Of a stretch of 54,828 bases of DNA, positions 1 through 54,828 are shown piece after piece (positions within the stretch are counted from its first letter, which is position 1; every line of letters begins with the position of its first letter). Source of the DNA: Streptomyces sp. NBC_01233 (GTDB lineage: Bacteria > Actinomycetota > Actinomycetes > Streptomycetales > Streptomycetaceae). The notes below the pieces were generated by a model. That model worked only from the letters and a program-made list of their open reading frames with translations, did not search any database and was not told the DNA's origin. The stretch spans positions 1 through 54,828 of the forward strand of contig NZ_CP108516.1 in the NCBI RefSeq assembly GCF_035989305.1, read 5' to 3'. The translations under genes were made by a program, and so were the position numbers.

Positions 1-10
1 GCAGCAAAAG

Positions 11-35
11 AGCCCGATCCGTTTCGAATCGGGCT
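11..35. terminator. hairpin, probable terminator of a gene left of the window
   Basis: A perfect 8-bp stem (AGCCCGAT / ATCGGGCT) closes a 9-nt loop and is followed by TTCG. No gene is seen between it and the window edge, so the gene it would serve lies outside. Confidence 0.5.
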
Positions 36-306
36 TCGTCACGGTGTCCCGAAGCCCAACCAGAAGGGCCGGGCGCGTAGGCGCTCGGCACTCGTGGTCG
101 GCAGGTCCTCGGACTTCGCTGCCACCAACGACTACAGGAGGCCAGCACACCGTTGCGGGACAGTACTCGGATTCACACCGGATTCCCCTGCGACGTCCAA
201 CAGCCAGATTCTACAGGCCTCGTTGTCCATCAACCGATGCTCGCCAACCCGAGCGCCCAGCCGCCGACCCTGCGCCGGCGGGAGCGCTCCGCGTAGGGGG
301 CGAAGG
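36..306. other. no confident gene
   Basis: Several frames are open here, but none has a ribosome-binding site or a composition distinct from its shadow frames. I see no convincing gene between the left-edge hairpin and the hairpin behind the secreted-protein gene. Confidence 0.5.
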
Positions 307-327
307 GGCCGGCCAGGCGGCCGGGCC
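307..327 (-). terminator. GC-rich hairpin downstream of the secreted repeat protein
   Basis: Two GGCC blocks on each arm pair around AGGC, with one bulged G. It starts 14 bp beyond the stop codon of the minus-strand gene, so it is probably its terminator. There is no U-run on that strand, which is common in Streptomyces. Confidence 0.5.
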
Positions 328-340
328 TTTCTCGCCCGCC

Positions 341-1114
341 TCATTCGACCGGTTGCACGATCTCATGCCCGAGCACTGCTACGACGACAGCTAGCGTGCA
401 TTTTGCACCCGGGATGAATTCCCAAACCACCTTCTCCTTGTTACCCTGCCAATCCACGATGATGGCACTTGCCTTGGACGTGACCTCGATGACCTTGCCC
501 CCCGGGCCAAGAACCGAGTGCAACGCGAATTTGGTGCACTCGACCACCGAGTTCGCAACCCGAACAGCCTGCTCTTCGCTAGGCGAAGGGTTTTGCTGAG
601 TGCCTTCAAGCTTGTGGAATTTTCCGCAGTAGCCGTCGGCCCAAATCCCTCCAGCGTTCTTGCATGCCTGCTGATCGTTTACTTCGCCCGCACCATTGCC
701 AGGTTGCTTGATGGTGTCACCGGGCGGCTGACTGCCGGTGTCGGTGCCCTGCGGGTGGCTGCCGTCCTGCTGGGTGGTGTCGGTGCCCTGCGGGTGGCTG
801 CCGTCCTGCTGGGTGGTGTCGGTGCCCTGCGGGTGGCTGCCGTCCTGCTGGGTGGTGTCGGTGCCCTGCGGGTGGCTGCCGTCCTGCTGGGTGGTGTCAG
901 TGCCCTGCGGGTGGCTGCCGTCGGTCTGGCCGCCGGTGTCGGAACCGCCGGTGTCAGTCCCGGACTGGTCGCTGCCGGAATCGTCCTGCTCTGCCATCGC
1001 TGGGGCTTGGGGGGCTGCCGTAGCGATGGTTGCACCTGTTGAGAAAGAAAGCGCTGCAGCCAAGCATGATGCGCCGATATAAGTAGAAATTCGGTGACGC
1101 TGAGTGGTGTTCAT
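341..1114 (-). CDS. secreted protein with Gly/Ser/Thr/Gln-rich tandem repeats
   Basis: About 257 residues. I chose the ATG at 1114 because it follows an AGGGAA ribosome-binding site and begins a Sec-type signal peptide: charged MNTTQRHR, then a hydrophobic stretch to an ATAAPQAPA cleavage region. After a Gly/Asp/Ser linker come four exact copies of the 13-residue unit DGSHPQGTDTTQQ and a partial fifth. The C-terminal ~110 residues form a small domain with four Cys (QACKNAGG, DGYCGK, VECTKF, GAKCTL), possibly two disulfides, and a hydrophobic end. I do not recognise the C-terminal family. The likely location is outside the cell or at the surface, with the repeats acting as a flexible stalk. 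It is a single gene with its own terminator. The function is unknown. Confidence 0.8.
   Translation of the reverse strand: MNTTQRHRISTYIGASCLAAALSFSTGATIATAAPQAPAMAEQDDSGSDQSGTDTGGSDTGGQTDGSHPQGTDTTQQDGSHPQGTDTTQQDGSHPQGTDTTQQDGSHPQGTDTTQQDGSHPQGTDTGSQPPGDTIKQPGNGAGEVNDQQACKNAGGIWADGYCGKFHKLEGTQQNPSPSEEQAVRVANSVVECTKFALHSVLGPGGKVIEVTSKASAIIVDWQGNKEKVVWEFIPGAKCTLAVVVAVLGHEIVQPVE
740..895 (-). repeat. four exact 39-bp tandem repeats inside the secreted-protein gene
   Basis: Units run 740-778, 779-817, 818-856 and 857-895, base-for-base identical, with a diverged partial copy at 896-928. Identity at the DNA level, including synonymous positions, points to recent expansion by slippage or recombination, so copy number probably varies between strains. 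Confidence 0.95.
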
Positions 1115-1561
1115 GATGGTTCCCTGTTGAAAAAAAGCGACTTCGGTCCATGCGGACTTGACTCGCAGTTCCTGAGGGAAACCACTTTCACTGGGGAAGC
1201 GTGGACAGGAGCCAGTCCCCATACACCCCATCCTTCACCTCGTAACTGCTGGTGGCAAAGGAATCCGGCCGCCAATTTCACTGAGTGTTCAACTACATTG
1301 AAGTAGCGGCGCTTGCTCGCAGCTGGCCTCCCTTGTTGAACGGGCGTGTTGGACATCGGAAGTGGACTCCGGCCGCGAGTGTCACAGTCCCGCCGCCTCT
1401 GTCCATGAACCGATCCGCTTCCGCACACACCCCGCGACACGCCCGGGAGCTGGATTCCGGGGTCAGCTTCGGTGTCCACAAAGGGTGTTCATGAAGTCCC
1501 GGCGTGCAGGAAGGCAGGGACCCCGGTTTCTGTACGGTGACGGGCATGAGCAATTGGACCT
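1115..1561. other. intergenic, promoter region of the secreted protein
   Basis: About 450 bp between the secreted-protein start and the 3' end of the XRE regulator. No convincing gene. It must carry the promoter of the minus-strand secreted-protein gene, but I cannot assign -35/-10 boxes with confidence. Confidence 0.5.
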
Positions 1562-1582
1562 GTTAGACCCAACGGGTTCATC
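1562..1582 (+). repeat. 21-bp near-palindrome, site A
   Basis: It reads GTTAGACCC, AAC, GGGTTCATC. The left arm matches the family consensus (GTTAGACCC, 3 bp, GGGTCCAAC) and the right arm is degraded. It overlaps the last bases of the XRE regulator gene. Related sites lie at 9883, 13681, 16485 and 17818. Confidence 0.55.
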
Positions 1583-2822
1583 AAGCGAGGGCGTCGCCGA
1601 GCAGCCGGCGCGGGGCGCCGTCCAGGTGCTGGTGGAGCAGTTGGGCGCGGGAGTGCACCAGGCCGCTCCGGTACGCGGGCGGTAGCCGGTCGTAGACGGC
1701 GGCAGCCATCGCTGCGGCCGCGCCCGGATCTCCGTCGACCCGCAGACAGGCGGCGGTGTCCATGGCGACCAGCGCGCGGGTCATCACCGATGGCGAGACC
1801 GTGAGGGCCAGGGCGTCGTCCTGCGCCCGGTACGCGGCGCGGGTGTCGCCGAGCAGCGTGTACGCCTGGGACAGGTGGACGTGGTGCTTCTGGGGCGGGT
1901 AGCCGAACCAGGTGTCCCTCGACTCGGGGCCGTCCAACTGCTCGGCCAGCGTGCGGACGTCGTCGACCGCGCGGCGGGCGCCGGGGACGTCGCCGATGGC
2001 GGCCAGGGCGCGGGCGTTGACGGCGGCCGCGAGTGCGGCCGCGCCGGACGGGCGGGCGCCGGCCTCCCGGCGGGCCTGCGCGGCGATGCGGGCGGCCTGC
2101 CCCGGGGCCCCGTAGTTCAGGCCGACCATGGCATGGCGGCCGAGCACCCAGGAAGTCATCCGCCGGTCCCCAGACTCGCGGGCCGCCCGCGCGGCGGTGG
2201 CGAACCAGCGGTGCGCGTCGGCCTGGTCGCCGCGGTCGTGCTGGACGATCGCCACCAGGCCGGAGATCCCGGCGGCCGTGCGCGCCAGGTCGGTGCGGTC
2301 CCGTGCGGGGTGGGGCCGGCCCAGGACGGTGGCGAGGAGCGCTAGGTCCTCACGCATCTCGCCCAGGACCGTGTCGGGCGCCCGTCCGTTGTAACCGCCG
2401 CGGTGCCGCTCGAAGGCGCCCTCGAGGTAGGCGAGGTCCCCGGCGCCGTCGGCGTCCAGGCCGGTGTCGATGCCCTCCCGGGCCTGCGCGATGCCGGGCA
2501 GCACGGCGAACCCCGCCGTGGCCGCCGCGAGGGTGAACAGCTTGCGTCGCTTCACGTCGTCGTCCTTCCTCTGCTGCCTGCGATGCCTCCGGGTGTTGTC
2601 CAGGGCCTGGTCCAGCTGCTCGTCGGTCAGCCCGTAGACGGTGCGGATCGCCGAGCGCCAGACCGGAGTCGGTAATCGCTTCTCGGTCTCCCAGCGCTTC
2701 AGGTTCTCGACCGTGCACACGAGGCCGGCGGCGGTCATGCGCTTGGCCTGCTGCTCGCGGGTCCGGTCCGCCCGCTCCCTGATGGTGCGCAGCAGCTCGC
2801 CGATTCCGTCTGGGCTCACCAT
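1581..2822 (-). CDS. XRE-type DNA-binding regulator with helical-repeat C-terminus
   Basis: About 413 residues from the ATG at 2822 (MVSPDGIGELLRTIRERA). Residues ~5-65 form a Cro/CI-type helix-turn-helix with the usual start (LLRTIRERADRTREQQAKRM) and a tail that includes LKRWETEKRLPTP. A basic linker (RRHRRQQRKDDDVKRRK) and a hydrophobic stretch follow, then ~280 residues of Ala-rich paired helices resembling TPR, which in Streptomyces XRE regulators usually sense a ligand or partner. It is divergent from the peptide/JmjC/kinase genes at 3075-5166 with only ~250 bp between, so control of that cassette is the simplest inference. A longer start at 2879 is possible but has no extra conserved sequence. 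Confidence 0.8.
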   Translation of the reverse strand: MVSPDGIGELLRTIRERADRTREQQAKRMTAAGLVCTVENLKRWETEKRLPTPVWRSAIRTVYGLTDEQLDQALDNTRRHRRQQRKDDDVKRRKLFTLAAATAGFAVLPGIAQAREGIDTGLDADGAGDLAYLEGAFERHRGGYNGRAPDTVLGEMREDLALLATVLGRPHPARDRTDLARTAAGISGLVAIVQHDRGDQADAHRWFATAARAARESGDRRMTSWVLGRHAMVGLNYGAPGQAARIAAQARREAGARPSGAAALAAAVNARALAAIGDVPGARRAVDDVRTLAEQLDGPESRDTWFGYPPQKHHVHLSQAYTLLGDTRAAYRAQDDALALTVSPSVMTRALVAMDTAACLRVDGDPGAAAAMAAAVYDRLPPAYRSGLVHSRAQLLHQHLDGAPRRLLGDALA

Positions 2823-3074
2823 GCCGGGGCCTCCCCTGTCTGGGTGTCGGAAGACCATCCTGGCCCCCCAACGCGGCACCCCGCAGCGGGAATCGGCCCC
2901 CCGGTGCGGCCCTCCCTTCTGGTGTTCCCCGGACCTTCAATGGTCGAACGGAACCGGCCGGGACAACGCCTACAGGGGCTCCCCCTCCGGCCGGTCCCGC
3001 ACTGGGCGCCCGTCTCGCCTGGGGGCGGCGGGCGCCGTCCAGCGCTCCATCCGACACGAGAGAAGGAGTACGTC
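2823..3074. promoter_or_regulatory. divergent intergenic region between XRE regulator and peptide gene
   Basis: About 250 bp that must contain the promoters for both directions. A good AGAAGGAG ribosome-binding site lies at its right end in front of the peptide ATG. I could not pick out a clear -35/-10 pair or an operator repeat by eye. Confidence 0.5.
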
Positions 3075-3170
3075 ATGAACGGTCTGATCCTCTCCAGCCG
3101 CTCCATCAAGGGAGCCGCGACCCGGACCCCCGACGGCGGGGGCACCGGCAAGGGCGACGGCAACGACTGA
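3075..3170 (+). CDS. 31-residue peptide, candidate modified-peptide precursor
   Basis: A short ORF with a strong AGAAGGAG ribosome-binding site. The product begins MNGLILSSRSIKGAA, continues with TRTPD, and ends in a Gly/Lys/Asp tail (GGGTGKGDGND). It has no Cys and several hydroxylatable or phosphorylatable residues (Ser, Thr, Asp, Asn). It has no signal peptide or membrane helix. The stop is 9 bp before the JmjC oxygenase gene, which itself lacks a clear ribosome-binding site and is probably translationally coupled to it. A tiny, well-translated first gene followed by an oxygenase and a kinase is the layout of a RiPP precursor with its tailoring enzymes. That role is inference; a leader peptide for translational control is an alternative. 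Confidence 0.7.
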   Translation: MNGLILSSRSIKGAATRTPDGGGTGKGDGND

Positions 3171-3179
3171 TCGCCGACC

Positions 3180-4352
3180 ATGACCACCGCGATTGACGCG
3201 GCGGTCCGGAGCCTCGGCGGGGACTTCCTCGCCGGGGCTTTCGGCCGCGACTTCCAGCACTGGTCACAGGCCGCCGCAGGGCTGCGCGGCCTGTTCACGT
3301 GGGACGACCTGAACGACCTGGTGGCCCGCCACCGGCTCGATGCCCCGCGCCTGCGCCTGTTCAACGACGGGGAGCAGGTCCCGCCGTACGAGTACCTGCA
3401 CACCTCGGTCACCAAGCGCTCCGAGGTCCGCCACCGGGTCGAACCCTCCGGCCTCCACCGGCAGATCAGCGCTGGCGCCTCCCTCGTCCTGGACGCCGTG
3501 GACAAACTCCACCCCGGCGTCCAAGACCTGGCCGAGGCGCTGGAGAGGCACTTCCGCACCGACGTCCAGGCCAACCTGTACGCGTCCTGGCACCCCACCG
3601 AGGCCTTCGGGATCCACTGGGACGACCACGACACGGTGGTCTTCCAGCTGGAAGGGGCGAAGCGCTGGAACCTGTACGGGGCCACCCGTACGGATCCGCT
3701 CCGCCTAGACGTCGAAGCGCCCGAGAAGCCCGACGGGCCGCCGCTGGCCGAAGTGGTCCTGCAGGCCGGGGACATGCTGTACGTACCGCGCGGCTGGTGG
3801 CACGCGGTGGCCGCCACGCAGGGCCGCTCCCTGCACCTGACGTGCGGCCTGACCCCGGCGACCGGACACCACCTCCTGGTGTGGCTGGCCGGACAGCTCC
3901 TCCACTCCCCCACCCTGCGCGCGAACGTACCGACCGTGGCCGGCCCCGCCGACCGCGCCGCCTACGCCGAGCAGCTGCGCAAGGAGGTCGCCGAGGCGCT
4001 CCACCCTCACGTGGTCGCCGAGTTCGCCGCCTCCATGGACGCCCGCGACCCCGGCCGCCCGGCCCCGTCCCTGCCGCACATCGGCGTCGTCCCCGCCGAT
4101 CCGGAGCTGATCCTGGCCCTCACGACGGCCCGGGCCGCGCTGGAGGGGGCCGACGGGTCGGTGGTGCTGCGCGCCGCCGGACACGAATGGGAGCTCCACC
4201 CCTCCGTCCGCCCCGTGCTGGAGGCCCTGGTCTCCGGCGCCCGCCTCACCTTCGGGGAGCTGGCCGAGCGCTCCGGCCTCACCGTGGAACAGGTCGCGGC
4301 CCTCGCCACCGAGCTGGTATCCAAGGACGCGGCCGCCGTCTCCCACAGGTAG
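3180..4352 (+). CDS. JmjC/cupin-4 family Fe(II)/2-oxoglutarate oxygenase
   Basis: 390 residues. The double-stranded beta-helix core is at ~70-225. The iron-binding facial triad is visible as H146 and D148 (GIHWDDHD) and H208 (GWWHAV). K161 in EGAKRWNLY fits the 2-oxoglutarate-binding Lys of the cupin-4/ribosomal-oxygenase group, whose members hydroxylate protein side chains. The C-terminal ~150 residues are helical and end in a winged-helix-like segment (LTFGELAERSGLTVEQVAAL), also usual in this group. The gene lies between the 31-residue peptide and an APH-type kinase gene (7 bp gap). The likely role is hydroxylation of a peptide or protein residue; the peptide encoded next door is the obvious candidate substrate, by inference only. 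Confidence 0.85.
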   Translation: MTTAIDAAVRSLGGDFLAGAFGRDFQHWSQAAAGLRGLFTWDDLNDLVARHRLDAPRLRLFNDGEQVPPYEYLHTSVTKRSEVRHRVEPSGLHRQISAGASLVLDAVDKLHPGVQDLAEALERHFRTDVQANLYASWHPTEAFGIHWDDHDTVVFQLEGAKRWNLYGATRTDPLRLDVEAPEKPDGPPLAEVVLQAGDMLYVPRGWWHAVAATQGRSLHLTCGLTPATGHHLLVWLAGQLLHSPTLRANVPTVAGPADRAAYAEQLRKEVAEALHPHVVAEFAASMDARDPGRPAPSLPHIGVVPADPELILALTTARAALEGADGSVVLRAAGHEWELHPSVRPVLEALVSGARLTFGELAERSGLTVEQVAALATELVSKDAAAVSHR

Positions 4353-4359
4353 GACCGCC

Positions 4360-5166
4360 ATGTTCGACGCCCCCGCCCCCGCCACCGTCGACCGGATGCT
4401 GACCGCCCAGCAGCACGCCGCCGACCAGTTCGGCCTGCGCGCCACCGGCCGCCGGGTGTGGGGGTACCGGGGCCGGACCCTGTCGGGCGCCGCCGGCCCG
4501 CACTGGCTCCGCGTCGTCTGCGCCGAGGCCGGCACCGAGGGCGGCACGCTGTGGAACGGCCCGTCCACCTCCCGCGCCCTCCCCGCCTCGGTGCCGCGCC
4601 CCGACCTGTTCCGCATCCGGGACTGGACCACCGAGGGCTACGCCTACCGGGCCGAGCTGTACGCCTTCGCCCCCGACCCGATGGTCTCCCCGCGCCCCGT
4701 CCTCGACGAGGACCCGGGCCTGCCCGAGACGTGGTGGAAGGAGATGCGGGCGGCCCTGGACGCCCTCGCCGACATCCCGCCGCCGGCGGACCGCGAGGCC
4801 GTACGCGAGGAGTACCTGCGCCGCGTCATCCCCGAGTTCACCGACCACCAGGTCGAGGACGTCGCCTGGTCCACCGCCCACGGCGACCTCCACTACGGCA
4901 ACCTCACCCGCGGCCCGCACATCCTGGACTGGGAAGGCTGGGGCCGCGCCCCGTACGGCTACGACGCCGCCACCCTGTACGTCTACGCGCTGCTGACCCC
5001 CGAGACGGCCGCCCGCATCCGGGCCCAGCTGGCCCCGGTCCTGGACCGGCCCGAGGCACGCACCGGCCTGCTGACCGTGTGCGCCCAGGTCCTCCAGGCC
5101 CAGGACCGCGTCGACTTCTACGCCGAGCTCGCCGACCCCGTCCGCGAGCACCTGGCCCACCTGTAG
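4360..5166 (+). CDS. aminoglycoside-phosphotransferase-fold (APH) kinase
   Basis: 268 residues, ATG after an AGGTAGGA ribosome-binding site. The C-lobe carries the APH catalytic loop HGDLHYGN (174-181, catalytic D176) and the metal-binding DWEGWG (D190). The N-lobe is divergent: I do not see a clear nucleotide-loop Gly motif. APH-fold kinases phosphorylate antibiotics, small metabolites or, in thioamitide and class V lanthipeptide pathways, Ser/Thr of a precursor peptide before dehydration. Here it is the third gene of an operon with a small peptide and a hydroxylase, so a peptide or hydroxylated-peptide substrate is worth testing. A resistance enzyme is the main alternative. I see no HopA1-like lyase nearby that would complete a known dehydration pair. 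Confidence 0.8.
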   Translation: MFDAPAPATVDRMLTAQQHAADQFGLRATGRRVWGYRGRTLSGAAGPHWLRVVCAEAGTEGGTLWNGPSTSRALPASVPRPDLFRIRDWTTEGYAYRAELYAFAPDPMVSPRPVLDEDPGLPETWWKEMRAALDALADIPPPADREAVREEYLRRVIPEFTDHQVEDVAWSTAHGDLHYGNLTRGPHILDWEGWGRAPYGYDAATLYVYALLTPETAARIRAQLAPVLDRPEARTGLLTVCAQVLQAQDRVDFYAELADPVREHLAHL

Positions 5167-5181
5167 CCGCCCCGCCCGTCT

Positions 5182-5523
5182 CTACGCGGAGTCGACGCTG
5201 CGTCGACCGGCGGCCAGCGTCGGCGGGCCCGAGGCGGAGGGCTCCGACCCGGACCCATGCGCCCGGCGCAGGCCCGGCTGCGGCCAGGGGTAGAACCGGG
5301 ACACCGTGCTGGTCGACCCGTCGAGGTCGACGGCCACCTTGTAGATCACCCTGCCGTCGGCCCAGTCGTGCCGCGCCATCACAGCCCCGTACCGCCACGC
5401 CCCGCAGGACCACACCCGCAGGGCCGGGCGGTCGCCCGCAGGCCAGCTCCAGACCGTGGGCGCGCGCCCGTCCTCGGGCCGCCATGGCCGGGACTCCACC
5501 GGCTCCGTCAACGTCGTGCTCAC
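5182..5523 (-). CDS. small hypothetical protein
   Basis: About 113 residues from a GTG at 5523, with GAGG close upstream. The product begins VSTTLTEPVESRPWRP and is Trp-rich (WSWPAGD, VWSCGAWRYG, ARHDWADGRV). The middle looks like a small beta-sheet domain (VIYKVAVDLDGSTSTVSRFYPW) and the end is low-complexity. I do not recognise the family. It is convergent with the kinase gene (15 bp apart) and divergent from the replication-relaxation gene. Confidence 0.6.
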   Translation of the reverse strand: MSTTLTEPVESRPWRPEDGRAPTVWSWPAGDRPALRVWSCGAWRYGAVMARHDWADGRVIYKVAVDLDGSTSTVSRFYPWPQPGLRRAHGSGSEPSASGPPTLAAGRRSVDSA

Positions 5524-5697
5524 CCCTCGACCGTACGCCCGGACCCCGCGGACTCCCCCGCCAGGTGCTCCGCGTCGTGCTCCGGGCCGTGTTCGACGAA
5601 ACCTGTACGGCTTCCTGTCCTCTTCGCAGGTCACAGTGCCTGTCACGTCAGCGCGCGAGGCGGTGGCGTGCGTCAAGTAAGGACAGGGGAGCGGGCA

Positions 5698-6600
5698 GTG
5701 GAGATGAAGCAGACGCCGGGGGCGTACCGGATGCGGGCGGAGCGCCGGCGCAGGGTGCGCGGCAGCGGGGAGGCCCGGGGCGACGGCTGGATGCGCACGG
5801 AGGCGGACGAGCGTCTCCTCGCGCTGGCGACGAGGTACGGGACGCTGACCCTGCAGCAGGCGGCCACCGCGTGCTGGGGCGGGAGACTCGAGACCGCGCG
5901 CCTGCGGATACGGGTGATGGCGGAGGCCGGGCTGCTGCACCGCTCCGCGGTGATGCGGTGGGCGGGCACCGTCGTGTGGCCCACCGAGCGCGGAGCGCGC
6001 ATCGCGGGTACCGGCCTGTCGGCACCCTCCCGCCCGGGCGAGCGGCTGCTGCACCGCCTGGCCCTCGCCGACGTCGGCCTCGCCCTGGAGGCGGCCGGGC
6101 ACACGGTGCTCACCGAGCGCGAGGTCCGCTCCGCCGAGGCGGTGCCCGGGCGACCGGCGGAACTCCTCGCGGACCTTGGCATCTCCGGAGTGCCCGAGGG
6201 GGCCCGGCGCGGGGAGACCCTCGCGGTCCCGGCCGGTGCCCACGCGGTGCACTGGCCGGACCTGGTCCTGGTGCCGCCCGGTGGCTCCGTGGTCGCCGTC
6301 GAGGTGGAGCTCACCCCGAAGTCCCGCAGCGAGCTGCGGAGCATCCTGCGCGCCTACCTGCGGGCCCGGCGCCGGGTCGTCTACCTCGGGACCGCGCCGG
6401 TTGTGCGCCAGCTGCAGGGGCGCCCCGGCTCGGACGGGCAGTGGGTCGACGGCGTTGCCCAGGAGGCCGGGCTGCTCCCGCCCGGAGGGCCCGACCCGGG
6501 CGCCGACGGACTCCTGCGCGTACGGCCGCTCGTCCTCACCGACCCGGACGTCGCCCGCCAGACTGAGCAGCACGCCAACCGCCACCGTCGCCCTGCATGA
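5698..6600 (+). CDS. replication-relaxation family protein
   Basis: About 300 residues. I start it at GTG 5698 because an AGGGGA ribosome-binding site lies about 8 bp upstream; ATG 5704 is also possible. Residues ~30-110 form a winged helix typical of the Replic_Relax family (LLALATRYGTLTLQQAATACWGG, RIRVMAEAGLL). A paired region follows (HRLALADVGLALEAAG) with the hallmark acidic strand PDLVLVPPGGSVVAVEVELTPKS. Members occur on Streptomyces plasmids and integrative elements and are linked to plasmid replication or transfer, though the biochemistry is poorly defined. It is monocistronic and convergent with the next gene. Confidence 0.8.
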   Translation: MEMKQTPGAYRMRAERRRRVRGSGEARGDGWMRTEADERLLALATRYGTLTLQQAATACWGGRLETARLRIRVMAEAGLLHRSAVMRWAGTVVWPTERGARIAGTGLSAPSRPGERLLHRLALADVGLALEAAGHTVLTEREVRSAEAVPGRPAELLADLGISGVPEGARRGETLAVPAGAHAVHWPDLVLVPPGGSVVAVEVELTPKSRSELRSILRAYLRARRRVVYLGTAPVVRQLQGRPGSDGQWVDGVAQEAGLLPPGGPDPGADGLLRVRPLVLTDPDVARQTEQHANRHRRPA

Positions 6601-6601
6601 A

Positions 6602-6619
6602 CTGATCGGTGCCGATCAG
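6602..6619. terminator. palindrome between convergent genes
   Basis: CTGATCGG, TG, CCGATCAG: perfect 8-bp arms immediately after the replication-relaxation stop codon and overlapping the stop of the opposing gene. It could end transcription in both directions, although the loop is too short for a stable hairpin tip. Confidence 0.45.
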
Positions 6620-7041
6620 CGCTCCACGCCGGTGACGGCCTCCACCATCGCGGCCTGGACGAGCCGGAACTCCCGTTCGTCCAGCGCGTCCAGGACCGTC
6701 TGCAGGGTGACGGGCGCTGCACCGACGAGGGAGACGGCGATACGCAGCATGGCCATCTCGCTGCGCGAACCCTGGATCATGACCTTGTCCGTCAGGGGGA
6801 ACTCGCCCATCAACCGCTGGGAGATCCCGCTCCAGTTCATGCTGGGGCGCGTACCGGTGCGGTCGATGTAGAGCAGGTGGTCGGGCTGGGGGTCCTGGTC
6901 GTCCAGGAACCGCCGCAGCCAGTACCCGTCACGGTGCTTGCCGAGGAGGCGGGTGGCCGCGCGCATCCATTCGTTGCCCACGCCCTGGAGCAGGCCCTGG
7001 GCGAGCTCCATGCCCGTCGTGCCCTCGCTGGTCAGCGTCAC
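6616..7041 (-). CDS. hypothetical protein
   Basis: 141 residues from a GTG with GGGAGAG upstream. It looks like a soluble mixed alpha/beta protein: an amphipathic N-terminus (GMELAQGLLQGVGNEWMRAATRLLG), a basic/aromatic middle (KHRDGYWLRRFLDDQD) and a helical C-terminus (LQTVLDALDEREFRLVQAAMVEAVTG). No transmembrane segment, Cys pair or recognisable motif. I do not know its function. Confidence 0.65.
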   Translation of the reverse strand: MTLTSEGTTGMELAQGLLQGVGNEWMRAATRLLGKHRDGYWLRRFLDDQDPQPDHLLYIDRTGTRPSMNWSGISQRLMGEFPLTDKVMIQGSRSEMAMLRIAVSLVGAAPVTLQTVLDALDEREFRLVQAAMVEAVTGVER

Positions 7042-7399
7042 CGATCTCTCCCTGGTCTCGATGGTCGGGCCGGGTCGGAGTCGGGGCCGGCCCCGACCAC
7101 ACTGTGTCCGGCTGCGCCCCGCAGGCCGCGCCGTACACGCCGACCGGCCTTGCCGCTGGCCGCAGCCTCACCCGTTCGCCACAAAAGGCCGTCTGAGCTG
7201 CGGCTTCACGAGAGCACAACCCAGGACACAGGAGGGGACACGGGGACACGGGCGCCGTTGCCAACAGGGACGGCCCGGGGTGGATAACGAGCAGCTCACG
7301 CCCGTTGCCACCCCGGTATCCACTCCCGGCGCGGTGCTGGCGGCGGAGTCCCCCGGGGGGACGGCTGTCCGGGCACGGTCCGCGAATCGCGGATGGTGT
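7042..7399. other. intergenic, with a palindrome at 7379-7393
   Basis: About 360 bp without a convincing gene. At 7379-7393 TCCGCGA, A, TCGCGGA forms a perfect 7-bp inverted repeat just downstream of the minus-strand small membrane-protein gene, a plausible terminator for it. Confidence 0.5.
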
Positions 7400-7639
7400 C
7401 TACCTCGTGGACACGACCGGAGCCGGGGCCGGTGTGGCGGGCGCTGGCGACTGGCCGAACCCAGGGGCAAGCAGAAGCGCGAGGAGCGTCGCGACCGCTG
7501 CGCCGGAGACAATCGAGGTTCCCAGGTCGCCGCGGCCGAGCGCACCGTGCGTACGGGCGGTGTACTTGAAGACCGAGAAGCCGACGACGTAGCCCACGAC
7601 GATGAGCAGGGCCGCCAGCGGCGCGATCTGGATGGTCAC
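7400..7639 (-). CDS. small two-helix membrane protein, paralogue of 54499-54750
   Basis: 79 residues from a GTG. Two hydrophobic segments (IAPLAALLIVVGYVVGF and SIVSGAAVATLLALLLAPGF) flank a conserved loop (KYTARTHGALGRGDLGTS), with a Pro/Ala tail. The first ~50 residues match the protein at 54499-54750 almost residue for residue. The two copies sit near the two ends of the window in the same orientation, so a role specific to this element or its transfer is likely. The exact function is unknown. Confidence 0.8.
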   Translation of the reverse strand: MTIQIAPLAALLIVVGYVVGFSVFKYTARTHGALGRGDLGTSIVSGAAVATLLALLLAPGFGQSPAPATPAPAPVVSTR

Positions 7640-7765
7640 GACGTTCTCCTCGCTATGTCCGCCTGAATCGGCGGTCCGTCTGTGCCGAGTGGCACGACGT
7701 CATGTGACCAACAGGGGCATGGGAGGAGCGATCCCGGAACTTCGCGAGGTTCTACGCTCAGCCGT

Positions 7766-8851
7766 ATGGCGAGGACCACGAGCACGGCGATGCGCGAGCT
7801 GATGGAACTGTCGGGGGCGTCGCAGGAACAGATCGAGAGGTGGCAGGAGCAGAGGTTCCTGCCGCGGTTCCCCCGTGCGTACGCCGGGGGCGGAGGGAGC
7901 GAGTCGGCGCTCAGCGAAGAGATCATCGAGCGGGCGCGGCTGCTGGCAGCTCACGCAACGCAGGGCGCCTCGACGATGAGCCCTATCTCGTTGATCGCCA
8001 CGCTGTCCGAACCGGATGTCGCTCTCCTACGCGAAGCGCTCATCAAGAACCTGACCACGCTCCGCCACCGCGTAGGCATGGACGTCCGAGCCGCCTCACC
8101 ACAGGAAGCCACGATCGCCCGGCAGACCGCCGCCGACCGGAAGGCCAAGCGCCAGGGCTCTTCTCGAAGCCTGAAGAACATCGCAACAGGCCCGGTCAAA
8201 GAGGGATCGGCGCTCCAGTTCGTTGAATTGATGACGCTGCTCAACCGGGACACGGACGAGGAGATCGATGCCGGCGACCTGGAGGAGGCGGTCGACATCG
8301 TGGTCGGGCACATCAAGGAGAACCTGTCCCGCCGGATCGGTGTCCCTGTCGGTCTCCTGCCGCCCGACATGGAGGCCCGCCTCAGGTCCGATGCCCGCCG
8401 ACAGCTGCTTGGCGCTCCAACGTTCCATGACATGTGCGACCTGGTTCGCGCCGTGCCTGAAAGCCTGCTGATACGGGCGTGCCGCCTTGTTCCTCTGGTC
8501 CGGCGAGTTCAGATCGCAGCGGTGGAGTCCGCGAGGCTGGCCCACGCACTGCACGCCGGGACGCTGACGGCGGAGAAGCTCGGCGTATGGCACGACTTCC
8601 CCATGCCGTACGACAACGTGCAGCGGATGGAGGCACACCCGATGTGGGAGCGCTGGGGGAGCAAGGTGATCGAAGCCGGAGCCGTGCGCGACACCGGGGA
8701 CGGTGTGCGCATCGTGGTTTGCCTGCAGAACCCGGCCATCCTGGATGAACTGGATGCCTACACCGACTTCCTGGCGTCCTTGATGCCAGCGCAGGCCTTC
8801 CACCGACTGGCGTTCAATCCGCCCGGACCGGGAACCCTGACGATCAAGTGA
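7766..8851 (+). CDS. MerR-like helix-turn-helix protein of unknown role
   Basis: 361 residues from the ATG at 7766; the 28 codons upstream in frame look non-coding. There is no good ribosome-binding site, so the mRNA may be leaderless. Residues ~10-45 (LMELSGASQEQIERWQEQRFLPRFP) resemble the MerR-type DNA-binding fold, followed by a Gly/Ser linker. The remaining ~300 residues are mostly helical and soluble, with no motif I can name. It is followed by a hairpin and the recombinase-associated repeats. It may be a regulator or a DNA-recognition factor working with the neighbouring recombinase; neither is shown. Confidence 0.7.
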   Translation: MARTTSTAMRELMELSGASQEQIERWQEQRFLPRFPRAYAGGGGSESALSEEIIERARLLAAHATQGASTMSPISLIATLSEPDVALLREALIKNLTTLRHRVGMDVRAASPQEATIARQTAADRKAKRQGSSRSLKNIATGPVKEGSALQFVELMTLLNRDTDEEIDAGDLEEAVDIVVGHIKENLSRRIGVPVGLLPPDMEARLRSDARRQLLGAPTFHDMCDLVRAVPESLLIRACRLVPLVRRVQIAAVESARLAHALHAGTLTAEKLGVWHDFPMPYDNVQRMEAHPMWERWGSKVIEAGAVRDTGDGVRIVVCLQNPAILDELDAYTDFLASLMPAQAFHRLAFNPPGPGTLTIK

Positions 8852-8857
8852 CGACCC

Positions 8858-8969
8858 GTTTCATAGGTGGTCCCTTATGAAACACCCGGGCCCAAGAGGC
8901 CCGAGCTGGGCGTTTCTTGTTTCATGGATCGTTTCAAAGTGCTGGACTCTTGAAACGTACACATGAAAC
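8858..8969. repeat. nested GTTTCA/TGAAAC inverted repeats, candidate recombination or operator sites
   Basis: Two 26-bp units with GTTTCA, 14 bp, TGAAAC lie at 8858-8883 and 8931-8956. Around the second, a further outer pair (GTTTCAT at 8919-8925, ATGAAAC at 8963-8969) creates a two-tier inverted repeat. They sit directly upstream of the serine recombinase start, the usual place for resolvase res subsites, which also act as operators of the resolvase gene. Confidence 0.7.
8887..8903 (+). terminator. hairpin after the MerR-like gene
   Basis: CGGGCC, CAAGA, GGCCCG: perfect 6-bp stem, 36 bp beyond the stop codon and between the two 26-bp GTTTCA units. Confidence 0.5.
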
Positions 8970-8978
8970 ACTGGCGGG

Positions 8979-9857
8979 GTGAGTGAGTACCAGCGCGTTG
9001 AGGCGCACGCCTGTCCCATGTCCACCTGCGCCGCCCCGGCCGGCTCCCCGTGCCGCACGACCAAGGGCAAGGTGTCGATCCAGTACCACACGGCCCGCTT
9101 CCGGCTCGTGCCCGCGCTCGCCAAGGCCCTGAACGTCCCGACCCCCGCCGTACGCAAGCCCGGCGCGGCCTGGGTGGAGCTCCCCCGACCCGCCACCGCC
9201 GGCACCGAGCCCGTCGGTCACATCCGCATCGGCTACGCCCGGGCCTCCACCGCACGCCAGTCCCTGGACACCCAGCTCGACTCCTTCGCCGCCGAGGGCA
9301 TCACCCGCGTGTTCTCCGAGAAGATCTCCACCCGCGTCGCCCAGCGGCCCGAACTGGAGAAGGCCGTCGCCCTCGCCCGCGAGCTGCGCACCTCCGGAGC
9401 CCGGGTCACCCTCGTCGTCCACGAGCACAAGCGACTCGGGCGCGGCATCGAGCTGGTCACGCTCGCCCAGGACCTCAAGGCCGCCGACGTCGGCCTCCAA
9501 TTCCTCACCGGTGAGCTCCAGGGCTCCCACGACCCCTCGGGCGTCGTCTTCAACGTGCTGGCCGCGCTGTCCGGCATGGAACGCGAGTACATCCGCGACC
9601 GCACCCTGGAGGGCCACGAGTCCGCCCGCAAGCGCGGCAAGGCCATCGGCGGGCCCACGGTCACCAACTCCGACATGCTCACCATGGCGCTCCAGATGCG
9701 GGCCGAGGGCGTGAGCCTGCGCGACATGGCGCCCCGGCTCGTCATCACCACCGGAGCGAAGAAGGGGCAGCACCCTTCCCCGCCCACCATCATGCGGATG
9801 CTCCGCGAGCACGACGACAGGGTGGCCGCGGACGCGCTCGCCGCCGAGACCAGCTGA
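8979..9857 (+). CDS. serine recombinase (resolvase/invertase type) with N-terminal Cys-rich extension
   Basis: 292 residues, GTG start. Residues 10-40 form a small Cys/His unit (ACPMSTCAAPAGSPC ... QYHTAR), probably zinc-binding and absent from classical resolvases. The catalytic domain starts at ~82 with GYARAS (catalytic S90, R88) and QSLDTQLD. It continues with the helix E/R region (KRLGRG, SGMEREYIRDRTLEG). The C-terminus has a helix-turn-helix of resolvase type (GVSLRDMAPRL, SPPTIMRML). All core residues I can check are intact. It probably resolves multimers or cointegrates, or inverts a segment, acting at the repeats just upstream. A perfect 20-bp inverted repeat ends the unit. Confidence 0.88.
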   Translation: MSEYQRVEAHACPMSTCAAPAGSPCRTTKGKVSIQYHTARFRLVPALAKALNVPTPAVRKPGAAWVELPRPATAGTEPVGHIRIGYARASTARQSLDTQLDSFAAEGITRVFSEKISTRVAQRPELEKAVALARELRTSGARVTLVVHEHKRLGRGIELVTLAQDLKAADVGLQFLTGELQGSHDPSGVVFNVLAALSGMEREYIRDRTLEGHESARKRGKAIGGPTVTNSDMLTMALQMRAEGVSLRDMAPRLVITTGAKKGQHPSPPTIMRMLREHDDRVAADALAAETS

Positions 9858-9870
9858 CCGGTACAGATAG

Positions 9871-9924
9871 ACGTCAGCCCCGGTCAGACCCATTGGAACC
9901 AACAGGTCTGACCGGGGCTGACGT
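9871..9924. terminator. perfect 20-bp stem-loop carrying site B in its loop region
   Basis: Arms 9871-9890 and 9905-9924 are exact complements over 20 bp around a 14-nt loop. It lies between the serine recombinase stop and the stop of the opposing GNAT-like gene, so it is a strong candidate bidirectional terminator. The 21-bp repeat site B (9883-9903) spans the end of the left arm and the loop. Confidence 0.8.
9883..9903 (+). repeat. 21-bp repeat, site B
   Basis: GTCAGACCC, ATT, GGAACCAAC. It matches the reverse complement of site D (16485-16505) at 19 of 21 positions. Confidence 0.65.
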
Positions 9925-9936
9925 GTGTCCGGAGGA

Positions 9937-10464
9937 TCAGCGGGGTGGCGGGTCGAGCGGCCGCGCCCGCTCCGGTCCGTGCGACCTCGCGGCGCGCATG
10001 TGCTCGCACCGATGGGCATCCCGGGGGAACGCGACCCCCGTCGACGCGGCGAAGGCCGGGAAGAACGCCTGGGCGTCCTCCGACTGCGGGGTCGTGGTCC
10101 AGGCGTACCCGTCACGGCCGCGCAGGGCGAAGCGCACCATGCGGGAGCCGTACCCGTGGCGCTGCCACGGACCGGTGACCCTGATCTTCACAATCAGCCC
10201 GAGGCGGCACACCTCGCAGGCCTGCCAGACCAGTCGGGCGAAGTCGTACCCGTCCGGCGCGCAAGCCCGGACCCCCTGCATCCCGGCCGGGTCACCGGGC
10301 GGCTTGTAGCACCAGGTCTCGGTCTCGGGGTCGACCCTCCACTCCAGACTGTTCCACGGGACGGCGGCCGGCGCTGCGGGCGCCTGCGCGTCCCGCCCGT
10401 GGAAGGCGTCGACCAGGCGCTCCCACAGGGAGCCGCCGGGCCTGGTCCTGTTCGACGACCCCAC
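9937..10464 (-). CDS. GNAT-like acetyltransferase-fold protein
   Basis: 175 residues from a GTG at 10464, two bases past the stop of the upstream DUF6166 gene. The C-terminal half shows a GNAT core: a beta-strand (GLIVKIRVTGPW), the acetyl-CoA pyrophosphate-binding signature QRHGYGSRMV, then YAWTTTPQSEDAQAFFPAF, which matches the usual fourth strand and helix. The N-terminal ~60 residues (LWERLVDAFHGRDAQAPAA, Trp/Cys-containing WCYKPPGDP) are specific to this protein. The substrate is unknown. It is co-transcribed with the DUF6166 gene. Confidence 0.65.
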   Translation of the reverse strand: MGSSNRTRPGGSLWERLVDAFHGRDAQAPAAPAAVPWNSLEWRVDPETETWCYKPPGDPAGMQGVRACAPDGYDFARLVWQACEVCRLGLIVKIRVTGPWQRHGYGSRMVRFALRGRDGYAWTTTPQSEDAQAFFPAFAASTGVAFPRDAHRCEHMRAARSHGPERARPLDPPPR

Positions 10465-10466
10465 GG

Positions 10467-10940
10467 TCAGCGCTGGCTCTGCAGCTGCGGGAGCTCCCGC
10501 AGGGCAGCGGGCAGGTCGTCGATGCCGCGCTGCAGGTACCAGGCCCGGGACCAGCGCAAGACGACGCCGCGGCGCAGGCGCCACCGGTCGCAGAACTGGG
10601 ACAGGACGTCGTCGCAGAAGTCCTCCCGCAGCTGCACCAGCACCTCGTCCTCGGGATAGGTCGCGTACCCGATACCGCACTTGTCCGGGTCGCCGAGGTC
10701 GAGCGCGTCGGCGAGGATCACCGCGGCCGCCGCGCTGGTGCCGCCGCCGTTGTACCCCCAGCCGAAGCCGCCGTGCTCCGGCTCGGCCAGCTCACGCAGC
10801 ACCGTCACGTCCTGCCGCTCGGTCGGGCCGAACTCGACCTCTTCGACCAGGATCCGGGCGGGCTGCCACTCCTCCCCGTCGCTCCTGTTGCTCTCCGGGC
10901 CGTCCTGGATCCCGTGGTACGTCCAGTCCCTGTACGTCAC
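10467..10940 (-). CDS. DUF6166 domain protein
   Basis: 157 residues. I start it at GTG 10940 because AGGGGAG lies just upstream; the longer frame to 11093 reads as non-coding. The central block FGWGYNGGGTSAAAAVILADALDLG is the DUF6166 signature, followed by FCDDVLSQFCDRWRLRRGVVLRW. Function is unknown; the family is common on actinobacterial plasmids and phages. A decayed copy of its C-terminus remains at 43499-43622. It is in an operon with the GNAT-like gene. Confidence 0.8.
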   Translation of the reverse strand: MTYRDWTYHGIQDGPESNRSDGEEWQPARILVEEVEFGPTERQDVTVLRELAEPEHGGFGWGYNGGGTSAAAAVILADALDLGDPDKCGIGYATYPEDEVLVQLREDFCDDVLSQFCDRWRLRRGVVLRWSRAWYLQRGIDDLPAALRELPQLQSQR

Positions 10941-11100
10941 GTCGCTCCCCTGGTTGCTGCTGCAGAACCTCCACAGCCTGCCGGAGCGGAATGGAGGCGG
11001 ACAGGGCTTGCCCGGCCAGCCGAAGGCGGGAACGGTTCGCGCACATGTCCGCCGGAATCGGGGGCTCAGCGCTCCGGGCGGAGCGTCGCTCACAGCACGA

Positions 11101-11138
11101 AGCCCCGGCGGGCTGGTCGTGCCGAGCCCGCCGGGGCT
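11101..11138 (-). terminator. perfect 14-bp stem-loop
   Basis: Arms 11101-11114 and 11125-11138 are exact complements around a 10-nt loop. It lies 10 bp beyond the stop of the small minus-strand gene at 11148, so it is its likely terminator and insulates the DUF6166 promoter. Confidence 0.8.
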
Positions 11139-11147
11139 TCGCTGCGC

Positions 11148-11336
11148 CTATCGGTCCGAGGCGTCCTGACCGCCAGGTAACGGGCGGGCCCAGACGGCGG
11201 CCTCATCGGGATGGGTGGTGGTGCGGACCTTGACCCACGCGGCGTTGTGACCGACACCGGTCTTGCGTGAAAGCCGCCAGGCATGCCATGAGGTGACGGG
11301 GGAGAAGATCCAGCGGCGTCGAGTGAGCTGATTCAT
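11148..11336 (-). CDS. small hypothetical protein
   Basis: 62 residues from the ATG at 11336 (a GTG at 11354 would add six). Basic and Trp-rich (MNQLTRRRWIFSPVTSWHAWRLSRKTGVGHNAAWVK), ending VRTTTHPDEAAVWARPLPGG. The layout suggests a small beta-rich nucleic-acid-binding protein, but that is only a guess. It is followed by a strong terminator. Confidence 0.55.
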   Translation of the reverse strand: MNQLTRRRWIFSPVTSWHAWRLSRKTGVGHNAAWVKVRTTTHPDEAAVWARPLPGGQDASDR

Positions 11337-11410
11337 GCGGCGATGCATACCCACCGCTCAACCCGCTGGCTCATGCACGGTGCCCCGGACCATGACGGCC
11401 GGGGCACCGC

Positions 11411-11704
11411 TCACCGACCGCCCTGGGCGTCGCTCTGCCCGATCTGCCTCCACGACCACTCCTGCCGTGGGAGCTGGAGCAGGGTCGGCAGCGCGGCGAC
11501 GTCGACACGGAGCTTGATGCCGCGGATTCGCTCCTGCAGGGCTGTGGCCCGTCGATCCAGTACCTCGGCATCGTCGGCGCCGGCCAGTACCAGGCGCACG
11601 ACGGGGAACAGGCTGCTCTGCGGGTACCGCTGACGCCAGAGCTTCTTGTGGGAGCCGATCGTGCCGCGCTCTCCCTCGAAGTAGGGGCAACGGTAAGAAG
11701 CGTG
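11411..11704 (-). pseudogene. headless C-terminal remnant of an unrecognised protein
   Basis: The frame that ends at 11411 is open back to the stop codon of the DUF1353 gene at 11705 and reads like real protein throughout (CPYFEGERGTIGSHKKLWRQRYP, LFPVVRLVLAGADDAEVLDRRATALQERIRGIKL), yet has no start codon before a GTG at 11599. The convincing sequence extends about 30 residues upstream of that GTG. The simplest reading is a 5'-deleted gene whose N-terminal part was lost when the DUF1353 gene was joined here. A short protein from GTG 11599 (62 residues) cannot be excluded. The family is unknown. Confidence 0.5.
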
Positions 11705-12652
11705 TCACCGGCCGTAAGGGGCGGGCATGAAGAGCGCCGCGGCGAATACGAGCAGCACCACCAGTGTTCCGGCGCCCGTCAGTACGAGTGCCACCTTCTT
11801 CGGCATCCACGCCATGACCCACTCCAGCCCCTGGTAGAGCGCGGTGATGAAGAGGAGCGCGACCGTGACGTACAGCAGCACCGCTATGCTCACTCCCACG
11901 ATCGCGCCAGCGATCCGGAAAGGGCCCCAGAGCAGCGCCAGCGCTAGCGGGATCACGACCGCGCCCGACAGTCCGCCGGCGAGCTCGTAGAACCACGGCC
12001 GGTCGCCCATCCAGGGCAGATTCGGGATGCGCGCGACGTCGATGAGGTCGAGGAACGTCCAGAAGCCCAGGGTTGCGACCACCCCGAGGGTCAAGACCAC
12101 GGCCACGCGGTACCACCACGTCTGTACCTTCGACCATTTGGTTCCCCTGCCGTCGAGCATCGTCGCCATCGTCACCGCCGACCAGATCAGCCACCGCCGG
12201 ATCAGCTTGGTTCCAGCGTCCCCCATCGCGTCACGCAATACGCGGTCGGCCTCCACACGTAGCACGATCTCACCCCTGGTCGAGGTGTAAGTCGTGTCGT
12301 CCAGAGGGTGGATCAGTCCATCGTGCAGCAACGTGGCCGGAAGGTGCTTTCCGGTCTTCGGCACGAGCCAGGTGAAGAGCGCGGGCACCGAGGTCAGGTC
12401 GCTGAGGAAGGTGCTGGTCTCCCGGGGCACCAGCAGCTCGCCGAGTTGCCGGTCCTTGTAGGCGATGCGGCGCCGCATCCTGAATTGCTCGCGGCCCCCG
12501 TCGGTGCACCGGACCAGCACGATCTGGGCCATGGAGCCGAAGATTGCCGGTTCCCCCGGAGCACCGTCGACGCCACCGTCGTAGAACCGGAGCGGCTGCG
12601 GGATAACCGGGTAATCGGGTCCGATGTCGGAGACGCTGTCGGATACGGACAT
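11705..12652 (-). CDS. DUF1353 domain membrane protein
   Basis: 315 residues from ATG 12652, with GAGAGG upstream. Residues ~1-130 carry a DUF1353 domain (FLSDLTSVPALFTWLVP, GKHLPATLLHDGLI), a small phage/plasmid domain of unknown activity. The C-terminal half has about five membrane helices (VAVVLTLGVVATLGFWTFL, LSGAVVIPLALALLWGPF, GVSIAVLLYVTVALLFI, VALVLTGAGTLVVLLVFA). A cytoplasmic head on a membrane anchor is inferred. It lies next to a gene remnant and has no obvious partner. Confidence 0.75.
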   Translation of the reverse strand: MSVSDSVSDIGPDYPVIPQPLRFYDGGVDGAPGEPAIFGSMAQIVLVRCTDGGREQFRMRRRIAYKDRQLGELLVPRETSTFLSDLTSVPALFTWLVPKTGKHLPATLLHDGLIHPLDDTTYTSTRGEIVLRVEADRVLRDAMGDAGTKLIRRWLIWSAVTMATMLDGRGTKWSKVQTWWYRVAVVLTLGVVATLGFWTFLDLIDVARIPNLPWMGDRPWFYELAGGLSGAVVIPLALALLWGPFRIAGAIVGVSIAVLLYVTVALLFITALYQGLEWVMAWMPKKVALVLTGAGTLVVLLVFAAALFMPAPYGR

Positions 12653-12929
12653 ACGCACCTCTCTCGCCACACAGGTTCGTAGCCCTCTCTTCCAGCGATC
12701 GGCTGCCGATATCGCCCTCCTGGCAATCTGTCACCCAAGCGCCTCACCATCGTCCTCCACCCGTGGTTCGGCGAGCCCGCACGGCTCGGACCGAGTCGGG
12801 AGGGCCCTGCCGCACGCCGACCGAGAGGCCCTCGGGCATGAAGGGGATTCGTCACCGAGGCCCCTGGCTCACCAACACGGGTGACGCAGTCGCAAGGTCC
12901 CCCGCGGTTTGCGGCTGATGACAGTGTTC
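12653..12929. other. intergenic, nothing seen
   Basis: About 280 bp containing the probable promoter of the DUF1353 gene. I see no gene, strong hairpin or repeat. Confidence 0.4.
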
Positions 12930-13529
12930 TTACCGGCACCCCGAGTCCTGGGCGGCGAGGGTGGCCGCGAGGCGTTCGGCGAGTTCGGCAAGGTGCGGGT
13001 CGTCGGGGCCGGCGGTGTGCTCGATGGCGGCCTGCTCGGCGTCGTACGCGTCGAGGACCTGCTCCCAGCTCTGGGCGTTCGGCCCGTAGTGCTCGGGGAA
13101 CACGTGGGCCAGCCACCAGGCCGCCGCACGCCAGTCCGGCCGCAGGTACCTGGTCTGCCGTTCCTCGACATCCAGGCCGGTGACGGGGTCGTTGTAGGTG
13201 CGCACGCGTTCCTCCAGGACCAGGCTCCCGGCGCCCGCCTGCAGAACTCGCGCGAGCGCCCGGGCGGCCATCTGCGCCCGAGCGGAGTTCACCCGCCGGT
13301 ACAGCTCGACGTACATGTCGTCGGAGGCGTTCGCGGGTTCTCCGTCCTCGCGGGCCTGGGCGGCGTCGCGGCCGCGGGCCATCCACCGGGCGAGGGTGGC
13401 CCGGGAAACTCCGGCGCCCTCGGCGGCGAGCGAGTTGGCGACGCCCACGGCGGTGGCCTTGACGATGCTCTCGATCCGCTTCGGCGTCAGCAGGGAGGGG
13501 CGGCCCGGGCGGCGGGTGCTTGATCTCAT
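12930..13529 (-). CDS. terminase-small-subunit-like helix-turn-helix protein
   Basis: About 200 residues from the ATG at 13529 (MRSSTRRPGRPSLLTPKR). The N-terminal helix-turn-helix (SIVKATAVGVANSLAAEGAGVSRATLARWMARG) is followed by a helical region (DDMYVELYRRVNSARAQMAARALARVLQ) of the kind found in phage small terminase subunits and related DNA-binding proteins. The rest includes TRYLRPDWRAAAWWLAHVFPEHYGP. No large terminase gene is nearby, so it is more likely a plasmid DNA-binding factor or phage relic. Divergent from the first partition operon. Confidence 0.6.
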   Translation of the reverse strand: MRSSTRRPGRPSLLTPKRIESIVKATAVGVANSLAAEGAGVSRATLARWMARGRDAAQAREDGEPANASDDMYVELYRRVNSARAQMAARALARVLQAGAGSLVLEERVRTYNDPVTGLDVEERQTRYLRPDWRAAAWWLAHVFPEHYGPNAQSWEQVLDAYDAEQAAIEHTAGPDDPHLAELAERLAATLAAQDSGCR

Positions 13530-13680
13530 GCGGGCGGACCGTACGTACACCTGGTCGCTTGCGTCTCCGGCGTCACGCATTTTGCGATTTACGCGACGGT
13601 CCTACGCGCGCGCGGGCGCGGGAGTCTCATCCGGGGTACCGGGCGGTCCTCCCTGGTCAACGCGCCAGGCACCCGGTCCT

Positions 13681-13701
13681 GTTGGACCCAATGGGGTCAA
13701 C
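13681..13701 (-). repeat. 21-bp repeat, site C
   Basis: GTTGGACCC, AAT, GGGGTCAAC: nearly perfect inverted arms. It lies ~140 bp upstream of the parA-like gene, between two divergent genes. Confidence 0.65.
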
Positions 13702-13839
13702 CCTGTTAGGGGCACCACGCTGGCCTGGGGTTTTCCTCGATCGGGCGGAGCGTCGCCGGGTCCACGTACGGGCTGGGAGGAGGCGATACGGTCTGGCGGT
13801 GACGAGTGGACGGGGAGAGGCCCGAATGAGGAGAGAGCC

Positions 13840-14766
13840 ATGGTCCAGGTAACGCTGGAGCCGTTGAAGATCCCGGACCGGCTGCGCATGCCGGCCGTCT
13901 TCGAACGGGAGTGGACGGAGCCGGCCAACAAGCTGCGCCCGCGCATCCTGCTCCCGGCCGCATTCACCGGGCCGTCCCCGATCGCCCCGGGCGAGCACCG
14001 CGTTTTCATCGTCTTCAACCGCAAGGGCGGTGCCGGGAAGACGACCACGACCCTGGAGCTCGCGTGCGCCTGGGCGGCGATGGGCTACACCGTGCGCATC
14101 ATCGACGCCGACCCGCAGGACGCCGGTCTGACCGGGTGGCTGGCGCCGGTCTATCCCGAAGGCCTTGACCCCAAGCACCGGCTGACGCTGAAGAACGTCA
14201 TGTACGGCGAGGCCGGCCTGGACGAGGCGACGTACTACACCCGGTACAAGAACCTCTACATCGTGCCCAGCTACGAGGACTGCGCGGTCGTCGAGTACGA
14301 CCCGGCGGTCAACGGCGAGCGCACCCTGCGCCGGGCGATCAAGCGGAGCGAGGCGCCGGTGGACATCACCATCGTCGACTGCCCTCCGAAGGTCGGGAAG
14401 CTCTCGACGTTCACCCTGGCGATCGGCGGCGAGGTCTTGGTGCCCAGCCAGCTCAGCGGCCTGGACAAGAAGTCGAACGAGCCGTTGCGCAGGACGATCG
14501 CCGACGCGCAGGAGGAGTACGACGTGAGGGTGCGGGCCGCCGTGCTCACGGCCTGGGGCAAGACGATCATCTCCCGTTCGGTCGGCAACGAGATGGCCGA
14601 GCACTACCCGGACGCGCTGGTGTGCCCGGTCCGCCGGTCGGTGGACGCCACCACCGCGCCCGACGAGAACAAGTCGATCCGCGAGTACAACAAGCGGTCC
14701 ACCACCACGCGTGACTTCGACCAGCTCGGTCACATGCTGGTGGCGCCGCGGGGAGCTGCAGCATGA
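13840..14766 (+). CDS. parA: ParA-family partition ATPase (first system)
   Basis: 308 residues from the ATG at 13840, with GAGGAGAG upstream. After an unusual ~55-residue N-terminal extension the deviant Walker A KGGAGKTTT (62-70) and the DADPQD switch region follow. Then come a Walker B-like strand (ITIVDCPPKVG) and a GLDKKSNEP loop. ParA ATPases form a nucleoid-bound gradient that moves the plasmid through its partner protein. The partner is the RHH-like protein that overlaps its stop codon. The extension may act in autoregulation, as in type Ia ParA proteins, but contains no obvious helix-turn-helix. Confidence 0.9.
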   Translation: MVQVTLEPLKIPDRLRMPAVFEREWTEPANKLRPRILLPAAFTGPSPIAPGEHRVFIVFNRKGGAGKTTTTLELACAWAAMGYTVRIIDADPQDAGLTGWLAPVYPEGLDPKHRLTLKNVMYGEAGLDEATYYTRYKNLYIVPSYEDCAVVEYDPAVNGERTLRRAIKRSEAPVDITIVDCPPKVGKLSTFTLAIGGEVLVPSQLSGLDKKSNEPLRRTIADAQEEYDVRVRAAVLTAWGKTIISRSVGNEMAEHYPDALVCPVRRSVDATTAPDENKSIREYNKRSTTTRDFDQLGHMLVAPRGAAA

Positions 14767-15080
14767 GCAACGGAATGCCCTTCGGCCAGGGGAGCCTCCT
14801 CGGCAAGGAGCTGGGAGGCCAGTCGCCGTCCGGCCCGGGCACGAAGGAGAAGATCCCGGCGTATGTCAGCCCGGAGACCATGAACCGGCTGCGCAACGCC
14901 GTGGTCGCGCTCCAGCGGATCGACGACGAGGACGCCGACGTCCCGGTGTCTCTGTCCGCGTACGTGGAGGCCGCTGTCCTTGCGCAGCTCCGCCGTGATG
15001 AGCGCGAGTACAACAACGGTGCGCCGTTCCCGCAGCGCCGCAACAAGAACCTCAAGAGCGGTCCGCCGGTCACGAAGTAG
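14763..15080 (+). CDS. small ribbon-helix-helix-like partition partner
   Basis: 105 residues, ATG overlapping the parA stop (ATGA), so translation is coupled. A flexible Gly/Ser N-terminus is followed by a ribbon-helix-helix-like segment (KIPAYVSPETMNRLRNAVVALQRIDD, PVSLSAYVEAAVLAQLRRDERE) and a basic tail (PQRRNKNLKSG). Size and position match the small centromere-binding proteins (ParG type) that pair with ParA. It should bind a centromere near the operon and stimulate the ATPase. I did not find a clear repeat set for that site. Confidence 0.8.
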   Translation: MSNGMPFGQGSLLGKELGGQSPSGPGTKEKIPAYVSPETMNRLRNAVVALQRIDDEDADVPVSLSAYVEAAVLAQLRRDEREYNNGAPFPQRRNKNLKSGPPVTK

Positions 15081-15093
15081 CCGTCCGCTGACT

Positions 15094-15127
15094 GCGAGGG
15101 CCCCGCCGCTTCCGGTGGGGCCCTCGC
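15094..15127 (+). terminator. terminator of the first partition operon
   Basis: GCGAGGGCCCC pairs perfectly with GGGGCCCTCGC, with further weak pairing inside the loop, 13 bp after the stop codon. Confidence 0.85.
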
Positions 15128-15240
15128 GTGCGTCAGTGGCCCGGTCAGGGCTTCTCGAGGTCGGGTAGTAAGCGGCGGGCGAGGGGTTCCTCGTCGGGAT
15201 GGGTAGCCCGCCGGGTATGTCCTATCGAAGCCGAGTCACG

Positions 15241-16080
15241 CTATCCCGCGGCTTTCTCCCAGAGCCGCGCCGCCCACAGTCCACAGATGGCGCCACACAC
15301 CCCGCCAATGAGAGCACCGGCCCACCCGAAAGTGTTGATCGCCGCATCGATGGCAGGAGCGGGCCAGGCCCAGGGCTGTGATCCATATTTGCCCCACTCG
15401 ATAGGCACCCCGTATTCGCCATGGCCAATCTGCACGGCAATGATGGACCCGGCAAAGAGGCATGCGGTAGCAAGGGCGGCATACTGATAGGGCGCCGCCT
15501 TGAAGTTCCTGCTCAGGATGAAGACGAACAGAGCGACCCCAGAGGACCAGGCGAGCGTCGCCCAGAACACACCAAGGACGCTTCGCTGGGCGGCCACTTC
15601 GTCAGCCATGGCGCCGGAGAGCGCCGAACCGAACAGCATGAGCAGGGCCGGCCAGATCAGTCCGAGGAACTGCTCCACCGCCCAGTCTGCATACTTCTTC
15701 TGCTTGCGGACCCGGCCAAACTCGTCCCGCAGGCTGTCGGCCTGCGACGCGGCCTGCGCGGGCTGCGGGGGCTGCGGGGGCTCGACCGGGACTTCCGGCT
15801 GCGACACGTTGCGGACCCGGCCAAACACGTCCTGCAGGCTGCCGGCTGGCAGGGGTTGCAACAGGACTTCCGGCCGCGGCACGTTCCGCCGCTCGATCCG
15901 GCCGTCAGCATGATGTACCTCGACGAATCCCCCACCCGGCGACCTAGTCAGCGCCTGCTCAGCGGCCCATACGGCACTGTCGAGATCTCCGTGTACCGAC
16001 TCGGGACTGCCTACTACACCGCCTCCACACAGCCGCCACGGTCCGCCGTTGGGGTCAGCGATGATCTTGAGAGTTCTCAT
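15241..16080 (-). CDS. hypothetical membrane protein
   Basis: 279 residues from the ATG at 16080, chosen for the AGGA upstream and the compact start MRTLKIIADPNGGPWRLCGGG; the alternatives at 16125 and 16104 add little. Residues ~1-70 form a small soluble domain (AVWAAEQALTRSPGGGFVEVHHADGRIERRNV). A Pro/Gln linker contains two copies of a short motif (DVFGRVR, DEFGRVRK). About four membrane helices follow (FLGLIWPALLMLFGSALSG, VLGVFWATLAWSSGVALFVFIL, YAALATACLFAGSIIAVQI, FGWAGALIGGVCGAICGLWAA). Family unknown. Confidence 0.7.
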   Translation of the reverse strand: MRTLKIIADPNGGPWRLCGGGVVGSPESVHGDLDSAVWAAEQALTRSPGGGFVEVHHADGRIERRNVPRPEVLLQPLPAGSLQDVFGRVRNVSQPEVPVEPPQPPQPAQAASQADSLRDEFGRVRKQKKYADWAVEQFLGLIWPALLMLFGSALSGAMADEVAAQRSVLGVFWATLAWSSGVALFVFILSRNFKAAPYQYAALATACLFAGSIIAVQIGHGEYGVPIEWGKYGSQPWAWPAPAIDAAINTFGWAGALIGGVCGAICGLWAARLWEKAAG

Positions 16081-16484
16081 TCGTCCTGGCCAGGTTTGTG
16101 ACATCGCGCGATCGTCCTCATTCATAGGGAGTCGGCGTTCGAGCCGACGGCGCTGGATGAGGCGACCGGGACGACTGGCCAGTGGTCAGTGCGTCACTCT
16201 GCCTCGGGCCGTGGAGGCTGGTCTTGCAGCCACTCAAGGGATTCATCCCCGGCCTTGTCCGGCTACTCTAGCCCCACAATTCACCCATTTGGTCTCTTAT
16301 TCGCATCTTTCATGTGCTGTGCCATTCGCGGCAGTTGGCGGCCGCGTCCCCGTGTTGACCCGGGCTTGCAGGATGGCCGCAGCCTGTCGATCCCAAGGAG
16401 TGATCGCTGTCGTTTGCGGCTGGTGGCACGGTTCTTACCCGCACTCCGTGTTCCCATATGGCCACGTCAGCAGCGGTTGGTGCT
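16081..16484. other. intergenic, lower GC, no confident gene
   Basis: About 400 bp with GC visibly below the flanks and no frame with coding character. It probably holds promoters for the membrane protein (minus) and the recombinase-like gene (plus). Confidence 0.45.
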
Positions 16485-16505
16485 GTTGGTTCTAATGGGT
16501 CTAAC
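16485..16505 (-). repeat. 21-bp repeat, site D
   Basis: On the minus strand: GTTAGACCC, ATT, AGAACCAAC. It lies 40 bp upstream of the recombinase-like gene; its partner site E overlaps that gene's stop. Confidence 0.7.
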
Positions 16506-16544
16506 TTCGGGTTTGATCGGTGCGGGTGTCTGGGCCTGGTTACC

Positions 16545-17822
16545 GTGCGGTCCGTGAAGAAGAAGCCTGACGTCCTGGAGGAGCTGCCCGAGCTCCAGGA
16601 GGCCGTGGACGCCGTGTGCGAGGCGGCCCCCTCCGACGCCCGCCGCCGGCAGATCCGCGCCCACGCCCGCGAGCTCGTCCGCGCCCTCCGGCACCCCGAC
16701 CACCCGCTCGACACCGGTGCCGACCTGGCCGACGTGTTCGACCCGCAGTCGCTGAAGGCCTACGAGCGCCTGGCCCTCGTCGGTGAGCTCCGCGACCGAG
16801 GCGAGAAGCGGCCCACGAGCGAGGCGACCGCGATGGTGCGCTCCGGTGTGATGGCCCTGCTCCAGCGCGAGCTCGGCCTGGAGGTCCACTACCTGCGCCA
16901 GCTCAAGGAGCTCCCCCGCAAGGAACCGGTCGACGTGGCCCGGCGTGAGCAGCTGCGCGAGAGCCTGGTGACCCTGGCCGACTACGTCGGCCGCCGTACC
17001 CGCTGGAGCGTCGAGGGCGGCCTGATGGAGCACGGCTACCCCCGCTGGGTTCGAATGCTCGCCATGGCCTCGGTCGTCCTGGACACCGGCGCCCGGGTCG
17101 GTGAGCTCTGCGCGCTGCGCCTGGAGGACCTCTCCCCCGCCTTGGGCGAGGTCCGCATCCGGCGCCACCCGCAGAACGCCCGCCCCGACAGCCCGGTGTC
17201 CGTCGAGGTCTACCCACTGCGCCGCTCCACCCGGGCCGCCCTGCAGCGCTACCTCCTGGTGCGCCGCATGCTGATGAGCGACGTCACCGGCGGCGCCGAC
17301 TGGCTGTGGGTGTCCGTACGCGGCAACCACGGCGGCGTCGTCGCAGAGGGCGTCGAGCCCGAGTACCGGCCCGCCGGCACCGCGCTGCAGGCGTGGGGTA
17401 CCGGCCGCGCCTACAGCGCCACGGTGACCCGGGTGAACATCGACCTCGCTGGGACGCCGGGCTGGTCGCCGCTGCCCGTGCGGATGGAGCAGCTGCGCCG
17501 AGGCGTCGCGCCTCCCGAGCTCCACCTGGTGCCGCCCGCCCCGGATGCCGAGCGGGCCGCTGAGCTGATGAACCGGCTGCAGGAGGCCGCTCGCCGCCTC
17601 GCCGCCCTGCCCGACGCCCGGACCGTGGCCACAACGGGGCGCACCGCCCGCGACGAGGCCCGCCACGTCCTACGCGAGGCCTGGCGCCTGGGCATCGAGC
17701 ACCAGGTCCAGCTCGCCGCGCTGAGCGCCGGCGGGCTGCTCGCCCTCGACGTCCCCCGCGCCGGATGGGAGCCCGAACTGCTCCGGGCGGTCGACCGGGC
17801 GCTGCACCTCACCCCCCTTTAG
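16545..17822 (+). CDS. tyrosine-recombinase-like protein lacking the C-terminal catalytic residues
   Basis: 425 residues from GTG 16545 (a second GTG at 16554). Residues ~90-160 resemble a SAM-like core-binding domain. Box I is clear (SVVLDTGARVGELCALRLEDL, the Arg I motif of tyrosine recombinases), followed by the beta-hairpin region (LGEVRIRRHPQ ... VEVYPLRRSTRAALQRYL). I cannot find the HxxR box II or the nucleophilic Tyr. Instead the C-terminus is a long helical tail (AERAAELMNRLQEAARRLAALP, EARHVLREAWRLGIEHQVQLAAL). It may bind recombination sites without cutting, or be a diverged integrase. It is flanked by 21-bp sites D and E. Confidence 0.65.
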   Translation: MRSVKKKPDVLEELPELQEAVDAVCEAAPSDARRRQIRAHARELVRALRHPDHPLDTGADLADVFDPQSLKAYERLALVGELRDRGEKRPTSEATAMVRSGVMALLQRELGLEVHYLRQLKELPRKEPVDVARREQLRESLVTLADYVGRRTRWSVEGGLMEHGYPRWVRMLAMASVVLDTGARVGELCALRLEDLSPALGEVRIRRHPQNARPDSPVSVEVYPLRRSTRAALQRYLLVRRMLMSDVTGGADWLWVSVRGNHGGVVAEGVEPEYRPAGTALQAWGTGRAYSATVTRVNIDLAGTPGWSPLPVRMEQLRRGVAPPELHLVPPAPDAERAAELMNRLQEAARRLAALPDARTVATTGRTARDEARHVLREAWRLGIEHQVQLAALSAGGLLALDVPRAGWEPELLRAVDRALHLTPL

Positions 17823-17838
17823 ACCCGTTGGGTCCAAC
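17818..17838 (+). repeat. 21-bp repeat, site E
   Basis: TTTAGACCC, GTT, GGGTCCAAC. The TAG of the recombinase-like gene is part of the site. Together with D it brackets the gene at a distance of about 1.3 kb. Confidence 0.7.
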
Positions 17839-18036
17839 ACCCTGCGGGCCTCGAAGGGCAGGGTCGCGCACGGGCAGGCGCGCGCGGGGACCTGCGCAAG
17901 TTGCGCAGAGTCGTCGAGTAAGTGCATTCATCCCAGTCGATCCGGCGCCGGTGTAACGGGGGCCGTTGGTCCGGTGAGCGAAGGACCGCGGAACGTGCGT
18001 ACGGTAGTTGTAGCCGGTCCAACGGAGGGTGTTGAG

Positions 18037-18372
18037 ATGGCACCGACTCCCTACGAGGTTACGCTCGGCTCTCCTGCCGGGCGCCGCGTACTCGGCATGG
18101 AAACGCAAAAGGCCAAGGATGATTTGGCTGATGCCTTGCGAGTAGAGCTCCATGATGGGCCGAACGCTGACAAGGAATATTCACTGATCCATGAGGGTCG
18201 GACCTACACGGCGACACCGCTGAGTGTTGGGCTCGTGGCCATACATCGGCCCATGGAGCATGGTGACTTGAAGCGACTGGGGCGCGAGCAAAATCGCCAC
18301 GTTCTGAAGATTGGCTTTTATGTGGCAGATATCCTGTCTGCAGATTCCGCAATCCTGCGCGGATCTCTTTAG
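18037..18372 (+). CDS. small hypothetical protein
   Basis: 111 residues from ATG 18037, with GGAGG upstream. It reads as a compact alpha/beta protein (YEVTLGSPAGRRVLGMETQKAKDDLADALRVELHDG, REYTATPLS-like strand, LVAIHRPMEHGDLKRLGREQ, GFYVADILSADSAI). Size and strand pattern recall RelE/ParE toxins, but I see no diagnostic residues and no antitoxin partner in the operon. GC is lower than in most of the window, suggesting separate acquisition. Confidence 0.6.
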   Translation: MAPTPYEVTLGSPAGRRVLGMETQKAKDDLADALRVELHDGPNADKEYSLIHEGRTYTATPLSVGLVAIHRPMEHGDLKRLGREQNRHVLKIGFYVADILSADSAILRGSL

Positions 18373-18395
18373 GGTTCTCGTCCTCACCATGGCTG

Positions 18396-19160
18396 CTACG
18401 GTGCCTTGCCCTGCATGTGTGAAGGCGTTGTACTGTCGGCAGGCGGAGACGCAGGGGCTAGGGTCCTCACATCGGAGATTGGTACAATCACAGCAGGCTT
18501 TGGCTTAGGGTTGGCGGCATAGGCGAAGACCACCACGCCAGCCGCAACAGCAACGGCTGCCCACGCGAGCTGTGGACGCAACGCTTTAAATCTCTCCCGC
18601 GTGAGGTAGTAGTTGGCATAGACGGCGACCGCTCCGGCTGCACTCCTCAGAGGAACCGACCGTCGAGCCTCTTCTGATTCAGGATTCTGCCGCGCTGCCG
18701 TGTTGGCCACTTGCAGGGCGCGATACAAGTCGGGAATATCATCCGCGACGTGACCGTATAGTTCGTCCTTGTAAACCGCTAACTCGCCATAGAGGTGGCC
18801 GAGCGCCTCCCGCCGCTTTCTGTCGCGGCGGCCGGATGAGCCCTGGAGCTGGTTTTTAAACTTTTCAAGGTCCAGCTGTGCGAGGGTTCCCCATTCATCC
18901 GTGAGAAGTTGGCTCGTGCGAAAAATCATGTAGCCGACAGCGATCAACGCGGTAGTCAGCCCCAGACCTGCAGCGAGAAGCCGAGGCCACTGAGAGATAT
19001 CCAAGGAGCCAAGCCTCGTGAGTTGAATTCCCGCCACCAGGGCACCGCCGACGCCTGCGGCCGCCGTCAGAAGCCAGCGCGCCGTAGTGCGTAGTGCCTG
19101 GGTAGCTGCGGCATAGTTACTTGCCGAGGCTGTGGGAGACGGTTCTGGAGGAGCGGACAT
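18396..19160 (-). CDS. hypothetical membrane protein with paired N-terminal helices
   Basis: 254 residues. Two membrane helices near the N-terminus (TARWLLTAAAGVGGALVAGIQL and LLAAGLGLTTALIAVGYMIF) precede a ~120-residue cytoplasmic region rich in charged helices (GTLAQLDLEKFKNQLQGSSGRRDRKRREALGHLYGELAVYKDELYGHVADDI). A third helix (LAWAAVAVAAGVVVFAYAA) and a Pro-rich tail follow. The layout is similar to that of membrane effectors in several bacterial defence systems, but no partner enzyme is adjacent, so this is only a resemblance. Family unknown. Confidence 0.65.
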   Translation of the reverse strand: MSAPPEPSPTASASNYAAATQALRTTARWLLTAAAGVGGALVAGIQLTRLGSLDISQWPRLLAAGLGLTTALIAVGYMIFRTSQLLTDEWGTLAQLDLEKFKNQLQGSSGRRDRKRREALGHLYGELAVYKDELYGHVADDIPDLYRALQVANTAARQNPESEEARRSVPLRSAAGAVAVYANYYLTRERFKALRPQLAWAAVAVAAGVVVFAYAANPKPKPAVIVPISDVRTLAPASPPADSTTPSHMQGKAP

Positions 19161-19293
19161 ATAGACCGACGCTCTCTGGACTCGCGAGCGCCACTGTCAC
19201 ACTGCGGTGACCGTGGCAGTACTCCGCGAGTTATATCCGCCAGAACCATCGTTGAGGTGGCGGCGCAGGCGTAGCCCGGCGTGTTGTGCCCGA

Positions 19294-19992
19294 TCAGGCG
19301 GAACTTCCGTGCGTCTGCTCCGAGACGACTTGGTCGAGCGTTCGGAGCGGCTCTCCCTGCTCCATCTCCTTCTCGCTGAGCTCGATGTTGTACAGGAGCC
19401 GGGAGATGTTCTGTTCGATCAGGAACTCGACGAGCTGTGGGGTAACCGGCACCAGGAAGCCGACCAGCGTGCGGTCATGGGTCAGGGCGAGAGTTTGTCC
19501 CGCCGCGCCGGCGTCCTCGATGAGACCACCGGACAGATCTCCCATTCGCACGGTTCGGATGGGAGGAGCCTCCTCGTGCCCGTCAGTCGACGTCACTCCA
19601 ACCAATGCGCCGAATCGCTTGAGCAAGGTTGCAGGCAGTTCGAGCACAGCAGCTGGCACCGCCAGGTCGCGGGACTTCATTGCCCCGACAAGGGTGTGAC
19701 AGGGCTCGGTGGCCGCCTTCTCCACGCTCCGCTCCTGGTCACCGGATGACTCGACGAGCAGCGCGTCGAGAGTCACCAGCGGCTTGCCCGCGGCTATCTC
19801 CTCCTCAGACTCGGTCAGATTCTGCTCAATGCGCGAGCGGTTGTAGTCGATCAGGTGCTTGACCCAGGCCGGGGTCAGGGGGACGAGGACACCGATCAGC
19901 TCTCGGTAGCTCTTGATCCCTACAAGCTCGCCGTCGCGGGCGTACTGCTCCAGCTGCGTGCCACGCATTTCGCGGACGCTGATCATCTTCAT
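19294..19992 (-). CDS. tandemly duplicated Phd/YefM antitoxin-like protein
   Basis: 232 residues, ATG with GAAGGAG upstream. Two halves repeat the same pattern. Residues 4-82 run VREMRGTQLEQYARDG, LVGIKSYRELIGVLVPLTPAWVKHLIDYNRSRI, TESEEEIAAGKPLVTLDALL. Residues ~147-228 run VRMGDLSGGLIEDAGAAG, TLALTHDRTLVGFLVPVTPQLVEFLIEQNISRL, SEKEMEQGEPLRTLDQVV. The first part of each unit fits the Phd fold, the DNA-binding half of Phd/YefM antitoxins (note VLVPL/FLVPV). The second half of each unit is a helical extension ending in an E-rich segment. No toxin gene is adjacent. A DNA-binding regulator built by duplication is the likeliest reading. Confidence 0.7.
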   Translation of the reverse strand: MKMISVREMRGTQLEQYARDGELVGIKSYRELIGVLVPLTPAWVKHLIDYNRSRIEQNLTESEEEIAAGKPLVTLDALLVESSGDQERSVEKAATEPCHTLVGAMKSRDLAVPAAVLELPATLLKRFGALVGVTSTDGHEEAPPIRTVRMGDLSGGLIEDAGAAGQTLALTHDRTLVGFLVPVTPQLVEFLIEQNISRLLYNIELSEKEMEQGEPLRTLDQVVSEQTHGSSA

Positions 19993-20470
19993 GGTGGTCT
20001 CCTTCCCGGTTCACCGTTGGCGACATCCGTCGACGCCTGTCTACAGATATCGACAGTACGCACTGTCGGGCGTCACTCGCAAGGCCTCCCCGCTGGCAGG
20101 CGTACGACACGCCTGCTGCTGCGGCACCGCGGTCGGGGTTCCAGGCACCCCTTCCGAGCGTGCCGCCCGCACTTTCTGGAAGAAGATCGGCGAGCTGCAG
20201 TCTCGGAAGCGCCGAGGATCATGCAGAACAGGCCCGAGAGGGGCGTGAAGGGGGCCAGGAGCGCTTATCTAGCCCTCGGCGCCGCGGAGTGCCGATCAGC
20301 CTCCGAGAGCGGCACACGCTCGCTCACGGGCGCGTCGCCTTTGCCCCTGTAGTCGCCGCCCGAAGGGCGTCTGTGTTCATCGGCGAAGCCGATGTGCCCT
20401 TGAAAGTCGTGCCCGAAGGGCTCCTTTCTTATGTTCTGACCTGCACCGACTCCTCCAGGGACGCCCCACG

Positions 20471-20508
20471 GCGCAGCCGCGTCACCCATTCGGGTGACGC
20501 GGCTGCGC
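20471..20508. terminator. perfect 17-bp stem-loop
   Basis: Arms 20471-20487 and 20492-20508 are exact complements around ATTC. No gene ends near it on either strand, so it may be a terminator for an unseen transcript or an origin structure. Confidence 0.6.
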
Positions 20509-20522
20509 CCCCCTCCTCTGGT

Positions 20523-20754
20523 CTATTAACAGGGCCTTGCGCTTGCGAGCGGACGGTCCTGTCCGGAGCATGACCGTCCGGTTCTCCGGCTGTCCGCCGT
20601 CCCAAGCTCAGGCCACGACCCTGGCCTGCTACGCGAGGGGGTCAAGATCGTTTGCGGCCGGGTGGCGGGCTGAGGTGCCCCGAGCAGGGGTGGTGGGTGC
20701 GGCGCGGGCCGTGCCCACCACCCAGGTCCTGGAATGGCAACGCCCTGTTAATAG
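20523..20754. repeat. inverted copies of an 18-bp sequence, ~200 bp apart
   Basis: CTATTAACAGGGCCTTGC at 20523-20540 and its inverted counterpart at 20737-20754, differing at one position. Both contain the A/T-rich core CTATTAACAG in a very GC-rich setting. Confidence 0.75.
20688..20723. repeat. hairpin inside the inverted 18-bp repeats
   Basis: GGGTGGTGGG pairs perfectly with CCCACCACCC around a G/C-rich 16-nt loop that can pair further. Confidence 0.6.
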
Positions 20755-21159
20755 GCGGCGGGCCGGTGGGGGTATCGGCGGCCCATCGCCGTCGTGGTGA
20801 CTACCGCAAGCCGGTGCACGCCGGGGGCGCCCTCCGCCGGCCTTCGACCGCGGCCCGTACGGGGCCGGGCACGAAGAGGAGAAGCGTGGCTGGGGCAGGT
20901 GGGACTGCGGCGAGGCCCCCGCGGACCGGAACCGCGTGCACGTCGAGTGGGGCACACCTTCGTGGGCTGAGGCCAAAGACGGGCCAGCAGCAGAAGCGGG
21001 GTTGCTCTGCCCGGCGAAGCCGAGGTCTCTCTCGCTTGCCCGTCACAAGACCAGGCCGAGACGGCGGTGCCGCTGCGGCCAGCGGTACGGGAGAGAGAAG
21101 AACTTCTTGGGGGGGCTTATTAGAGGGGAGCGTTTTCCCAGGTCAGCGAGGCGCGTGCG

Positions 21160-21277
21160 TTTTTTTTCCGACCAGGCTGGTCGGAAATCCGTCGGGTCCG
21201 GTCGGAAATCCGACCATCGAAACGACCTGGGACTTTGCACATCACCGCAGGTCACTTCGACGGTCGGAAATCCGACC
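21160..21277. repeat. iteron-like repeats with T-tract, candidate origin core
   Basis: An eight-T tract (21160-21167) leads into a 23-bp palindrome (21165-21187, arms TTTCCGACCA / TGGTCGGAAA). The motif GGTCGGAAATCCG occurs at 21179-21191, 21200-21215 and 21262-21277; the last two are the full palindrome GGTCGG-AAAT-CCGACC. A separate GACCT ... AGGTC pair lies between them. Repeats, an A/T run and adjacent dnaB genes fit an initiator-binding origin. They could instead be operators for the genes on the left. Confidence 0.65.
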
Positions 21278-21406
21278 AGACCCGTGGAGCTGCCCGGCCT
21301 GGACCCCGCGAACGACGACGCCCCCGGCGCGGGAGTGCGCCAGGGGCGGGGCCGGTGTGTGACCACGGACGGCACTGTTGCAGACGGAGCGGACACTGTC
21401 GCGGGC

Positions 21407-22276
21407 TCACGCGGACACGATGTCGGTGAAGCGCGCGTAGTGGACCTGGAAGGCGACGTCGGGCGCGATGGCGGTCCGGGAGCTGCGCGCCTTCGCGACG
21501 ACAAGGTCGGCCTCCGAGGGCCGGGACGTCGGGTCGTACGCGTCGTCACGGTGGACCAGGACCACGGTGTCCGCGGTGAAGGCGACCTCGTCGTCCAGGT
21601 CCTCCAGGGCCGGCATCCAGTGCGGCCGCCGCGAGACGGCGCCGAGTGGGGCGGTGACGACGACCGGGACGGCCAGCTCACGGGCCAGGGCCTTGAGGGC
21701 GCGGGCTGCCTGACCCGGGGAGAAGCTCTGCCCCACGGCGTCCAGCCCGTCCACCCCGACCAGCTGGACCTGGTGCTCGTGCACCAGGCGCCGGGCGTGC
21801 TCCACCAGCTGGCCGTCCGCCAGCAGGGCCGGCGCCAGGACGTACAGCGGGGCCGCCTCGAGGATCGAGCGCGCACGCTCCAGCCGGCGGATGTCTTCCT
21901 CAACGAGCTGGCCCGTCCGGACGTGGTCCCTCGACACCCGCCCGGCCGTGACCAGCGCGCGCACCATGATCTGCTCCGCGCTCTGCTCCGCCGACGCGAG
22001 CAGCACGGGCACCACCACACGCTCCTCGACCCGGCCCGCGAGCGTGCCGCCGGCATTCCACTGGCAGATGTTCTGCAGCAGGGTGCTGCGGCCCAGGCCG
22101 GGCCGGGACGCAAGGACCGTCAGTGTGCCCGGCTCCAGCCCGCCCATCACGGCATCGAGCCCCCGCAGCCCGGTCGGAAGACCCGGCCGGTGCCTGAGGC
22201 TGTGCGCCGGCGCTTCCCCGCTGCTGGCGAGGAGCTCCGCCATCGTGAGCACGGGCGACTGCTCGGTCCACTCCAT
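21407..22276 (-). CDS. DnaB C-terminal-domain paralogue with altered Walker A
   Basis: 289 residues. It has only the RecA-like helicase domain (no N-terminal primase-interaction domain): PTGLRGLDAVMGGLEPGTLTVLASRPGLGRSTLL, then VQLVGVDGLDAVG in the Walker B position, and the typical tail DTVVLVHRDDAYD ... EADLVVAKARSSRTAIAPDVAFQVHYARFTDI. In the Walker A the invariant Lys is replaced by Arg (GLGRST, R63). ATP hydrolysis is therefore probably lost or weakened. It follows the complete dnaB gene (83 bp gap), so it may form mixed hexamers or regulate loading. Inference only. Confidence 0.85.
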   Translation of the reverse strand: MEWTEQSPVLTMAELLASSGEAPAHSLRHRPGLPTGLRGLDAVMGGLEPGTLTVLASRPGLGRSTLLQNICQWNAGGTLAGRVEERVVVPVLLASAEQSAEQIMVRALVTAGRVSRDHVRTGQLVEEDIRRLERARSILEAAPLYVLAPALLADGQLVEHARRLVHEHQVQLVGVDGLDAVGQSFSPGQAARALKALARELAVPVVVTAPLGAVSRRPHWMPALEDLDDEVAFTADTVVLVHRDDAYDPTSRPSEADLVVAKARSSRTAIAPDVAFQVHYARFTDIVSA

Positions 22277-22359
22277 CTCGAAGGACGTCCTTTCGACGAA
22301 GGGGTGGCCGCACCGGTGCGGCCACCCCAGGGTGGGAAAACAGGCAGGTCACAGACCGA

Positions 22360-23754
22360 TCAGGTGTTCGCCATGTCGACGAACCGGCTGTAGTGGCCCT
22401 GGAAGGCCACGCTGATCGTCGCCGTCGGCCCGTTGCGGTGCTTGGCCACGATCAGGTCCGCCTCGCCCGAGCGGGGAGACTCCTTCTCGTACGCGTCCTC
22501 GCGGTGCAGCAGGATCACCATGTCCGCGTCCTGCTCGATGGAGCCGGACTCGCGGAGCTCGCCGATCTGCGGCTTCTTGTCGGTGCGCTGCTCGGGCCCG
22601 CGGTTGAGCTGGGACAGCGCGATGACCGGGATCTCCAGCTCCTTGGCCAGCAGCTTGAGGTTGCGGGACATGTCGGAGACCTCCTGCTGGCGGTTCTCCG
22701 GGCGCCCCATGCCGCCGGACTTCATCAGCTGCAGGTAGTCCACGATCAGCAGGTCCAGGCCGCCCTTGCTCTGCTTCATCCGGCGGGCCCGCGAGCGGAT
22801 CTCGGTCAGCGACAGGTTCGGGGAGTCGTCCACGATCAGCGGGGCCGCGTCGATGGCGGGCGTGCGCCGGGCCAGCCGGTTCAGGTCGTCCTCGGTGACC
22901 GTGCCCGCGCGGATGTGGTGCAGGGCGACGCGGGCCTCGGCGCTGTAGAGCCGCTGCATGATCTCGGAGCGGCCCATCTCCAGCGAGAAGAAGGCCACGG
23001 TGTTGCCGTAGCGGACCGCCGCGGCCCGGGCCATGTCCAGGGCGAGGGTGGACTTGCCCATCGCCGGGCGGGCGCCGATGACGATGAACTGACCGGGCTG
23101 GAAGCCGTTGGTCAGACTGTCCAGGTCAGCCAGGCCGGTAGGGATGCCGTCGATCGTGTCGGTGCCCTTCATCCGGGCGTCGAGCTCGTCCCAGAACGAG
23201 GGCACGTCCTCGCGGACGTAGGCGTAGCCGGCGGTCTGCTCCCGGGTCGCCAGGGCGTCGAGAACCTCGGCCTCGACGGAGCTGCGGACCTCGTCGAGCT
23301 GGCCGACGCCGGAGTAGCCGAGCTGCGTGATCTTCGTCCCGGCCTGGACCAGGCGGCGCAGAACGGCGTTCTCGTGGACGATCTCGGCGTAGTAGGCGGA
23401 GTTCGCGGCCGTCGGCACGGCCTGGACCAGGGTGTGGAGGTAGGAGGCTCCGCCGACCTTGTTGATGTCACCGCGCCGGGTGAGCTCGGCGCCGACGGTG
23501 ATCGGGTCGACCGGCTCGCCCTTGCCGTACAGGTACAGGATCGCGGCCTGGATGGTCTCGTGGGCCGGGCGGTAGTAGTCCCGCTGCTGCATAGGGGTTT
23601 CGAGGACCTCACCGATCGCGTCCTTGCTCAGCAGCTGGCCGCCGAGGGCGGCCGTCTCGGCTTCGAGGTTGTGCGGCGGAACGAGCTCGAAGCCGTCCCG
23701 GCGAGGGCGGGGGTACTCGTCGTCAGGGGCGGCGTGGGGTGCGACGATGGTCAT
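22360..23754 (-). CDS. dnaB: replicative DNA helicase DnaB
   Basis: 464 residues, ATG with AAGGAG upstream. The N-terminal domain (PHNLEAETAALGGQLLSKDAIGEVLE to ~160) is complete. A linker follows, then the RecA-like domain with Walker A GARPAMGKST (227-236), LLIVDYLQLMKSGG, IALSQLNRGPEQR with the usual Arg finger region, and the C-terminal EKESPRSGEADLIVAKHRNGPT. Length equals the chromosomal enzyme. A hexameric 5'-3' helicase for plasmid replication. It is the middle gene of a likely operon: winged-helix protein, DnaB, then the DnaB-like paralogue. Confidence 0.95.
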   Translation of the reverse strand: MTIVAPHAAPDDEYPRPRRDGFELVPPHNLEAETAALGGQLLSKDAIGEVLETPMQQRDYYRPAHETIQAAILYLYGKGEPVDPITVGAELTRRGDINKVGGASYLHTLVQAVPTAANSAYYAEIVHENAVLRRLVQAGTKITQLGYSGVGQLDEVRSSVEAEVLDALATREQTAGYAYVREDVPSFWDELDARMKGTDTIDGIPTGLADLDSLTNGFQPGQFIVIGARPAMGKSTLALDMARAAAVRYGNTVAFFSLEMGRSEIMQRLYSAEARVALHHIRAGTVTEDDLNRLARRTPAIDAAPLIVDDSPNLSLTEIRSRARRMKQSKGGLDLLIVDYLQLMKSGGMGRPENRQQEVSDMSRNLKLLAKELEIPVIALSQLNRGPEQRTDKKPQIGELRESGSIEQDADMVILLHREDAYEKESPRSGEADLIVAKHRNGPTATISVAFQGHYSRFVDMANT

Positions 23755-23840
23755 ACGGATCTCCTTGGTGAGGTCTTCTGTGGCGGCCGGTTCTTAGCGG
23801 GAGTGGCCGCCACAGGCATGTGCGGAACTACGGGTACGGG

Positions 23841-24986
23841 TCACGCGGGCTGACCGGCACGGAGCCGGGCCAGCAGGTCAGCGCCGTTGACGGACGCGGG
23901 TTCGGACCCCTGACGCTGCTGACGCTCACGCTCGGCGAGACGGCAGGGCGAGCAGTCGCCCTCCTCGAACGCGGGATGCCGTTCGCACATCGCCGGGCCG
24001 GAACGCTGCTTCGGCACCGACGCCTGCGGGGCCTCGGGCCAGGTCATCGCGTCCTCGATGCTCTTCCAGCTCGGCTTCACCCGGCCCATCCACTCGGCCA
24101 GTCGACACAGGTGGTCCAGGTTCGCGCCGGCGGCCAGGAGCTCGGTGGCCTCGGCGCCGATGGCGGCCGCGCGCTTGGGCAGGTACGGGTGGCCGCTGGC
24201 CGTCATGCCGCTGGCCCAGGCGTCCACCACGGGGGCCGCAGCCGAGACGTCAGCATCGGGGGCGGTGTCGGGCGCGGCCGCCTTCTTCGCTCGCTTCTTC
24301 GGCGCGGTCTTGGCGGCTGGCGCTGCTGCGGCGGGCGCGGACCGACCGTTCTTCGGAGTCGCTGCAGGCCGCGCCGTACCCCCACCGGAGCCGACTAGAT
24401 CCGCAGGCTTCTCCGCCCCGGCTCCGCCAGCCAGCGCCGCGGCCGCAGCGGTCTGCGGCCGACCGGAGGTCCGCCGGACCTTGCCATCCTGGGTACGGGT
24501 GTGGACCGGAGGCTGCGGCGGGTTCTCCCGCCAGTCGGTGGTGTAGGCGTCGAGCTTGTCCCACACGTTCCGCCAGCCCACGTACGTGTCCATCGGCAGG
24601 TCGTTGACCTGGTACTTGCGGAAGCTGTTCTGGATGCCGCCCTTGCCGGTCGAGGTGACCAGTCGGCCGTCGGGGTTCATGACCAGGCCGTGCTCTTCGA
24701 GCAGGCGCAGGGCGTCCTTGACCATGGTCGGGCTGGCGGGCTTGTCATTGATGCCGGGCAGCAGGTAGCACAACTGGTCCAGCGACATCCGGCGCAGGCC
24801 GCCGCCGGTCCGCCGTGCCGTCTCGGAGACCATCGCGCGCAGCAGCAGGTACAGGTGGAGGGCGGTCCGGGTGATGCCGGGCACCAGGAGCACCCAGTCG
24901 CGGACCTGGGTGTAGGACCAGTAGTCGGTGATGTCGCCGACGAACTCAATGTCCTCGGCGTTCTCGTCCATGACGGGAGCAGTCAT
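23841..24986 (-). CDS. winged-helix replication protein with C-terminal zinc motif
   Basis: 381 residues from the ATG at 24986 (MTAPVMDENAEDIEFVGDI), coupled to the upstream small gene by ATGA. Residues ~20-140 form a winged helix (VRDWVLLVPGITRTALHLYLLLRAMVSE, LRRMSLDQLCYLLPGINDKPASPTMVKDALRLLEEHGLV, STGKGGIQNSFRKYQVND). A long Ala/Pro/Lys-rich linker leads to a helical domain (AAAIGAEATELLAAGANLDHLCRLAEWMGRVKPSWKSIEDAM), which recalls helicase-loader or primosome proteins. A Cys/His motif CERHPAFEEGDCSPC follows, probably zinc-binding. Next to dnaB, an initiator or helicase loader is the likely role. Confidence 0.75.
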   Translation of the reverse strand: MTAPVMDENAEDIEFVGDITDYWSYTQVRDWVLLVPGITRTALHLYLLLRAMVSETARRTGGGLRRMSLDQLCYLLPGINDKPASPTMVKDALRLLEEHGLVMNPDGRLVTSTGKGGIQNSFRKYQVNDLPMDTYVGWRNVWDKLDAYTTDWRENPPQPPVHTRTQDGKVRRTSGRPQTAAAAALAGGAGAEKPADLVGSGGGTARPAATPKNGRSAPAAAAPAAKTAPKKRAKKAAAPDTAPDADVSAAAPVVDAWASGMTASGHPYLPKRAAAIGAEATELLAAGANLDHLCRLAEWMGRVKPSWKSIEDAMTWPEAPQASVPKQRSGPAMCERHPAFEEGDCSPCRLAERERQQRQGSEPASVNGADLLARLRAGQPA

Positions 24987-25129
24987 CGGGCCACCGCCCC
25001 GGCGGCCGGCGCGGAGGTGCAAGTGGTGTTGTTGGGCGCGTTGGTAGTCACCAGGCGGTTGTATGCGCCAAAGCGGACACCCCCGTCAGGACAGGTCAGC
25101 GCGCGATTCAGGGTGTAAGTCGTAGTCAT
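24983..25129 (-). CDS. small protein upstream of the replication genes
   Basis: 48 residues from the ATG at 25129 (MTTTYTLNRALTCPDGGVRFGAYN ...), with GAAGG upstream; a longer start at 25204 would cover the palindrome at 25150-25170 and is less likely. Two Cys and a Thr/Asn-rich middle. Its stop overlaps the start of the winged-helix gene. Probably a small leader gene of the replication operon; function unknown. Confidence 0.6.
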   Translation of the reverse strand: MTTTYTLNRALTCPDGGVRFGAYNRLVTTNAPNNTTCTSAPAAGAVAR

Positions 25130-25149
25130 CACGGCGCCTTCGTACGTGG

Positions 25150-25170
25150 CCGCGACGGTTACCGTCGCGG
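25150..25170 (-). promoter_or_regulatory. 21-bp palindrome, likely operator or attenuator of the replication operon
   Basis: CCGCGACGGT, T, ACCGTCGCGG: perfect 10-bp arms 20 bp upstream of the small leader gene. Single-base centre favours a protein-binding site over a hairpin. Confidence 0.6.
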
Positions 25171-25204
25171 GCTCCACGGAGGCGGGCCGGAGGGGGCGGT
25201 GCAT

Positions 25205-25833
25205 GTGGGGCGGGCTCCCTATCGGGGTAGGGAGTCATACGTCGACGGGGGGACAGTGACCAGGTCAACCGCTGGGGATGCTGCGATTGACTAGACAATG
25301 TCGCTATCCTGGCGTTGGTAGCCGGGCCTCGACCGAGGTCAGGGGTGCCCGGCGTTACCGCCGACATACGACTCAGAGCAGTGGCTTCCTAGGGCCTGGA
25401 ATGAGTCGGGATCATCAGATGGCCGTCTCCTGTTGACGCAGGGGGCGGCCATCGCCCATTTACGGGCTGGGGTCGTGCGTGACCATCGTCTGGCCCTTCT
25501 CCCGGTTGGGCTGACCGGGGATGTCGTGGTAGGTAGGTCGCCATCCGGCGATCCTGCAACAGCTTCCTCGCAGGTCAGAACGCCTTTCCCGCCTGACAGG
25601 TTCCGCACAAGCGGCAGATCCGCCCAGCGGGAACACACCAGTGCTGGAAGCCCGCCTGACGGGATGGAAGACGCCACACAGCGACCCGGTAACAGTCTGC
25701 TGTAGCGAAGCGGAAGGTCGGAGCCGCAGCGGAAACTGACTGCGGGACAGCTGCACGGGGGGCAATGACATGCCGGCCTTCCAGGTCCGTTGGTTTCGCC
25801 GCGCAAGCCCGCGGTTACTCGGATGTGGGGCCA
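25205..25833. other. intergenic upstream of the replication operon; no confident gene
   Basis: About 630 bp. Weakly open frames exist on both strands but none looks coding. It should contain the promoter of the replication operon; a lower-GC patch at 25285-25315 (TTGACTAGACAATGTC) is the best candidate region. CCTCGACCGAGG near 25325 is a small palindrome. Confidence 0.45.
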
Positions 25834-26706
25834 TCATTCACCCTCGCCGAATCGATCGGGGCGACTGGGCGGATCCTGGGTGTGTCGGTGGGTGTCGAGC
25901 TGGACGAAAGCTACGGTCGCGTCGTCGCTGACCTTGAACCGTGCCCAGCGGGTGCCATCCGGATCGGAGCCTTCGGCGGCACGGGTCCTGGAGATCAGTT
26001 CGGCGGGTCCATCAGCTTCCAAGACGTCTAGCAACTCTTCCCACGACAGCTGGTGGAAGAGATCCGTGAGGCGGCTGGCGCCGTCGGACAACAGGGCGGC
26101 CCGTCGCACGTCGGCCGCCGGGACGCTGCCGGTGATGGCGTGATCGGCGGCGGCCGGGTTGGTCGCCGCAACCCAGTACCCACCTGGACGATTTCGCAGC
26201 CCACGTTGTACGGCCACCAGCTCGGACACTCGGGCAGCCCGTTCGGGTGTGCCTGCGGGTCCGGCGAGCGCGGCCGCCATCTCGGGTCCGGCGACGGCTT
26301 CGACGCTGGTGTCCGCCACGGCCTGGACCGTTCCGGCCGCGTCCAGCACCAGTACCGAGTCCGACAGCACGAGATAGTCGATGACGCCCTGGCGCTCGCG
26401 AAGCATCGCCACCGTGGAGGCCGGCACCGCCTCCTGGTCCAGCGCACACGTGCTGCTGTGCATCGAGTTGACGTCTCGGATCGCCGTGCGGAGTGCTTCG
26501 GCGAGCGGCTGTTCCTCGTCGCCCATGAGCGCCACCAGGCGTGCGCCGAGCTGCCGGACGTACCAGGGCGTGCCGTGGCTGCACGCCATCGGCAGGTCTT
26601 TCGGCGCGGACAGGCCGTCCAGGACTACGACGGCGCCCGGGCCGACGAAGACTCCGTCCTCGTTTTCGGCTCCGACGCCCTTGGCCGACGACACGGTGAC
26701 CTGCAC
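25834..26706 (-). CDS. PP2C-like serine/threonine protein phosphatase
   Basis: 290 residues, GTG start 6 bp after the stop of the upstream gene. Motifs of the PPM fold are present in order: NEDGVFVGPGAVVVLDGLSAP (residues ~16-36, first metal-binding Asp in VLDG), TVAMLRERQGVIDYLVLSDSVLVL, LSDGASRLTD (~208) and SDDATVAFVQ (~265, last metal-binding Asp pair). A metal-dependent phosphatase for Ser/Thr-phosphorylated proteins is the likely activity. It forms an operon with the DNA-binding gene just upstream, so the partner or its targets are the likely substrates. No kinase is beside it. Confidence 0.8.
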   Translation of the reverse strand: MQVTVSSAKGVGAENEDGVFVGPGAVVVLDGLSAPKDLPMACSHGTPWYVRQLGARLVALMGDEEQPLAEALRTAIRDVNSMHSSTCALDQEAVPASTVAMLRERQGVIDYLVLSDSVLVLDAAGTVQAVADTSVEAVAGPEMAAALAGPAGTPERAARVSELVAVQRGLRNRPGGYWVAATNPAAADHAITGSVPAADVRRAALLSDGASRLTDLFHQLSWEELLDVLEADGPAELISRTRAAEGSDPDGTRWARFKVSDDATVAFVQLDTHRHTQDPPSRPDRFGEGE

Positions 26707-26712
26707 GGTGGG

Positions 26713-27597
26713 TTACGCCCTCTCAGGCTGGTAGAAGGGGGTGATCCGCTCGCTGGCGACGATGTCCAGCGTCTCCGGGTCGTAGGTGCTCCTGATCAGG
26801 ACGGAGAACCTCTTGGCCTTGAGTTCGCGGTGGACGTTCTCCAGCTCCGAGTTCAGCCAGTGGACGACGCCACCGCTGCCGCGGGCGTGGATGCCAGCGA
26901 TGTACAGGAACGTGCCCTTGCCGTCGGGGCGCGGCAGCCTGCCGAAGTAGGCGATGTCCTGCTTCTGCCCGCTGTCCATCGGGGAGCGGTAGACCTCACC
27001 GCTGTTCAGATCGGTCAGGAACCAGCCCTTGCTGTCCTTGTCAAAGCGCAGGTGAGGGTCGCTTTCGAGGATCTGCTCGATCAGGGGGCTCAGGCGTGGA
27101 CCGCAGATCACCACCAGGTTCGACCGGTTCAACTTGACGTTGCCGCCCAGTGGGATGCGCTCGAACGAGATCTCAAGGCCGACTTCCTCGGCGAGTCCCC
27201 GGAGGCGCTCGTACGTCTGGATGTCCTCGGTGGCGATGACCGGGCCCTGGATGACCTTGTCGCTGCCGTCCTTGAGTTTTCCCTCCTCCAGCTTCTCGGC
27301 GAGCGCCACGATGACGCGGCCGCTACCCAGGAAAAGCCGTTCAGGGGGAGCGCCCTTGGCCAGCTGGCTGACGCGGCCGGCGCTGATGCCCAGCGCCGTC
27401 GCCAGATCCTTATTGCTGGTCACGCCCGTGCGCAGGGCCTCGTTCATTGCTTCGTTGCGGACCGATTGCACCTGGCCCTCGTAGTCCTGCAGCCGGCCCA
27501 CGAGCTGATGGGCATTCTTCGCCCGCTGAAGTGGATCGGTCAGGGCCCGTACATCGGAAAGCGCGGTGTCGAGCGCCGCGTCGAGCTTGTCGTCCAT
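26713..27597 (-). CDS. helix-turn-helix protein with a C-terminal sensor-like domain
   Basis: 294 residues, ATG with AGGGAGG upstream. Residues ~1-50 are a charged helical segment. The helix-turn-helix is at ~57-85 (TSNKDLATALGISAGRVSQLAKG). The C-terminal half is an alpha/beta domain with conserved-looking blocks: NLVVICGPRLSPLIEQILESDPHLRF, GWFLTDLNSGEVYRSPMD, DIAYFGRLPRPDGKGTFLYIAGIHARGSGGVVHWL. I have seen this block arrangement in Streptomyces regulators but cannot name the family. The intergenic region upstream carries two copies of a 17-bp palindrome, the likely self-operator. The phosphatase gene follows. Confidence 0.75.
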   Translation of the reverse strand: MDDKLDAALDTALSDVRALTDPLQRAKNAHQLVGRLQDYEGQVQSVRNEAMNEALRTGVTSNKDLATALGISAGRVSQLAKGAPPERLFLGSGRVIVALAEKLEEGKLKDGSDKVIQGPVIATEDIQTYERLRGLAEEVGLEISFERIPLGGNVKLNRSNLVVICGPRLSPLIEQILESDPHLRFDKDSKGWFLTDLNSGEVYRSPMDSGQKQDIAYFGRLPRPDGKGTFLYIAGIHARGSGGVVHWLNSELENVHRELKAKRFSVLIRSTYDPETLDIVASERITPFYQPERA

Positions 27598-27623
27598 GTG
27601 TGTGCCTCCCTTCTGGGGTCATG

Positions 27624-27717
27624 TTTAGCGCACTAAAGACGAGTCTTCAAGGTGGTTGACGCTCAGGTGGTGCCGCCCTACAGTTTCGTTCAGCAGCCGC
27701 TTTAGCTCGCTAAAGAC
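27624..27717. promoter_or_regulatory. two near-identical 17-bp operator palindromes
   Basis: TTTAGCGCACTAAAGAC at 27624-27640 and TTTAGCTCGCTAAAGAC at 27701-27717, both with TTTAG/CTAAA arms, 77 bp apart start to start. The first is 27 bp upstream of the regulator start codon. Repeated identical operators suggest cooperative binding, most simply by the helix-turn-helix protein encoded next door. Confidence 0.8.
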
Positions 27718-27964
27718 CGGCCTTGCGAAGACTATATCTGCACGTCAGAGCCATCTTTCTGCACCACAGCGCCGATCACACGGCGAATTGCACAGCACAG
27801 CTATGCCCTGGTGGCCCCGGTGAACTCGCTCTAACCGAGCGGGGTGATGGGTGGCTGCTCGTTGCTTCTGAACTCAACAGTGGACTGAATTTCGGGCGCG
27901 GCGCCCCTGCCGTCATTTGACGAGATGACCCTCCTACCAGCGGTTTTACACCTGGTGGGGTCTT

Positions 27965-28052
27965 GAGCGGGGGGTTGGCCGCACGGCACCCGAGAGCGGA
28001 TCTGTAGAGGGCCCCAGGGGTGGGGCCGAGGGTGCGATTCCCCGTCCGCTCA
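27965..28052 (+). ncRNA. possible tRNA-like structured element (weak)
   Basis: GAGCGGG and TCCGCTC can pair as a 7-bp closing stem. GGCCCC/GGGGCC forms an arm like a long variable arm, and GGGTGCGATTCCC resembles a T-arm. The anticodon arm and the T-stem do not pair well, so a working tRNA is unlikely. It may be a decayed tRNA or another folded RNA/DNA site. Confidence 0.25.
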
Positions 28053-28074
28053 CCGCGCCGCACAGACGGCGCGA

Positions 28075-28113
28075 CCCCCGGCACGGCGCTAGAGACGCCA
28101 TGTGTGCCGGGGG
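28075..28113. terminator. stem-loop before the transfer block
   Basis: CCCCCGGCAC pairs with GTGCCGGGGG, with an inner GGCG/CGCC. It lies 35 bp upstream of the first transfer-block gene; it could end upstream transcription or act in the leader. Confidence 0.6.
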
Positions 28114-28147
28114 TCTGCACGGACCACCCGATCTAGGAGCTGTCCGC

Positions 28148-28573
28148 ATGACCATCATCGCAACTTCCGCCGCCCCGATCCGCCCGCAGGCCGCTGTCGA
28201 CGCGCTCGATGACGTCGTCGCCGACGCGTTCAGCCTGTTCGACGAGGTCCAGGGGCTGGCCAAGCTCGGCGTCCGGCTGGCGCTGACGGTCCTCCCGGGC
28301 CGGATCGCTGCCGACGTGACGCTGCAGCCGGAGTCCGCCGGCCTCCTGCCGCGGCTGGCTGGGGAGCTGGAGAACACCTCGATCACCTACACCCCGGCCG
28401 AGGTCGGGATCGTTGGCTCGATGGGCCAGGGCAACATCGCGGTCCGCATCACCGTCGGCCGCGCGCACCTGACGGCTGGCGACCTCGAGGACCTGGTCGC
28501 CGCCGTCGACCTCGACCCGGCCATCGCCGCGTACGGCCAGGCCGACGACGAGTACATGGAGCGGGTCGCATGA
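28148..28573 (+). CDS. small hypothetical protein, first gene of the transfer block
   Basis: 141 residues from ATG 28148, with AGGAG upstream. An acidic alpha/beta protein (AAVDALDDVVADAFSLFDEVQGLAKLGVRLALTVLPGRIAADVTLQPESAGLLPRL ... NIAVRITVGRAHLTAGDLEDLVAAVDLDPAIAAYGQ). No motif I recognise. Its stop overlaps the next start (ATGA), so the following genes are coupled. Confidence 0.7.
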   Translation: MTIIATSAAPIRPQAAVDALDDVVADAFSLFDEVQGLAKLGVRLALTVLPGRIAADVTLQPESAGLLPRLAGELENTSITYTPAEVGIVGSMGQGNIAVRITVGRAHLTAGDLEDLVAAVDLDPAIAAYGQADDEYMERVA

Positions 28574-28683
28574 CCGAGGCCGAGCGCGAGGAGCTCTCCC
28601 GCCGCCTCGCGGAGACGAACAAGCAGTCCACGACCCAGTCCGGCAAGAACGGGTTCGACCCGATGGGGGGTGGCCAGCTGTGA
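28570..28683 (+). CDS. 37-residue peptide, coupled gene
   Basis: Starts at the ATG overlapping the previous stop and ends in TGA overlapping the next GTG (GTGA), an arrangement that supports real translation. The product begins MTEAEREELSRRLAETNKQ and ends NGFDPMGGGQL. Function unknown. Confidence 0.6.
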   Translation: MTEAEREELSRRLAETNKQSTTQSGKNGFDPMGGGQL

Positions 28684-29132
28684 AGCTCTGGCCGTTCAAG
28701 ACGATCCGCGCCGACCGGCACGACAAACTGGTGGCCGCCGAGGGCGCCCTGACCGTGGCCCTCGCCGAGACGGTCGCCATGGAGAAAGCCCGCGACACGG
28801 CTCTCTCCGCGCGGGACGACGCCCTGATCGCCCTCGAGCTGATCCAGCTGGAACTGGAGGGCAAGGGGCGGGAGCTGGAGAGCCTGGAGCGTCTCCTGGA
28901 CCAGGCCGCGCACGGCGTAGGCAGCATTCACGTCCTGCTGAACGACGGTGAGGCCATCAGCGCCCACCGGACCAAGGACGGCGCGAAGGCCGCCGCACGG
29001 CTCCGCTACGGAGTCTCCGAGGACGGCTGGAGCCAGGGAGAGGGCCGCCCGCCCACCGACGGCCAGGTCATCTCCACCATCCCGCTGGCCGCCGACACGG
29101 CCGACACCGACACAAAGGCGGCAACAGCATGA
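28680..29132 (+). CDS. coiled-coil hypothetical protein
   Basis: 150 residues, GTG start coupled to the previous gene. Residues 12-75 are a strongly charged helix with heptad spacing (KLVAAEGALTVALAETVAMEKARDTALSARDDALIALELIQLELEGKGRELESLERLL). A short beta-like stretch and a Thr/Asp/Ala tail follow. A structural or adaptor protein for the transfer apparatus is possible; unproven. Overlaps the next start. Confidence 0.65.
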   Translation: MKLWPFKTIRADRHDKLVAAEGALTVALAETVAMEKARDTALSARDDALIALELIQLELEGKGRELESLERLLDQAAHGVGSIHVLLNDGEAISAHRTKDGAKAAARLRYGVSEDGWSQGEGRPPTDGQVISTIPLAADTADTDTKAATA

Positions 29133-29533
29133 ACCTTCTGCTCAGCAAGCCGAAGCGGGTCGTGAAGAACTTCTGCCAGGAGCACGGCGACATGGAGGGC
29201 TGGACCGCCGAGGACTTCGGCCTCCTGTATGACCTGCTCATCGTCGCCCACGCCCCGGGCCCGCTCCGGCGGCTCTGGCTTAGGGCGCAGGTGCTGGCGA
29301 TCCTTGCGTACGCCATGCCGCTGTACGCGCTGGCCGAGCTGGTGCACGCGGTCCGCGGCTCGTGCTGGCTGCCGCTGGAGCACCACCTGGACCAGGTCGA
29401 CGAGCGGTGGACCGCCGCCAGCAAGGTCTGCGCGATGGCCAGCGGCCGCGCGTTCGTGGCCCGCGTCGCTGACACCGGCGAGCGGATCACGGACGCGACC
29501 TGCCGGGTGACCGGCCGCCTCGCCAAGGTCTGA
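29129..29533 (+). CDS. hypothetical protein with one hydrophobic segment
   Basis: 134 residues, ATG overlapping the previous stop. The middle has a hydrophobic stretch (LRAQVLAILAYAMPLYALAELVHAV), possibly one membrane helix or a buried helix; the ends are basic or polar. Family unknown. Followed after 30 bp by the DUF2637 gene. Confidence 0.65.
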   Translation: MNLLLSKPKRVVKNFCQEHGDMEGWTAEDFGLLYDLLIVAHAPGPLRRLWLRAQVLAILAYAMPLYALAELVHAVRGSCWLPLEHHLDQVDERWTAASKVCAMASGRAFVARVADTGERITDATCRVTGRLAKV

Positions 29534-29563
29534 CCCCCCTGTACGACTCCGGAAGGAGGCCCC

Positions 29564-31177
29564 GTGTCCACTGTCGTGGACCTCGCCACCCTCCGCCCCG
29601 TCATCGGGGCGGAGCCGACCCCCGCCGAGATCCTGGCGGATGCCCGGCACCAGGCCGAGCAGATCATCGAGACGGCCCGCGACGAGGCGGGCCGGATCCT
29701 CGACGGCGCCCAGCGCGCCGTCGAGAAGGCCGACGGTGAAGTCGCCGCGGCCGAGGAGAAGCGCCAGCTGCACGAGCGGCAGGCGATCCGGGCCCGCGAG
29801 CTCGCCGACACCGAGACCGAGGGTGCCGCCGAGATCGTGGGCAAGGCCCGGGCGCAGGCCGCCGAGCTCTTGGACCAGGCCGCCGAACTCGCCTCCCGCC
29901 GCCGGACCTCGGCGGAGGAGGCGTACAGCAAGGCACTGACCGACGCCGAGGAGATCCGAAGCGGGGCACAGGCCCGGGCCGAGGAACTCCTGGAACAGGC
30001 CCGGACGGCGGCGGCCGAGGCGGCGACAATCCGCGCGGCCGCCGAGACCGACGCCGAACTCGCCCGCCGCAAGGCCCACCTCGACCTGGACGAGGAGACC
30101 GCCACCCGGCGGACCGAGATCAGGCAGGACCTGGAGCGCCAGCGGGAGACCACCGACCAGCTCCGCGTCGAGATCCAGGAGAAGTTCCGCTCTCTCGACG
30201 CCCAGCAGATGACCGAGTACGAGGAGCAGCGCGACCGCCTGGACGCCGAACTCGCCGACATGCGCAGGAAGGCCGGCGCCGAGGCGAAGTCGACGGTCGA
30301 CAAGGCGGCCCGGGAGGCCGAGAGCATCCGGAAGGCAGCCGAGCGCGACGCGGCCACCGCCACCGGACGGGCCGCGGCCCGAGAGGCTGCGGCCGAGAAG
30401 CTCTTCGTCAAGGCCGAGGCGGCATCCCGCCGGACATCGCGGCGGATGGGCTGGACCCGAAAGTTCTGGACGGGCGCCCCCTGGATCGCCCTCGCCGCCG
30501 GCGTCGGCCTCGCCGCCTCCGGCGAATACGAGCTGGCCCGCCTCGTCGGCATCAACCCGTACGTCGCTCCGCTGCTCCCGGTGAGCATCGACGTGTACGC
30601 GGTGTCGGCGTTCCGGGCCAAGCGGGACATCGCCCCGGCGCTGCTGCTGATGGCCGGAGCGAACCTCGCGTTCCACATCGCCGATCAGGCGGGCATCGGC
30701 CACGGCGGCAAGGCGACGCCGTGGCAGCTGACCGCCGCCGTCGTCCTCATCTTCGTCGCTGTGATCTGGCGGGTGCACGCGCTCCTGGGCCACCACGGCG
30801 AGGAGAGCGACGGCCGTACGGACGAGGCGGACTCGGCCCGTACGGATGGCCGTACGGACGGGCCCCGTACGGAGCCCGCACGGGGAGACCGTACGGAGCC
30901 CCGTACGCCCCGCGACCGTACGGGCCGTACGGCAGCCCGTACGGATAAGCGCCGTACGGCCCGTACGGACACCGGCCGTACGGGCAGCGCGGCGCCCGCC
31001 CGTACGGACGCCGAAGCGGTCGCCATCCTCCGGGCCCTGACCCCGGAGACGGATGGCTTCGTGAACGTCAACGCCGCCCGTACGGCCCTCGGCAGCAACC
31101 GCGACCGGGCCGTACGGCTGCTCGCCGAGGCGGGGCTGCTGCGCCCCGCCGACGCGGCCAAGCACCTGAGCAACTGA
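29564..31177 (+). CDS. DUF2637/Spd-like membrane protein with long coiled coil and RTD repeats
   Basis: 537 residues, GTG with GGAAGGAGG upstream. Residues ~15-285 form an uninterrupted charged coiled coil. The DUF2637-type membrane region is at ~305-405: PWIALAAGVGLAASGEY, NPYVAPLLPVSIDVYAV, ALLLMAGANLAFHI and LTAAVVLIFVAVIW. Residues ~415-480 are an RTD-rich repeat coded by CCGTACGG motifs. The last ~55 residues are a winged helix (VNVNAARTALGSNRDRAVRLLAEAGLL). DUF2637 proteins occur in the plasmid spread (spd) genes of Streptomyces, which move plasmid DNA along mycelium after transfer. A membrane scaffold with a DNA-binding tail is the inferred role. Confidence 0.8.
   Translation: MSTVVDLATLRPVIGAEPTPAEILADARHQAEQIIETARDEAGRILDGAQRAVEKADGEVAAAEEKRQLHERQAIRARELADTETEGAAEIVGKARAQAAELLDQAAELASRRRTSAEEAYSKALTDAEEIRSGAQARAEELLEQARTAAAEAATIRAAAETDAELARRKAHLDLDEETATRRTEIRQDLERQRETTDQLRVEIQEKFRSLDAQQMTEYEEQRDRLDAELADMRRKAGAEAKSTVDKAAREAESIRKAAERDAATATGRAAAREAAAEKLFVKAEAASRRTSRRMGWTRKFWTGAPWIALAAGVGLAASGEYELARLVGINPYVAPLLPVSIDVYAVSAFRAKRDIAPALLLMAGANLAFHIADQAGIGHGGKATPWQLTAAVVLIFVAVIWRVHALLGHHGEESDGRTDEADSARTDGRTDGPRTEPARGDRTEPRTPRDRTGRTAARTDKRRTARTDTGRTGSAAPARTDAEAVAILRALTPETDGFVNVNAARTALGSNRDRAVRLLAEAGLLRPADAAKHLSN
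30816..31007 (+). repeat. array of twelve CCGTACGG palindromes
   Basis: Twelve exact CCGTACGG octamers in 192 bp, plus one CCGTACGC, inside the RTD-coding part. Three more lie at ~31078, 31112 and 31213, giving fifteen by 31220. Spacing is irregular but always keeps the frame coding for Arg-Thr pairs. Confidence 0.9.
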
Positions 31178-31183
31178 GCACCT

Positions 31184-31216
31184 GGACCGGCGGCCGCCAT
31201 CGGCAGCCGCCGGTCC
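31184..31216 (+). terminator. stem-loop after the DUF2637 gene
   Basis: GGACCGGCGGC / GCCGCCGGTCC, 11-bp perfect stem with an 11-nt loop, 6 bp beyond the stop. Confidence 0.65.
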
Positions 31217-31289
31217 GTACGGCGCGGGCCACAGCCCGCCGCCTCTGCCCCCGACAGACGGCGGGCCCCACCCCGAGAAGGAGTTCCCC

Positions 31290-31763
31290 ATGGACATGTC
31301 CCACCTGCTCTCGCCCGAGGCGTTCGCAGAGTTCAGCCAGGCGCGGCGCCGCTCGCACGGCACCGACCACGAGGTGTACGACGACCTGCTCGCCGCGGTC
31401 CGGGCGAAGTACCGCGCCGAGCACATCTCCGGCGACCGCTTCAAGGCCGCCGCCCGGCGGTCGAGGAAGCTGGAGAAGCACGCGAAGACCCTGGTGAAGG
31501 CGGCGAAGGCGCAGTACGAGGCGATCCAGGCCCTGCAGATCGCCCTCACCGACCACACGGCCCTGGTCGCCGTCCTGCCCGAGCAGCGCAAGACGAAGGC
31601 GCTGGCCAGGGCCCAGCGCAACGCCGCGATCGGCGAGTTCGCCTCCAAGTCGCTGCACAAGTCGGCGGAGCTCCTCACCAAGAAGGACGGCGAGGACGCG
31701 GGGGCCGGCGGCAGCGTCCCGGGCTCGCTCTACGACCTGGACAAGAAGCGGGGTGCCGCGTGA
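31290..31763 (+). CDS. hypothetical protein
   Basis: 157 residues, ATG with GAGAAGGAG upstream. Basic, largely helical (SRKLEKHAKTLVKAAKAQYEAIQALQIALTDHTALVAVLPEQRKTKALARAQRNA), no membrane segment. Probably a nucleic-acid- or protein-binding component of the transfer block. Overlaps the next start. Confidence 0.65.
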   Translation: MDMSHLLSPEAFAEFSQARRRSHGTDHEVYDDLLAAVRAKYRAEHISGDRFKAAARRSRKLEKHAKTLVKAAKAQYEAIQALQIALTDHTALVAVLPEQRKTKALARAQRNAAIGEFASKSLHKSAELLTKKDGEDAGAGGSVPGSLYDLDKKRGAA

Positions 31764-31987
31764 CGCAGCCGATGACCCGGGCGCAGGCCCGGCGCCTTCG
31801 CCAGGACGCGCACCGCGAGAAGCGGATCGCGGACTTCTCCGCCCGCCTCGGCGAGTGGGGCGTGATCCTCGCCTGGGTCGAGGAGGCCAAGGCGGTCGCC
31901 AAGGCGGAGCAGCAGAAGGGCAGCAACGCGGCCGTCGTGGAGCTCGCCCGGACGCTCGAGAACTTCTGCACCCGCTACAGGCCGTAG
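31760..31987 (+). CDS. small basic helical protein
   Basis: 75 residues, GTG overlapping the previous stop (GTGA). Helical with a basic N-terminus (RAQARRLRQDAHREKRIADFSARLGEW) and an Ala/Lys-rich second helix. Ends before a strong stem-loop. Function unknown. Confidence 0.65.
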   Translation: MTQPMTRAQARRLRQDAHREKRIADFSARLGEWGVILAWVEEAKAVAKAEQQKGSNAAVVELARTLENFCTRYRP

Positions 31988-32003
31988 TCATCCTGTGGGC
32001 GCG

Positions 32004-32037
32004 TCAGGGCCGCTTCCCGGTCGGGGAGCGGCCCTGA
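32004..32037 (+). terminator. strong stem-loop
   Basis: TCAGGGCCGCTTCCC pairs with GGGGAGCGGCCCTGA (one G-T pair) around a 4-nt loop, 16 bp after the stop codon. Followed by alternating purine/pyrimidine CG-rich sequence up to ~32095. Confidence 0.8.
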
Positions 32038-32126
32038 TGGGGCCCCAACCGGACGCACGGATACGCGGACGCGCGGACACGCGCGCGCGTACGCGAGGAC
32101 ATCACTCTCTGTCAAGAGGAGTTGGC

Positions 32127-34442
32127 ATGTCGGATGACGGGGATCTGGTTCACTTCCCCACCCGAGAAGGGGACTTGAGCGGGATGCCGGGGCTTCCCCC
32201 GCCCCGCCGGGCTGCTCCGCCGGAGACCCCGGAGGAGACCACGATGGAACTGCCGGTCATCCCCGAGCGGGAGACGGCCGCGCAGTCGGCGGCGGCCGTC
32301 ACGGCGGCGCCCTTACCGATGACCGGCCTGCCGCCGGCCCCGACCGCTTCCGGCGCCCCGGCCGTCGGCGGTGGGAGTCTGGCGGTCGTCGCTCCGCTGG
32401 CCGTCGCGCTGGCCGCACTCCGCGGTATGGCGATGGTGATCACGGACTGGCGCCAGCGCCGGATGAGCGAGCACGCCGAAGCCGCCCCGCTGCGCGAGGC
32501 GCAGATGAAGACCAAGGTCGCCGCGCTGGAGCAGCAGGCGGACCACGCCCTGGCCATGCGCAAGCTCGGTGACCAGGGCCGCGAAGCGCGCGCCAAGGCC
32601 ACCGTCCCCTCCAGCCAGGAGTACGGCCGCAAGGCCGCCAGCGGAGGAGGCGGGGGCGGCCGCAGCGGCTCCGGCTCCTCCGGAGCGACGGGCGGAGGCA
32701 AGGGATCGGCGGGCACGTCCGGGGGCGGCAAGCCGGGGGCGAAGCCCGCCAACTCCTCCGGGACTTCCGGACCCTCCGGCGCGTCGGGGAAGGGCCCTGG
32801 AGCGAAGGGCAACAGCTCCATCTCCGGGAAGGGCGCCACCTCGTCGGGCTCCGGCGGCACGTCGGGCTCGAAAGGGTCCGGGGCCAAGGGGTCGGGATCC
32901 GGGGCCGGCGGAGGCAAGGGCGCCGGAGGCGGCAAGGGCTCTGGCCTCCAGAGCCCGAGCGGAGGGAAGTCGCCGAGCTCGTCCGCCTCAAGTCCGGCGA
33001 TGGAGCGGGCCCGGGGCCGCCAGGAGCGGCGGGCTGCTCGTCAGGCTGCCCGAGGAGAGCGGCGGGCGGCAGACCAGAGCGCAGCCCTGGCCGACCGGAC
33101 CAAAGACCGCGACCTGGCCCGCGACAACAAGCAGCAGGCCCGGGAGGCCCGCCGCGCGGCGAGGGAGACCCGCCGGGCCAAGAGGGCCGACCTGCGGGCC
33201 GGGCGCAAGGAGCAGCGGGAGAAGAAGAAGGAGGCGGCCGAGGCCGCCAAGGCCGCCGAGGACCGAACCACCTTCGGCGAGGCCGTGGCAGACACGGCCA
33301 AGCGCCGCTTGAAGAAGCGCCGCAAGAACATGGCCCCGCCCGTCCTGACCACCGTCAAGCGGCGCAAGAAGAAGAAGCCCAAGCCCGGATCCGCTCCGGG
33401 CGCCGGAACACCATCCGGTCCAGGAGCGGGCAAGCCGTCCAGCACGAAGAGCTCGGGGACGAAGAAGCCGAAGTCCGGTTCGAAGCCGGGCTCCGGACCG
33501 AACCCGCCGTCCGGAACGGCGTCGGGGACCAAGAAGCCCAGGCGGCCGAAGAAGACCCGGGTGAGGAAGCCCAAGCCGAAGAAGACCGGCCCGGGCAAGG
33601 CCGGACCCAGCACCACCGCAGGCACTGGGTCGGCGAAGAAGAGGAAGAAGCCCACCGGCGGCCGGAAGGGATCAAACACTCGCAACAGCCGCTCGACGTG
33701 GTCGTGGTGGAAGCGCAGGAAGACCCGCAAGCCGGGCCCGGCCGGCTCCACCAGCTCCAGCACGAGCGGCTCCGGCACGCGCTCGAGGTCGTCCGGGCGT
33801 GAAGACGCCTGGACCTCGGCGCAGCAGGCGACCGGTCCGCGCTGGGATCCCTTCTACATCTTCCGCGACGACGAGCCCGCCCCGGCGAAGAAGCCGCCGG
33901 CAGGCGTCACCGCCGGGCAGCGCGGACTCCCCCGGGCATCCGAGCCGCACACCCAGCGCCCCGGCACCCAGCGACTGCAGGGCACCGCGGGCACCCAGAC
34001 CAAGGAGTCCCGAGTGAGCGCAGCCGACACCAAGAGTCCCCAGGGCGGCCTGGCCGCCCAGCACCAGACCGAACTGAACCTCGGCGGCTACCTCAAGAAC
34101 ATGAGCCGCGTCGGCCTGGGGGCGGCCGAGACCGAGGCCGAGACGAGGATCGTCGTCGACCAGATGAAGCAGGCGGTCAAGGCGATCGAGGAGATGCAGG
34201 CCGATCTTCAGAGCTCCCAGAACGTCACCGACCCCGGCGTGATGCTCAAGCTCGACCAGCTCGCCGAGGCCGCCCAGACCATGGCCAAGGAGGCGGAGCG
34301 CATGGCCATCAAGTGCCGTGAGGCGGCTGACGGCGCCCAGATGGCCGCCCGGGTCCTGTACGCCGACTACCGCCGAGACAAGGAAGCCAAGGCGGACGCG
34401 GGGCTCGCCCATGTGTCTGCAGCCGCTCACCACGAGGGATGA
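32127..34442 (+). CDS. large low-complexity Gly/Ser/Lys/Pro-rich protein, possible transfer factor
   Basis: 771 residues from ATG 32127, with AGAGGAG upstream. One membrane helix is likely at ~84-105 (SLAVVAPLAVALAALRGMAMVI), followed by a coiled segment. Residues ~172-330 are Gly/Ser/Lys low-complexity. Residues ~330-600 are extremely basic (blocks of Arg/Lys with Ala, Glu, Pro, Gly and Ser). A helical C-terminus follows (~660-770, VDQMKQAVKAIEEMQADLQSSQ, LDQLAEAAQTMAKEAERM). The basic disordered region should bind DNA. The C-terminal helix pattern recurs in the next small gene. Its place before the translocase gene suggests a role in plasmid transfer or spread. I cannot name the family. Confidence 0.7.
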   Translation: MSDDGDLVHFPTREGDLSGMPGLPPPRRAAPPETPEETTMELPVIPERETAAQSAAAVTAAPLPMTGLPPAPTASGAPAVGGGSLAVVAPLAVALAALRGMAMVITDWRQRRMSEHAEAAPLREAQMKTKVAALEQQADHALAMRKLGDQGREARAKATVPSSQEYGRKAASGGGGGGRSGSGSSGATGGGKGSAGTSGGGKPGAKPANSSGTSGPSGASGKGPGAKGNSSISGKGATSSGSGGTSGSKGSGAKGSGSGAGGGKGAGGGKGSGLQSPSGGKSPSSSASSPAMERARGRQERRAARQAARGERRAADQSAALADRTKDRDLARDNKQQAREARRAARETRRAKRADLRAGRKEQREKKKEAAEAAKAAEDRTTFGEAVADTAKRRLKKRRKNMAPPVLTTVKRRKKKKPKPGSAPGAGTPSGPGAGKPSSTKSSGTKKPKSGSKPGSGPNPPSGTASGTKKPRRPKKTRVRKPKPKKTGPGKAGPSTTAGTGSAKKRKKPTGGRKGSNTRNSRSTWSWWKRRKTRKPGPAGSTSSSTSGSGTRSRSSGREDAWTSAQQATGPRWDPFYIFRDDEPAPAKKPPAGVTAGQRGLPRASEPHTQRPGTQRLQGTAGTQTKESRVSAADTKSPQGGLAAQHQTELNLGGYLKNMSRVGLGAAETEAETRIVVDQMKQAVKAIEEMQADLQSSQNVTDPGVMLKLDQLAEAAQTMAKEAERMAIKCREAADGAQMAARVLYADYRRDKEAKADAGLAHVSAAAHHEG

Positions 34443-34446
34443 GGAC

Positions 34447-34833
34447 ATGAGCGACATCGCCCGCCCGTCCGGCGACAACAGCTACGCCGGACTGCAGCGC
34501 AAGCTGAAGACCTTCGCCGTCGCGCTGGAAACCGCCAGCGAGGCACTCGGCAAGATCCAGAAGGACATGAGGGACCACGCTTCCCTGGCCACCGCAACCG
34601 CGACCCAGCTCGGGGAAGCGGGCGGCGACGAGAGGTACGTGGACCTGACCGACACCGTCGCCACCCTCCTCGGTGAGGCCGCGACCCAGACGCAGCGCAC
34701 CAAGTCTGCGGCCGACACCGGCGCGGCCGCGGCCCGCGCTGCCGCCGACACCCACCGCGCCAAGTACGGCGCCCTGGACGAGATCCGCACCAGCCGCACC
34801 ACCAAGACGCCGAAGCCCGGCTTCTTCTCCTGA
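34447..34833 (+). CDS. small coiled-coil protein, related in pattern to the preceding C-terminus
   Basis: 128 residues, ATG 4 bp after the previous stop. Helical heptads (LQRKLKTFAVALETASEALGKIQKDMRDHASLATATATQLGEA) and an Ala-rich second helix, ending in a basic tail. The first helix resembles the C-terminal helices of the 771-residue protein. It may associate with it. Followed by a perfect terminator. Confidence 0.65.
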   Translation: MSDIARPSGDNSYAGLQRKLKTFAVALETASEALGKIQKDMRDHASLATATATQLGEAGGDERYVDLTDTVATLLGEAATQTQRTKSAADTGAAAARAAADTHRAKYGALDEIRTSRTTKTPKPGFFS

Positions 34834-34856
34834 TCCCCCACCCCACTTGAAAGGGA

Positions 34857-34892
34857 AATGGGGCGGGCCGCGAATGCGCGGCCCGCCCCATT
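34857..34892 (+). terminator. perfect 16-bp stem-loop with T-run
   Basis: Arms 34857-34872 and 34877-34892 are exact complements around AATG, followed by CCTTTTCCC. One of the best terminators in the window, separating the small coiled-coil gene from the translocase gene. Confidence 0.9.
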
Positions 34893-34927
34893 CCTTTTCC
34901 CACTCTCACGAAAGGGAGGTTCACCCC

Positions 34928-37120
34928 GTGTCGAGCTTGGCTATCGGACACACCATCGCCCGCCGTGTCCGCCTGGAGCGCACCGTCTACGGGGCGGCAG
35001 CTCTCGGCCTGGTCATCGCCCCCAACATGGATCCGTCCGGGACGGCCAATCTCGCGATGCTCGCCACCGTCGGAGTTCCCACCGGAATCGCCGCCGTGCG
35101 CGCCTGGCGGAAAGCGGGCAGCCCGGATTGGAGCCTGATCCGCCTCATCACCCGGGCCCTTCCCTTCGCCTCCGCCACGGCGGTCGATGTGAGCGCCCTG
35201 TTCACCTCCGGGTGGGGAATCGACGCCGCCGTCGCGGCGGGCTGGGGCCTGTCGATGGCCTTCTGGGCGCCGCTCTCCCGCTCCGGGAACCTGCGCCTGG
35301 CCCACCAGGCGCTGCGGGAAATCGAAGCCGCCACCATCGAGCCGGAAGCCGCCGCCGGCGCCGAGGACGAATTCGAGCGGACGCTGCACGCGATGTGGGA
35401 GCGGGCGCAGATTCCCGGCGACACCCGGCTGCGCAACATCGAGCGCCACATCGGCCGCACCATCGACTTCTCCGCGCTCGTCAAGGCCCCCGACGGCCGG
35501 GTCGTGCCGAACTTGGACCCGAAGACCGTGGCTGGTGCCTTCGGGGTCCCGGTGGAAGCCGTGAAGTTGACCGACACCGCGTACGGGCCGGGCTGGATGG
35601 AGGTCACGGTCACGCCGCAGGCCCTCAAGGAATCCGCGAAGAAGGGCCCGACGGACTCCGACTGGTGGGCGCAGAACATCGCCCGCACTGGCAAGGCCAT
35701 CCCCGGCTCGGTCTTCGACTACAAGATCCGCGACGACGAACGTGGCGTCACCCACTGGGTTGCCCAGATGGAAGACGAGACGGACTCCCCCCGCCCCGAC
35801 ATCCCCAAGCTGTGCACCGCCGTGGGCGCCAACAAGGAGGACCTCCGCGTCTTCGCCCACGTCGACGGCTACCGCGTGCACGTCATGGTGTGCGACGAGC
35901 CCCCGCTGGTCGTCGTCCGCCACGCCACCCGCGAAGACGTCACCCCCGACGCCAAGGGCTTCTGGCGCCTCGGCGTCGCCTACGACGGCTCGTACGTCAA
36001 CGGCCGCGTCCACCGCCCCGAGGGCATCGCCCTGGGCCTGACCGGCGGCGCCTCCGGCTCCGGCAAGTCCCAGCTGATCATCCTGGGCGTCGCGGCCGCC
36101 GCCAACGCCGACATGGTCAACTGGGTCGCCACCGAAGGCGCGGACGGAAAGATCGCCCTCCTCGCCCGGCACGTCGACCGCCACGGCGTCGGCGCCCTCT
36201 ACATCTGGCGCATGCTGCGCGCGGCCGCCGCCCTCATGGACATCCGCGGCGCCATGCCCCGCGCGGACGGAACCTTCCGCGACTGGAAGCCGAACGACCC
36301 CGGCTGCCCCTACCGCGGCCTCACCGTCGACGTCGACGAGTACCTGGCCGCAGCCAAGCACGAGAAGTACGGCGAGCGGATCAGCCTCCTTGGCGAGCTG
36401 CTCGGCGTGAAGGGCCGCAAGTACGGCATCGGCTTCAAGGCGGCCGGCCAGGACATGAAGGTCGAAGACGGCTTCACCACCACCATGCGCAACCAGCTCA
36501 AGGCCAACAGCCGCCCCGTCGTCTTGAACATGGGCGACGCCGCCGCTACCCGCCGCGCCTTCGACGGCCTGGTGCCTTCCGAGTACATCCCCGACCCGCT
36601 CCCCGGCGAGTACGGCGGCACCCGGCTCACCATCGAGCAGCGCATTGCAGGCGAGGAAGCCCCCGAGGACGCCTCCGGTATCGGCGGCGTCGGCTGGATC
36701 GTCATCAAGGGCCGCCCGGTCCTGATGCGCACCCTGTTCGTCGACCTGTCCGGCGACGACGCGGAAGCCAACCTCGCCGCCCTGTTCCCGGACACCGTGG
36801 AGGGCCTGACCGACTACGAGCTCCAGAAGCTCGACGAGCTCGGACTCCTCGGCGACTGGAATGCCCCCGACCTCGAGGACGAGGACGACGACCAGGCCGA
36901 GGGTCAGAGCGACACCGAAGACGACGCCGCCCCCCGCAAGACCCGCAAGAGCAAGCCTGCCAAGGCCAAGCCGAAGACACCCACGGCGGCCGACCGGGTC
37001 ACCTCCTTCCTGAGGATGCTCCCCGACGCCGACCGGCAGATGGTGATCGACGCGGTGACCGGCGACGGCGTCACCGCTGAGGACGCCGCCGCCGCGTTCG
37101 ACGCCCTCACCCACGCCTGA
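34928..37120 (+). CDS. FtsK/TraB-like DNA translocase
   Basis: 730 residues from a GTG, with AGGGAGG upstream. Hydrophobic segments at ~22-60 and ~75-115 can form membrane helices. The FtsK-type motor has Walker A TGGASGSGKS (~371-380) and Walker B LTVDVDEY (~464-471). A GMG-like coupling stretch (RNQLKANSRPVVLNMGDAAATRRAF) follows. The C-terminus (DRVTSFLRMLPDADRQMVIDAVTGDG) could be a small DNA-binding winged helix. FtsK-like TraB proteins move double-stranded plasmid DNA between Streptomyces cells. Here a MobF relaxase is also present, so this protein might instead serve as the coupling translocase for it. Confidence 0.85.
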   Translation: MSSLAIGHTIARRVRLERTVYGAAALGLVIAPNMDPSGTANLAMLATVGVPTGIAAVRAWRKAGSPDWSLIRLITRALPFASATAVDVSALFTSGWGIDAAVAAGWGLSMAFWAPLSRSGNLRLAHQALREIEAATIEPEAAAGAEDEFERTLHAMWERAQIPGDTRLRNIERHIGRTIDFSALVKAPDGRVVPNLDPKTVAGAFGVPVEAVKLTDTAYGPGWMEVTVTPQALKESAKKGPTDSDWWAQNIARTGKAIPGSVFDYKIRDDERGVTHWVAQMEDETDSPRPDIPKLCTAVGANKEDLRVFAHVDGYRVHVMVCDEPPLVVVRHATREDVTPDAKGFWRLGVAYDGSYVNGRVHRPEGIALGLTGGASGSGKSQLIILGVAAAANADMVNWVATEGADGKIALLARHVDRHGVGALYIWRMLRAAAALMDIRGAMPRADGTFRDWKPNDPGCPYRGLTVDVDEYLAAAKHEKYGERISLLGELLGVKGRKYGIGFKAAGQDMKVEDGFTTTMRNQLKANSRPVVLNMGDAAATRRAFDGLVPSEYIPDPLPGEYGGTRLTIEQRIAGEEAPEDASGIGGVGWIVIKGRPVLMRTLFVDLSGDDAEANLAALFPDTVEGLTDYELQKLDELGLLGDWNAPDLEDEDDDQAEGQSDTEDDAAPRKTRKSKPAKAKPKTPTAADRVTSFLRMLPDADRQMVIDAVTGDGVTAEDAAAAFDALTHA

Positions 37121-37132
37121 CCCACACCCCAC

Positions 37133-37170
37133 CGCCCGGGCCCCGGAGAACGCACTCCGGGGTCCGGGCG
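37133..37170 (+). terminator. stem-loop after the translocase gene
   Basis: CGCCCGGGCCCCGGAG and its near-perfect complement (one G-T pair) around AACGCA, 12 bp beyond the stop codon. Confidence 0.8.
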
Positions 37171-37197
37171 CACCCTGCGACGACCCTGGAGACCCTC

Positions 37198-37692
37198 GTG
37201 ACCGACCCCCGCCTGCCGCTCAGCGACGACCAGGCCGCCGACGAGGCCCGCCGCCTCATCGAGGACGCCTACCGGCCCGCCCTCCCGATCCCCACGTCCT
37301 ACCGCGACACCAGCCCCGTCCCCGCCTTCGGGCCCACCCCGCCCGTCGCGCAGCCCGGCCGGCCCCCGATGGGGCAAAGGGCCACCGACGCCAGCGCCGT
37401 GATGCTCGCCGCGGGCATCGCCTCCGTCCCCATCGGCGGCTCTCTCTCGCTGGTGCTCTACACCGTCGGCAACGTCGACCCCGTCGTCGTCGGCATCGTC
37501 TGCGCCGCCCCGGTCCTGCTGCTCGGGGCCCTCTCCAAGGTCATCAAGAGCGCCAAGTCCGCTCTGGAGGCCGCGCCGACCGATCACCACCACCACTACA
37601 ACGGCCCGGTCATCCAGGATCACCGCTCCATCACCGCGACCACCACCACGCGCGGCCTGGTCGCCCGCACGAACAACGACATCCGCAACTGA
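37198..37692 (+). CDS. Spd-like small membrane protein
   Basis: 164 residues, GTG start. A Pro-rich cytoplasmic N-terminus, two adjacent membrane helices (SAVMLAAGIASVPIGGSLSLVLY and VDPVVVGIVCAAPVLLLGAL) and a His-rich tail (DHHHHYNG). Small two-helix proteins next to the translocase gene are typical spd products, which help spread the plasmid through the mycelium. By context only. Confidence 0.65.
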   Translation: MTDPRLPLSDDQAADEARRLIEDAYRPALPIPTSYRDTSPVPAFGPTPPVAQPGRPPMGQRATDASAVMLAAGIASVPIGGSLSLVLYTVGNVDPVVVGIVCAAPVLLLGALSKVIKSAKSALEAAPTDHHHHYNGPVIQDHRSITATTTTRGLVARTNNDIRN

Positions 37693-37707
37693 CCTCGGAG
37701 GACCAAG

Positions 37708-37902
37708 ATGTTCGTCATTCTCAGTGGCCGCAAGAACCGCCAGCTGAACACCACCATCCAGGACTTGCACCACCGAGCCGAGCACCACCGTGGCCGACGC
37801 CTGACCGCCGAGCACCGCATCGAGCAGGCCCTGGCGCTGCTGGAGGGCAAGGACACCAGCGAGGCCAACCTCCTGCGCGCCACGCTTAAGGGGGAGTTGT
37901 GA
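37708..37902 (+). CDS. small hypothetical protein
   Basis: 64 residues, ATG with CGGAGGA upstream. Basic, His/Arg-rich helical peptide (KNRQLNTTIQDLHHRAEHHRGRRLTAEHRIEQALALLEG). Stop overlaps the next GTG. Function unknown. Confidence 0.65.
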   Translation: MFVILSGRKNRQLNTTIQDLHHRAEHHRGRRLTAEHRIEQALALLEGKDTSEANLLRATLKGEL

Positions 37903-38255
37903 CCGCCACGACCCACGTCGTCGTCTCCCACGGCTCCGACTTCTTCGGCCAGGACACCTTTCCCGTCCGCCAGCTGCGCGAGCTCGGCCAGTACGTACGC
38001 GGGGTTCTGCCCGCAGCCGACCACCCGCCGTTGACCCGGCTCCTGGACGACGCCGGTGACAACGAGCACACCATCGACGGCGACCAGGCCGCGACCCTCG
38101 CGATCCTGCTGCGCCGCGCCGCCGGCCACCGCGGCCTCAAGAAGGCGTACGCCGACATCGCCGCCCGCCTCGCCCGGGCCGCCGCCTTCGCGGCCGCCGA
38201 CACCGGCCCCTGGACCTGGACTAACACCAGCGACGGACTTCAGCTCCAGCACTGA
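37899..38255 (+). CDS. hypothetical protein
   Basis: 118 residues, GTG coupled to the previous gene. Soluble (VVVSHGSDFFGQDTFPVRQLRELGQYVRGVL, RLLDDAGDNEHTIDGDQAATLAILLRRAA). Conserved-looking but I cannot assign a family. Common next to transfer genes on Streptomyces plasmids is my impression, not a checked fact. Confidence 0.65.
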   Translation: MTATTHVVVSHGSDFFGQDTFPVRQLRELGQYVRGVLPAADHPPLTRLLDDAGDNEHTIDGDQAATLAILLRRAAGHRGLKKAYADIAARLARAAAFAAADTGPWTWTNTSDGLQLQH

Positions 38256-38301
38256 TCCACCCGACCACGCTGACCAGACCACCCAAAGGGGTAGCCACAA
38301 C

Positions 38302-38979
38302 ATGACCGCCATCACGGAAGTCCACGCCGCGTACGAGCAGTTCCTCGCGGCACGACTTGAGTTCCACGCCCGGACATTCGGGGCCCGCGTCGAAGCGGAC
38401 CTCGCCGACAGCCAGGACATCCAGCGGTTCGAGGACTTCAAGGCCGCCAGCCGCGAGGTCGCGCACACCGCCGACCGCACGAGGCGAGCCCGCCGCAGCC
38501 TCAAGCGCGCCACCGACCCGGACGAGACCCTGAAGCGCACCGCCGAACTCCACGCCGCCCAGGACGCCGAAGCACAGGCCCGCGCCACCTTCGAGGAGCG
38601 GAAGAAGGCGGACAAGGGCTGGGCGACAGTCGCCGCGACCGGCCGGTTCATCAAGGCCGCGTTCTGGCCCGCCATGGCCGTACTCGCCGCCCTCGCCGCC
38701 TACTCGGTCGCGGCCCTGTCCTGGAAGCCCGCCGAAGACCCCGCCGCGGCCGAAGACGACGATGCCTACACGCACGTGCTCCGCCGAGGCGCCGTCGGAT
38801 TCGGCGCAATCATCGGCTGCGGCCTCTTCGGCATCGCCTACGCGATCCTCGTCATCGAGGGCATCACGGGCGGCGTCCTGGTTGCCGTCGTCATCCTCGG
38901 CGCCGGCCTCGGGCTGCGGCGCTGGTTGAAGACCTCCGACCGCCACGAGAACGCTGTCCTCGGCATCAGCTCCAGCTGA
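38302..38979 (+). CDS. hypothetical membrane protein
   Basis: 225 residues from ATG 38302. Residues ~1-110 are a charged helical region (RRARRSLKRATDPDETLKRTAELHAAQDAEAQARATFEERKK). Three membrane helices follow (AFWPAMAVLAALAAYSVAAL, GAVGFGAIIGCGLFGIAYAILVI, GGVLVAVVILGAGLGL), with an acidic loop between the first two. Likely inner-membrane component of the transfer/spread set. Confidence 0.65.
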   Translation: MTAITEVHAAYEQFLAARLEFHARTFGARVEADLADSQDIQRFEDFKAASREVAHTADRTRRARRSLKRATDPDETLKRTAELHAAQDAEAQARATFEERKKADKGWATVAATGRFIKAAFWPAMAVLAALAAYSVAALSWKPAEDPAAAEDDDAYTHVLRRGAVGFGAIIGCGLFGIAYAILVIEGITGGVLVAVVILGAGLGLRRWLKTSDRHENAVLGISSS

Positions 38980-39006
38980 CTCGAGGCGCTGACACGTCCG
39001 AAATCG

Positions 39007-39073
39007 CCCCCGCTGTCACTGCGGGGGGAGAAGACTGACAGGGGACGAGACCGAGGAAAGCGGCCTCGTCCCC
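39007..39073 (+). terminator. two consecutive hairpins
   Basis: CCCCCGC/GCGGGGG (39007-39027) and GGGGACGAG/CTCGTCCCC (39041-39073, with inner CCG/CGG). They lie between the membrane protein and the next gene, whose AGGAG ribosome-binding site follows. Confidence 0.7.
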
Positions 39074-39098
39074 CGGCTCAACCATAGGAGCACACACG

Positions 39099-39821
39099 AT
39101 GCCCGACACCACCACGAAGCAGCGGCTGCTGCCCGCCGAGGAACACTTCCTCCGCAACCTGATGTCCCTGGAGGAGCCGCTGCTGATCTGGCTCTGGGAA
39201 ACCACCCGCGACGCGCGCGCCGGAGCCGACGACGTGTACGAGCTGCCCGCCAGCCTCGACGGCGAGCAGGCCCGCGACGCCTGGGACCGCATCTTCACCG
39301 CGCTGCCCGCCGGGCTACGCAACCAGTGGCACGCCCTGCGGACCGGCAAGGAGCCGGAAGGCGGGAACAGGATCTACGGCGCCGACGGCCACGAGCACAG
39401 CCCGCTGTACGCCGTCTCCGTCGACCAGGGCGACGTCGACGTCCTGGTCGAGCTGCTCGAACACTGCCGCAAGGCCCTGGCCCGCGAGAGCGGCTACAGC
39501 GACCTGCACAGCATCCTCGACGAGGCGGGCGAGTGGTACGGCAACGCGGAGGGCGCCGACAAGCCCGAGACCGCCGAGCAGGTCGTGGGCAGGCTCGCCC
39601 GTGCGGTCGCCGTGCTGCAGCTGGACCATGACGGCATGGAGCCGCTCCTGGAGGCCGTGAGCAACCCGGGCCCGGACGGACGGATCACCCTGACCCCCAG
39701 CCAGGCAGCGACGGCCGACCGCTACTTCGAGCGTGTCATCGCCGTGGTCACCGAGGGCATGTCCCCGCTGGACCGGGCCCTGGTCCGCTTCGTCGAGTTC
39801 GGCGACACCCACACCAGCTGA
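39099..39821 (+). CDS. hypothetical protein, last gene of the plus-strand block
   Basis: 240 residues, ATG with AGGAG upstream. Acidic, soluble and helical (FLRNLMSLEEPLLIWLWETTRDA, LVELLEHCRKALARESGYSDLHSILDEAGEWYG, VERVIAVVTEG-like end). No known motif. A strong terminator lies 13 bp downstream. Confidence 0.65.
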   Translation: MPDTTTKQRLLPAEEHFLRNLMSLEEPLLIWLWETTRDARAGADDVYELPASLDGEQARDAWDRIFTALPAGLRNQWHALRTGKEPEGGNRIYGADGHEHSPLYAVSVDQGDVDVLVELLEHCRKALARESGYSDLHSILDEAGEWYGNAEGADKPETAEQVVGRLARAVAVLQLDHDGMEPLLEAVSNPGPDGRITLTPSQAATADRYFERVIAVVTEGMSPLDRALVRFVEFGDTHTS

Positions 39822-39834
39822 CCCCGAGACATGA

Positions 39835-39864
39835 AGAGGCCCCGTCCACCCGGACGGGGCCTCT
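39835..39864. terminator. bidirectional terminator between convergent genes
   Basis: A perfect 13-bp stem (AGAGGCCCCGTCC and complement) with a 4-nt loop and TTTGC after it. It separates the transfer block from the second partition operon, which runs toward it. Confidence 0.9.
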
Positions 39865-39880
39865 TTGCATTTCCGGGGCT

Positions 39881-40765
39881 TCAGGCCGCCGCCGGCTCCT
39901 TCTCGTCCGCTGCCGGGGTCGTCGTCTCGCCTTCGCGTGCCTCGGGCACGGTGGGCTCCGGGGCCGGCGCGAGCTCCTCGATCGTTACGCTGAGACCTGC
40001 CGACTTGGAGAGCGCCTCGATCAGGCTCTTCGCTGCGGTCCGGGTGCCCTCGGGGTCGTGGTCGAGGGCGGCCTTCACCGCGTCCGGGCTGAACTGCCGG
40101 GTGGCCTTCCCGAGCGCCCTGAGCGTCTTCACCGGGTCCATTGCCGCTACTGCCTTCGGCGCGCCGTCGAGGCGGGCCAGGTAGTCGAGCGCGAACTCCT
40201 CGGTCTTCTTCTTGTGCCCGATGGCCGCAGCCGGGAGCTCCGCGACGGCCCCGGCCACCACGGCCGCCGTGATGCCCGTCGTCTGGACCTTGAGCAGGGC
40301 CAGGTACAGCATCGACGCGGCCTTCACGCTGTGCTCCTCGGCCAGGGGGACGAGCTCCCAGGCGTGGGTGAAGCCCAGCTTTTTAGAAACTACAGTTTCC
40401 AAATCGTTCGAGGCGGATTCGAACGCTTCCTCTGCGATCCGCCACGAGCGGATCAGCTTCCCCGCGTACTGCGGGGTGATGTCCCACCGGTCGAGGGTGT
40501 ACTCCTCGAACGTCTTGTGGGTCTTCCGGTAGAGCTTGGCGTCCCGAATCACCTGGAGCGCCTTGCCGGCGGCGAAGAACGCGATGCGCAGGTTCTCGAG
40601 CGCGGCCTCGCAGCGCACCAGCATCTGCTGCTCCTGCGCGATGAGCACCGGAGTATCGGTCAGCGGCTTCGTCGGCGGGACGCCGATGGCTTTGGCCAGC
40701 TGGAGCGCGGTGGACGGCTTGCCGGGGCCCTGAGGGGCGCCGTTGACGTTGATCTGGGATCCCAT
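39881..40765 (-). CDS. ParB-like partner of the second ParA
   Basis: 294 residues, ATG overlapping the parA stop. The centre (ENLRIAFFAAGKALQVIRDAKLYRKTHKTFEEYTLDRWDITPQYAGKLIRSWRIAEEAF) is a plasmid-type helix-turn-helix region seen in DNA-binding proteins that pair with ParA. Further helices follow (AMDPVKTLRALGKATRQFSPDAVKAAL), with an acidic Pro/Glu tail. I see no ParB nuclease-fold motif (no GERR). It should bind a centromere for partition. Confidence 0.75.
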   Translation of the reverse strand: MGSQINVNGAPQGPGKPSTALQLAKAIGVPPTKPLTDTPVLIAQEQQMLVRCEAALENLRIAFFAAGKALQVIRDAKLYRKTHKTFEEYTLDRWDITPQYAGKLIRSWRIAEEAFESASNDLETVVSKKLGFTHAWELVPLAEEHSVKAASMLYLALLKVQTTGITAAVVAGAVAELPAAAIGHKKKTEEFALDYLARLDGAPKAVAAMDPVKTLRALGKATRQFSPDAVKAALDHDPEGTRTAAKSLIEALSKSAGLSVTIEELAPAPEPTVPEAREGETTTPAADEKEPAAA

Positions 40766-41559
40766 CAGAGCATCTGCTCCATCGTCAGGGCGACGCGCAT
40801 GAAGTCCTCGCGGGCGTTCAGCGCGGTGCCGGACATCTTGTACTCGGTGACGAGCGTGCCGTTCTCGTGGGCGTTCTCGTGGATCGTGTAGCGGCGGATC
40901 GGGTGCGAGACGCGCGGGTAGTTCCGCTCATCGATCCACGCCTTCAACTTGTCGAGCTGAGTCTCGGACTTGTCCTTGCTGGGGTCGTGCATGTTGATGA
41001 CGACCAGGAACCGGATGCCGCGCGGCTTCAGGACGCGCTCGATCGTGTACTCCGCTTCGTCCCAGCTCATCCGGCTCGGCGTGATCGGCACGATGGCGAG
41101 GTCGGCAACCTCCAGGACCTCACGCAGCGCGTCTGCGGAACGGCCCGTACCGATTGGGTCGGCGTCCCACTCCGCGTCCGGGTCGACGTCGAAGAAGCCC
41201 GGGGTGTCCACGATGACCCTATGCCGCTCGGGATCGTTGACCACGGCGGGCAGGATGCCCACCTTGCTCTTGGTGACCAGGTAGTCGAACGGCAGCGCCT
41301 CGCGCTGGCGCTTGTCCTCGACCCGCGCGCACCACTTCTCGATGCTGCCCTGGATGTCGATCCCCGCAGCCACGACCGGGGCGCCGACCGACTCGTCGGC
41401 GTTCGACAGGACCGCTGACCGGCCGCTGACCGCCGCCACGTTGATGGCGATGGTCGTCTTGCCCGTGCCGCCCTTCTGCTGGATGACGACGACGACCTTC
41501 GCTCTGCCCGTGCGGGCAGTGGTGTCAATCGCGGCTTGCAACACTGTTGATGTGGTCAT
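40765..41559 (-). CDS. ParA-family partition ATPase (second system)
   Basis: 264 residues from ATG 41559. Deviant Walker A KGGTGKTT (29-36), then NADESVG in place of the usual DxDPQ, RHRVIVDTPGFFDVDPDAEWD and VPITPSRMSWDEAEYTI. Shorter than the first ParA and clearly a different subfamily. Overlaps the ParB-like gene. Two independent ParA systems on one element imply either a cointegrate history or one system with another cargo. Confidence 0.85.
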   Translation of the reverse strand: MTTSTVLQAAIDTTARTGRAKVVVVIQQKGGTGKTTIAINVAAVSGRSAVLSNADESVGAPVVAAGIDIQGSIEKWCARVEDKRQREALPFDYLVTKSKVGILPAVVNDPERHRVIVDTPGFFDVDPDAEWDADPIGTGRSADALREVLEVADLAIVPITPSRMSWDEAEYTIERVLKPRGIRFLVVINMHDPSKDKSETQLDKLKAWIDERNYPRVSHPIRRYTIHENAHENGTLVTEYKMSGTALNAREDFMRVALTMEQML

Positions 41560-42052
41560 CCGGCGGCCTTTCGCTTCCGTGATTTCACCGCCCTGTGCGG
41601 CTACTCGGATGCCGGTCAGCTTGCCAGAGACCCGCTCGGCCCCGTGCCCACCGCGCCGCCGCCGGCCCCGAACCGGTCATACGAACCCATGGGGCCCCCT
41701 CGTGAGACCTGGTGAGTCCCCCACCGGCTGCTCGCCGAGTTCGCGAAGGCCTTCGACTACGACGTCGTGGCTTTGTACACGAGTAGCGACGTCGTTTTGA
41801 CGCGTCATTCGGAGTCGCACGCTCGCGCGAATAGGCGGTGTTCACGAGAACGGGAGGCACCTCGCGGGCCCTCCCGCGGGCCGGGTGGAGGGTACGCGTC
41901 GGTTGGGCCGCGCCCCGCCGGGCTTCGGCGTCTTGGTGGCGCGGGACCGGGCGGCCAGGCCGCCCCGGGGGACTCCATCCCACGGCGTCGGCACTGCGTC
42001 ACACACGGTGCCAACGCCGTGGCTACGAGGAGGCGGGTTTTCGGTCTTGGGC
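41560..42052. other. intergenic, no confident gene
   Basis: About 490 bp. A short stretch near 41715-41800 reads plausibly as protein on the plus strand (LLAEFAKAFDYDVVALYTSSDV) but has no start and soon loses coding character; it may be a gene fragment. The rest holds the promoter of the second partition operon and the hairpin at 41980-42022. Confidence 0.45.
41980..42022 (-). terminator. stem-loop downstream of the YidB-like gene
   Basis: CCACGGCGT-C-GGCAC pairs with GTGCC-A-ACGCCGTGG (one internal mismatch) around a 13-nt loop, 30 bp after the stop. Confidence 0.65.
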
Positions 42053-42631
42053 TTACTGCGCGCGGGGCACAGCGTCGAAGATCACGGTCATGTCGGCCGT
42101 GTAGAGCCCGTTCTGGGTGTCGAGCGGGCGTGCGGCCACGATCGTCATGTCGGCTTGGGTTCCGGGAGTGGAGGTCGCGTCGTCCACGACCTCTTGAGGG
42201 AGTGCGGTCAGCGTCACGCCGTGGGACTTGGTGGTCAGTGCGATGGCATCGGACCCGTTGTAGAGGGCGGCGGGTCCTCCTTCGATGTAGGCGTGGATGC
42301 TGCCTGCCGTTCGGGCCTGGATGGCGCCGGCTTCGTCCTGGCCGCGGGCCAATTCGACGTGGCCGTTGGGGGAGGCGGTGTCGATGAGGCCAGGGAGATC
42401 GGCGGCGAGGCTTGCGGCGAGGTCGCCGGGCTCGCGGCCCAGGGATTCGGCGGCTTGGGCGAGCCGGTCCTCCCCGATGGCCCGGGTGATCTGTTCGGCG
42501 GTCACGGGCTCGTTGGGTCCGGAGCTGATCCAGGACCGCAGCTGCGGTTCCAGACCGGCGTCCGAGAGGCCCTTCACCGAGATCGGCACGGTTGTCGGCG
42601 TGGCCACGCCGTCGTTCACAGGATCGGTCAT
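42053..42631 (-). CDS. YidB-like (DUF937) protein
   Basis: About 192 residues from the ATG at 42631, with GGAAAG upstream. Residues ~30-90 carry the YidB/DUF937 signature (LRSWISSGPNEPVTAEQITRAIGEDRLAQAAESLGREPGDLAASLAADLPGLIDTASPNGHV). The remaining ~100 residues (AGSIHAYIEGGPAALYNGSDAIALTTKSHGVTLTALPQEVV ... MTVIFDAV) form a separate beta-rich domain that I do not recognise, fused to the YidB part. YidB function is unknown. Single gene with its own terminator. Confidence 0.75.
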   Translation of the reverse strand: MTDPVNDGVATPTTVPISVKGLSDAGLEPQLRSWISSGPNEPVTAEQITRAIGEDRLAQAAESLGREPGDLAASLAADLPGLIDTASPNGHVELARGQDEAGAIQARTAGSIHAYIEGGPAALYNGSDAIALTTKSHGVTLTALPQEVVDDATSTPGTQADMTIVAARPLDTQNGLYTADMTVIFDAVPRAQ

Positions 42632-42816
42632 GCGGGGATCTTTCCCGCCCACGCAAGATCAAACGCAAGGTGGATCTGACCTCTGCAAGGTCCACTGCTA
42701 CGAGACAGCCCCAGCAGGCCCAGGTGCTGTCGAAACTCGTGAATATTTCGGCCAGGCTGCGACTCCCGAACCGATGTCGAAGTGCTGCCCGTCCTCGTGA
42801 ACAAAGCCAGGCACCG

Positions 42817-43371
42817 GTGAAGACCCCGATCTCCCGCACCCCCGGCGCCAGGGCGCTCCGCCTGGTCGCCGTCGCCCCGCGCTGTCACCTGTGCCCGGAC
42901 GAGGACCAGGTCCTCGCCGATCCGGCCCTCACAGTCACCTTCCACCCGGCCTCCGGAATCGCCCGCCGGGTCGCCCTGTGCGAGCCCTGCCACTCGGGCC
43001 GGCCCAGCCGGGGGAAGACGGATATGGGACCCGCCGACCTCGCGTGGCGGGCAGTGGAGCGTGACGCCACGACCCTGCTCGCCGCGTACGAGGAACGCCG
43101 CTGGGTCCCGTATCGGGGCGAGCTGGAGTTCGCCGCCGGCCTCGCGCGGATGGCCTGGGCCGAGGAGTCGGTGCGGGCCGCGGTGCGCGACGCGGACGAC
43201 ACGGTCTTCGGCGGGAAGGTGGTCCGCGCCTTGGAGGGGGGAAGCGCCTACCTGCTGCTGCACCATGTCGCCCCCGACGACCCCGCGCTGCATTCGCTCC
43301 GGAGCCTGGTCGACGTCCTCGCCACAGCAGCGGAACAGCCCCGGGGCGGGCACCCCGGGGACGCCGCCTGA
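42817..43371 (+). CDS. hypothetical protein with a Cys-pair motif
   Basis: About 184 residues from a GTG at 42817 (AGG upstream is weak). Two Cys pairs near the N-terminus (RCHLCPDED and ALCEPCHSG) spaced ~30 residues apart look like a zinc ribbon or degenerate HNH finger. The rest is helical (LAWRAVERDATTLLAAYEERRW, ARMAWAEESVRAAVRDADD, LHSLRSLVDVLATAAEQ). Possibly DNA-binding. Divergent from the YidB-like gene. Confidence 0.6.
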   Translation: MKTPISRTPGARALRLVAVAPRCHLCPDEDQVLADPALTVTFHPASGIARRVALCEPCHSGRPSRGKTDMGPADLAWRAVERDATTLLAAYEERRWVPYRGELEFAAGLARMAWAEESVRAAVRDADDTVFGGKVVRALEGGSAYLLLHHVAPDDPALHSLRSLVDVLATAAEQPRGGHPGDAA

Positions 43372-43498
43372 CCGTTAAAACGAGCACAGTGGCTGGGACC
43401 GGGGGGTGGTGCGGAGTATTGCGCCGCGGGCCGGACTTCGGCCGCCGGCATCGCTGTCGGGCGCAGAGTAGATGTCAGCGTGGCGCGGAGTTTTGTCA

Positions 43499-43622
43499 GT
43501 GACGTCAGTGTGTGATGCCGCGCTGGAGGTAGCCGCGGGGTCCAGCACAGGAGCGCGGCGCGGCCGAGGTGCCACTCGATGCAGAACTGGGAGAAGACGT
43601 CGGCACAGATGCATAGGCTTCG
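43499..43622 (-). pseudogene. C-terminal remnant of a DUF6166 gene
   Basis: About 40 residues read CADVFSQFCIEWHLGRAALLCW, which aligns with CDDVLSQFCDRWRLRRGVVLRW of the intact protein at 10467-10940. Nothing upstream or downstream continues the gene. The ATPase gene starts 34 bp away, suggesting the defence-like module was inserted into or beside it. Confidence 0.55.
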
Positions 43623-43655
43623 GGGTTCGAGTGCTGCCACCAGCTGGAGAAACCC

Positions 43656-45053
43656 GTGCGGTTCATCGTCCAACCCTTCACCAGAGCCTTCCCCTCCGAC
43701 GCCGGCCCCCGCGCCGCCCTCCTCGTCCCGGACAGCTGGGACGACCACCACTACAAGACCAGCTTCGACCTCTGGATCCGGCAGGATGCCAGCACCCTGC
43801 CGGTCGAGATAGGCCGCGTGAAAATCGCCCTCCTCGACCAGGAGCCCGGTCCCAGCCCACTGCCCGCCGGCATCTACGAAGGCGGACTGCCGCGCAGGTT
43901 CGGCAACTGGGTCTCCCTCGGGCAGGACGACCTGTACTACGAGAGGATCAAGGACCTCGGACCGGCTATGTGCCGGGAAATCCTGACCGGCCTGAACGAC
44001 CTCGCCTTAAATCTGGGCGTGTTCGCAACCGCGCGGTGGACCGACGCCGTCCGCCAATCGCTTCTGCGCAGCGTCGCGGAGCACACCGTCGTCGGCCAGT
44101 TCCACCGCATCGCAGCCGGCGGAGAACGGCTGGCCGACTACCGGTTCGACTACCACCCCCCGCAGACAGACCCTTCCCTCCCAGCGCGCGGACCGCTGGA
44201 ATTCGAGGTCACGCCCGAATCGACACCCCCCACCAACATCCACGTGCTCATCGGGCGCAACGGCGAGGGGAAGACCACCCTCCTGCACTCCCTAGCCCAA
44301 GCCGCCGTGCACCACGGACGCCTCCTCGAAGCGACCGCAGGCAGAATCGAGCACCTCCCCACCGAGTTCGGAGAGCCACAGACCTTCGCCAACGTCCTAC
44401 TGGTCAGCTCCAGCGCCTTCGACACGTACACCGGCGTCAGGCCGCCCTCTCCCACGACCCGCTACAGGCACGTCGGCATCACGCCGGGCTCGAAAGCAGA
44501 CGAGTTCATCGACAGCCTTGAGTCGATCATGACCTCGGGACGCTACGAGCGCTGGCTGGAGGCCTTGGAGAGGCTGGACAGCGATCGGCATTTCCAGACC
44601 GCCGTCCTCGACGACTGCGAGGTCGTTTTCGGGGAGCGCCCCGGACACAGCGCCCTGTACACGGGATCGGGCCGCCTGTGGCGCGACGTCTTCATGGACC
44701 TCAGCTCGGGACACGCCATCGTCCTGCTCACCCTCACCGGGCTCGTGGATCTGGTCGCCGAACGCACCCTCGTCCTCCTGGACGAGCCAGAGGCGCACCT
44801 GCACCCACCACTGCTGTCCGCCTTCATCCGGGCGCTGTCCGACCTGCTGACGGACCGCAACGGTGTCGCCGTGACCGCGACGCACTCCCCCGTCGTACTC
44901 CAGGAGGTTCCCAGGACCTGCGTCTACAAGATCACCCGAAACGGCCAGTACATCCGCGCTCGGCGCCCCCGATACGAGACGTACGGCGAGAACGTCGGCG
45001 TCCTCACCCACGTGTTTGTAAGGGCTTCTTTGGGCTCCAGCGCGGGAGGGTGA
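43656..45053 (+). pseudogene. Septu (PtuA)-like ATPase, 3' end cut off by an IS21-type element
   Basis: GTG start with CTGGAG upstream. 465 residues as it stands, of which the first 452 are original. ABC/AAA-type ATPase: Walker A LIGRNGEGKTT (198-208), signature-like DLSSGH (348-353), Walker B LVLLDEPEAHLHP (372-384), switch His in TATHSPVVLQEV (H410). Codon 452 is followed by 13 residues from the IS (VFVRASLGSSAGG). Removing the element and one target copy restores the frame for 57 more residues at 48061-48233, giving a 509-residue ancestor. ATPase plus downstream HNH gene matches the Septu defence layout. All ATPase motifs survive, so residual activity is possible. Confidence 0.85.
45007..45012 (+). 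repeat. left copy of IS target duplication
   Basis: CCCACG, repeated at 48055-48060. Two further bases match by chance because the element ends in CA. Confidence 0.85.
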
Positions 45054-45227
45054 AGTGGCCCCACTGACGTAAGAAGTTGATCTGGCTCCACTCGCCGGTG
45101 CTTGGTGGCGCCGTGCCCTCTTTGGAGTGAATGCGGTGCTCCATCCGCTGTCCGCCGTCAGGGTGTGTCCGTCGATCACGGTCTGTCGGAGGCCGTGTTG
45201 TGGTCACGGTCGTGTCGGGAGGCCGGG

Positions 45228-46864
45228 GTGGGTTTGTCGCGCGTTGAACTGTTCGCTGCGATCCGTCGGGACAGGCGTCTCGATGCGGGTCTGTCGCAAC
45301 GTGCTCTGGCGGAGAAGTACGGGGTGCACCGAAGGACCGTGCGGCAGGCGCTGGAGTCGGCCGTCCCGCCTCCGCGCAAGGAACCCGTGGTCCGCAGATC
45401 GGTCTTGGACCCGGCCAAGGGCTGGATCGACGAGATGCTGCGGGAGGATCTGACCGCGCCGCGGAAGCAGAAGCACACGGCCCGGCGGATCCACCAGCGT
45501 CTCGCGCAGGAACACGGCTTCGACGAGGTGTCGTATTCGACAGTCAGTGACTACGTCGCGGTCCGCCGGCCGGAGATCGAGACCGAGGCCCGGGAAGGGC
45601 ACCGGCATCTGGCGGGGATGGTCCCGCAGGTCCATCTCCCCGGCGAGGAAGCCGAGGTGGACTTCGCGGACGTGTGGGTGCGGCTCGCGGGCACCGTGAC
45701 CAAGTGCCACCTGTTCACGCTGCGGCTGTCGTACTCGGGCAAGGCCGTCCACCGCGTGTTCGCCTCGCAGGCCCAGGAGTCGTTCATGCAGGGCCACGTC
45801 GAGGCGTTCAACACGCTGGGCGGCGTCCCGGTCCGGCACATCCGTTACGACAACCTGAAACCGGCCGTGAACCGCATCTGCACGGGCCGCAGCCGGGTGG
45901 AGTCCGAGCGATGGGTCACCTTCCGGGCGCACTACGGCTTCGATGCCTTCTATTGCATCCCGGGCCAGGACGGCGCCCACGAGAAGGGCGGCGTGGAACA
46001 GGAGGGAGGGCGGTTCCGCCGCACCCACTTGGTCCCCGTTCCGGAAGTCGCCTCGCTCGAGGAGCTGAACGAGAAGATCGCCGCGATCGACGCGGCGGAG
46101 GACGACCGGATGCTCCAGGGCAGGCTGACGACGATCGGCTTCAACTTCGTGAGCGAGGCCGACTCGCTGGCCCCGCTCCCCTGGGGGAGTTCGAGTGCGG
46201 CATCACGCTGACTCCGAAAGTGGACCGTTCCAGCCGGATCAGCGTCCGCCAGTGCCACTACTCGGTGCCGGCCCGCTTCATCGGCCAGAACGTGCGGGTC
46301 CTGCTGCGGGGCAACGAACTGCTGGTCTTCGAACGCCGCAAGATCGTCGCCCGTCACCCGCGTCTGACCCGGCGGGGCGAGTTCCGCGACGAGCTCGACC
46401 ACTACCTGGAGATCCTGATGGTCAAGCCCGGCGCGATGGCCGGGTCGACCGCGCTGGCAGCCGCCCGGGAGAACGGCACGTTCACCGAGGTCCACGAAGC
46501 GTTCTGGGCGGCGGCCCGCACCAGCCACGGGGACGCCGCCGGGACCCGTGCTCTGATCGAGGTCCTGCTGCTGCACCGGCGGATGCCCGCCCCCGCCATC
46601 CAGCTGGGCCTGGCGGCCGCGATCAGAGCGGGCTCCATCAACGCCGAGGTGGTGGCCGTCGAGGCCCGCAGGGCCGTCGCCGATGCCTCCCCGCACGAGG
46701 ACTCGACCGACGACAGCGATGATCCGCCGCCCTGGGCCGAGCCCAGCGGAGTCGTCTCCCTGACCGCCCGCCGGGCACAGCTTCCCGAGGACAAGCGTCC
46801 CCTGCCCTCGGTGGCCCCCTACGACCAGCTCTTGTCCCGCCGCCATCCGAAAGGCACCGCATGA
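45228..46864 (+). pseudogene. istA: IS21 transposase IstA, split by a one-base frameshift
   Basis: Starts at GTG 45228 (GGGAGG upstream) with VGLSRVELFAAIRRDRR and a helix-turn-helix (LSQRALAEKYGVHRRTVRQAL). A DDE-type core follows: EVDFADVWVRL, VRHIRYDNLKPAV, AHEKGGVEQEGGRFRR. The frame is lost near 46180-46190 at CCCCTGGGGGAG and ends at 46211. The -1 frame continues cleanly (FECGITLTPKVDRSSRISVRQCHYSVPARF) to 46864. A single lost base in a homopolymer run, a programmed -1 shift or a sequencing error would each explain it. Confidence 0.85.
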
Positions 46865-47675
46865 GTACTCCCACCGTTTCCACGAACGGGCTCGTTCCCC
46901 CGGCCCGCAGAGACGCCGCAGCCGAAGGGGCGGTCGAAACGGTCATCGACGAGGCCTGCCGGGCTCTGCACCTGCCCACCATCCGCAGCCGAGTCGAGGA
47001 GATCACCGCCGCCGCGGCCCGCGAGCGGGCCAGTTACAAAGACTTCCTGGCGGACCTGTTGGAAGCTGAATGCGCGGAGCGGGAAGAACGCCGCAAGCAG
47101 CGGCTGGTCAGGGACGCGAACTTCCCCGGCCCAAGCGGCTCGAGGACTTCGACTTCGCGGAGAACCCGAACGTCACCCCCGAGTTGCTGGGCACCCTCGC
47201 CGATCCCGCCTGGGTCAAGGCCGGCCAGCCGCTCTGCCTGATCGGCGACAGCGGCACCGGCAAGTCCCACCTGCTGATCGGGATCGGCACCGCCATCGCG
47301 GAAGCCGGTCTGCGCGTCCGCTACACGACCACGGTGAACCTGGTCAACGAGCTGGCCGAGGCAGCGGACGAGAAGAAACTCGCCCGCACGATCGCCCGCT
47401 ACGGACGCGTCGATCTCCTCTGCCTGGACGAGTTCGGCTACCTCGACCTGGACAAGGCCGGAGCGAAGCTGTTGTTCCAGATCTTCACCGAGCGTGAGGA
47501 ACGGGGCGCGATCGCCGTCGCCTCCAACGCCCCGTTCTCGGAGTGGAAGCAGACCTTCACCGACCCCCGGCTCTGCACCGCGATCGTCGACCGCGTCACC
47601 TTCAACGCCCACATCGTCGAGACCGGCACGGACTCCTACCGGTTCGCCCAGACTCAGAAGAAGCGACGTCGCTGA
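46861..47675 (+). pseudogene. istB: IS21 helper ATPase IstB, split by a one-base frameshift
   Basis: ATG overlaps the istA stop (ATGA). The N-terminal part (CRALHLPTIRSRVEEITAAAARERASYKDFLADLLEAECAEREERRKQRLVRDANFP) is in one frame to ~47128. The -1 frame then carries RPKRLEDFDFAENPNVTPELL, Walker A LIGDSGTGKSHLL, Walker B LLCLDEFGYLD and the rest to 47675. The break is at TTCCCCGGCCC, again a homopolymer. IstB is the AAA+ target-selection factor of IS21. Confidence 0.85.
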
Positions 47676-48054
47676 CCTGACCGTCACAACACTGCGGCCG
47701 GCACCCCTTCGGGGTGCCGGCCGCAGCCATATTGGGCCCGGCCGCGAGGTCCCAGTGCCGGCCGGTCCATTGCCCGATCTCATCCAGACGCCGCGAGCAC
47801 TGGGATGCCCACGACCTGAGCCGAGTCGGGTCGGCAGACTCCCGCACCTGTCGGGGGCGCGATTTCGAAGCCTGTCCGAGACCCCAAAACTACCGCCCAC
47901 CACCCCACCCCCGGCTAGCGAAACCACCCGATCGAAGTGGGGCCAAAACAACTTGCCGCAGGGGCGTGAAGCACCCTCCCGCACGCCCCCTACGACCCAC
48001 CGCTGGGGCCAAAAGAACTCCGAACACTGGTCCCCAAAGAAGTCCTTACAAACA

Positions 48055-48060
48055 CCCACG
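48055..48060 (+). repeat. right copy of IS target duplication
   Basis: CCCACG, matching 45007-45012. The ATPase reading frame resumes directly after it. Confidence 0.85.
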
Positions 48061-48233
48061 AGATCTTCGGCCTCGAAGTGATGAGGTCCGGCTTCTACGC
48101 CGAGGTCGAGAGGGCCGTCGACGAGTTCGGCGACTACGAAGAGGTGATCAACCACTTCAGCGGGCAGCTCGGGGACGAGGCCAGAGGCCTCGTCCGCATC
48201 CTGCTGGCCGACCGCGAGGGAGGGGAGCTCTGA
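48061..48233 (+). pseudogene. severed 3' end of the Septu-like ATPase gene
   Basis: 57 codons beginning EIFGLEVMRSGFYAEVER and ending DREGGEL. They are in frame with codon 452 of the 5' part once the element and one target copy are removed. The stop overlaps the ATG of the HNH gene by one base, showing the original tight coupling. Confidence 0.9.
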
Positions 48234-49087
48234 TGTGGCCGCTGAACCCGCCGACGGTCAGCGCCAGGAGCAGCTGGGAGACCTGCACCAGCAAGTCTCG
48301 CGACACCGTCGCCAATGGGAACCTCGGAGCCAGCCTCCGCGAGGCAGTCGACGCCGCAGAGGAGGCCGCGACGACCCTCCGGATCGCCGCCCAAGCACGC
48401 ACCCTGCACAACCTGAAGGCGGAGAACTTCAAGATCGAGGGCATACCCGACAAGCGGGTCGCGGACATCGTCTACGGCAGCGGCATGACGAAGGGGCCCG
48501 GCCGCGACATCTACGACGCACTCATGGACGCCCCTGAGGACGAGCTGTGCCCGCTGTGCCGGCACAGCGATGTGACCGAGCTCGACCACGTCATGCCCAA
48601 GGCGGCCTACCCAGCCCTGTGCGTCGCCCCCGAGAACCTCGTACCGGTCTGCGGAATCTGCAACCACATCAAGAACGACCGGGCGGCCGCGGACGCCGAG
48701 GACGTGCTGCTGCACCCGTACTTCGAGCACACCGACACCGTGAACTGGCTGGACGCGACGCTCGCCACATCCGCCCTCGACGCGGGCCGCCTGACGTACT
48801 TCGTCAATCCTCCGCCCGGCTGGGGCGGCACCTTCACCGCCCGCGTCCGCCGCCAGTTCGACCTTCTAGAACTGGGACGGCGGTACAGCATCAAGGCCAA
48901 CCAGACCCTCAGGGGCATCCACCACCACCTCGTCAGGCAGCTCAAGTCCGGGGGCAGGGCCGCCGTCAGGACCCACCTGACGGACATGGCCGCCAGCCAC
49001 CTGGTCGCCGACCCGAACAGCTGGACCGGGGTGGCCTACCGAACCTGGGGCGCGAACGACGACTTCTGCGAAGGCCGCTTCTGGTAG
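48233..49087 (+). CDS. Septu (PtuB)-like HNH endonuclease
   Basis: 284 residues, ATG at 48233 overlapping the ATPase stop, with GGAGGGGAG upstream. Residues ~25-60 are helical. The HNH motif is complete: C106-x2-C109, DHVMPK (D118, H119), PENLVPVCGICNHIKNDR (N135, C140-x2-C143, N144, K147). The C-terminal half has a beta region (GRLTYFVNPPPGWGGTFTARVRRQF) and a helical end. In Septu, PtuB is the nuclease that PtuA holds and activates. The IS upstream probably separates it from its promoter, although its own coding sequence is intact. Confidence 0.85.
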   Translation: MWPLNPPTVSARSSWETCTSKSRDTVANGNLGASLREAVDAAEEAATTLRIAAQARTLHNLKAENFKIEGIPDKRVADIVYGSGMTKGPGRDIYDALMDAPEDELCPLCRHSDVTELDHVMPKAAYPALCVAPENLVPVCGICNHIKNDRAAADAEDVLLHPYFEHTDTVNWLDATLATSALDAGRLTYFVNPPPGWGGTFTARVRRQFDLLELGRRYSIKANQTLRGIHHHLVRQLKSGGRAAVRTHLTDMAASHLVADPNSWTGVAYRTWGANDDFCEGRFW

Positions 49088-49517
49088 CCCGTGCTACCCC
49101 CGAGGGGCGACGGTGGCCGGCGTGCACGAGCTCTGCGCCGCCACTGCCATAACCCTGCGCATCCCACTGACATCCACCCTGCGCACGACAACCGGCATCG
49201 CACACCGTGATCACCGCCTCGCGGGTCCGGTCGCCGGAACTCCGCCGGAGAACCGCTCAGCACCCATGCCTCCCCAGTGGTCGCCAGTGCCAGCGATCCG
49301 GGACCGGCTGACCTCATCAGCCTGTGTCCTCCCAGCTCCTGAGCACGTTGTAGGTCAACCGGGGATCCGGAGTTACGGTGGATCTCCCTTTCGCGCCGTT
49401 CAAGATCAAAAACAAGGGATGTACAAAGGGGGTTACCCTAACGGGTAACCCCGGCCCCGGCCGGTGAACAGCAACAGCACAAGCGCACAAGGTGCGTAGG
49501 GAAGTCGGGGGGCGCCG
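49088..49517. other. intergenic upstream of the relaxase, candidate oriT region
   Basis: About 430 bp without a gene. The right half is A/T-richer (CAAGATCAAAAACAAGG). At 49429-49452 GGGGTTACCC, TAAC, GGGTAACCCC forms perfect 10-bp arms, 66 bp before the relaxase start. MobF relaxases usually nick just upstream of their own gene, and inverted repeats are the relaxase-binding part of such sites. Confidence 0.55.
49429..49452. repeat. 10-bp-arm inverted repeat, candidate relaxase-binding site
   Basis: Perfect arms GGGGTTACCC / GGGTAACCCC with a 4-nt loop, directly after an A-rich stretch. Could be the oriT hairpin or an operator of the relaxase gene. Confidence 0.6.
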
Positions 49518-52500
49518 GTGGCGTGGGTGACGGAGATCAGCGCGGACGAGCAGGTCGACTACCGGCTGCGCAGGCACGCCGGATGCGGTGTGGTCGAGAG
49601 CACCGGCGCCGTGGTCGACGCCGATCAGGCCGTCGACCTCGACTCACCGGATCCCGCTGTCCGTTACCGTCTGCAATCGGACGGGGTGCTCGTCTGGATG
49701 GGGACCGGCCTGGACGCGGTCGGTCTCACCGAGGGCCAGGCCCTCGACCACGAGGGCGAGGAAGCCGCCCGGCGGCTGATGAAGGGCTGCCACCCAAAGA
49801 CCGGCGCCCGCCTCGCGGGATCGGCCACGTCGGTCCGCGCGCACGAGTTGGCGACGCTCACGGTGGCCCCGCTGGTGAAGGCGATCGAGGCCGCCGCGGC
49901 CGGGGCCGGGGTGGAGCCGGAGGCGCTGCTGGACGGCAAGCCGTACCAGCAGAAGAAGCTGGGCCAGCAGCAGCGGATGGTGAACCGCAAGGGCGAGGCC
50001 CACCGCCTCCACGTCGAGACCCTGCACAAGCTGGCCCGCGCTGCCGGCCTCGACCTCGCCGACGTCTACACCGCCGCCGAGCTGGCGACCGCGCGGGAGC
50101 ACCAGGACCTCCGCGTCGACTCGCGCGTGCGCGGCTGGGACCTGGTCCTCGACCTCCCCAAGTCGGACAGCGTGCTCGCCGGGCTCATGGGCGAGTTGGA
50201 CGAGGCCGCCTACCGGGCGATCGTGCACCGGGCGAAGGCGGAGACGTTCCGGCAGCTGGAGCGGTGGGTCGGCTACGGGGTCGGCAGCGAGGACGGCCAG
50301 CCGGTCCGCCTGGCGACGGGCGGTTTGGTCGGCTGGTCGGTCGAGCACCGCTCCGCCCGCCCGATGGGCGACGGCGCCCCCGGGGACCCGCACCTGCACC
50401 TGCACGTCGTCATCGCCAACATGGCGCGCTGCACGGATGGCAAGTGGCGCTCGATCGCCAACTCCGGCAGCGACCTGTACCGCCACGCCAGCGCGGCCGA
50501 CGCCTACTTCAAGGCCCGCGTCAGGTCGCTGACGTACGAGCGGTTCGGCGTACGCCGCACCCAGGCCGCCACGACCGGCGCGTGGGAGGTCGACGGGATC
50601 CCCGAGCAGTTGCGCGACGCCTTCTCCCGCCGCTCGGCGATGGTGACCGAGGAACTGGGCGCGGACGCCACCCGGGAGGACCAGCAGCGCCTGGCCGGCG
50701 AGACCCGCCGCGCCAAGCATCAGGCGGACGCGGCCGGGATGCGGGAGTCGTGGCGCGAGCGGGCGGAGGCCGCCGGGGTTGACGTCGACGCGATGGTGGC
50801 CGCCGCGGCGCCCGGCGGGCCGGGCCCGGACGGCGGCGCCACACTCGCCGGCCCAGGTGGCGGTCCGCAGATCCCGCCGCCGGCTGACATCGCCGCCGTG
50901 GTCTTCCACCCCGAGAACGGGGTGACCGCCACGAAGAAGAGCTTCAACCGGGCCGAGCTCCTGGCCGCCGTCGGCAACGCCCTGCCGTACGGGATCGGCG
51001 AGGACCCGGGCGCCCTGGAGCGCCTGGCCGACGACGTGCTGCGCGTCGAGGGGTACGCGGTGGCCCTGCCCCACGTCGGCTCCACCGTCATGAGCAGCAC
51101 CGACCGGTACACCACCGCCGACGTCCTGGCCGCCGAGGAGACGGCGATCGAGCAGGCCACCGCCCGCTACGGCGACGGCTCCGTCCGGCTGACCGCCGCC
51201 CAGGCCGAGGCCGCTATGAGCGTCTTCTCCGTGGCGGCCGGGTTCGAGCTGTCCGCCCAGCAGCGGCAGGTCGTCACGCGTCTGCTGACCGCCGGGCACG
51301 GCGTCGAGGCCGTCATCGGCGTGGCCGGCGCGGGCAAGTCCACGTTGATGGACGCGTGCCGGATCGGGTGGGACGCCACCGGCAAGACGTACGCGGGCGC
51401 GTGCCTGTCCGCCGTCGGCGCCAAGGGCCTTGAGGACGCCTCCGCGATCCCCTCGCGCACGGTCGCGTCCTGGCTGCAGCAAATCGAGAGCGGCCGCGGC
51501 CTGACCGGGGTCGACGTCTTGGTCCTGGACGAGGCGGTGATGACCGACGACCGGTCCGCCGCCAAGCTCCTCGCCGAGGCCGCCCGCACCGGCACGAAGC
51601 TCGTCGCGATCGGCGACCCCAAGCAGCTCCAGGCCGTGGGCGTGGGGGGCTGGTTCCGCGAGGTCCACCGGCTGGTGGACGGCGAGGTCCTCACCGAGAA
51701 CCGGCGCCAGGAGCACGAGGCGGAGCGGGCCGCGCTGGAGGTGTGGCGGACCGGCGACCACCAGCGGGCGCTGGAGATGCTCGCCGCCGGCGGGCGGGTC
51801 CACGCCGCCCGGACCGCCGACGAGGCGCGCTCCGAGATGCTGATGGCGTGGGACGAGCTGCGCCGGGTCTGGCCCGACGAGCAGGACCTGGTGGAGAACT
51901 TGGTGGTTCTCGCCGCGCGGAACGTGGACGTCGACGCGCTCAACTCCGGCGCGCAGCAGATCCGGCGGGCCGCCGGCGAACTGGGCGCCGAGCAGACCTA
52001 CGCCCTGCCGGGCGGGGGCTCCCTCAGCCTCGCCGAGGGGGACCTGGTCCGCGTCCGCGTCAACGACTACCGGAGCCGCCGCGGCGGGGGCCCCGACGTC
52101 CTCAACGGGTACCGCGCGGTGGTGACCGCGATCCGCGAGGACCGGCACGTCGAGATCACCTGGCGGACCAAGGACCAGAACCCCGACGGCAGCGTCCGGA
52201 CCGAGTCGGCGTGGATGAGGCCGGACGACATCGGCGCAGGCGCCCTGTCCCTCGGCTACGCGATGACCGTGGCCGCCTCCCAGGGCCTGACCTGCCACAC
52301 CAGCCTGCTGTACGGCCACGGCAGCAATGCGTTCGCCACCTACCCGGGCATCACCCGCGCCCGGCACGCCAACCACCTCTGGCTGCCCCTGGAGGTCATC
52401 GAGGACCAGCGCACCCAGCAGCTGCTCGGGGCCGCCCGCTCCGAGACCGAGCAGCTGCACCGCGCGGTCTCCGCGTTCGCCCGCTTCCTGGGGCAGTCCC

Positions 52501-53678
52501 AGCCCGACGGCATGGTCTCCGACGAGCTGCGGCCCGCCCCGGAGCCCGTGGCAGTGCCGCACCAGGTCGAGGCCGAGCAGGTCCGGGCCCGCGAAAGCGT
52601 CGAGGCATCCCTCCAAGAAGCCCGGCGGGTGGTGGTGTCCGGGCGGGCGGCCCGGATGAAGTCGACCTCCACCACGGGCTCGACCGAGGACTCCCGGCGC
52701 CGCCACGCCGAGAAGCAGGCCCGCTTCCAGCAGCACCAGGAGCCCGCCCTCGGCGAGCGCCAGGAGCCCGGCGAGCCGGACGTCCCGGACTGGAAGGTCC
52801 GGCCGTACGGCAGCCGTATCGACACGGCCCTCGCCGACGACCTCGTCTACTTCCTCAAGCAGGTGGAGGCGTACGAGAAGAAGGCGGCCGCGGCCCGCGC
52901 AGCCCACCAGGTCCTGAACGAGCGGATGGAGCAGGAGCGGGCCGCCGGAGCCAGCCGCGGCCAGCAGTGGGCGCGCGACGCCGGAGTCGTCCTCGACCAG
53001 GCCGTCGCGCATCTGACGACGGCGTTCGAGGAAGCGGGCCGGGCACGGGTGGCCGACGCGCAGGCCAAGCAGGCCCGGGAGGTGATCCTGCCCGACATCG
53101 CCAAGCAGCTGCAGTCGTCCCGGATCGCGCTGCGGCTGGCCGGCAGCAGCAGGAAGGAAGTTCAGCAGCTGCACGAGCACTACCTCGGCCAGGCCGTCGG
53201 CGGCGAGGACGAGCAGGCCCGCGCACGGCGGGCCAGCGACGATGCCCGCCTGGCCGCCTGGGAGTCGGTGAAGTCCAGCCCGTACGCCGAGGCCCTCGGC
53301 GCGACCGGACATGCGCCGGCCCTGGACGTCCTTGCGCAGCGGCTGGCCGACATGCGCCAGCAGTGGGTGCCGGTGCTGGCCCAGGCCAAGGACGCGCTCG
53401 ACGAGCGGAAGCTGGGCGAGCACCACGGCGTCGCCCAGGCCGCGATGCAGGAGGCCACGAACTGGCGTGGCCACGCCGCCCTGGCGCAGGCCGAGCAGCA
53501 GCGGCGCCGGATCCTCGCCGAGACGCACCCCGACTTCCACAACGCCGAGACCGCGGCCCGCATCTTCCACGCACGCCTGGCCGAAGCTCAGCAACAGCAG
53601 CAGAAGCGGCAGGCACCGGCACGGGCCACAGCCCCGGCGCAGACACCGAAGCAAAAGGGACCCCGGGTACGGCCCTGA
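49518..53678 (+). CDS. MobF-type conjugative relaxase with RecD-like helicase (TraA/TrwC family)
   Basis: 1386 residues, GTG start after a G-rich ribosome-binding site. The relaxase domain (1-~330) has the three-His metal motif PHLHLHVVIAN (H292, H294, H296) and an N-terminal Tyr (Y15 in EQVDYRL) as candidate nucleophile. Its beginning is unlike the standard MobF start. The helicase has Walker A GVAGAGKST (~601-609), VLVLDEAVM, AIGDPKQLQAVG, and motif V MTVAASQGLT. The C-terminal ~330 residues are charged coiled coil. It should nick at oriT, stay bound to the 5' end and unwind the plasmid for transfer of a single strand. The FtsK/TraB-like protein is the only motor seen that could serve as its coupling protein. 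Confidence 0.9.
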   Translation: MAWVTEISADEQVDYRLRRHAGCGVVESTGAVVDADQAVDLDSPDPAVRYRLQSDGVLVWMGTGLDAVGLTEGQALDHEGEEAARRLMKGCHPKTGARLAGSATSVRAHELATLTVAPLVKAIEAAAAGAGVEPEALLDGKPYQQKKLGQQQRMVNRKGEAHRLHVETLHKLARAAGLDLADVYTAAELATAREHQDLRVDSRVRGWDLVLDLPKSDSVLAGLMGELDEAAYRAIVHRAKAETFRQLERWVGYGVGSEDGQPVRLATGGLVGWSVEHRSARPMGDGAPGDPHLHLHVVIANMARCTDGKWRSIANSGSDLYRHASAADAYFKARVRSLTYERFGVRRTQAATTGAWEVDGIPEQLRDAFSRRSAMVTEELGADATREDQQRLAGETRRAKHQADAAGMRESWRERAEAAGVDVDAMVAAAAPGGPGPDGGATLAGPGGGPQIPPPADIAAVVFHPENGVTATKKSFNRAELLAAVGNALPYGIGEDPGALERLADDVLRVEGYAVALPHVGSTVMSSTDRYTTADVLAAEETAIEQATARYGDGSVRLTAAQAEAAMSVFSVAAGFELSAQQRQVVTRLLTAGHGVEAVIGVAGAGKSTLMDACRIGWDATGKTYAGACLSAVGAKGLEDASAIPSRTVASWLQQIESGRGLTGVDVLVLDEAVMTDDRSAAKLLAEAARTGTKLVAIGDPKQLQAVGVGGWFREVHRLVDGEVLTENRRQEHEAERAALEVWRTGDHQRALEMLAAGGRVHAARTADEARSEMLMAWDELRRVWPDEQDLVENLVVLAARNVDVDALNSGAQQIRRAAGELGAEQTYALPGGGSLSLAEGDLVRVRVNDYRSRRGGGPDVLNGYRAVVTAIREDRHVEITWRTKDQNPDGSVRTESAWMRPDDIGAGALSLGYAMTVAASQGLTCHTSLLYGHGSNAFATYPGITRARHANHLWLPLEVIEDQRTQQLLGAARSETEQLHRAVSAFARFLGQSQPDGMVSDELRPAPEPVAVPHQVEAEQVRARESVEASLQEARRVVVSGRAARMKSTSTTGSTEDSRRRHAEKQARFQQHQEPALGERQEPGEPDVPDWKVRPYGSRIDTALADDLVYFLKQVEAYEKKAAAARAAHQVLNERMEQERAAGASRGQQWARDAGVVLDQAVAHLTTAFEEAGRARVADAQAKQAREVILPDIAKQLQSSRIALRLAGSSRKEVQQLHEHYLGQAVGGEDEQARARRASDDARLAAWESVKSSPYAEALGATGHAPALDVLAQRLADMRQQWVPVLAQAKDALDERKLGEHHGVAQAAMQEATNWRGHAALAQAEQQRRRILAETHPDFHNAETAARIFHARLAEAQQQQQKRQAPARATAPAQTPKQKGPRVRP

Positions 53679-53830
53679 ACGCACGAGGGCGGTAGGCACA
53701 GGAAATTCTGCCGTCCCCGTCCTCTCCCGAGGGTGTCGTACAGAAGTAGTCGGCGTGCCGGGAACGGCAGGACGACCCCTTGACCACCAGGTCACAGCGG
53801 CGCCGCAGCTCCAGCCGGGCCGGTCTGGAG

Positions 53831-53914
53831 GCAAGTTGTAGGGCTAGTTGTGGAGCAAGCTGGAGAGCAAGTTGAAAGGCAGGTTGTAGGGCAAGTTGTA
53901 GAGCAAGCCGGACG
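53831..53914 (+). repeat. seven 12-bp tandem repeats
   Basis: Unit GCAAGTTGTAGR, copies at 53831, 53843, 53855, 53867, 53879, 53891 and 53903 with one to four changes each. A/T-richer than the surroundings. Confidence 0.85.
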
Positions 53915-54167
53915 AAGTCGTCGGGGACGGCCACGGTCCGCGCCGCCGCCCGGCCACGAAGGAGACCTCTCACCACGGCTATTGCGTGGACAGAGAGGTG
54001 TCGTCCTCCGATTCGGGCTTGCCCACCGGGTCTGACCTGCCGGAACGCGCCCGCTCCGGTTCTGGGGGGTCCCACTCCCGGTCCCACCCCCGGTGCAACG
54101 CCTAGTCCTCCTCTGCAACCACCCCTGCAGACAACCTCCGATGCAACTCACAGCGCGCCAAAAGAGC

Positions 54168-54265
54168 CTGGGCAAGCCTGCGAATCAGCGGCCAGACCCC
54201 CCTTGCCCGCCATGGAACCCTCGCGGGTCAAGGGTTGCCCTCCTGTCCTTCGCAGGCTTGCCCAG
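54168..54265. repeat. 17-bp perfect inverted repeat enclosing a second hairpin
   Basis: Arms 54168-54184 and 54249-54265 are exact complements, 64 bp apart. Between them CCCTTGCCCGC pairs with GCGGG-T-CAAGGG, so the whole segment can form a two-level cruciform or folded RNA. Confidence 0.8.
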
Positions 54266-54498
54266 CGCAGTCCGTCAGCTGCGAGGCCCCTCCCCCAGCA
54301 GCCGGCGCTCCGAGGAGGCACGGGCAGCGGACACCGGAGCGGGCGGGCGGAATTCGTCCGCCGCAGCCCGCTCCGCAGCTGTCCCCCGCGGAACCATCGG
54401 CGCCTCCTGGTCTGCGACGGCGGGGACCGGTCCGTGCCCGAGAGGGCGGCGCTTCGTGCTCATCGCCGAAGTTTCGCAGCCGTGCAGGACGTACCCGC

Positions 54499-54750
54499 CT
54501 ATCGGGTGCCAGAGGACTGACTCGGGCTGGCCGGGGCCGGCGTCGAGTTCGTAGGAGCATGACCGAACCCCGGGGTCAACAGCACCGCGAGCACGGTGAC
54601 AACGGCCGTCGCCGCCCCGATCGAGGTGCCCAGGTCCCCACGGCCCATGACCCCGTGGGGAGCCCGCGCGGTGTACTTGAAGACCGAGAAGCCGACGGCG
54701 AGACCCACCATGATGAGCAGGGCCGCCAGCGGCGCGATCTGAATGGTCAC
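54499..54750 (-). CDS. small two-helix membrane protein, paralogue of 7400-7639
   Basis: About 83 residues from a GTG at 54750, with GGAGGA upstream; the four codons above it in frame are not shared with the paralogue. TIQIAPLAALLIMVGLAVGFSVFKYTAR matches the other copy at nearly every position, followed by the same GRGDLGTSI loop, a second helix and a Ser/Pro tail. Function unknown; duplicated within the element. Confidence 0.8.
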   Translation of the reverse strand: MTIQIAPLAALLIMVGLAVGFSVFKYTARAPHGVMGRGDLGTSIGAATAVVTVLAVLLTPGFGHAPTNSTPAPASPSQSSGTR

Positions 54751-54828
54751 GAAGTCCTCCAAGCTGTGTCCGCCGCGAAACGGCGCTGGTTAGTCCGCGT
54801 ACGCAGACCTCAGCCCTTCGGTGGCAAA

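Follow-up and report, generated by a model that had tools for sequence, protein, structure and literature searches.

A conserved short peptide beside a JmjC oxygenase and an APH-fold kinase in Streptomyces: a probable RiPP-type cassette

A gene for a 31-residue peptide, followed by genes for a JmjC oxygenase and an APH-fold kinase, raises the question of whether the peptide is real and whether the two enzymes modify it. The window, that is the whole stretch of DNA analysed, is a complete contig of 54,828 bases (C3) in a four-contig, 10.3-Mb Streptomyces genome. Because its closest relatives sit on Streptomyces plasmids, it is very probably a plasmid itself. A preliminary description had reported a 31-residue peptide gene with a strong ribosome-binding site, a cupin-4/JmjC oxygenase gene 9 bp further on with its H-D-H triad intact, an APH-fold kinase with an intact HGD loop and a divergent XRE/TPR-type regulator. 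We recovered all four genes, the regulator as a member of the NsdA family. The span then given to the cassette, 2823..5166, starts early enough to include the divergent promoter region. The features are as follows.

1581..2822, minus strand: NsdA-family HTH-TPR regulator, divergent, within the moving block (NF053720, 128.1 bits, family cut-off 75)
2823..3074, no strand: divergent promoter region, identified from sequence, including AAGGAG at 3063-3068
2949-2961/2987-2999 and 3005-3019/3022-3036, no strand: imperfect inverted repeats within the divergent promoter region
3075..3170, plus strand: precursor-like peptide, 31 aa (alignment of 21 sequences including the window; Streptomyces profile rows; pN/pS 0.32)
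3075-3131, plus strand: leader-like part of the peptide, at a putative leader/core split
3132-3167, plus strand: core-like part of the peptide, DGGGTGKGDGND, at the same putative split
3180..4352, plus strand: JmjC (ribosomal-oxygenase-like) 2OG oxygenase (PF08007, 8.4e-27)
4110-4343, plus strand: C-terminal winged helix of the JmjC protein, residues ~311-388, RiPP-recognition-element (RRE)-like by comparison with solved RREs
4360..5166, plus strand: APH-fold kinase, 268 aa (PF01636, 27.8 bits against a cut-off of 23.2, 2.7e-6)

The peptide gene and its moving block

The peptide gene begins with the ATG at 3075, ends with the stop codon at 3168-3170 and encodes MNGLILSSRSIKGAATRTPDGGGTGKGDGND. 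Its ribosome-binding site, AAGGAG, lies at 3063-3068, and 9 bp separate its stop codon from the ATG of the JmjC gene at 3180. Longer in-frame starts are present in the window, but in some relatives these lie in a different frame. The ORF by itself is weak evidence for a peptide, because an ORF of 25-60 aa behind a strong ribosome-binding site appeared in 77 of 2000 shuffles of the same stretch. Conservation across other loci is not weak. The preliminary description had staked its reading on such conservation, and we observed that the peptide is kept in sequence, position and reading frame beside the JmjC gene in several genera. Ten near-identical loci, the window and nine plasmids, served for the pN/pS and indel comparison. 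Among them pN/pS was 0.32 for the peptide, 0.20 for JmjC and 0.42 for APH, and the peptide varied by in-frame indels and few substitutions, with no amino-acid change at all in its last 12 codons. In L004, an additional near relative, a deletion has left only the end of the peptide gene. Judged by its conservation, the window peptide is real, beyond chance. Pfam and NCBIfam gave nothing above cut-off for it or for four other peptides.

The unit transferred from plasmid to plasmid is a 3.6-kb block comprising the 31-aa peptide, the JmjC oxygenase, the APH-fold kinase and the divergent regulator. In seven of nine plasmid loci, the DNA resembling the window begins at the regulator stop codon and ends at the kinase stop codon, within ~20 bases; at the other two (L057, L059) it extends somewhat past these edges. 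The flanks differ among the plasmid loci compared. No sigma-70-like promoter or terminator was found in window 2700-5700, and no RNA family reached gathering scores in bases 1-10000.

Host contig G000:C2 (70.5 kb) holds a remnant of the window cassette, with the end of the JmjC gene and the opening part of the kinase gene, at 91% identity (L119 5794-6454). Elsewhere in the window, an ORF on the minus strand (341-1231) carries five DGSHPQGTDT repeats after a signal-peptide-like stretch, as read from its translation, and one on the plus strand (5698-6600) resembles MobC-type proteins only weakly, its NF041423 score of 24.4 bits lying far under the cut-off of 200.

Peptide classes, neighbours and the aldo/keto reductase

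Homologues of ~48% identity have an upstream ORF of 40-56 aa with the same plan as the window peptide. In class I, to which the window belongs, the relatives' leader reads G-L-x-x-x-R-R-x-I-x-A-A-R-x-R and the core S-D-G-G-G-T-G-K-S-D-G-N-D. The peptide profile found 57 rows at 47.6 bits or above in 53 of 392 Streptomyces genomes, the next row scoring 23.2 bits. A JmjC gene follows on the same strand, no more than 300 bp away, for 54 of the 57, with 15-37 bp between the profile matches in 53 of these; two of the other three have JmjC fragments just downstream (L100, L102) and one is a peptide alone (L101). Fifteen of the 70 JmjC rows compared have no peptide row. They include several fragments or second halves of split matches and one copy with a deletion, and neither peptide class was found at G357 (L103) or in a group scoring 270-330 bits (L104-L109). 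The cassette is not confined to Streptomyces: it was also seen, for instance, in Actinomadura (L013), in Nocardiopsis (L018) and at loci L135 and L137-L142.

A second peptide class (class II), together with an APH relative, was found at 46 of 62 distinct lower-score JmjC loci, chosen among the JmjC matches listed with the host's own chromosomal locus added; an aldo/keto reductase relative is present at 45 of the 46. The class II model, built from nine of the sequences, has the leader L-L-[VI]-A-V-x-x-L-x-x-x-x-D-R and the core S-D...G-[GD]-D-G, and the class I and class II profiles align with each other (87.6%, E 3.5e-6). Neither class was found at the other 16 loci. The host chromosome has one class II locus (L120 7102-8989, G000:C1 near 4,021,100), with an APH gene and a divergent NsdA-type regulator, a partial JmjC match and no aldo/keto reductase match.

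With home-made gene calling, a neighbour family was counted as shared when at least three loci had it, in a set of 20 for class I or of 10 for class II. Besides cassette parts, class I loci share a DUF5753 HTH regulator, IS4/5-type transposases and DUF6879, and class II loci a NUDIX protein. No protease, leader peptidase or exporter is among these families; a dedicated leader peptidase or exporter is not obligatory for RiPP pathways.

Between the JmjC and kinase genes, 71 of 89 class I loci carry an aldo/keto reductase gene, which is absent from the window clade. The 89 include five places fetched twice; outside them stand the broken or incomplete L015, L016, L067 and L100-L103, as well as L117 and L118, duplicates of L070 and L098. 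A readable core is present at 15 of the 18 reductase-less loci, and all 15 have Gly before D-x-N-D, in G-K-G-D-x-N-D. The remaining three are L004 and its duplicate L077, which have no peptide, and L205, which has Thr and is cut by a contig end. At the 71 reductase-bearing loci the same position is Ser or Thr in 69 and Gly in two (L141, L142). In the JmjC tree (78 rows), the reductase-less loci form one 15-row clade plus L011, nested among reductase-bearing loci (100/99). By our reading of the tree the reductase was thus lost at least twice; the change count computed on the tree is 1, with reductase-bearing rows, as ungrouped, left out. These observations suggest that the reductase may serve the position before D-x-N-D. 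The reductase of most relatives, the regulator inside the moving block and the second peptide class all go beyond the preliminary description.

Several further loci were noted alongside these classes. On two large plasmids (L068, L069 5980-6054) the class I core sequence stands alone, with no start and no JmjC match, and looks like a remnant; L068 has annotated transposase genes near it. At L112 (4373-8076) the class I JmjC gene is split by ~2.5 kb with a 586-aa ORF, with peptide, aldo/keto reductase and APH genes on either side. Class V loci (L143-L152, L154-L157, L219-L224) have peptides of ~35-38 aa (...EVTSRDITAGGDSDGTDSSSDFI) upstream of the JmjC gene. The six larger ones also have a conserved large gene alongside (a prolyl oligopeptidase in L222, the sole one scanned) and an FhuF-C-domain gene. 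Homology of class V to class I peptides was not supported (hhalign 1.4%), and the match to class II peptides is weak (35%, E 4e-4). Class III loci (L111 4665-9580, L125) have a different small peptide upstream of the JmjC gene; in L111 there follow genes for an arginase, a radical SAM protein and one more JmjC protein. At L114 (4874-6284), in a different context, a 46-aa ORF with a ribosome-binding site lies 112 bp 5' of the JmjC gene. In Kibdelosporangium (L026 5684-7844) a JmjC gene is preceded by a 43-aa ORF (...NLSDGAVGDSGETNDGGYGGE), with an APH relative encoded on the other strand.

The enzymes and their known relatives

The window JmjC protein has the ribosomal-oxygenase fold with a winged helix at its end, and its HxD...H and 2OG-binding Lys residues (H146, D148, H208, K161) are intact. 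Its nearest solved structures are NO66, MINA and YcfD. It shares with them the full-length fold, the Fe and 2OG residues and the winged helix, but is only 17-24% identical in structural alignments and, unlike them, is genomically tied to a small peptide. PF20514 is over its cut-off in L020 and under it in the window protein (16.1 of 22). The C-terminal domain is a beta3-alpha3 winged helix that matches solved RREs, although ribosomal-oxygenase winged helices match it better and some unrelated ones equally well. Together with the conserved peptide, a winged helix of the RiPP-recognition kind on the oxygenase supports the RiPP-like pathway first proposed for this locus. A phage origin of the cassette was considered and rejected: JmjC matches in phages are weak and confined to cyanophages (at most 27% identity among the eight listed of 11), and PHROGs, where the hits were a JmjC family without assigned function (4.4e-25) and one regulator family, gave no match for the peptide or the kinase.

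The window kinase retains its HGD...N and LDWE motifs (H174-G-D176, N181, D190). All 46 class II loci keep these residues, as do 61-66 of the 66 in class I, where the remainder are unaligned save for one N to D change. Sequence search found no solved relatives of the kinase and none convincing for the regulator. Two marks of RiPP pathways are found here: a short precursor encoded by a gene, its leader and core both conserved in sequence with a putative split between them, and co-encoded tailoring enzymes with intact catalytic residues.

In thioamitide and class V lanthipeptide pathways an APH-like kinase likewise stands beside a RiPP precursor, a likeness drawn from general knowledge and not from sequence comparison. 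The cores of those pathways combine Cys with Ser/Thr, whereas the window peptide has no Cys, which among the class I peptide ends listed occurs only in L005/L076, and the neighbour families shared by the loci include no further one of that kind.

Biphenomycin RiPP clusters include a JmjC or cupin-like hydroxylase (BipG/BpmG; PbsQ) acting on a ribosomal precursor (PMC12707348, PMC12257519). As far as the accessible text of these sources goes, the likeness is a JmjC enzyme beside a ribosomal precursor peptide, hydroxylation being putative in our case, and the difference is that BipG acts on ornithine, with an F-R-F core and MNIO, arginase and radical SAM partners. The class I peptides have no F-R-F core and the window genes include neither MNIO nor arginase; the partners here are a kinase and, in relatives, an aldo/keto reductase. 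RRE-like folds fused to JmjC (PF08007) have been described in fish and algae, with the closest bacterial homologues in RiPP-like contexts (PMC12710340); the accessible text of that source names no precursor family, kinase or reductase, and the proteins are likened to ours by description only. Within what these texts cover, RiPP JmjC hydroxylases are known already, and so are JmjC proteins that carry RRE-like folds and whose bacterial homologues stand in RiPP-like contexts. The gene combination had been put forward as undescribed, and in the literature searched, where subscription journals are thinly covered, we likewise found no description of this gene set, the peptide families and their motifs, the kinase and reductase partners or the regulator.

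What the cassette may make

In our view the locus is probably a compact RiPP-type cassette. This reading rests on a conserved short precursor with a hydrophobic leader-like part (G-L-[IVL]...R.I..A) and a core rich in Asp, Gly, Ser, Thr and Asn, encoded with, and rarely without, a JmjC oxygenase that ends in an RRE-like winged helix and an APH-fold kinase, both enzymes having their catalytic residues intact, and usually also an aldo/keto reductase. The winged helix of the JmjC protein would hold the putative leader and the JmjC domain would hydroxylate a core residue, the invariant Asp/Asn being the best candidates. The kinase would phosphorylate the new hydroxyl or a core Thr/Ser. In most relatives the reductase may act at or near the Ser/Thr preceding D-x-N-D; in the window clade it would have been lost, with Gly at that position. 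The operon may be under the control of the NsdA-type gene. Trimming and export would fall to host enzymes, since no such genes were found conserved nearby.

The kinase could instead serve self-protection by inactivating the mature product, which the JmjC enzyme would make alone or together with the reductase. APH-fold enzymes commonly inactivate antibiotics, and in 42 of the 46 class II loci the kinase and JmjC genes lie on opposite strands. The class I kinase gene, however, follows in the same direction, with a match that often overlaps that of the reductase, and it is retained where the reductase is absent; moreover, we know of no antibiotic activity for the cassette product. We regard self-protection as possible but unlikely.

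A signalling loop, in which the divergent NsdA-type regulator reads the modified peptide and the enzymes tailor the signal, is compatible with the RiPP-type reading and would state the purpose of the product. Of 75 loci, 47 have a divergent NsdA-type gene: 21 of the 29 in class I and 26 of the 46 in class II. The model used for this count was itself built from eight of these genes; in class I, the window and its near-copies account for ten of the 21 matches, and one match, L066, is weak (29 bits). None was found at 14 JmjC loci without class I or II peptides, nor at two more, nor at 10 class V loci in stretches with only 1.5 kb of flank, nor at the six larger class V loci. Since the family has 24 rows in the 10.3-Mb host genome, ~0.003 such genes are expected by chance per 3-kb stretch. 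Co-inheritance of the regulator within the moving block makes a signalling product more likely than it would otherwise be. Against this, no NsdA-type gene is present in the stretch examined at 28 of the 75 loci, neither an exporter nor an importer was found, and the regulator is without a convincing solved relative. Such a loop is at present a rather doubtful, tentative proposal.

A role as ribosomal oxygenase, with a ribosomal protein as substrate and the peptide regulating or inhibiting the enzyme, is improbable for the JmjC protein. Its nearest solved structures would fit that role, but JmjC relatives are patchy (at E 1e-20, in at least 173 of the 392 Streptomyces genomes), the class I JmjC gene is almost always tied to the peptide, and it occurs on plasmids with the kinase and usually the reductase travelling along. 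A phage-defence or toxin-antitoxin module would suit a patchy, mobile and compact cassette, but the five proteins gave no PADLOC match at E 0.01 and we hold this to be very improbable. A chance ORF without a product, for which the shuffles speak, has next to no standing beside the conservation, in-frame indels, purifying selection and fixed position of the peptide.

More speculatively, and with considerable doubt, the cassettes may belong to a large undescribed actinobacterial superfamily of peptide pathways with an RRE-bearing JmjC hydroxylase, whose hydroxylated and phosphorylated peptide would be an intracellular or exported signal for the co-inherited NsdA-type regulator, giving modified-peptide communication on plasmids and chromosomes. 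If the RiPP-type reading is right, a class I cassette of three to four genes would be present in about one in seven of the sampled Streptomyces species (53/392) and could be expressed in one piece. It would add hydroxylation combined with phosphorylation to RiPP chemistry and tie an aldo/keto reductase to a single peptide residue. It would also connect modified peptides with the NsdA-type regulators of Streptomyces in a way open to experiment.
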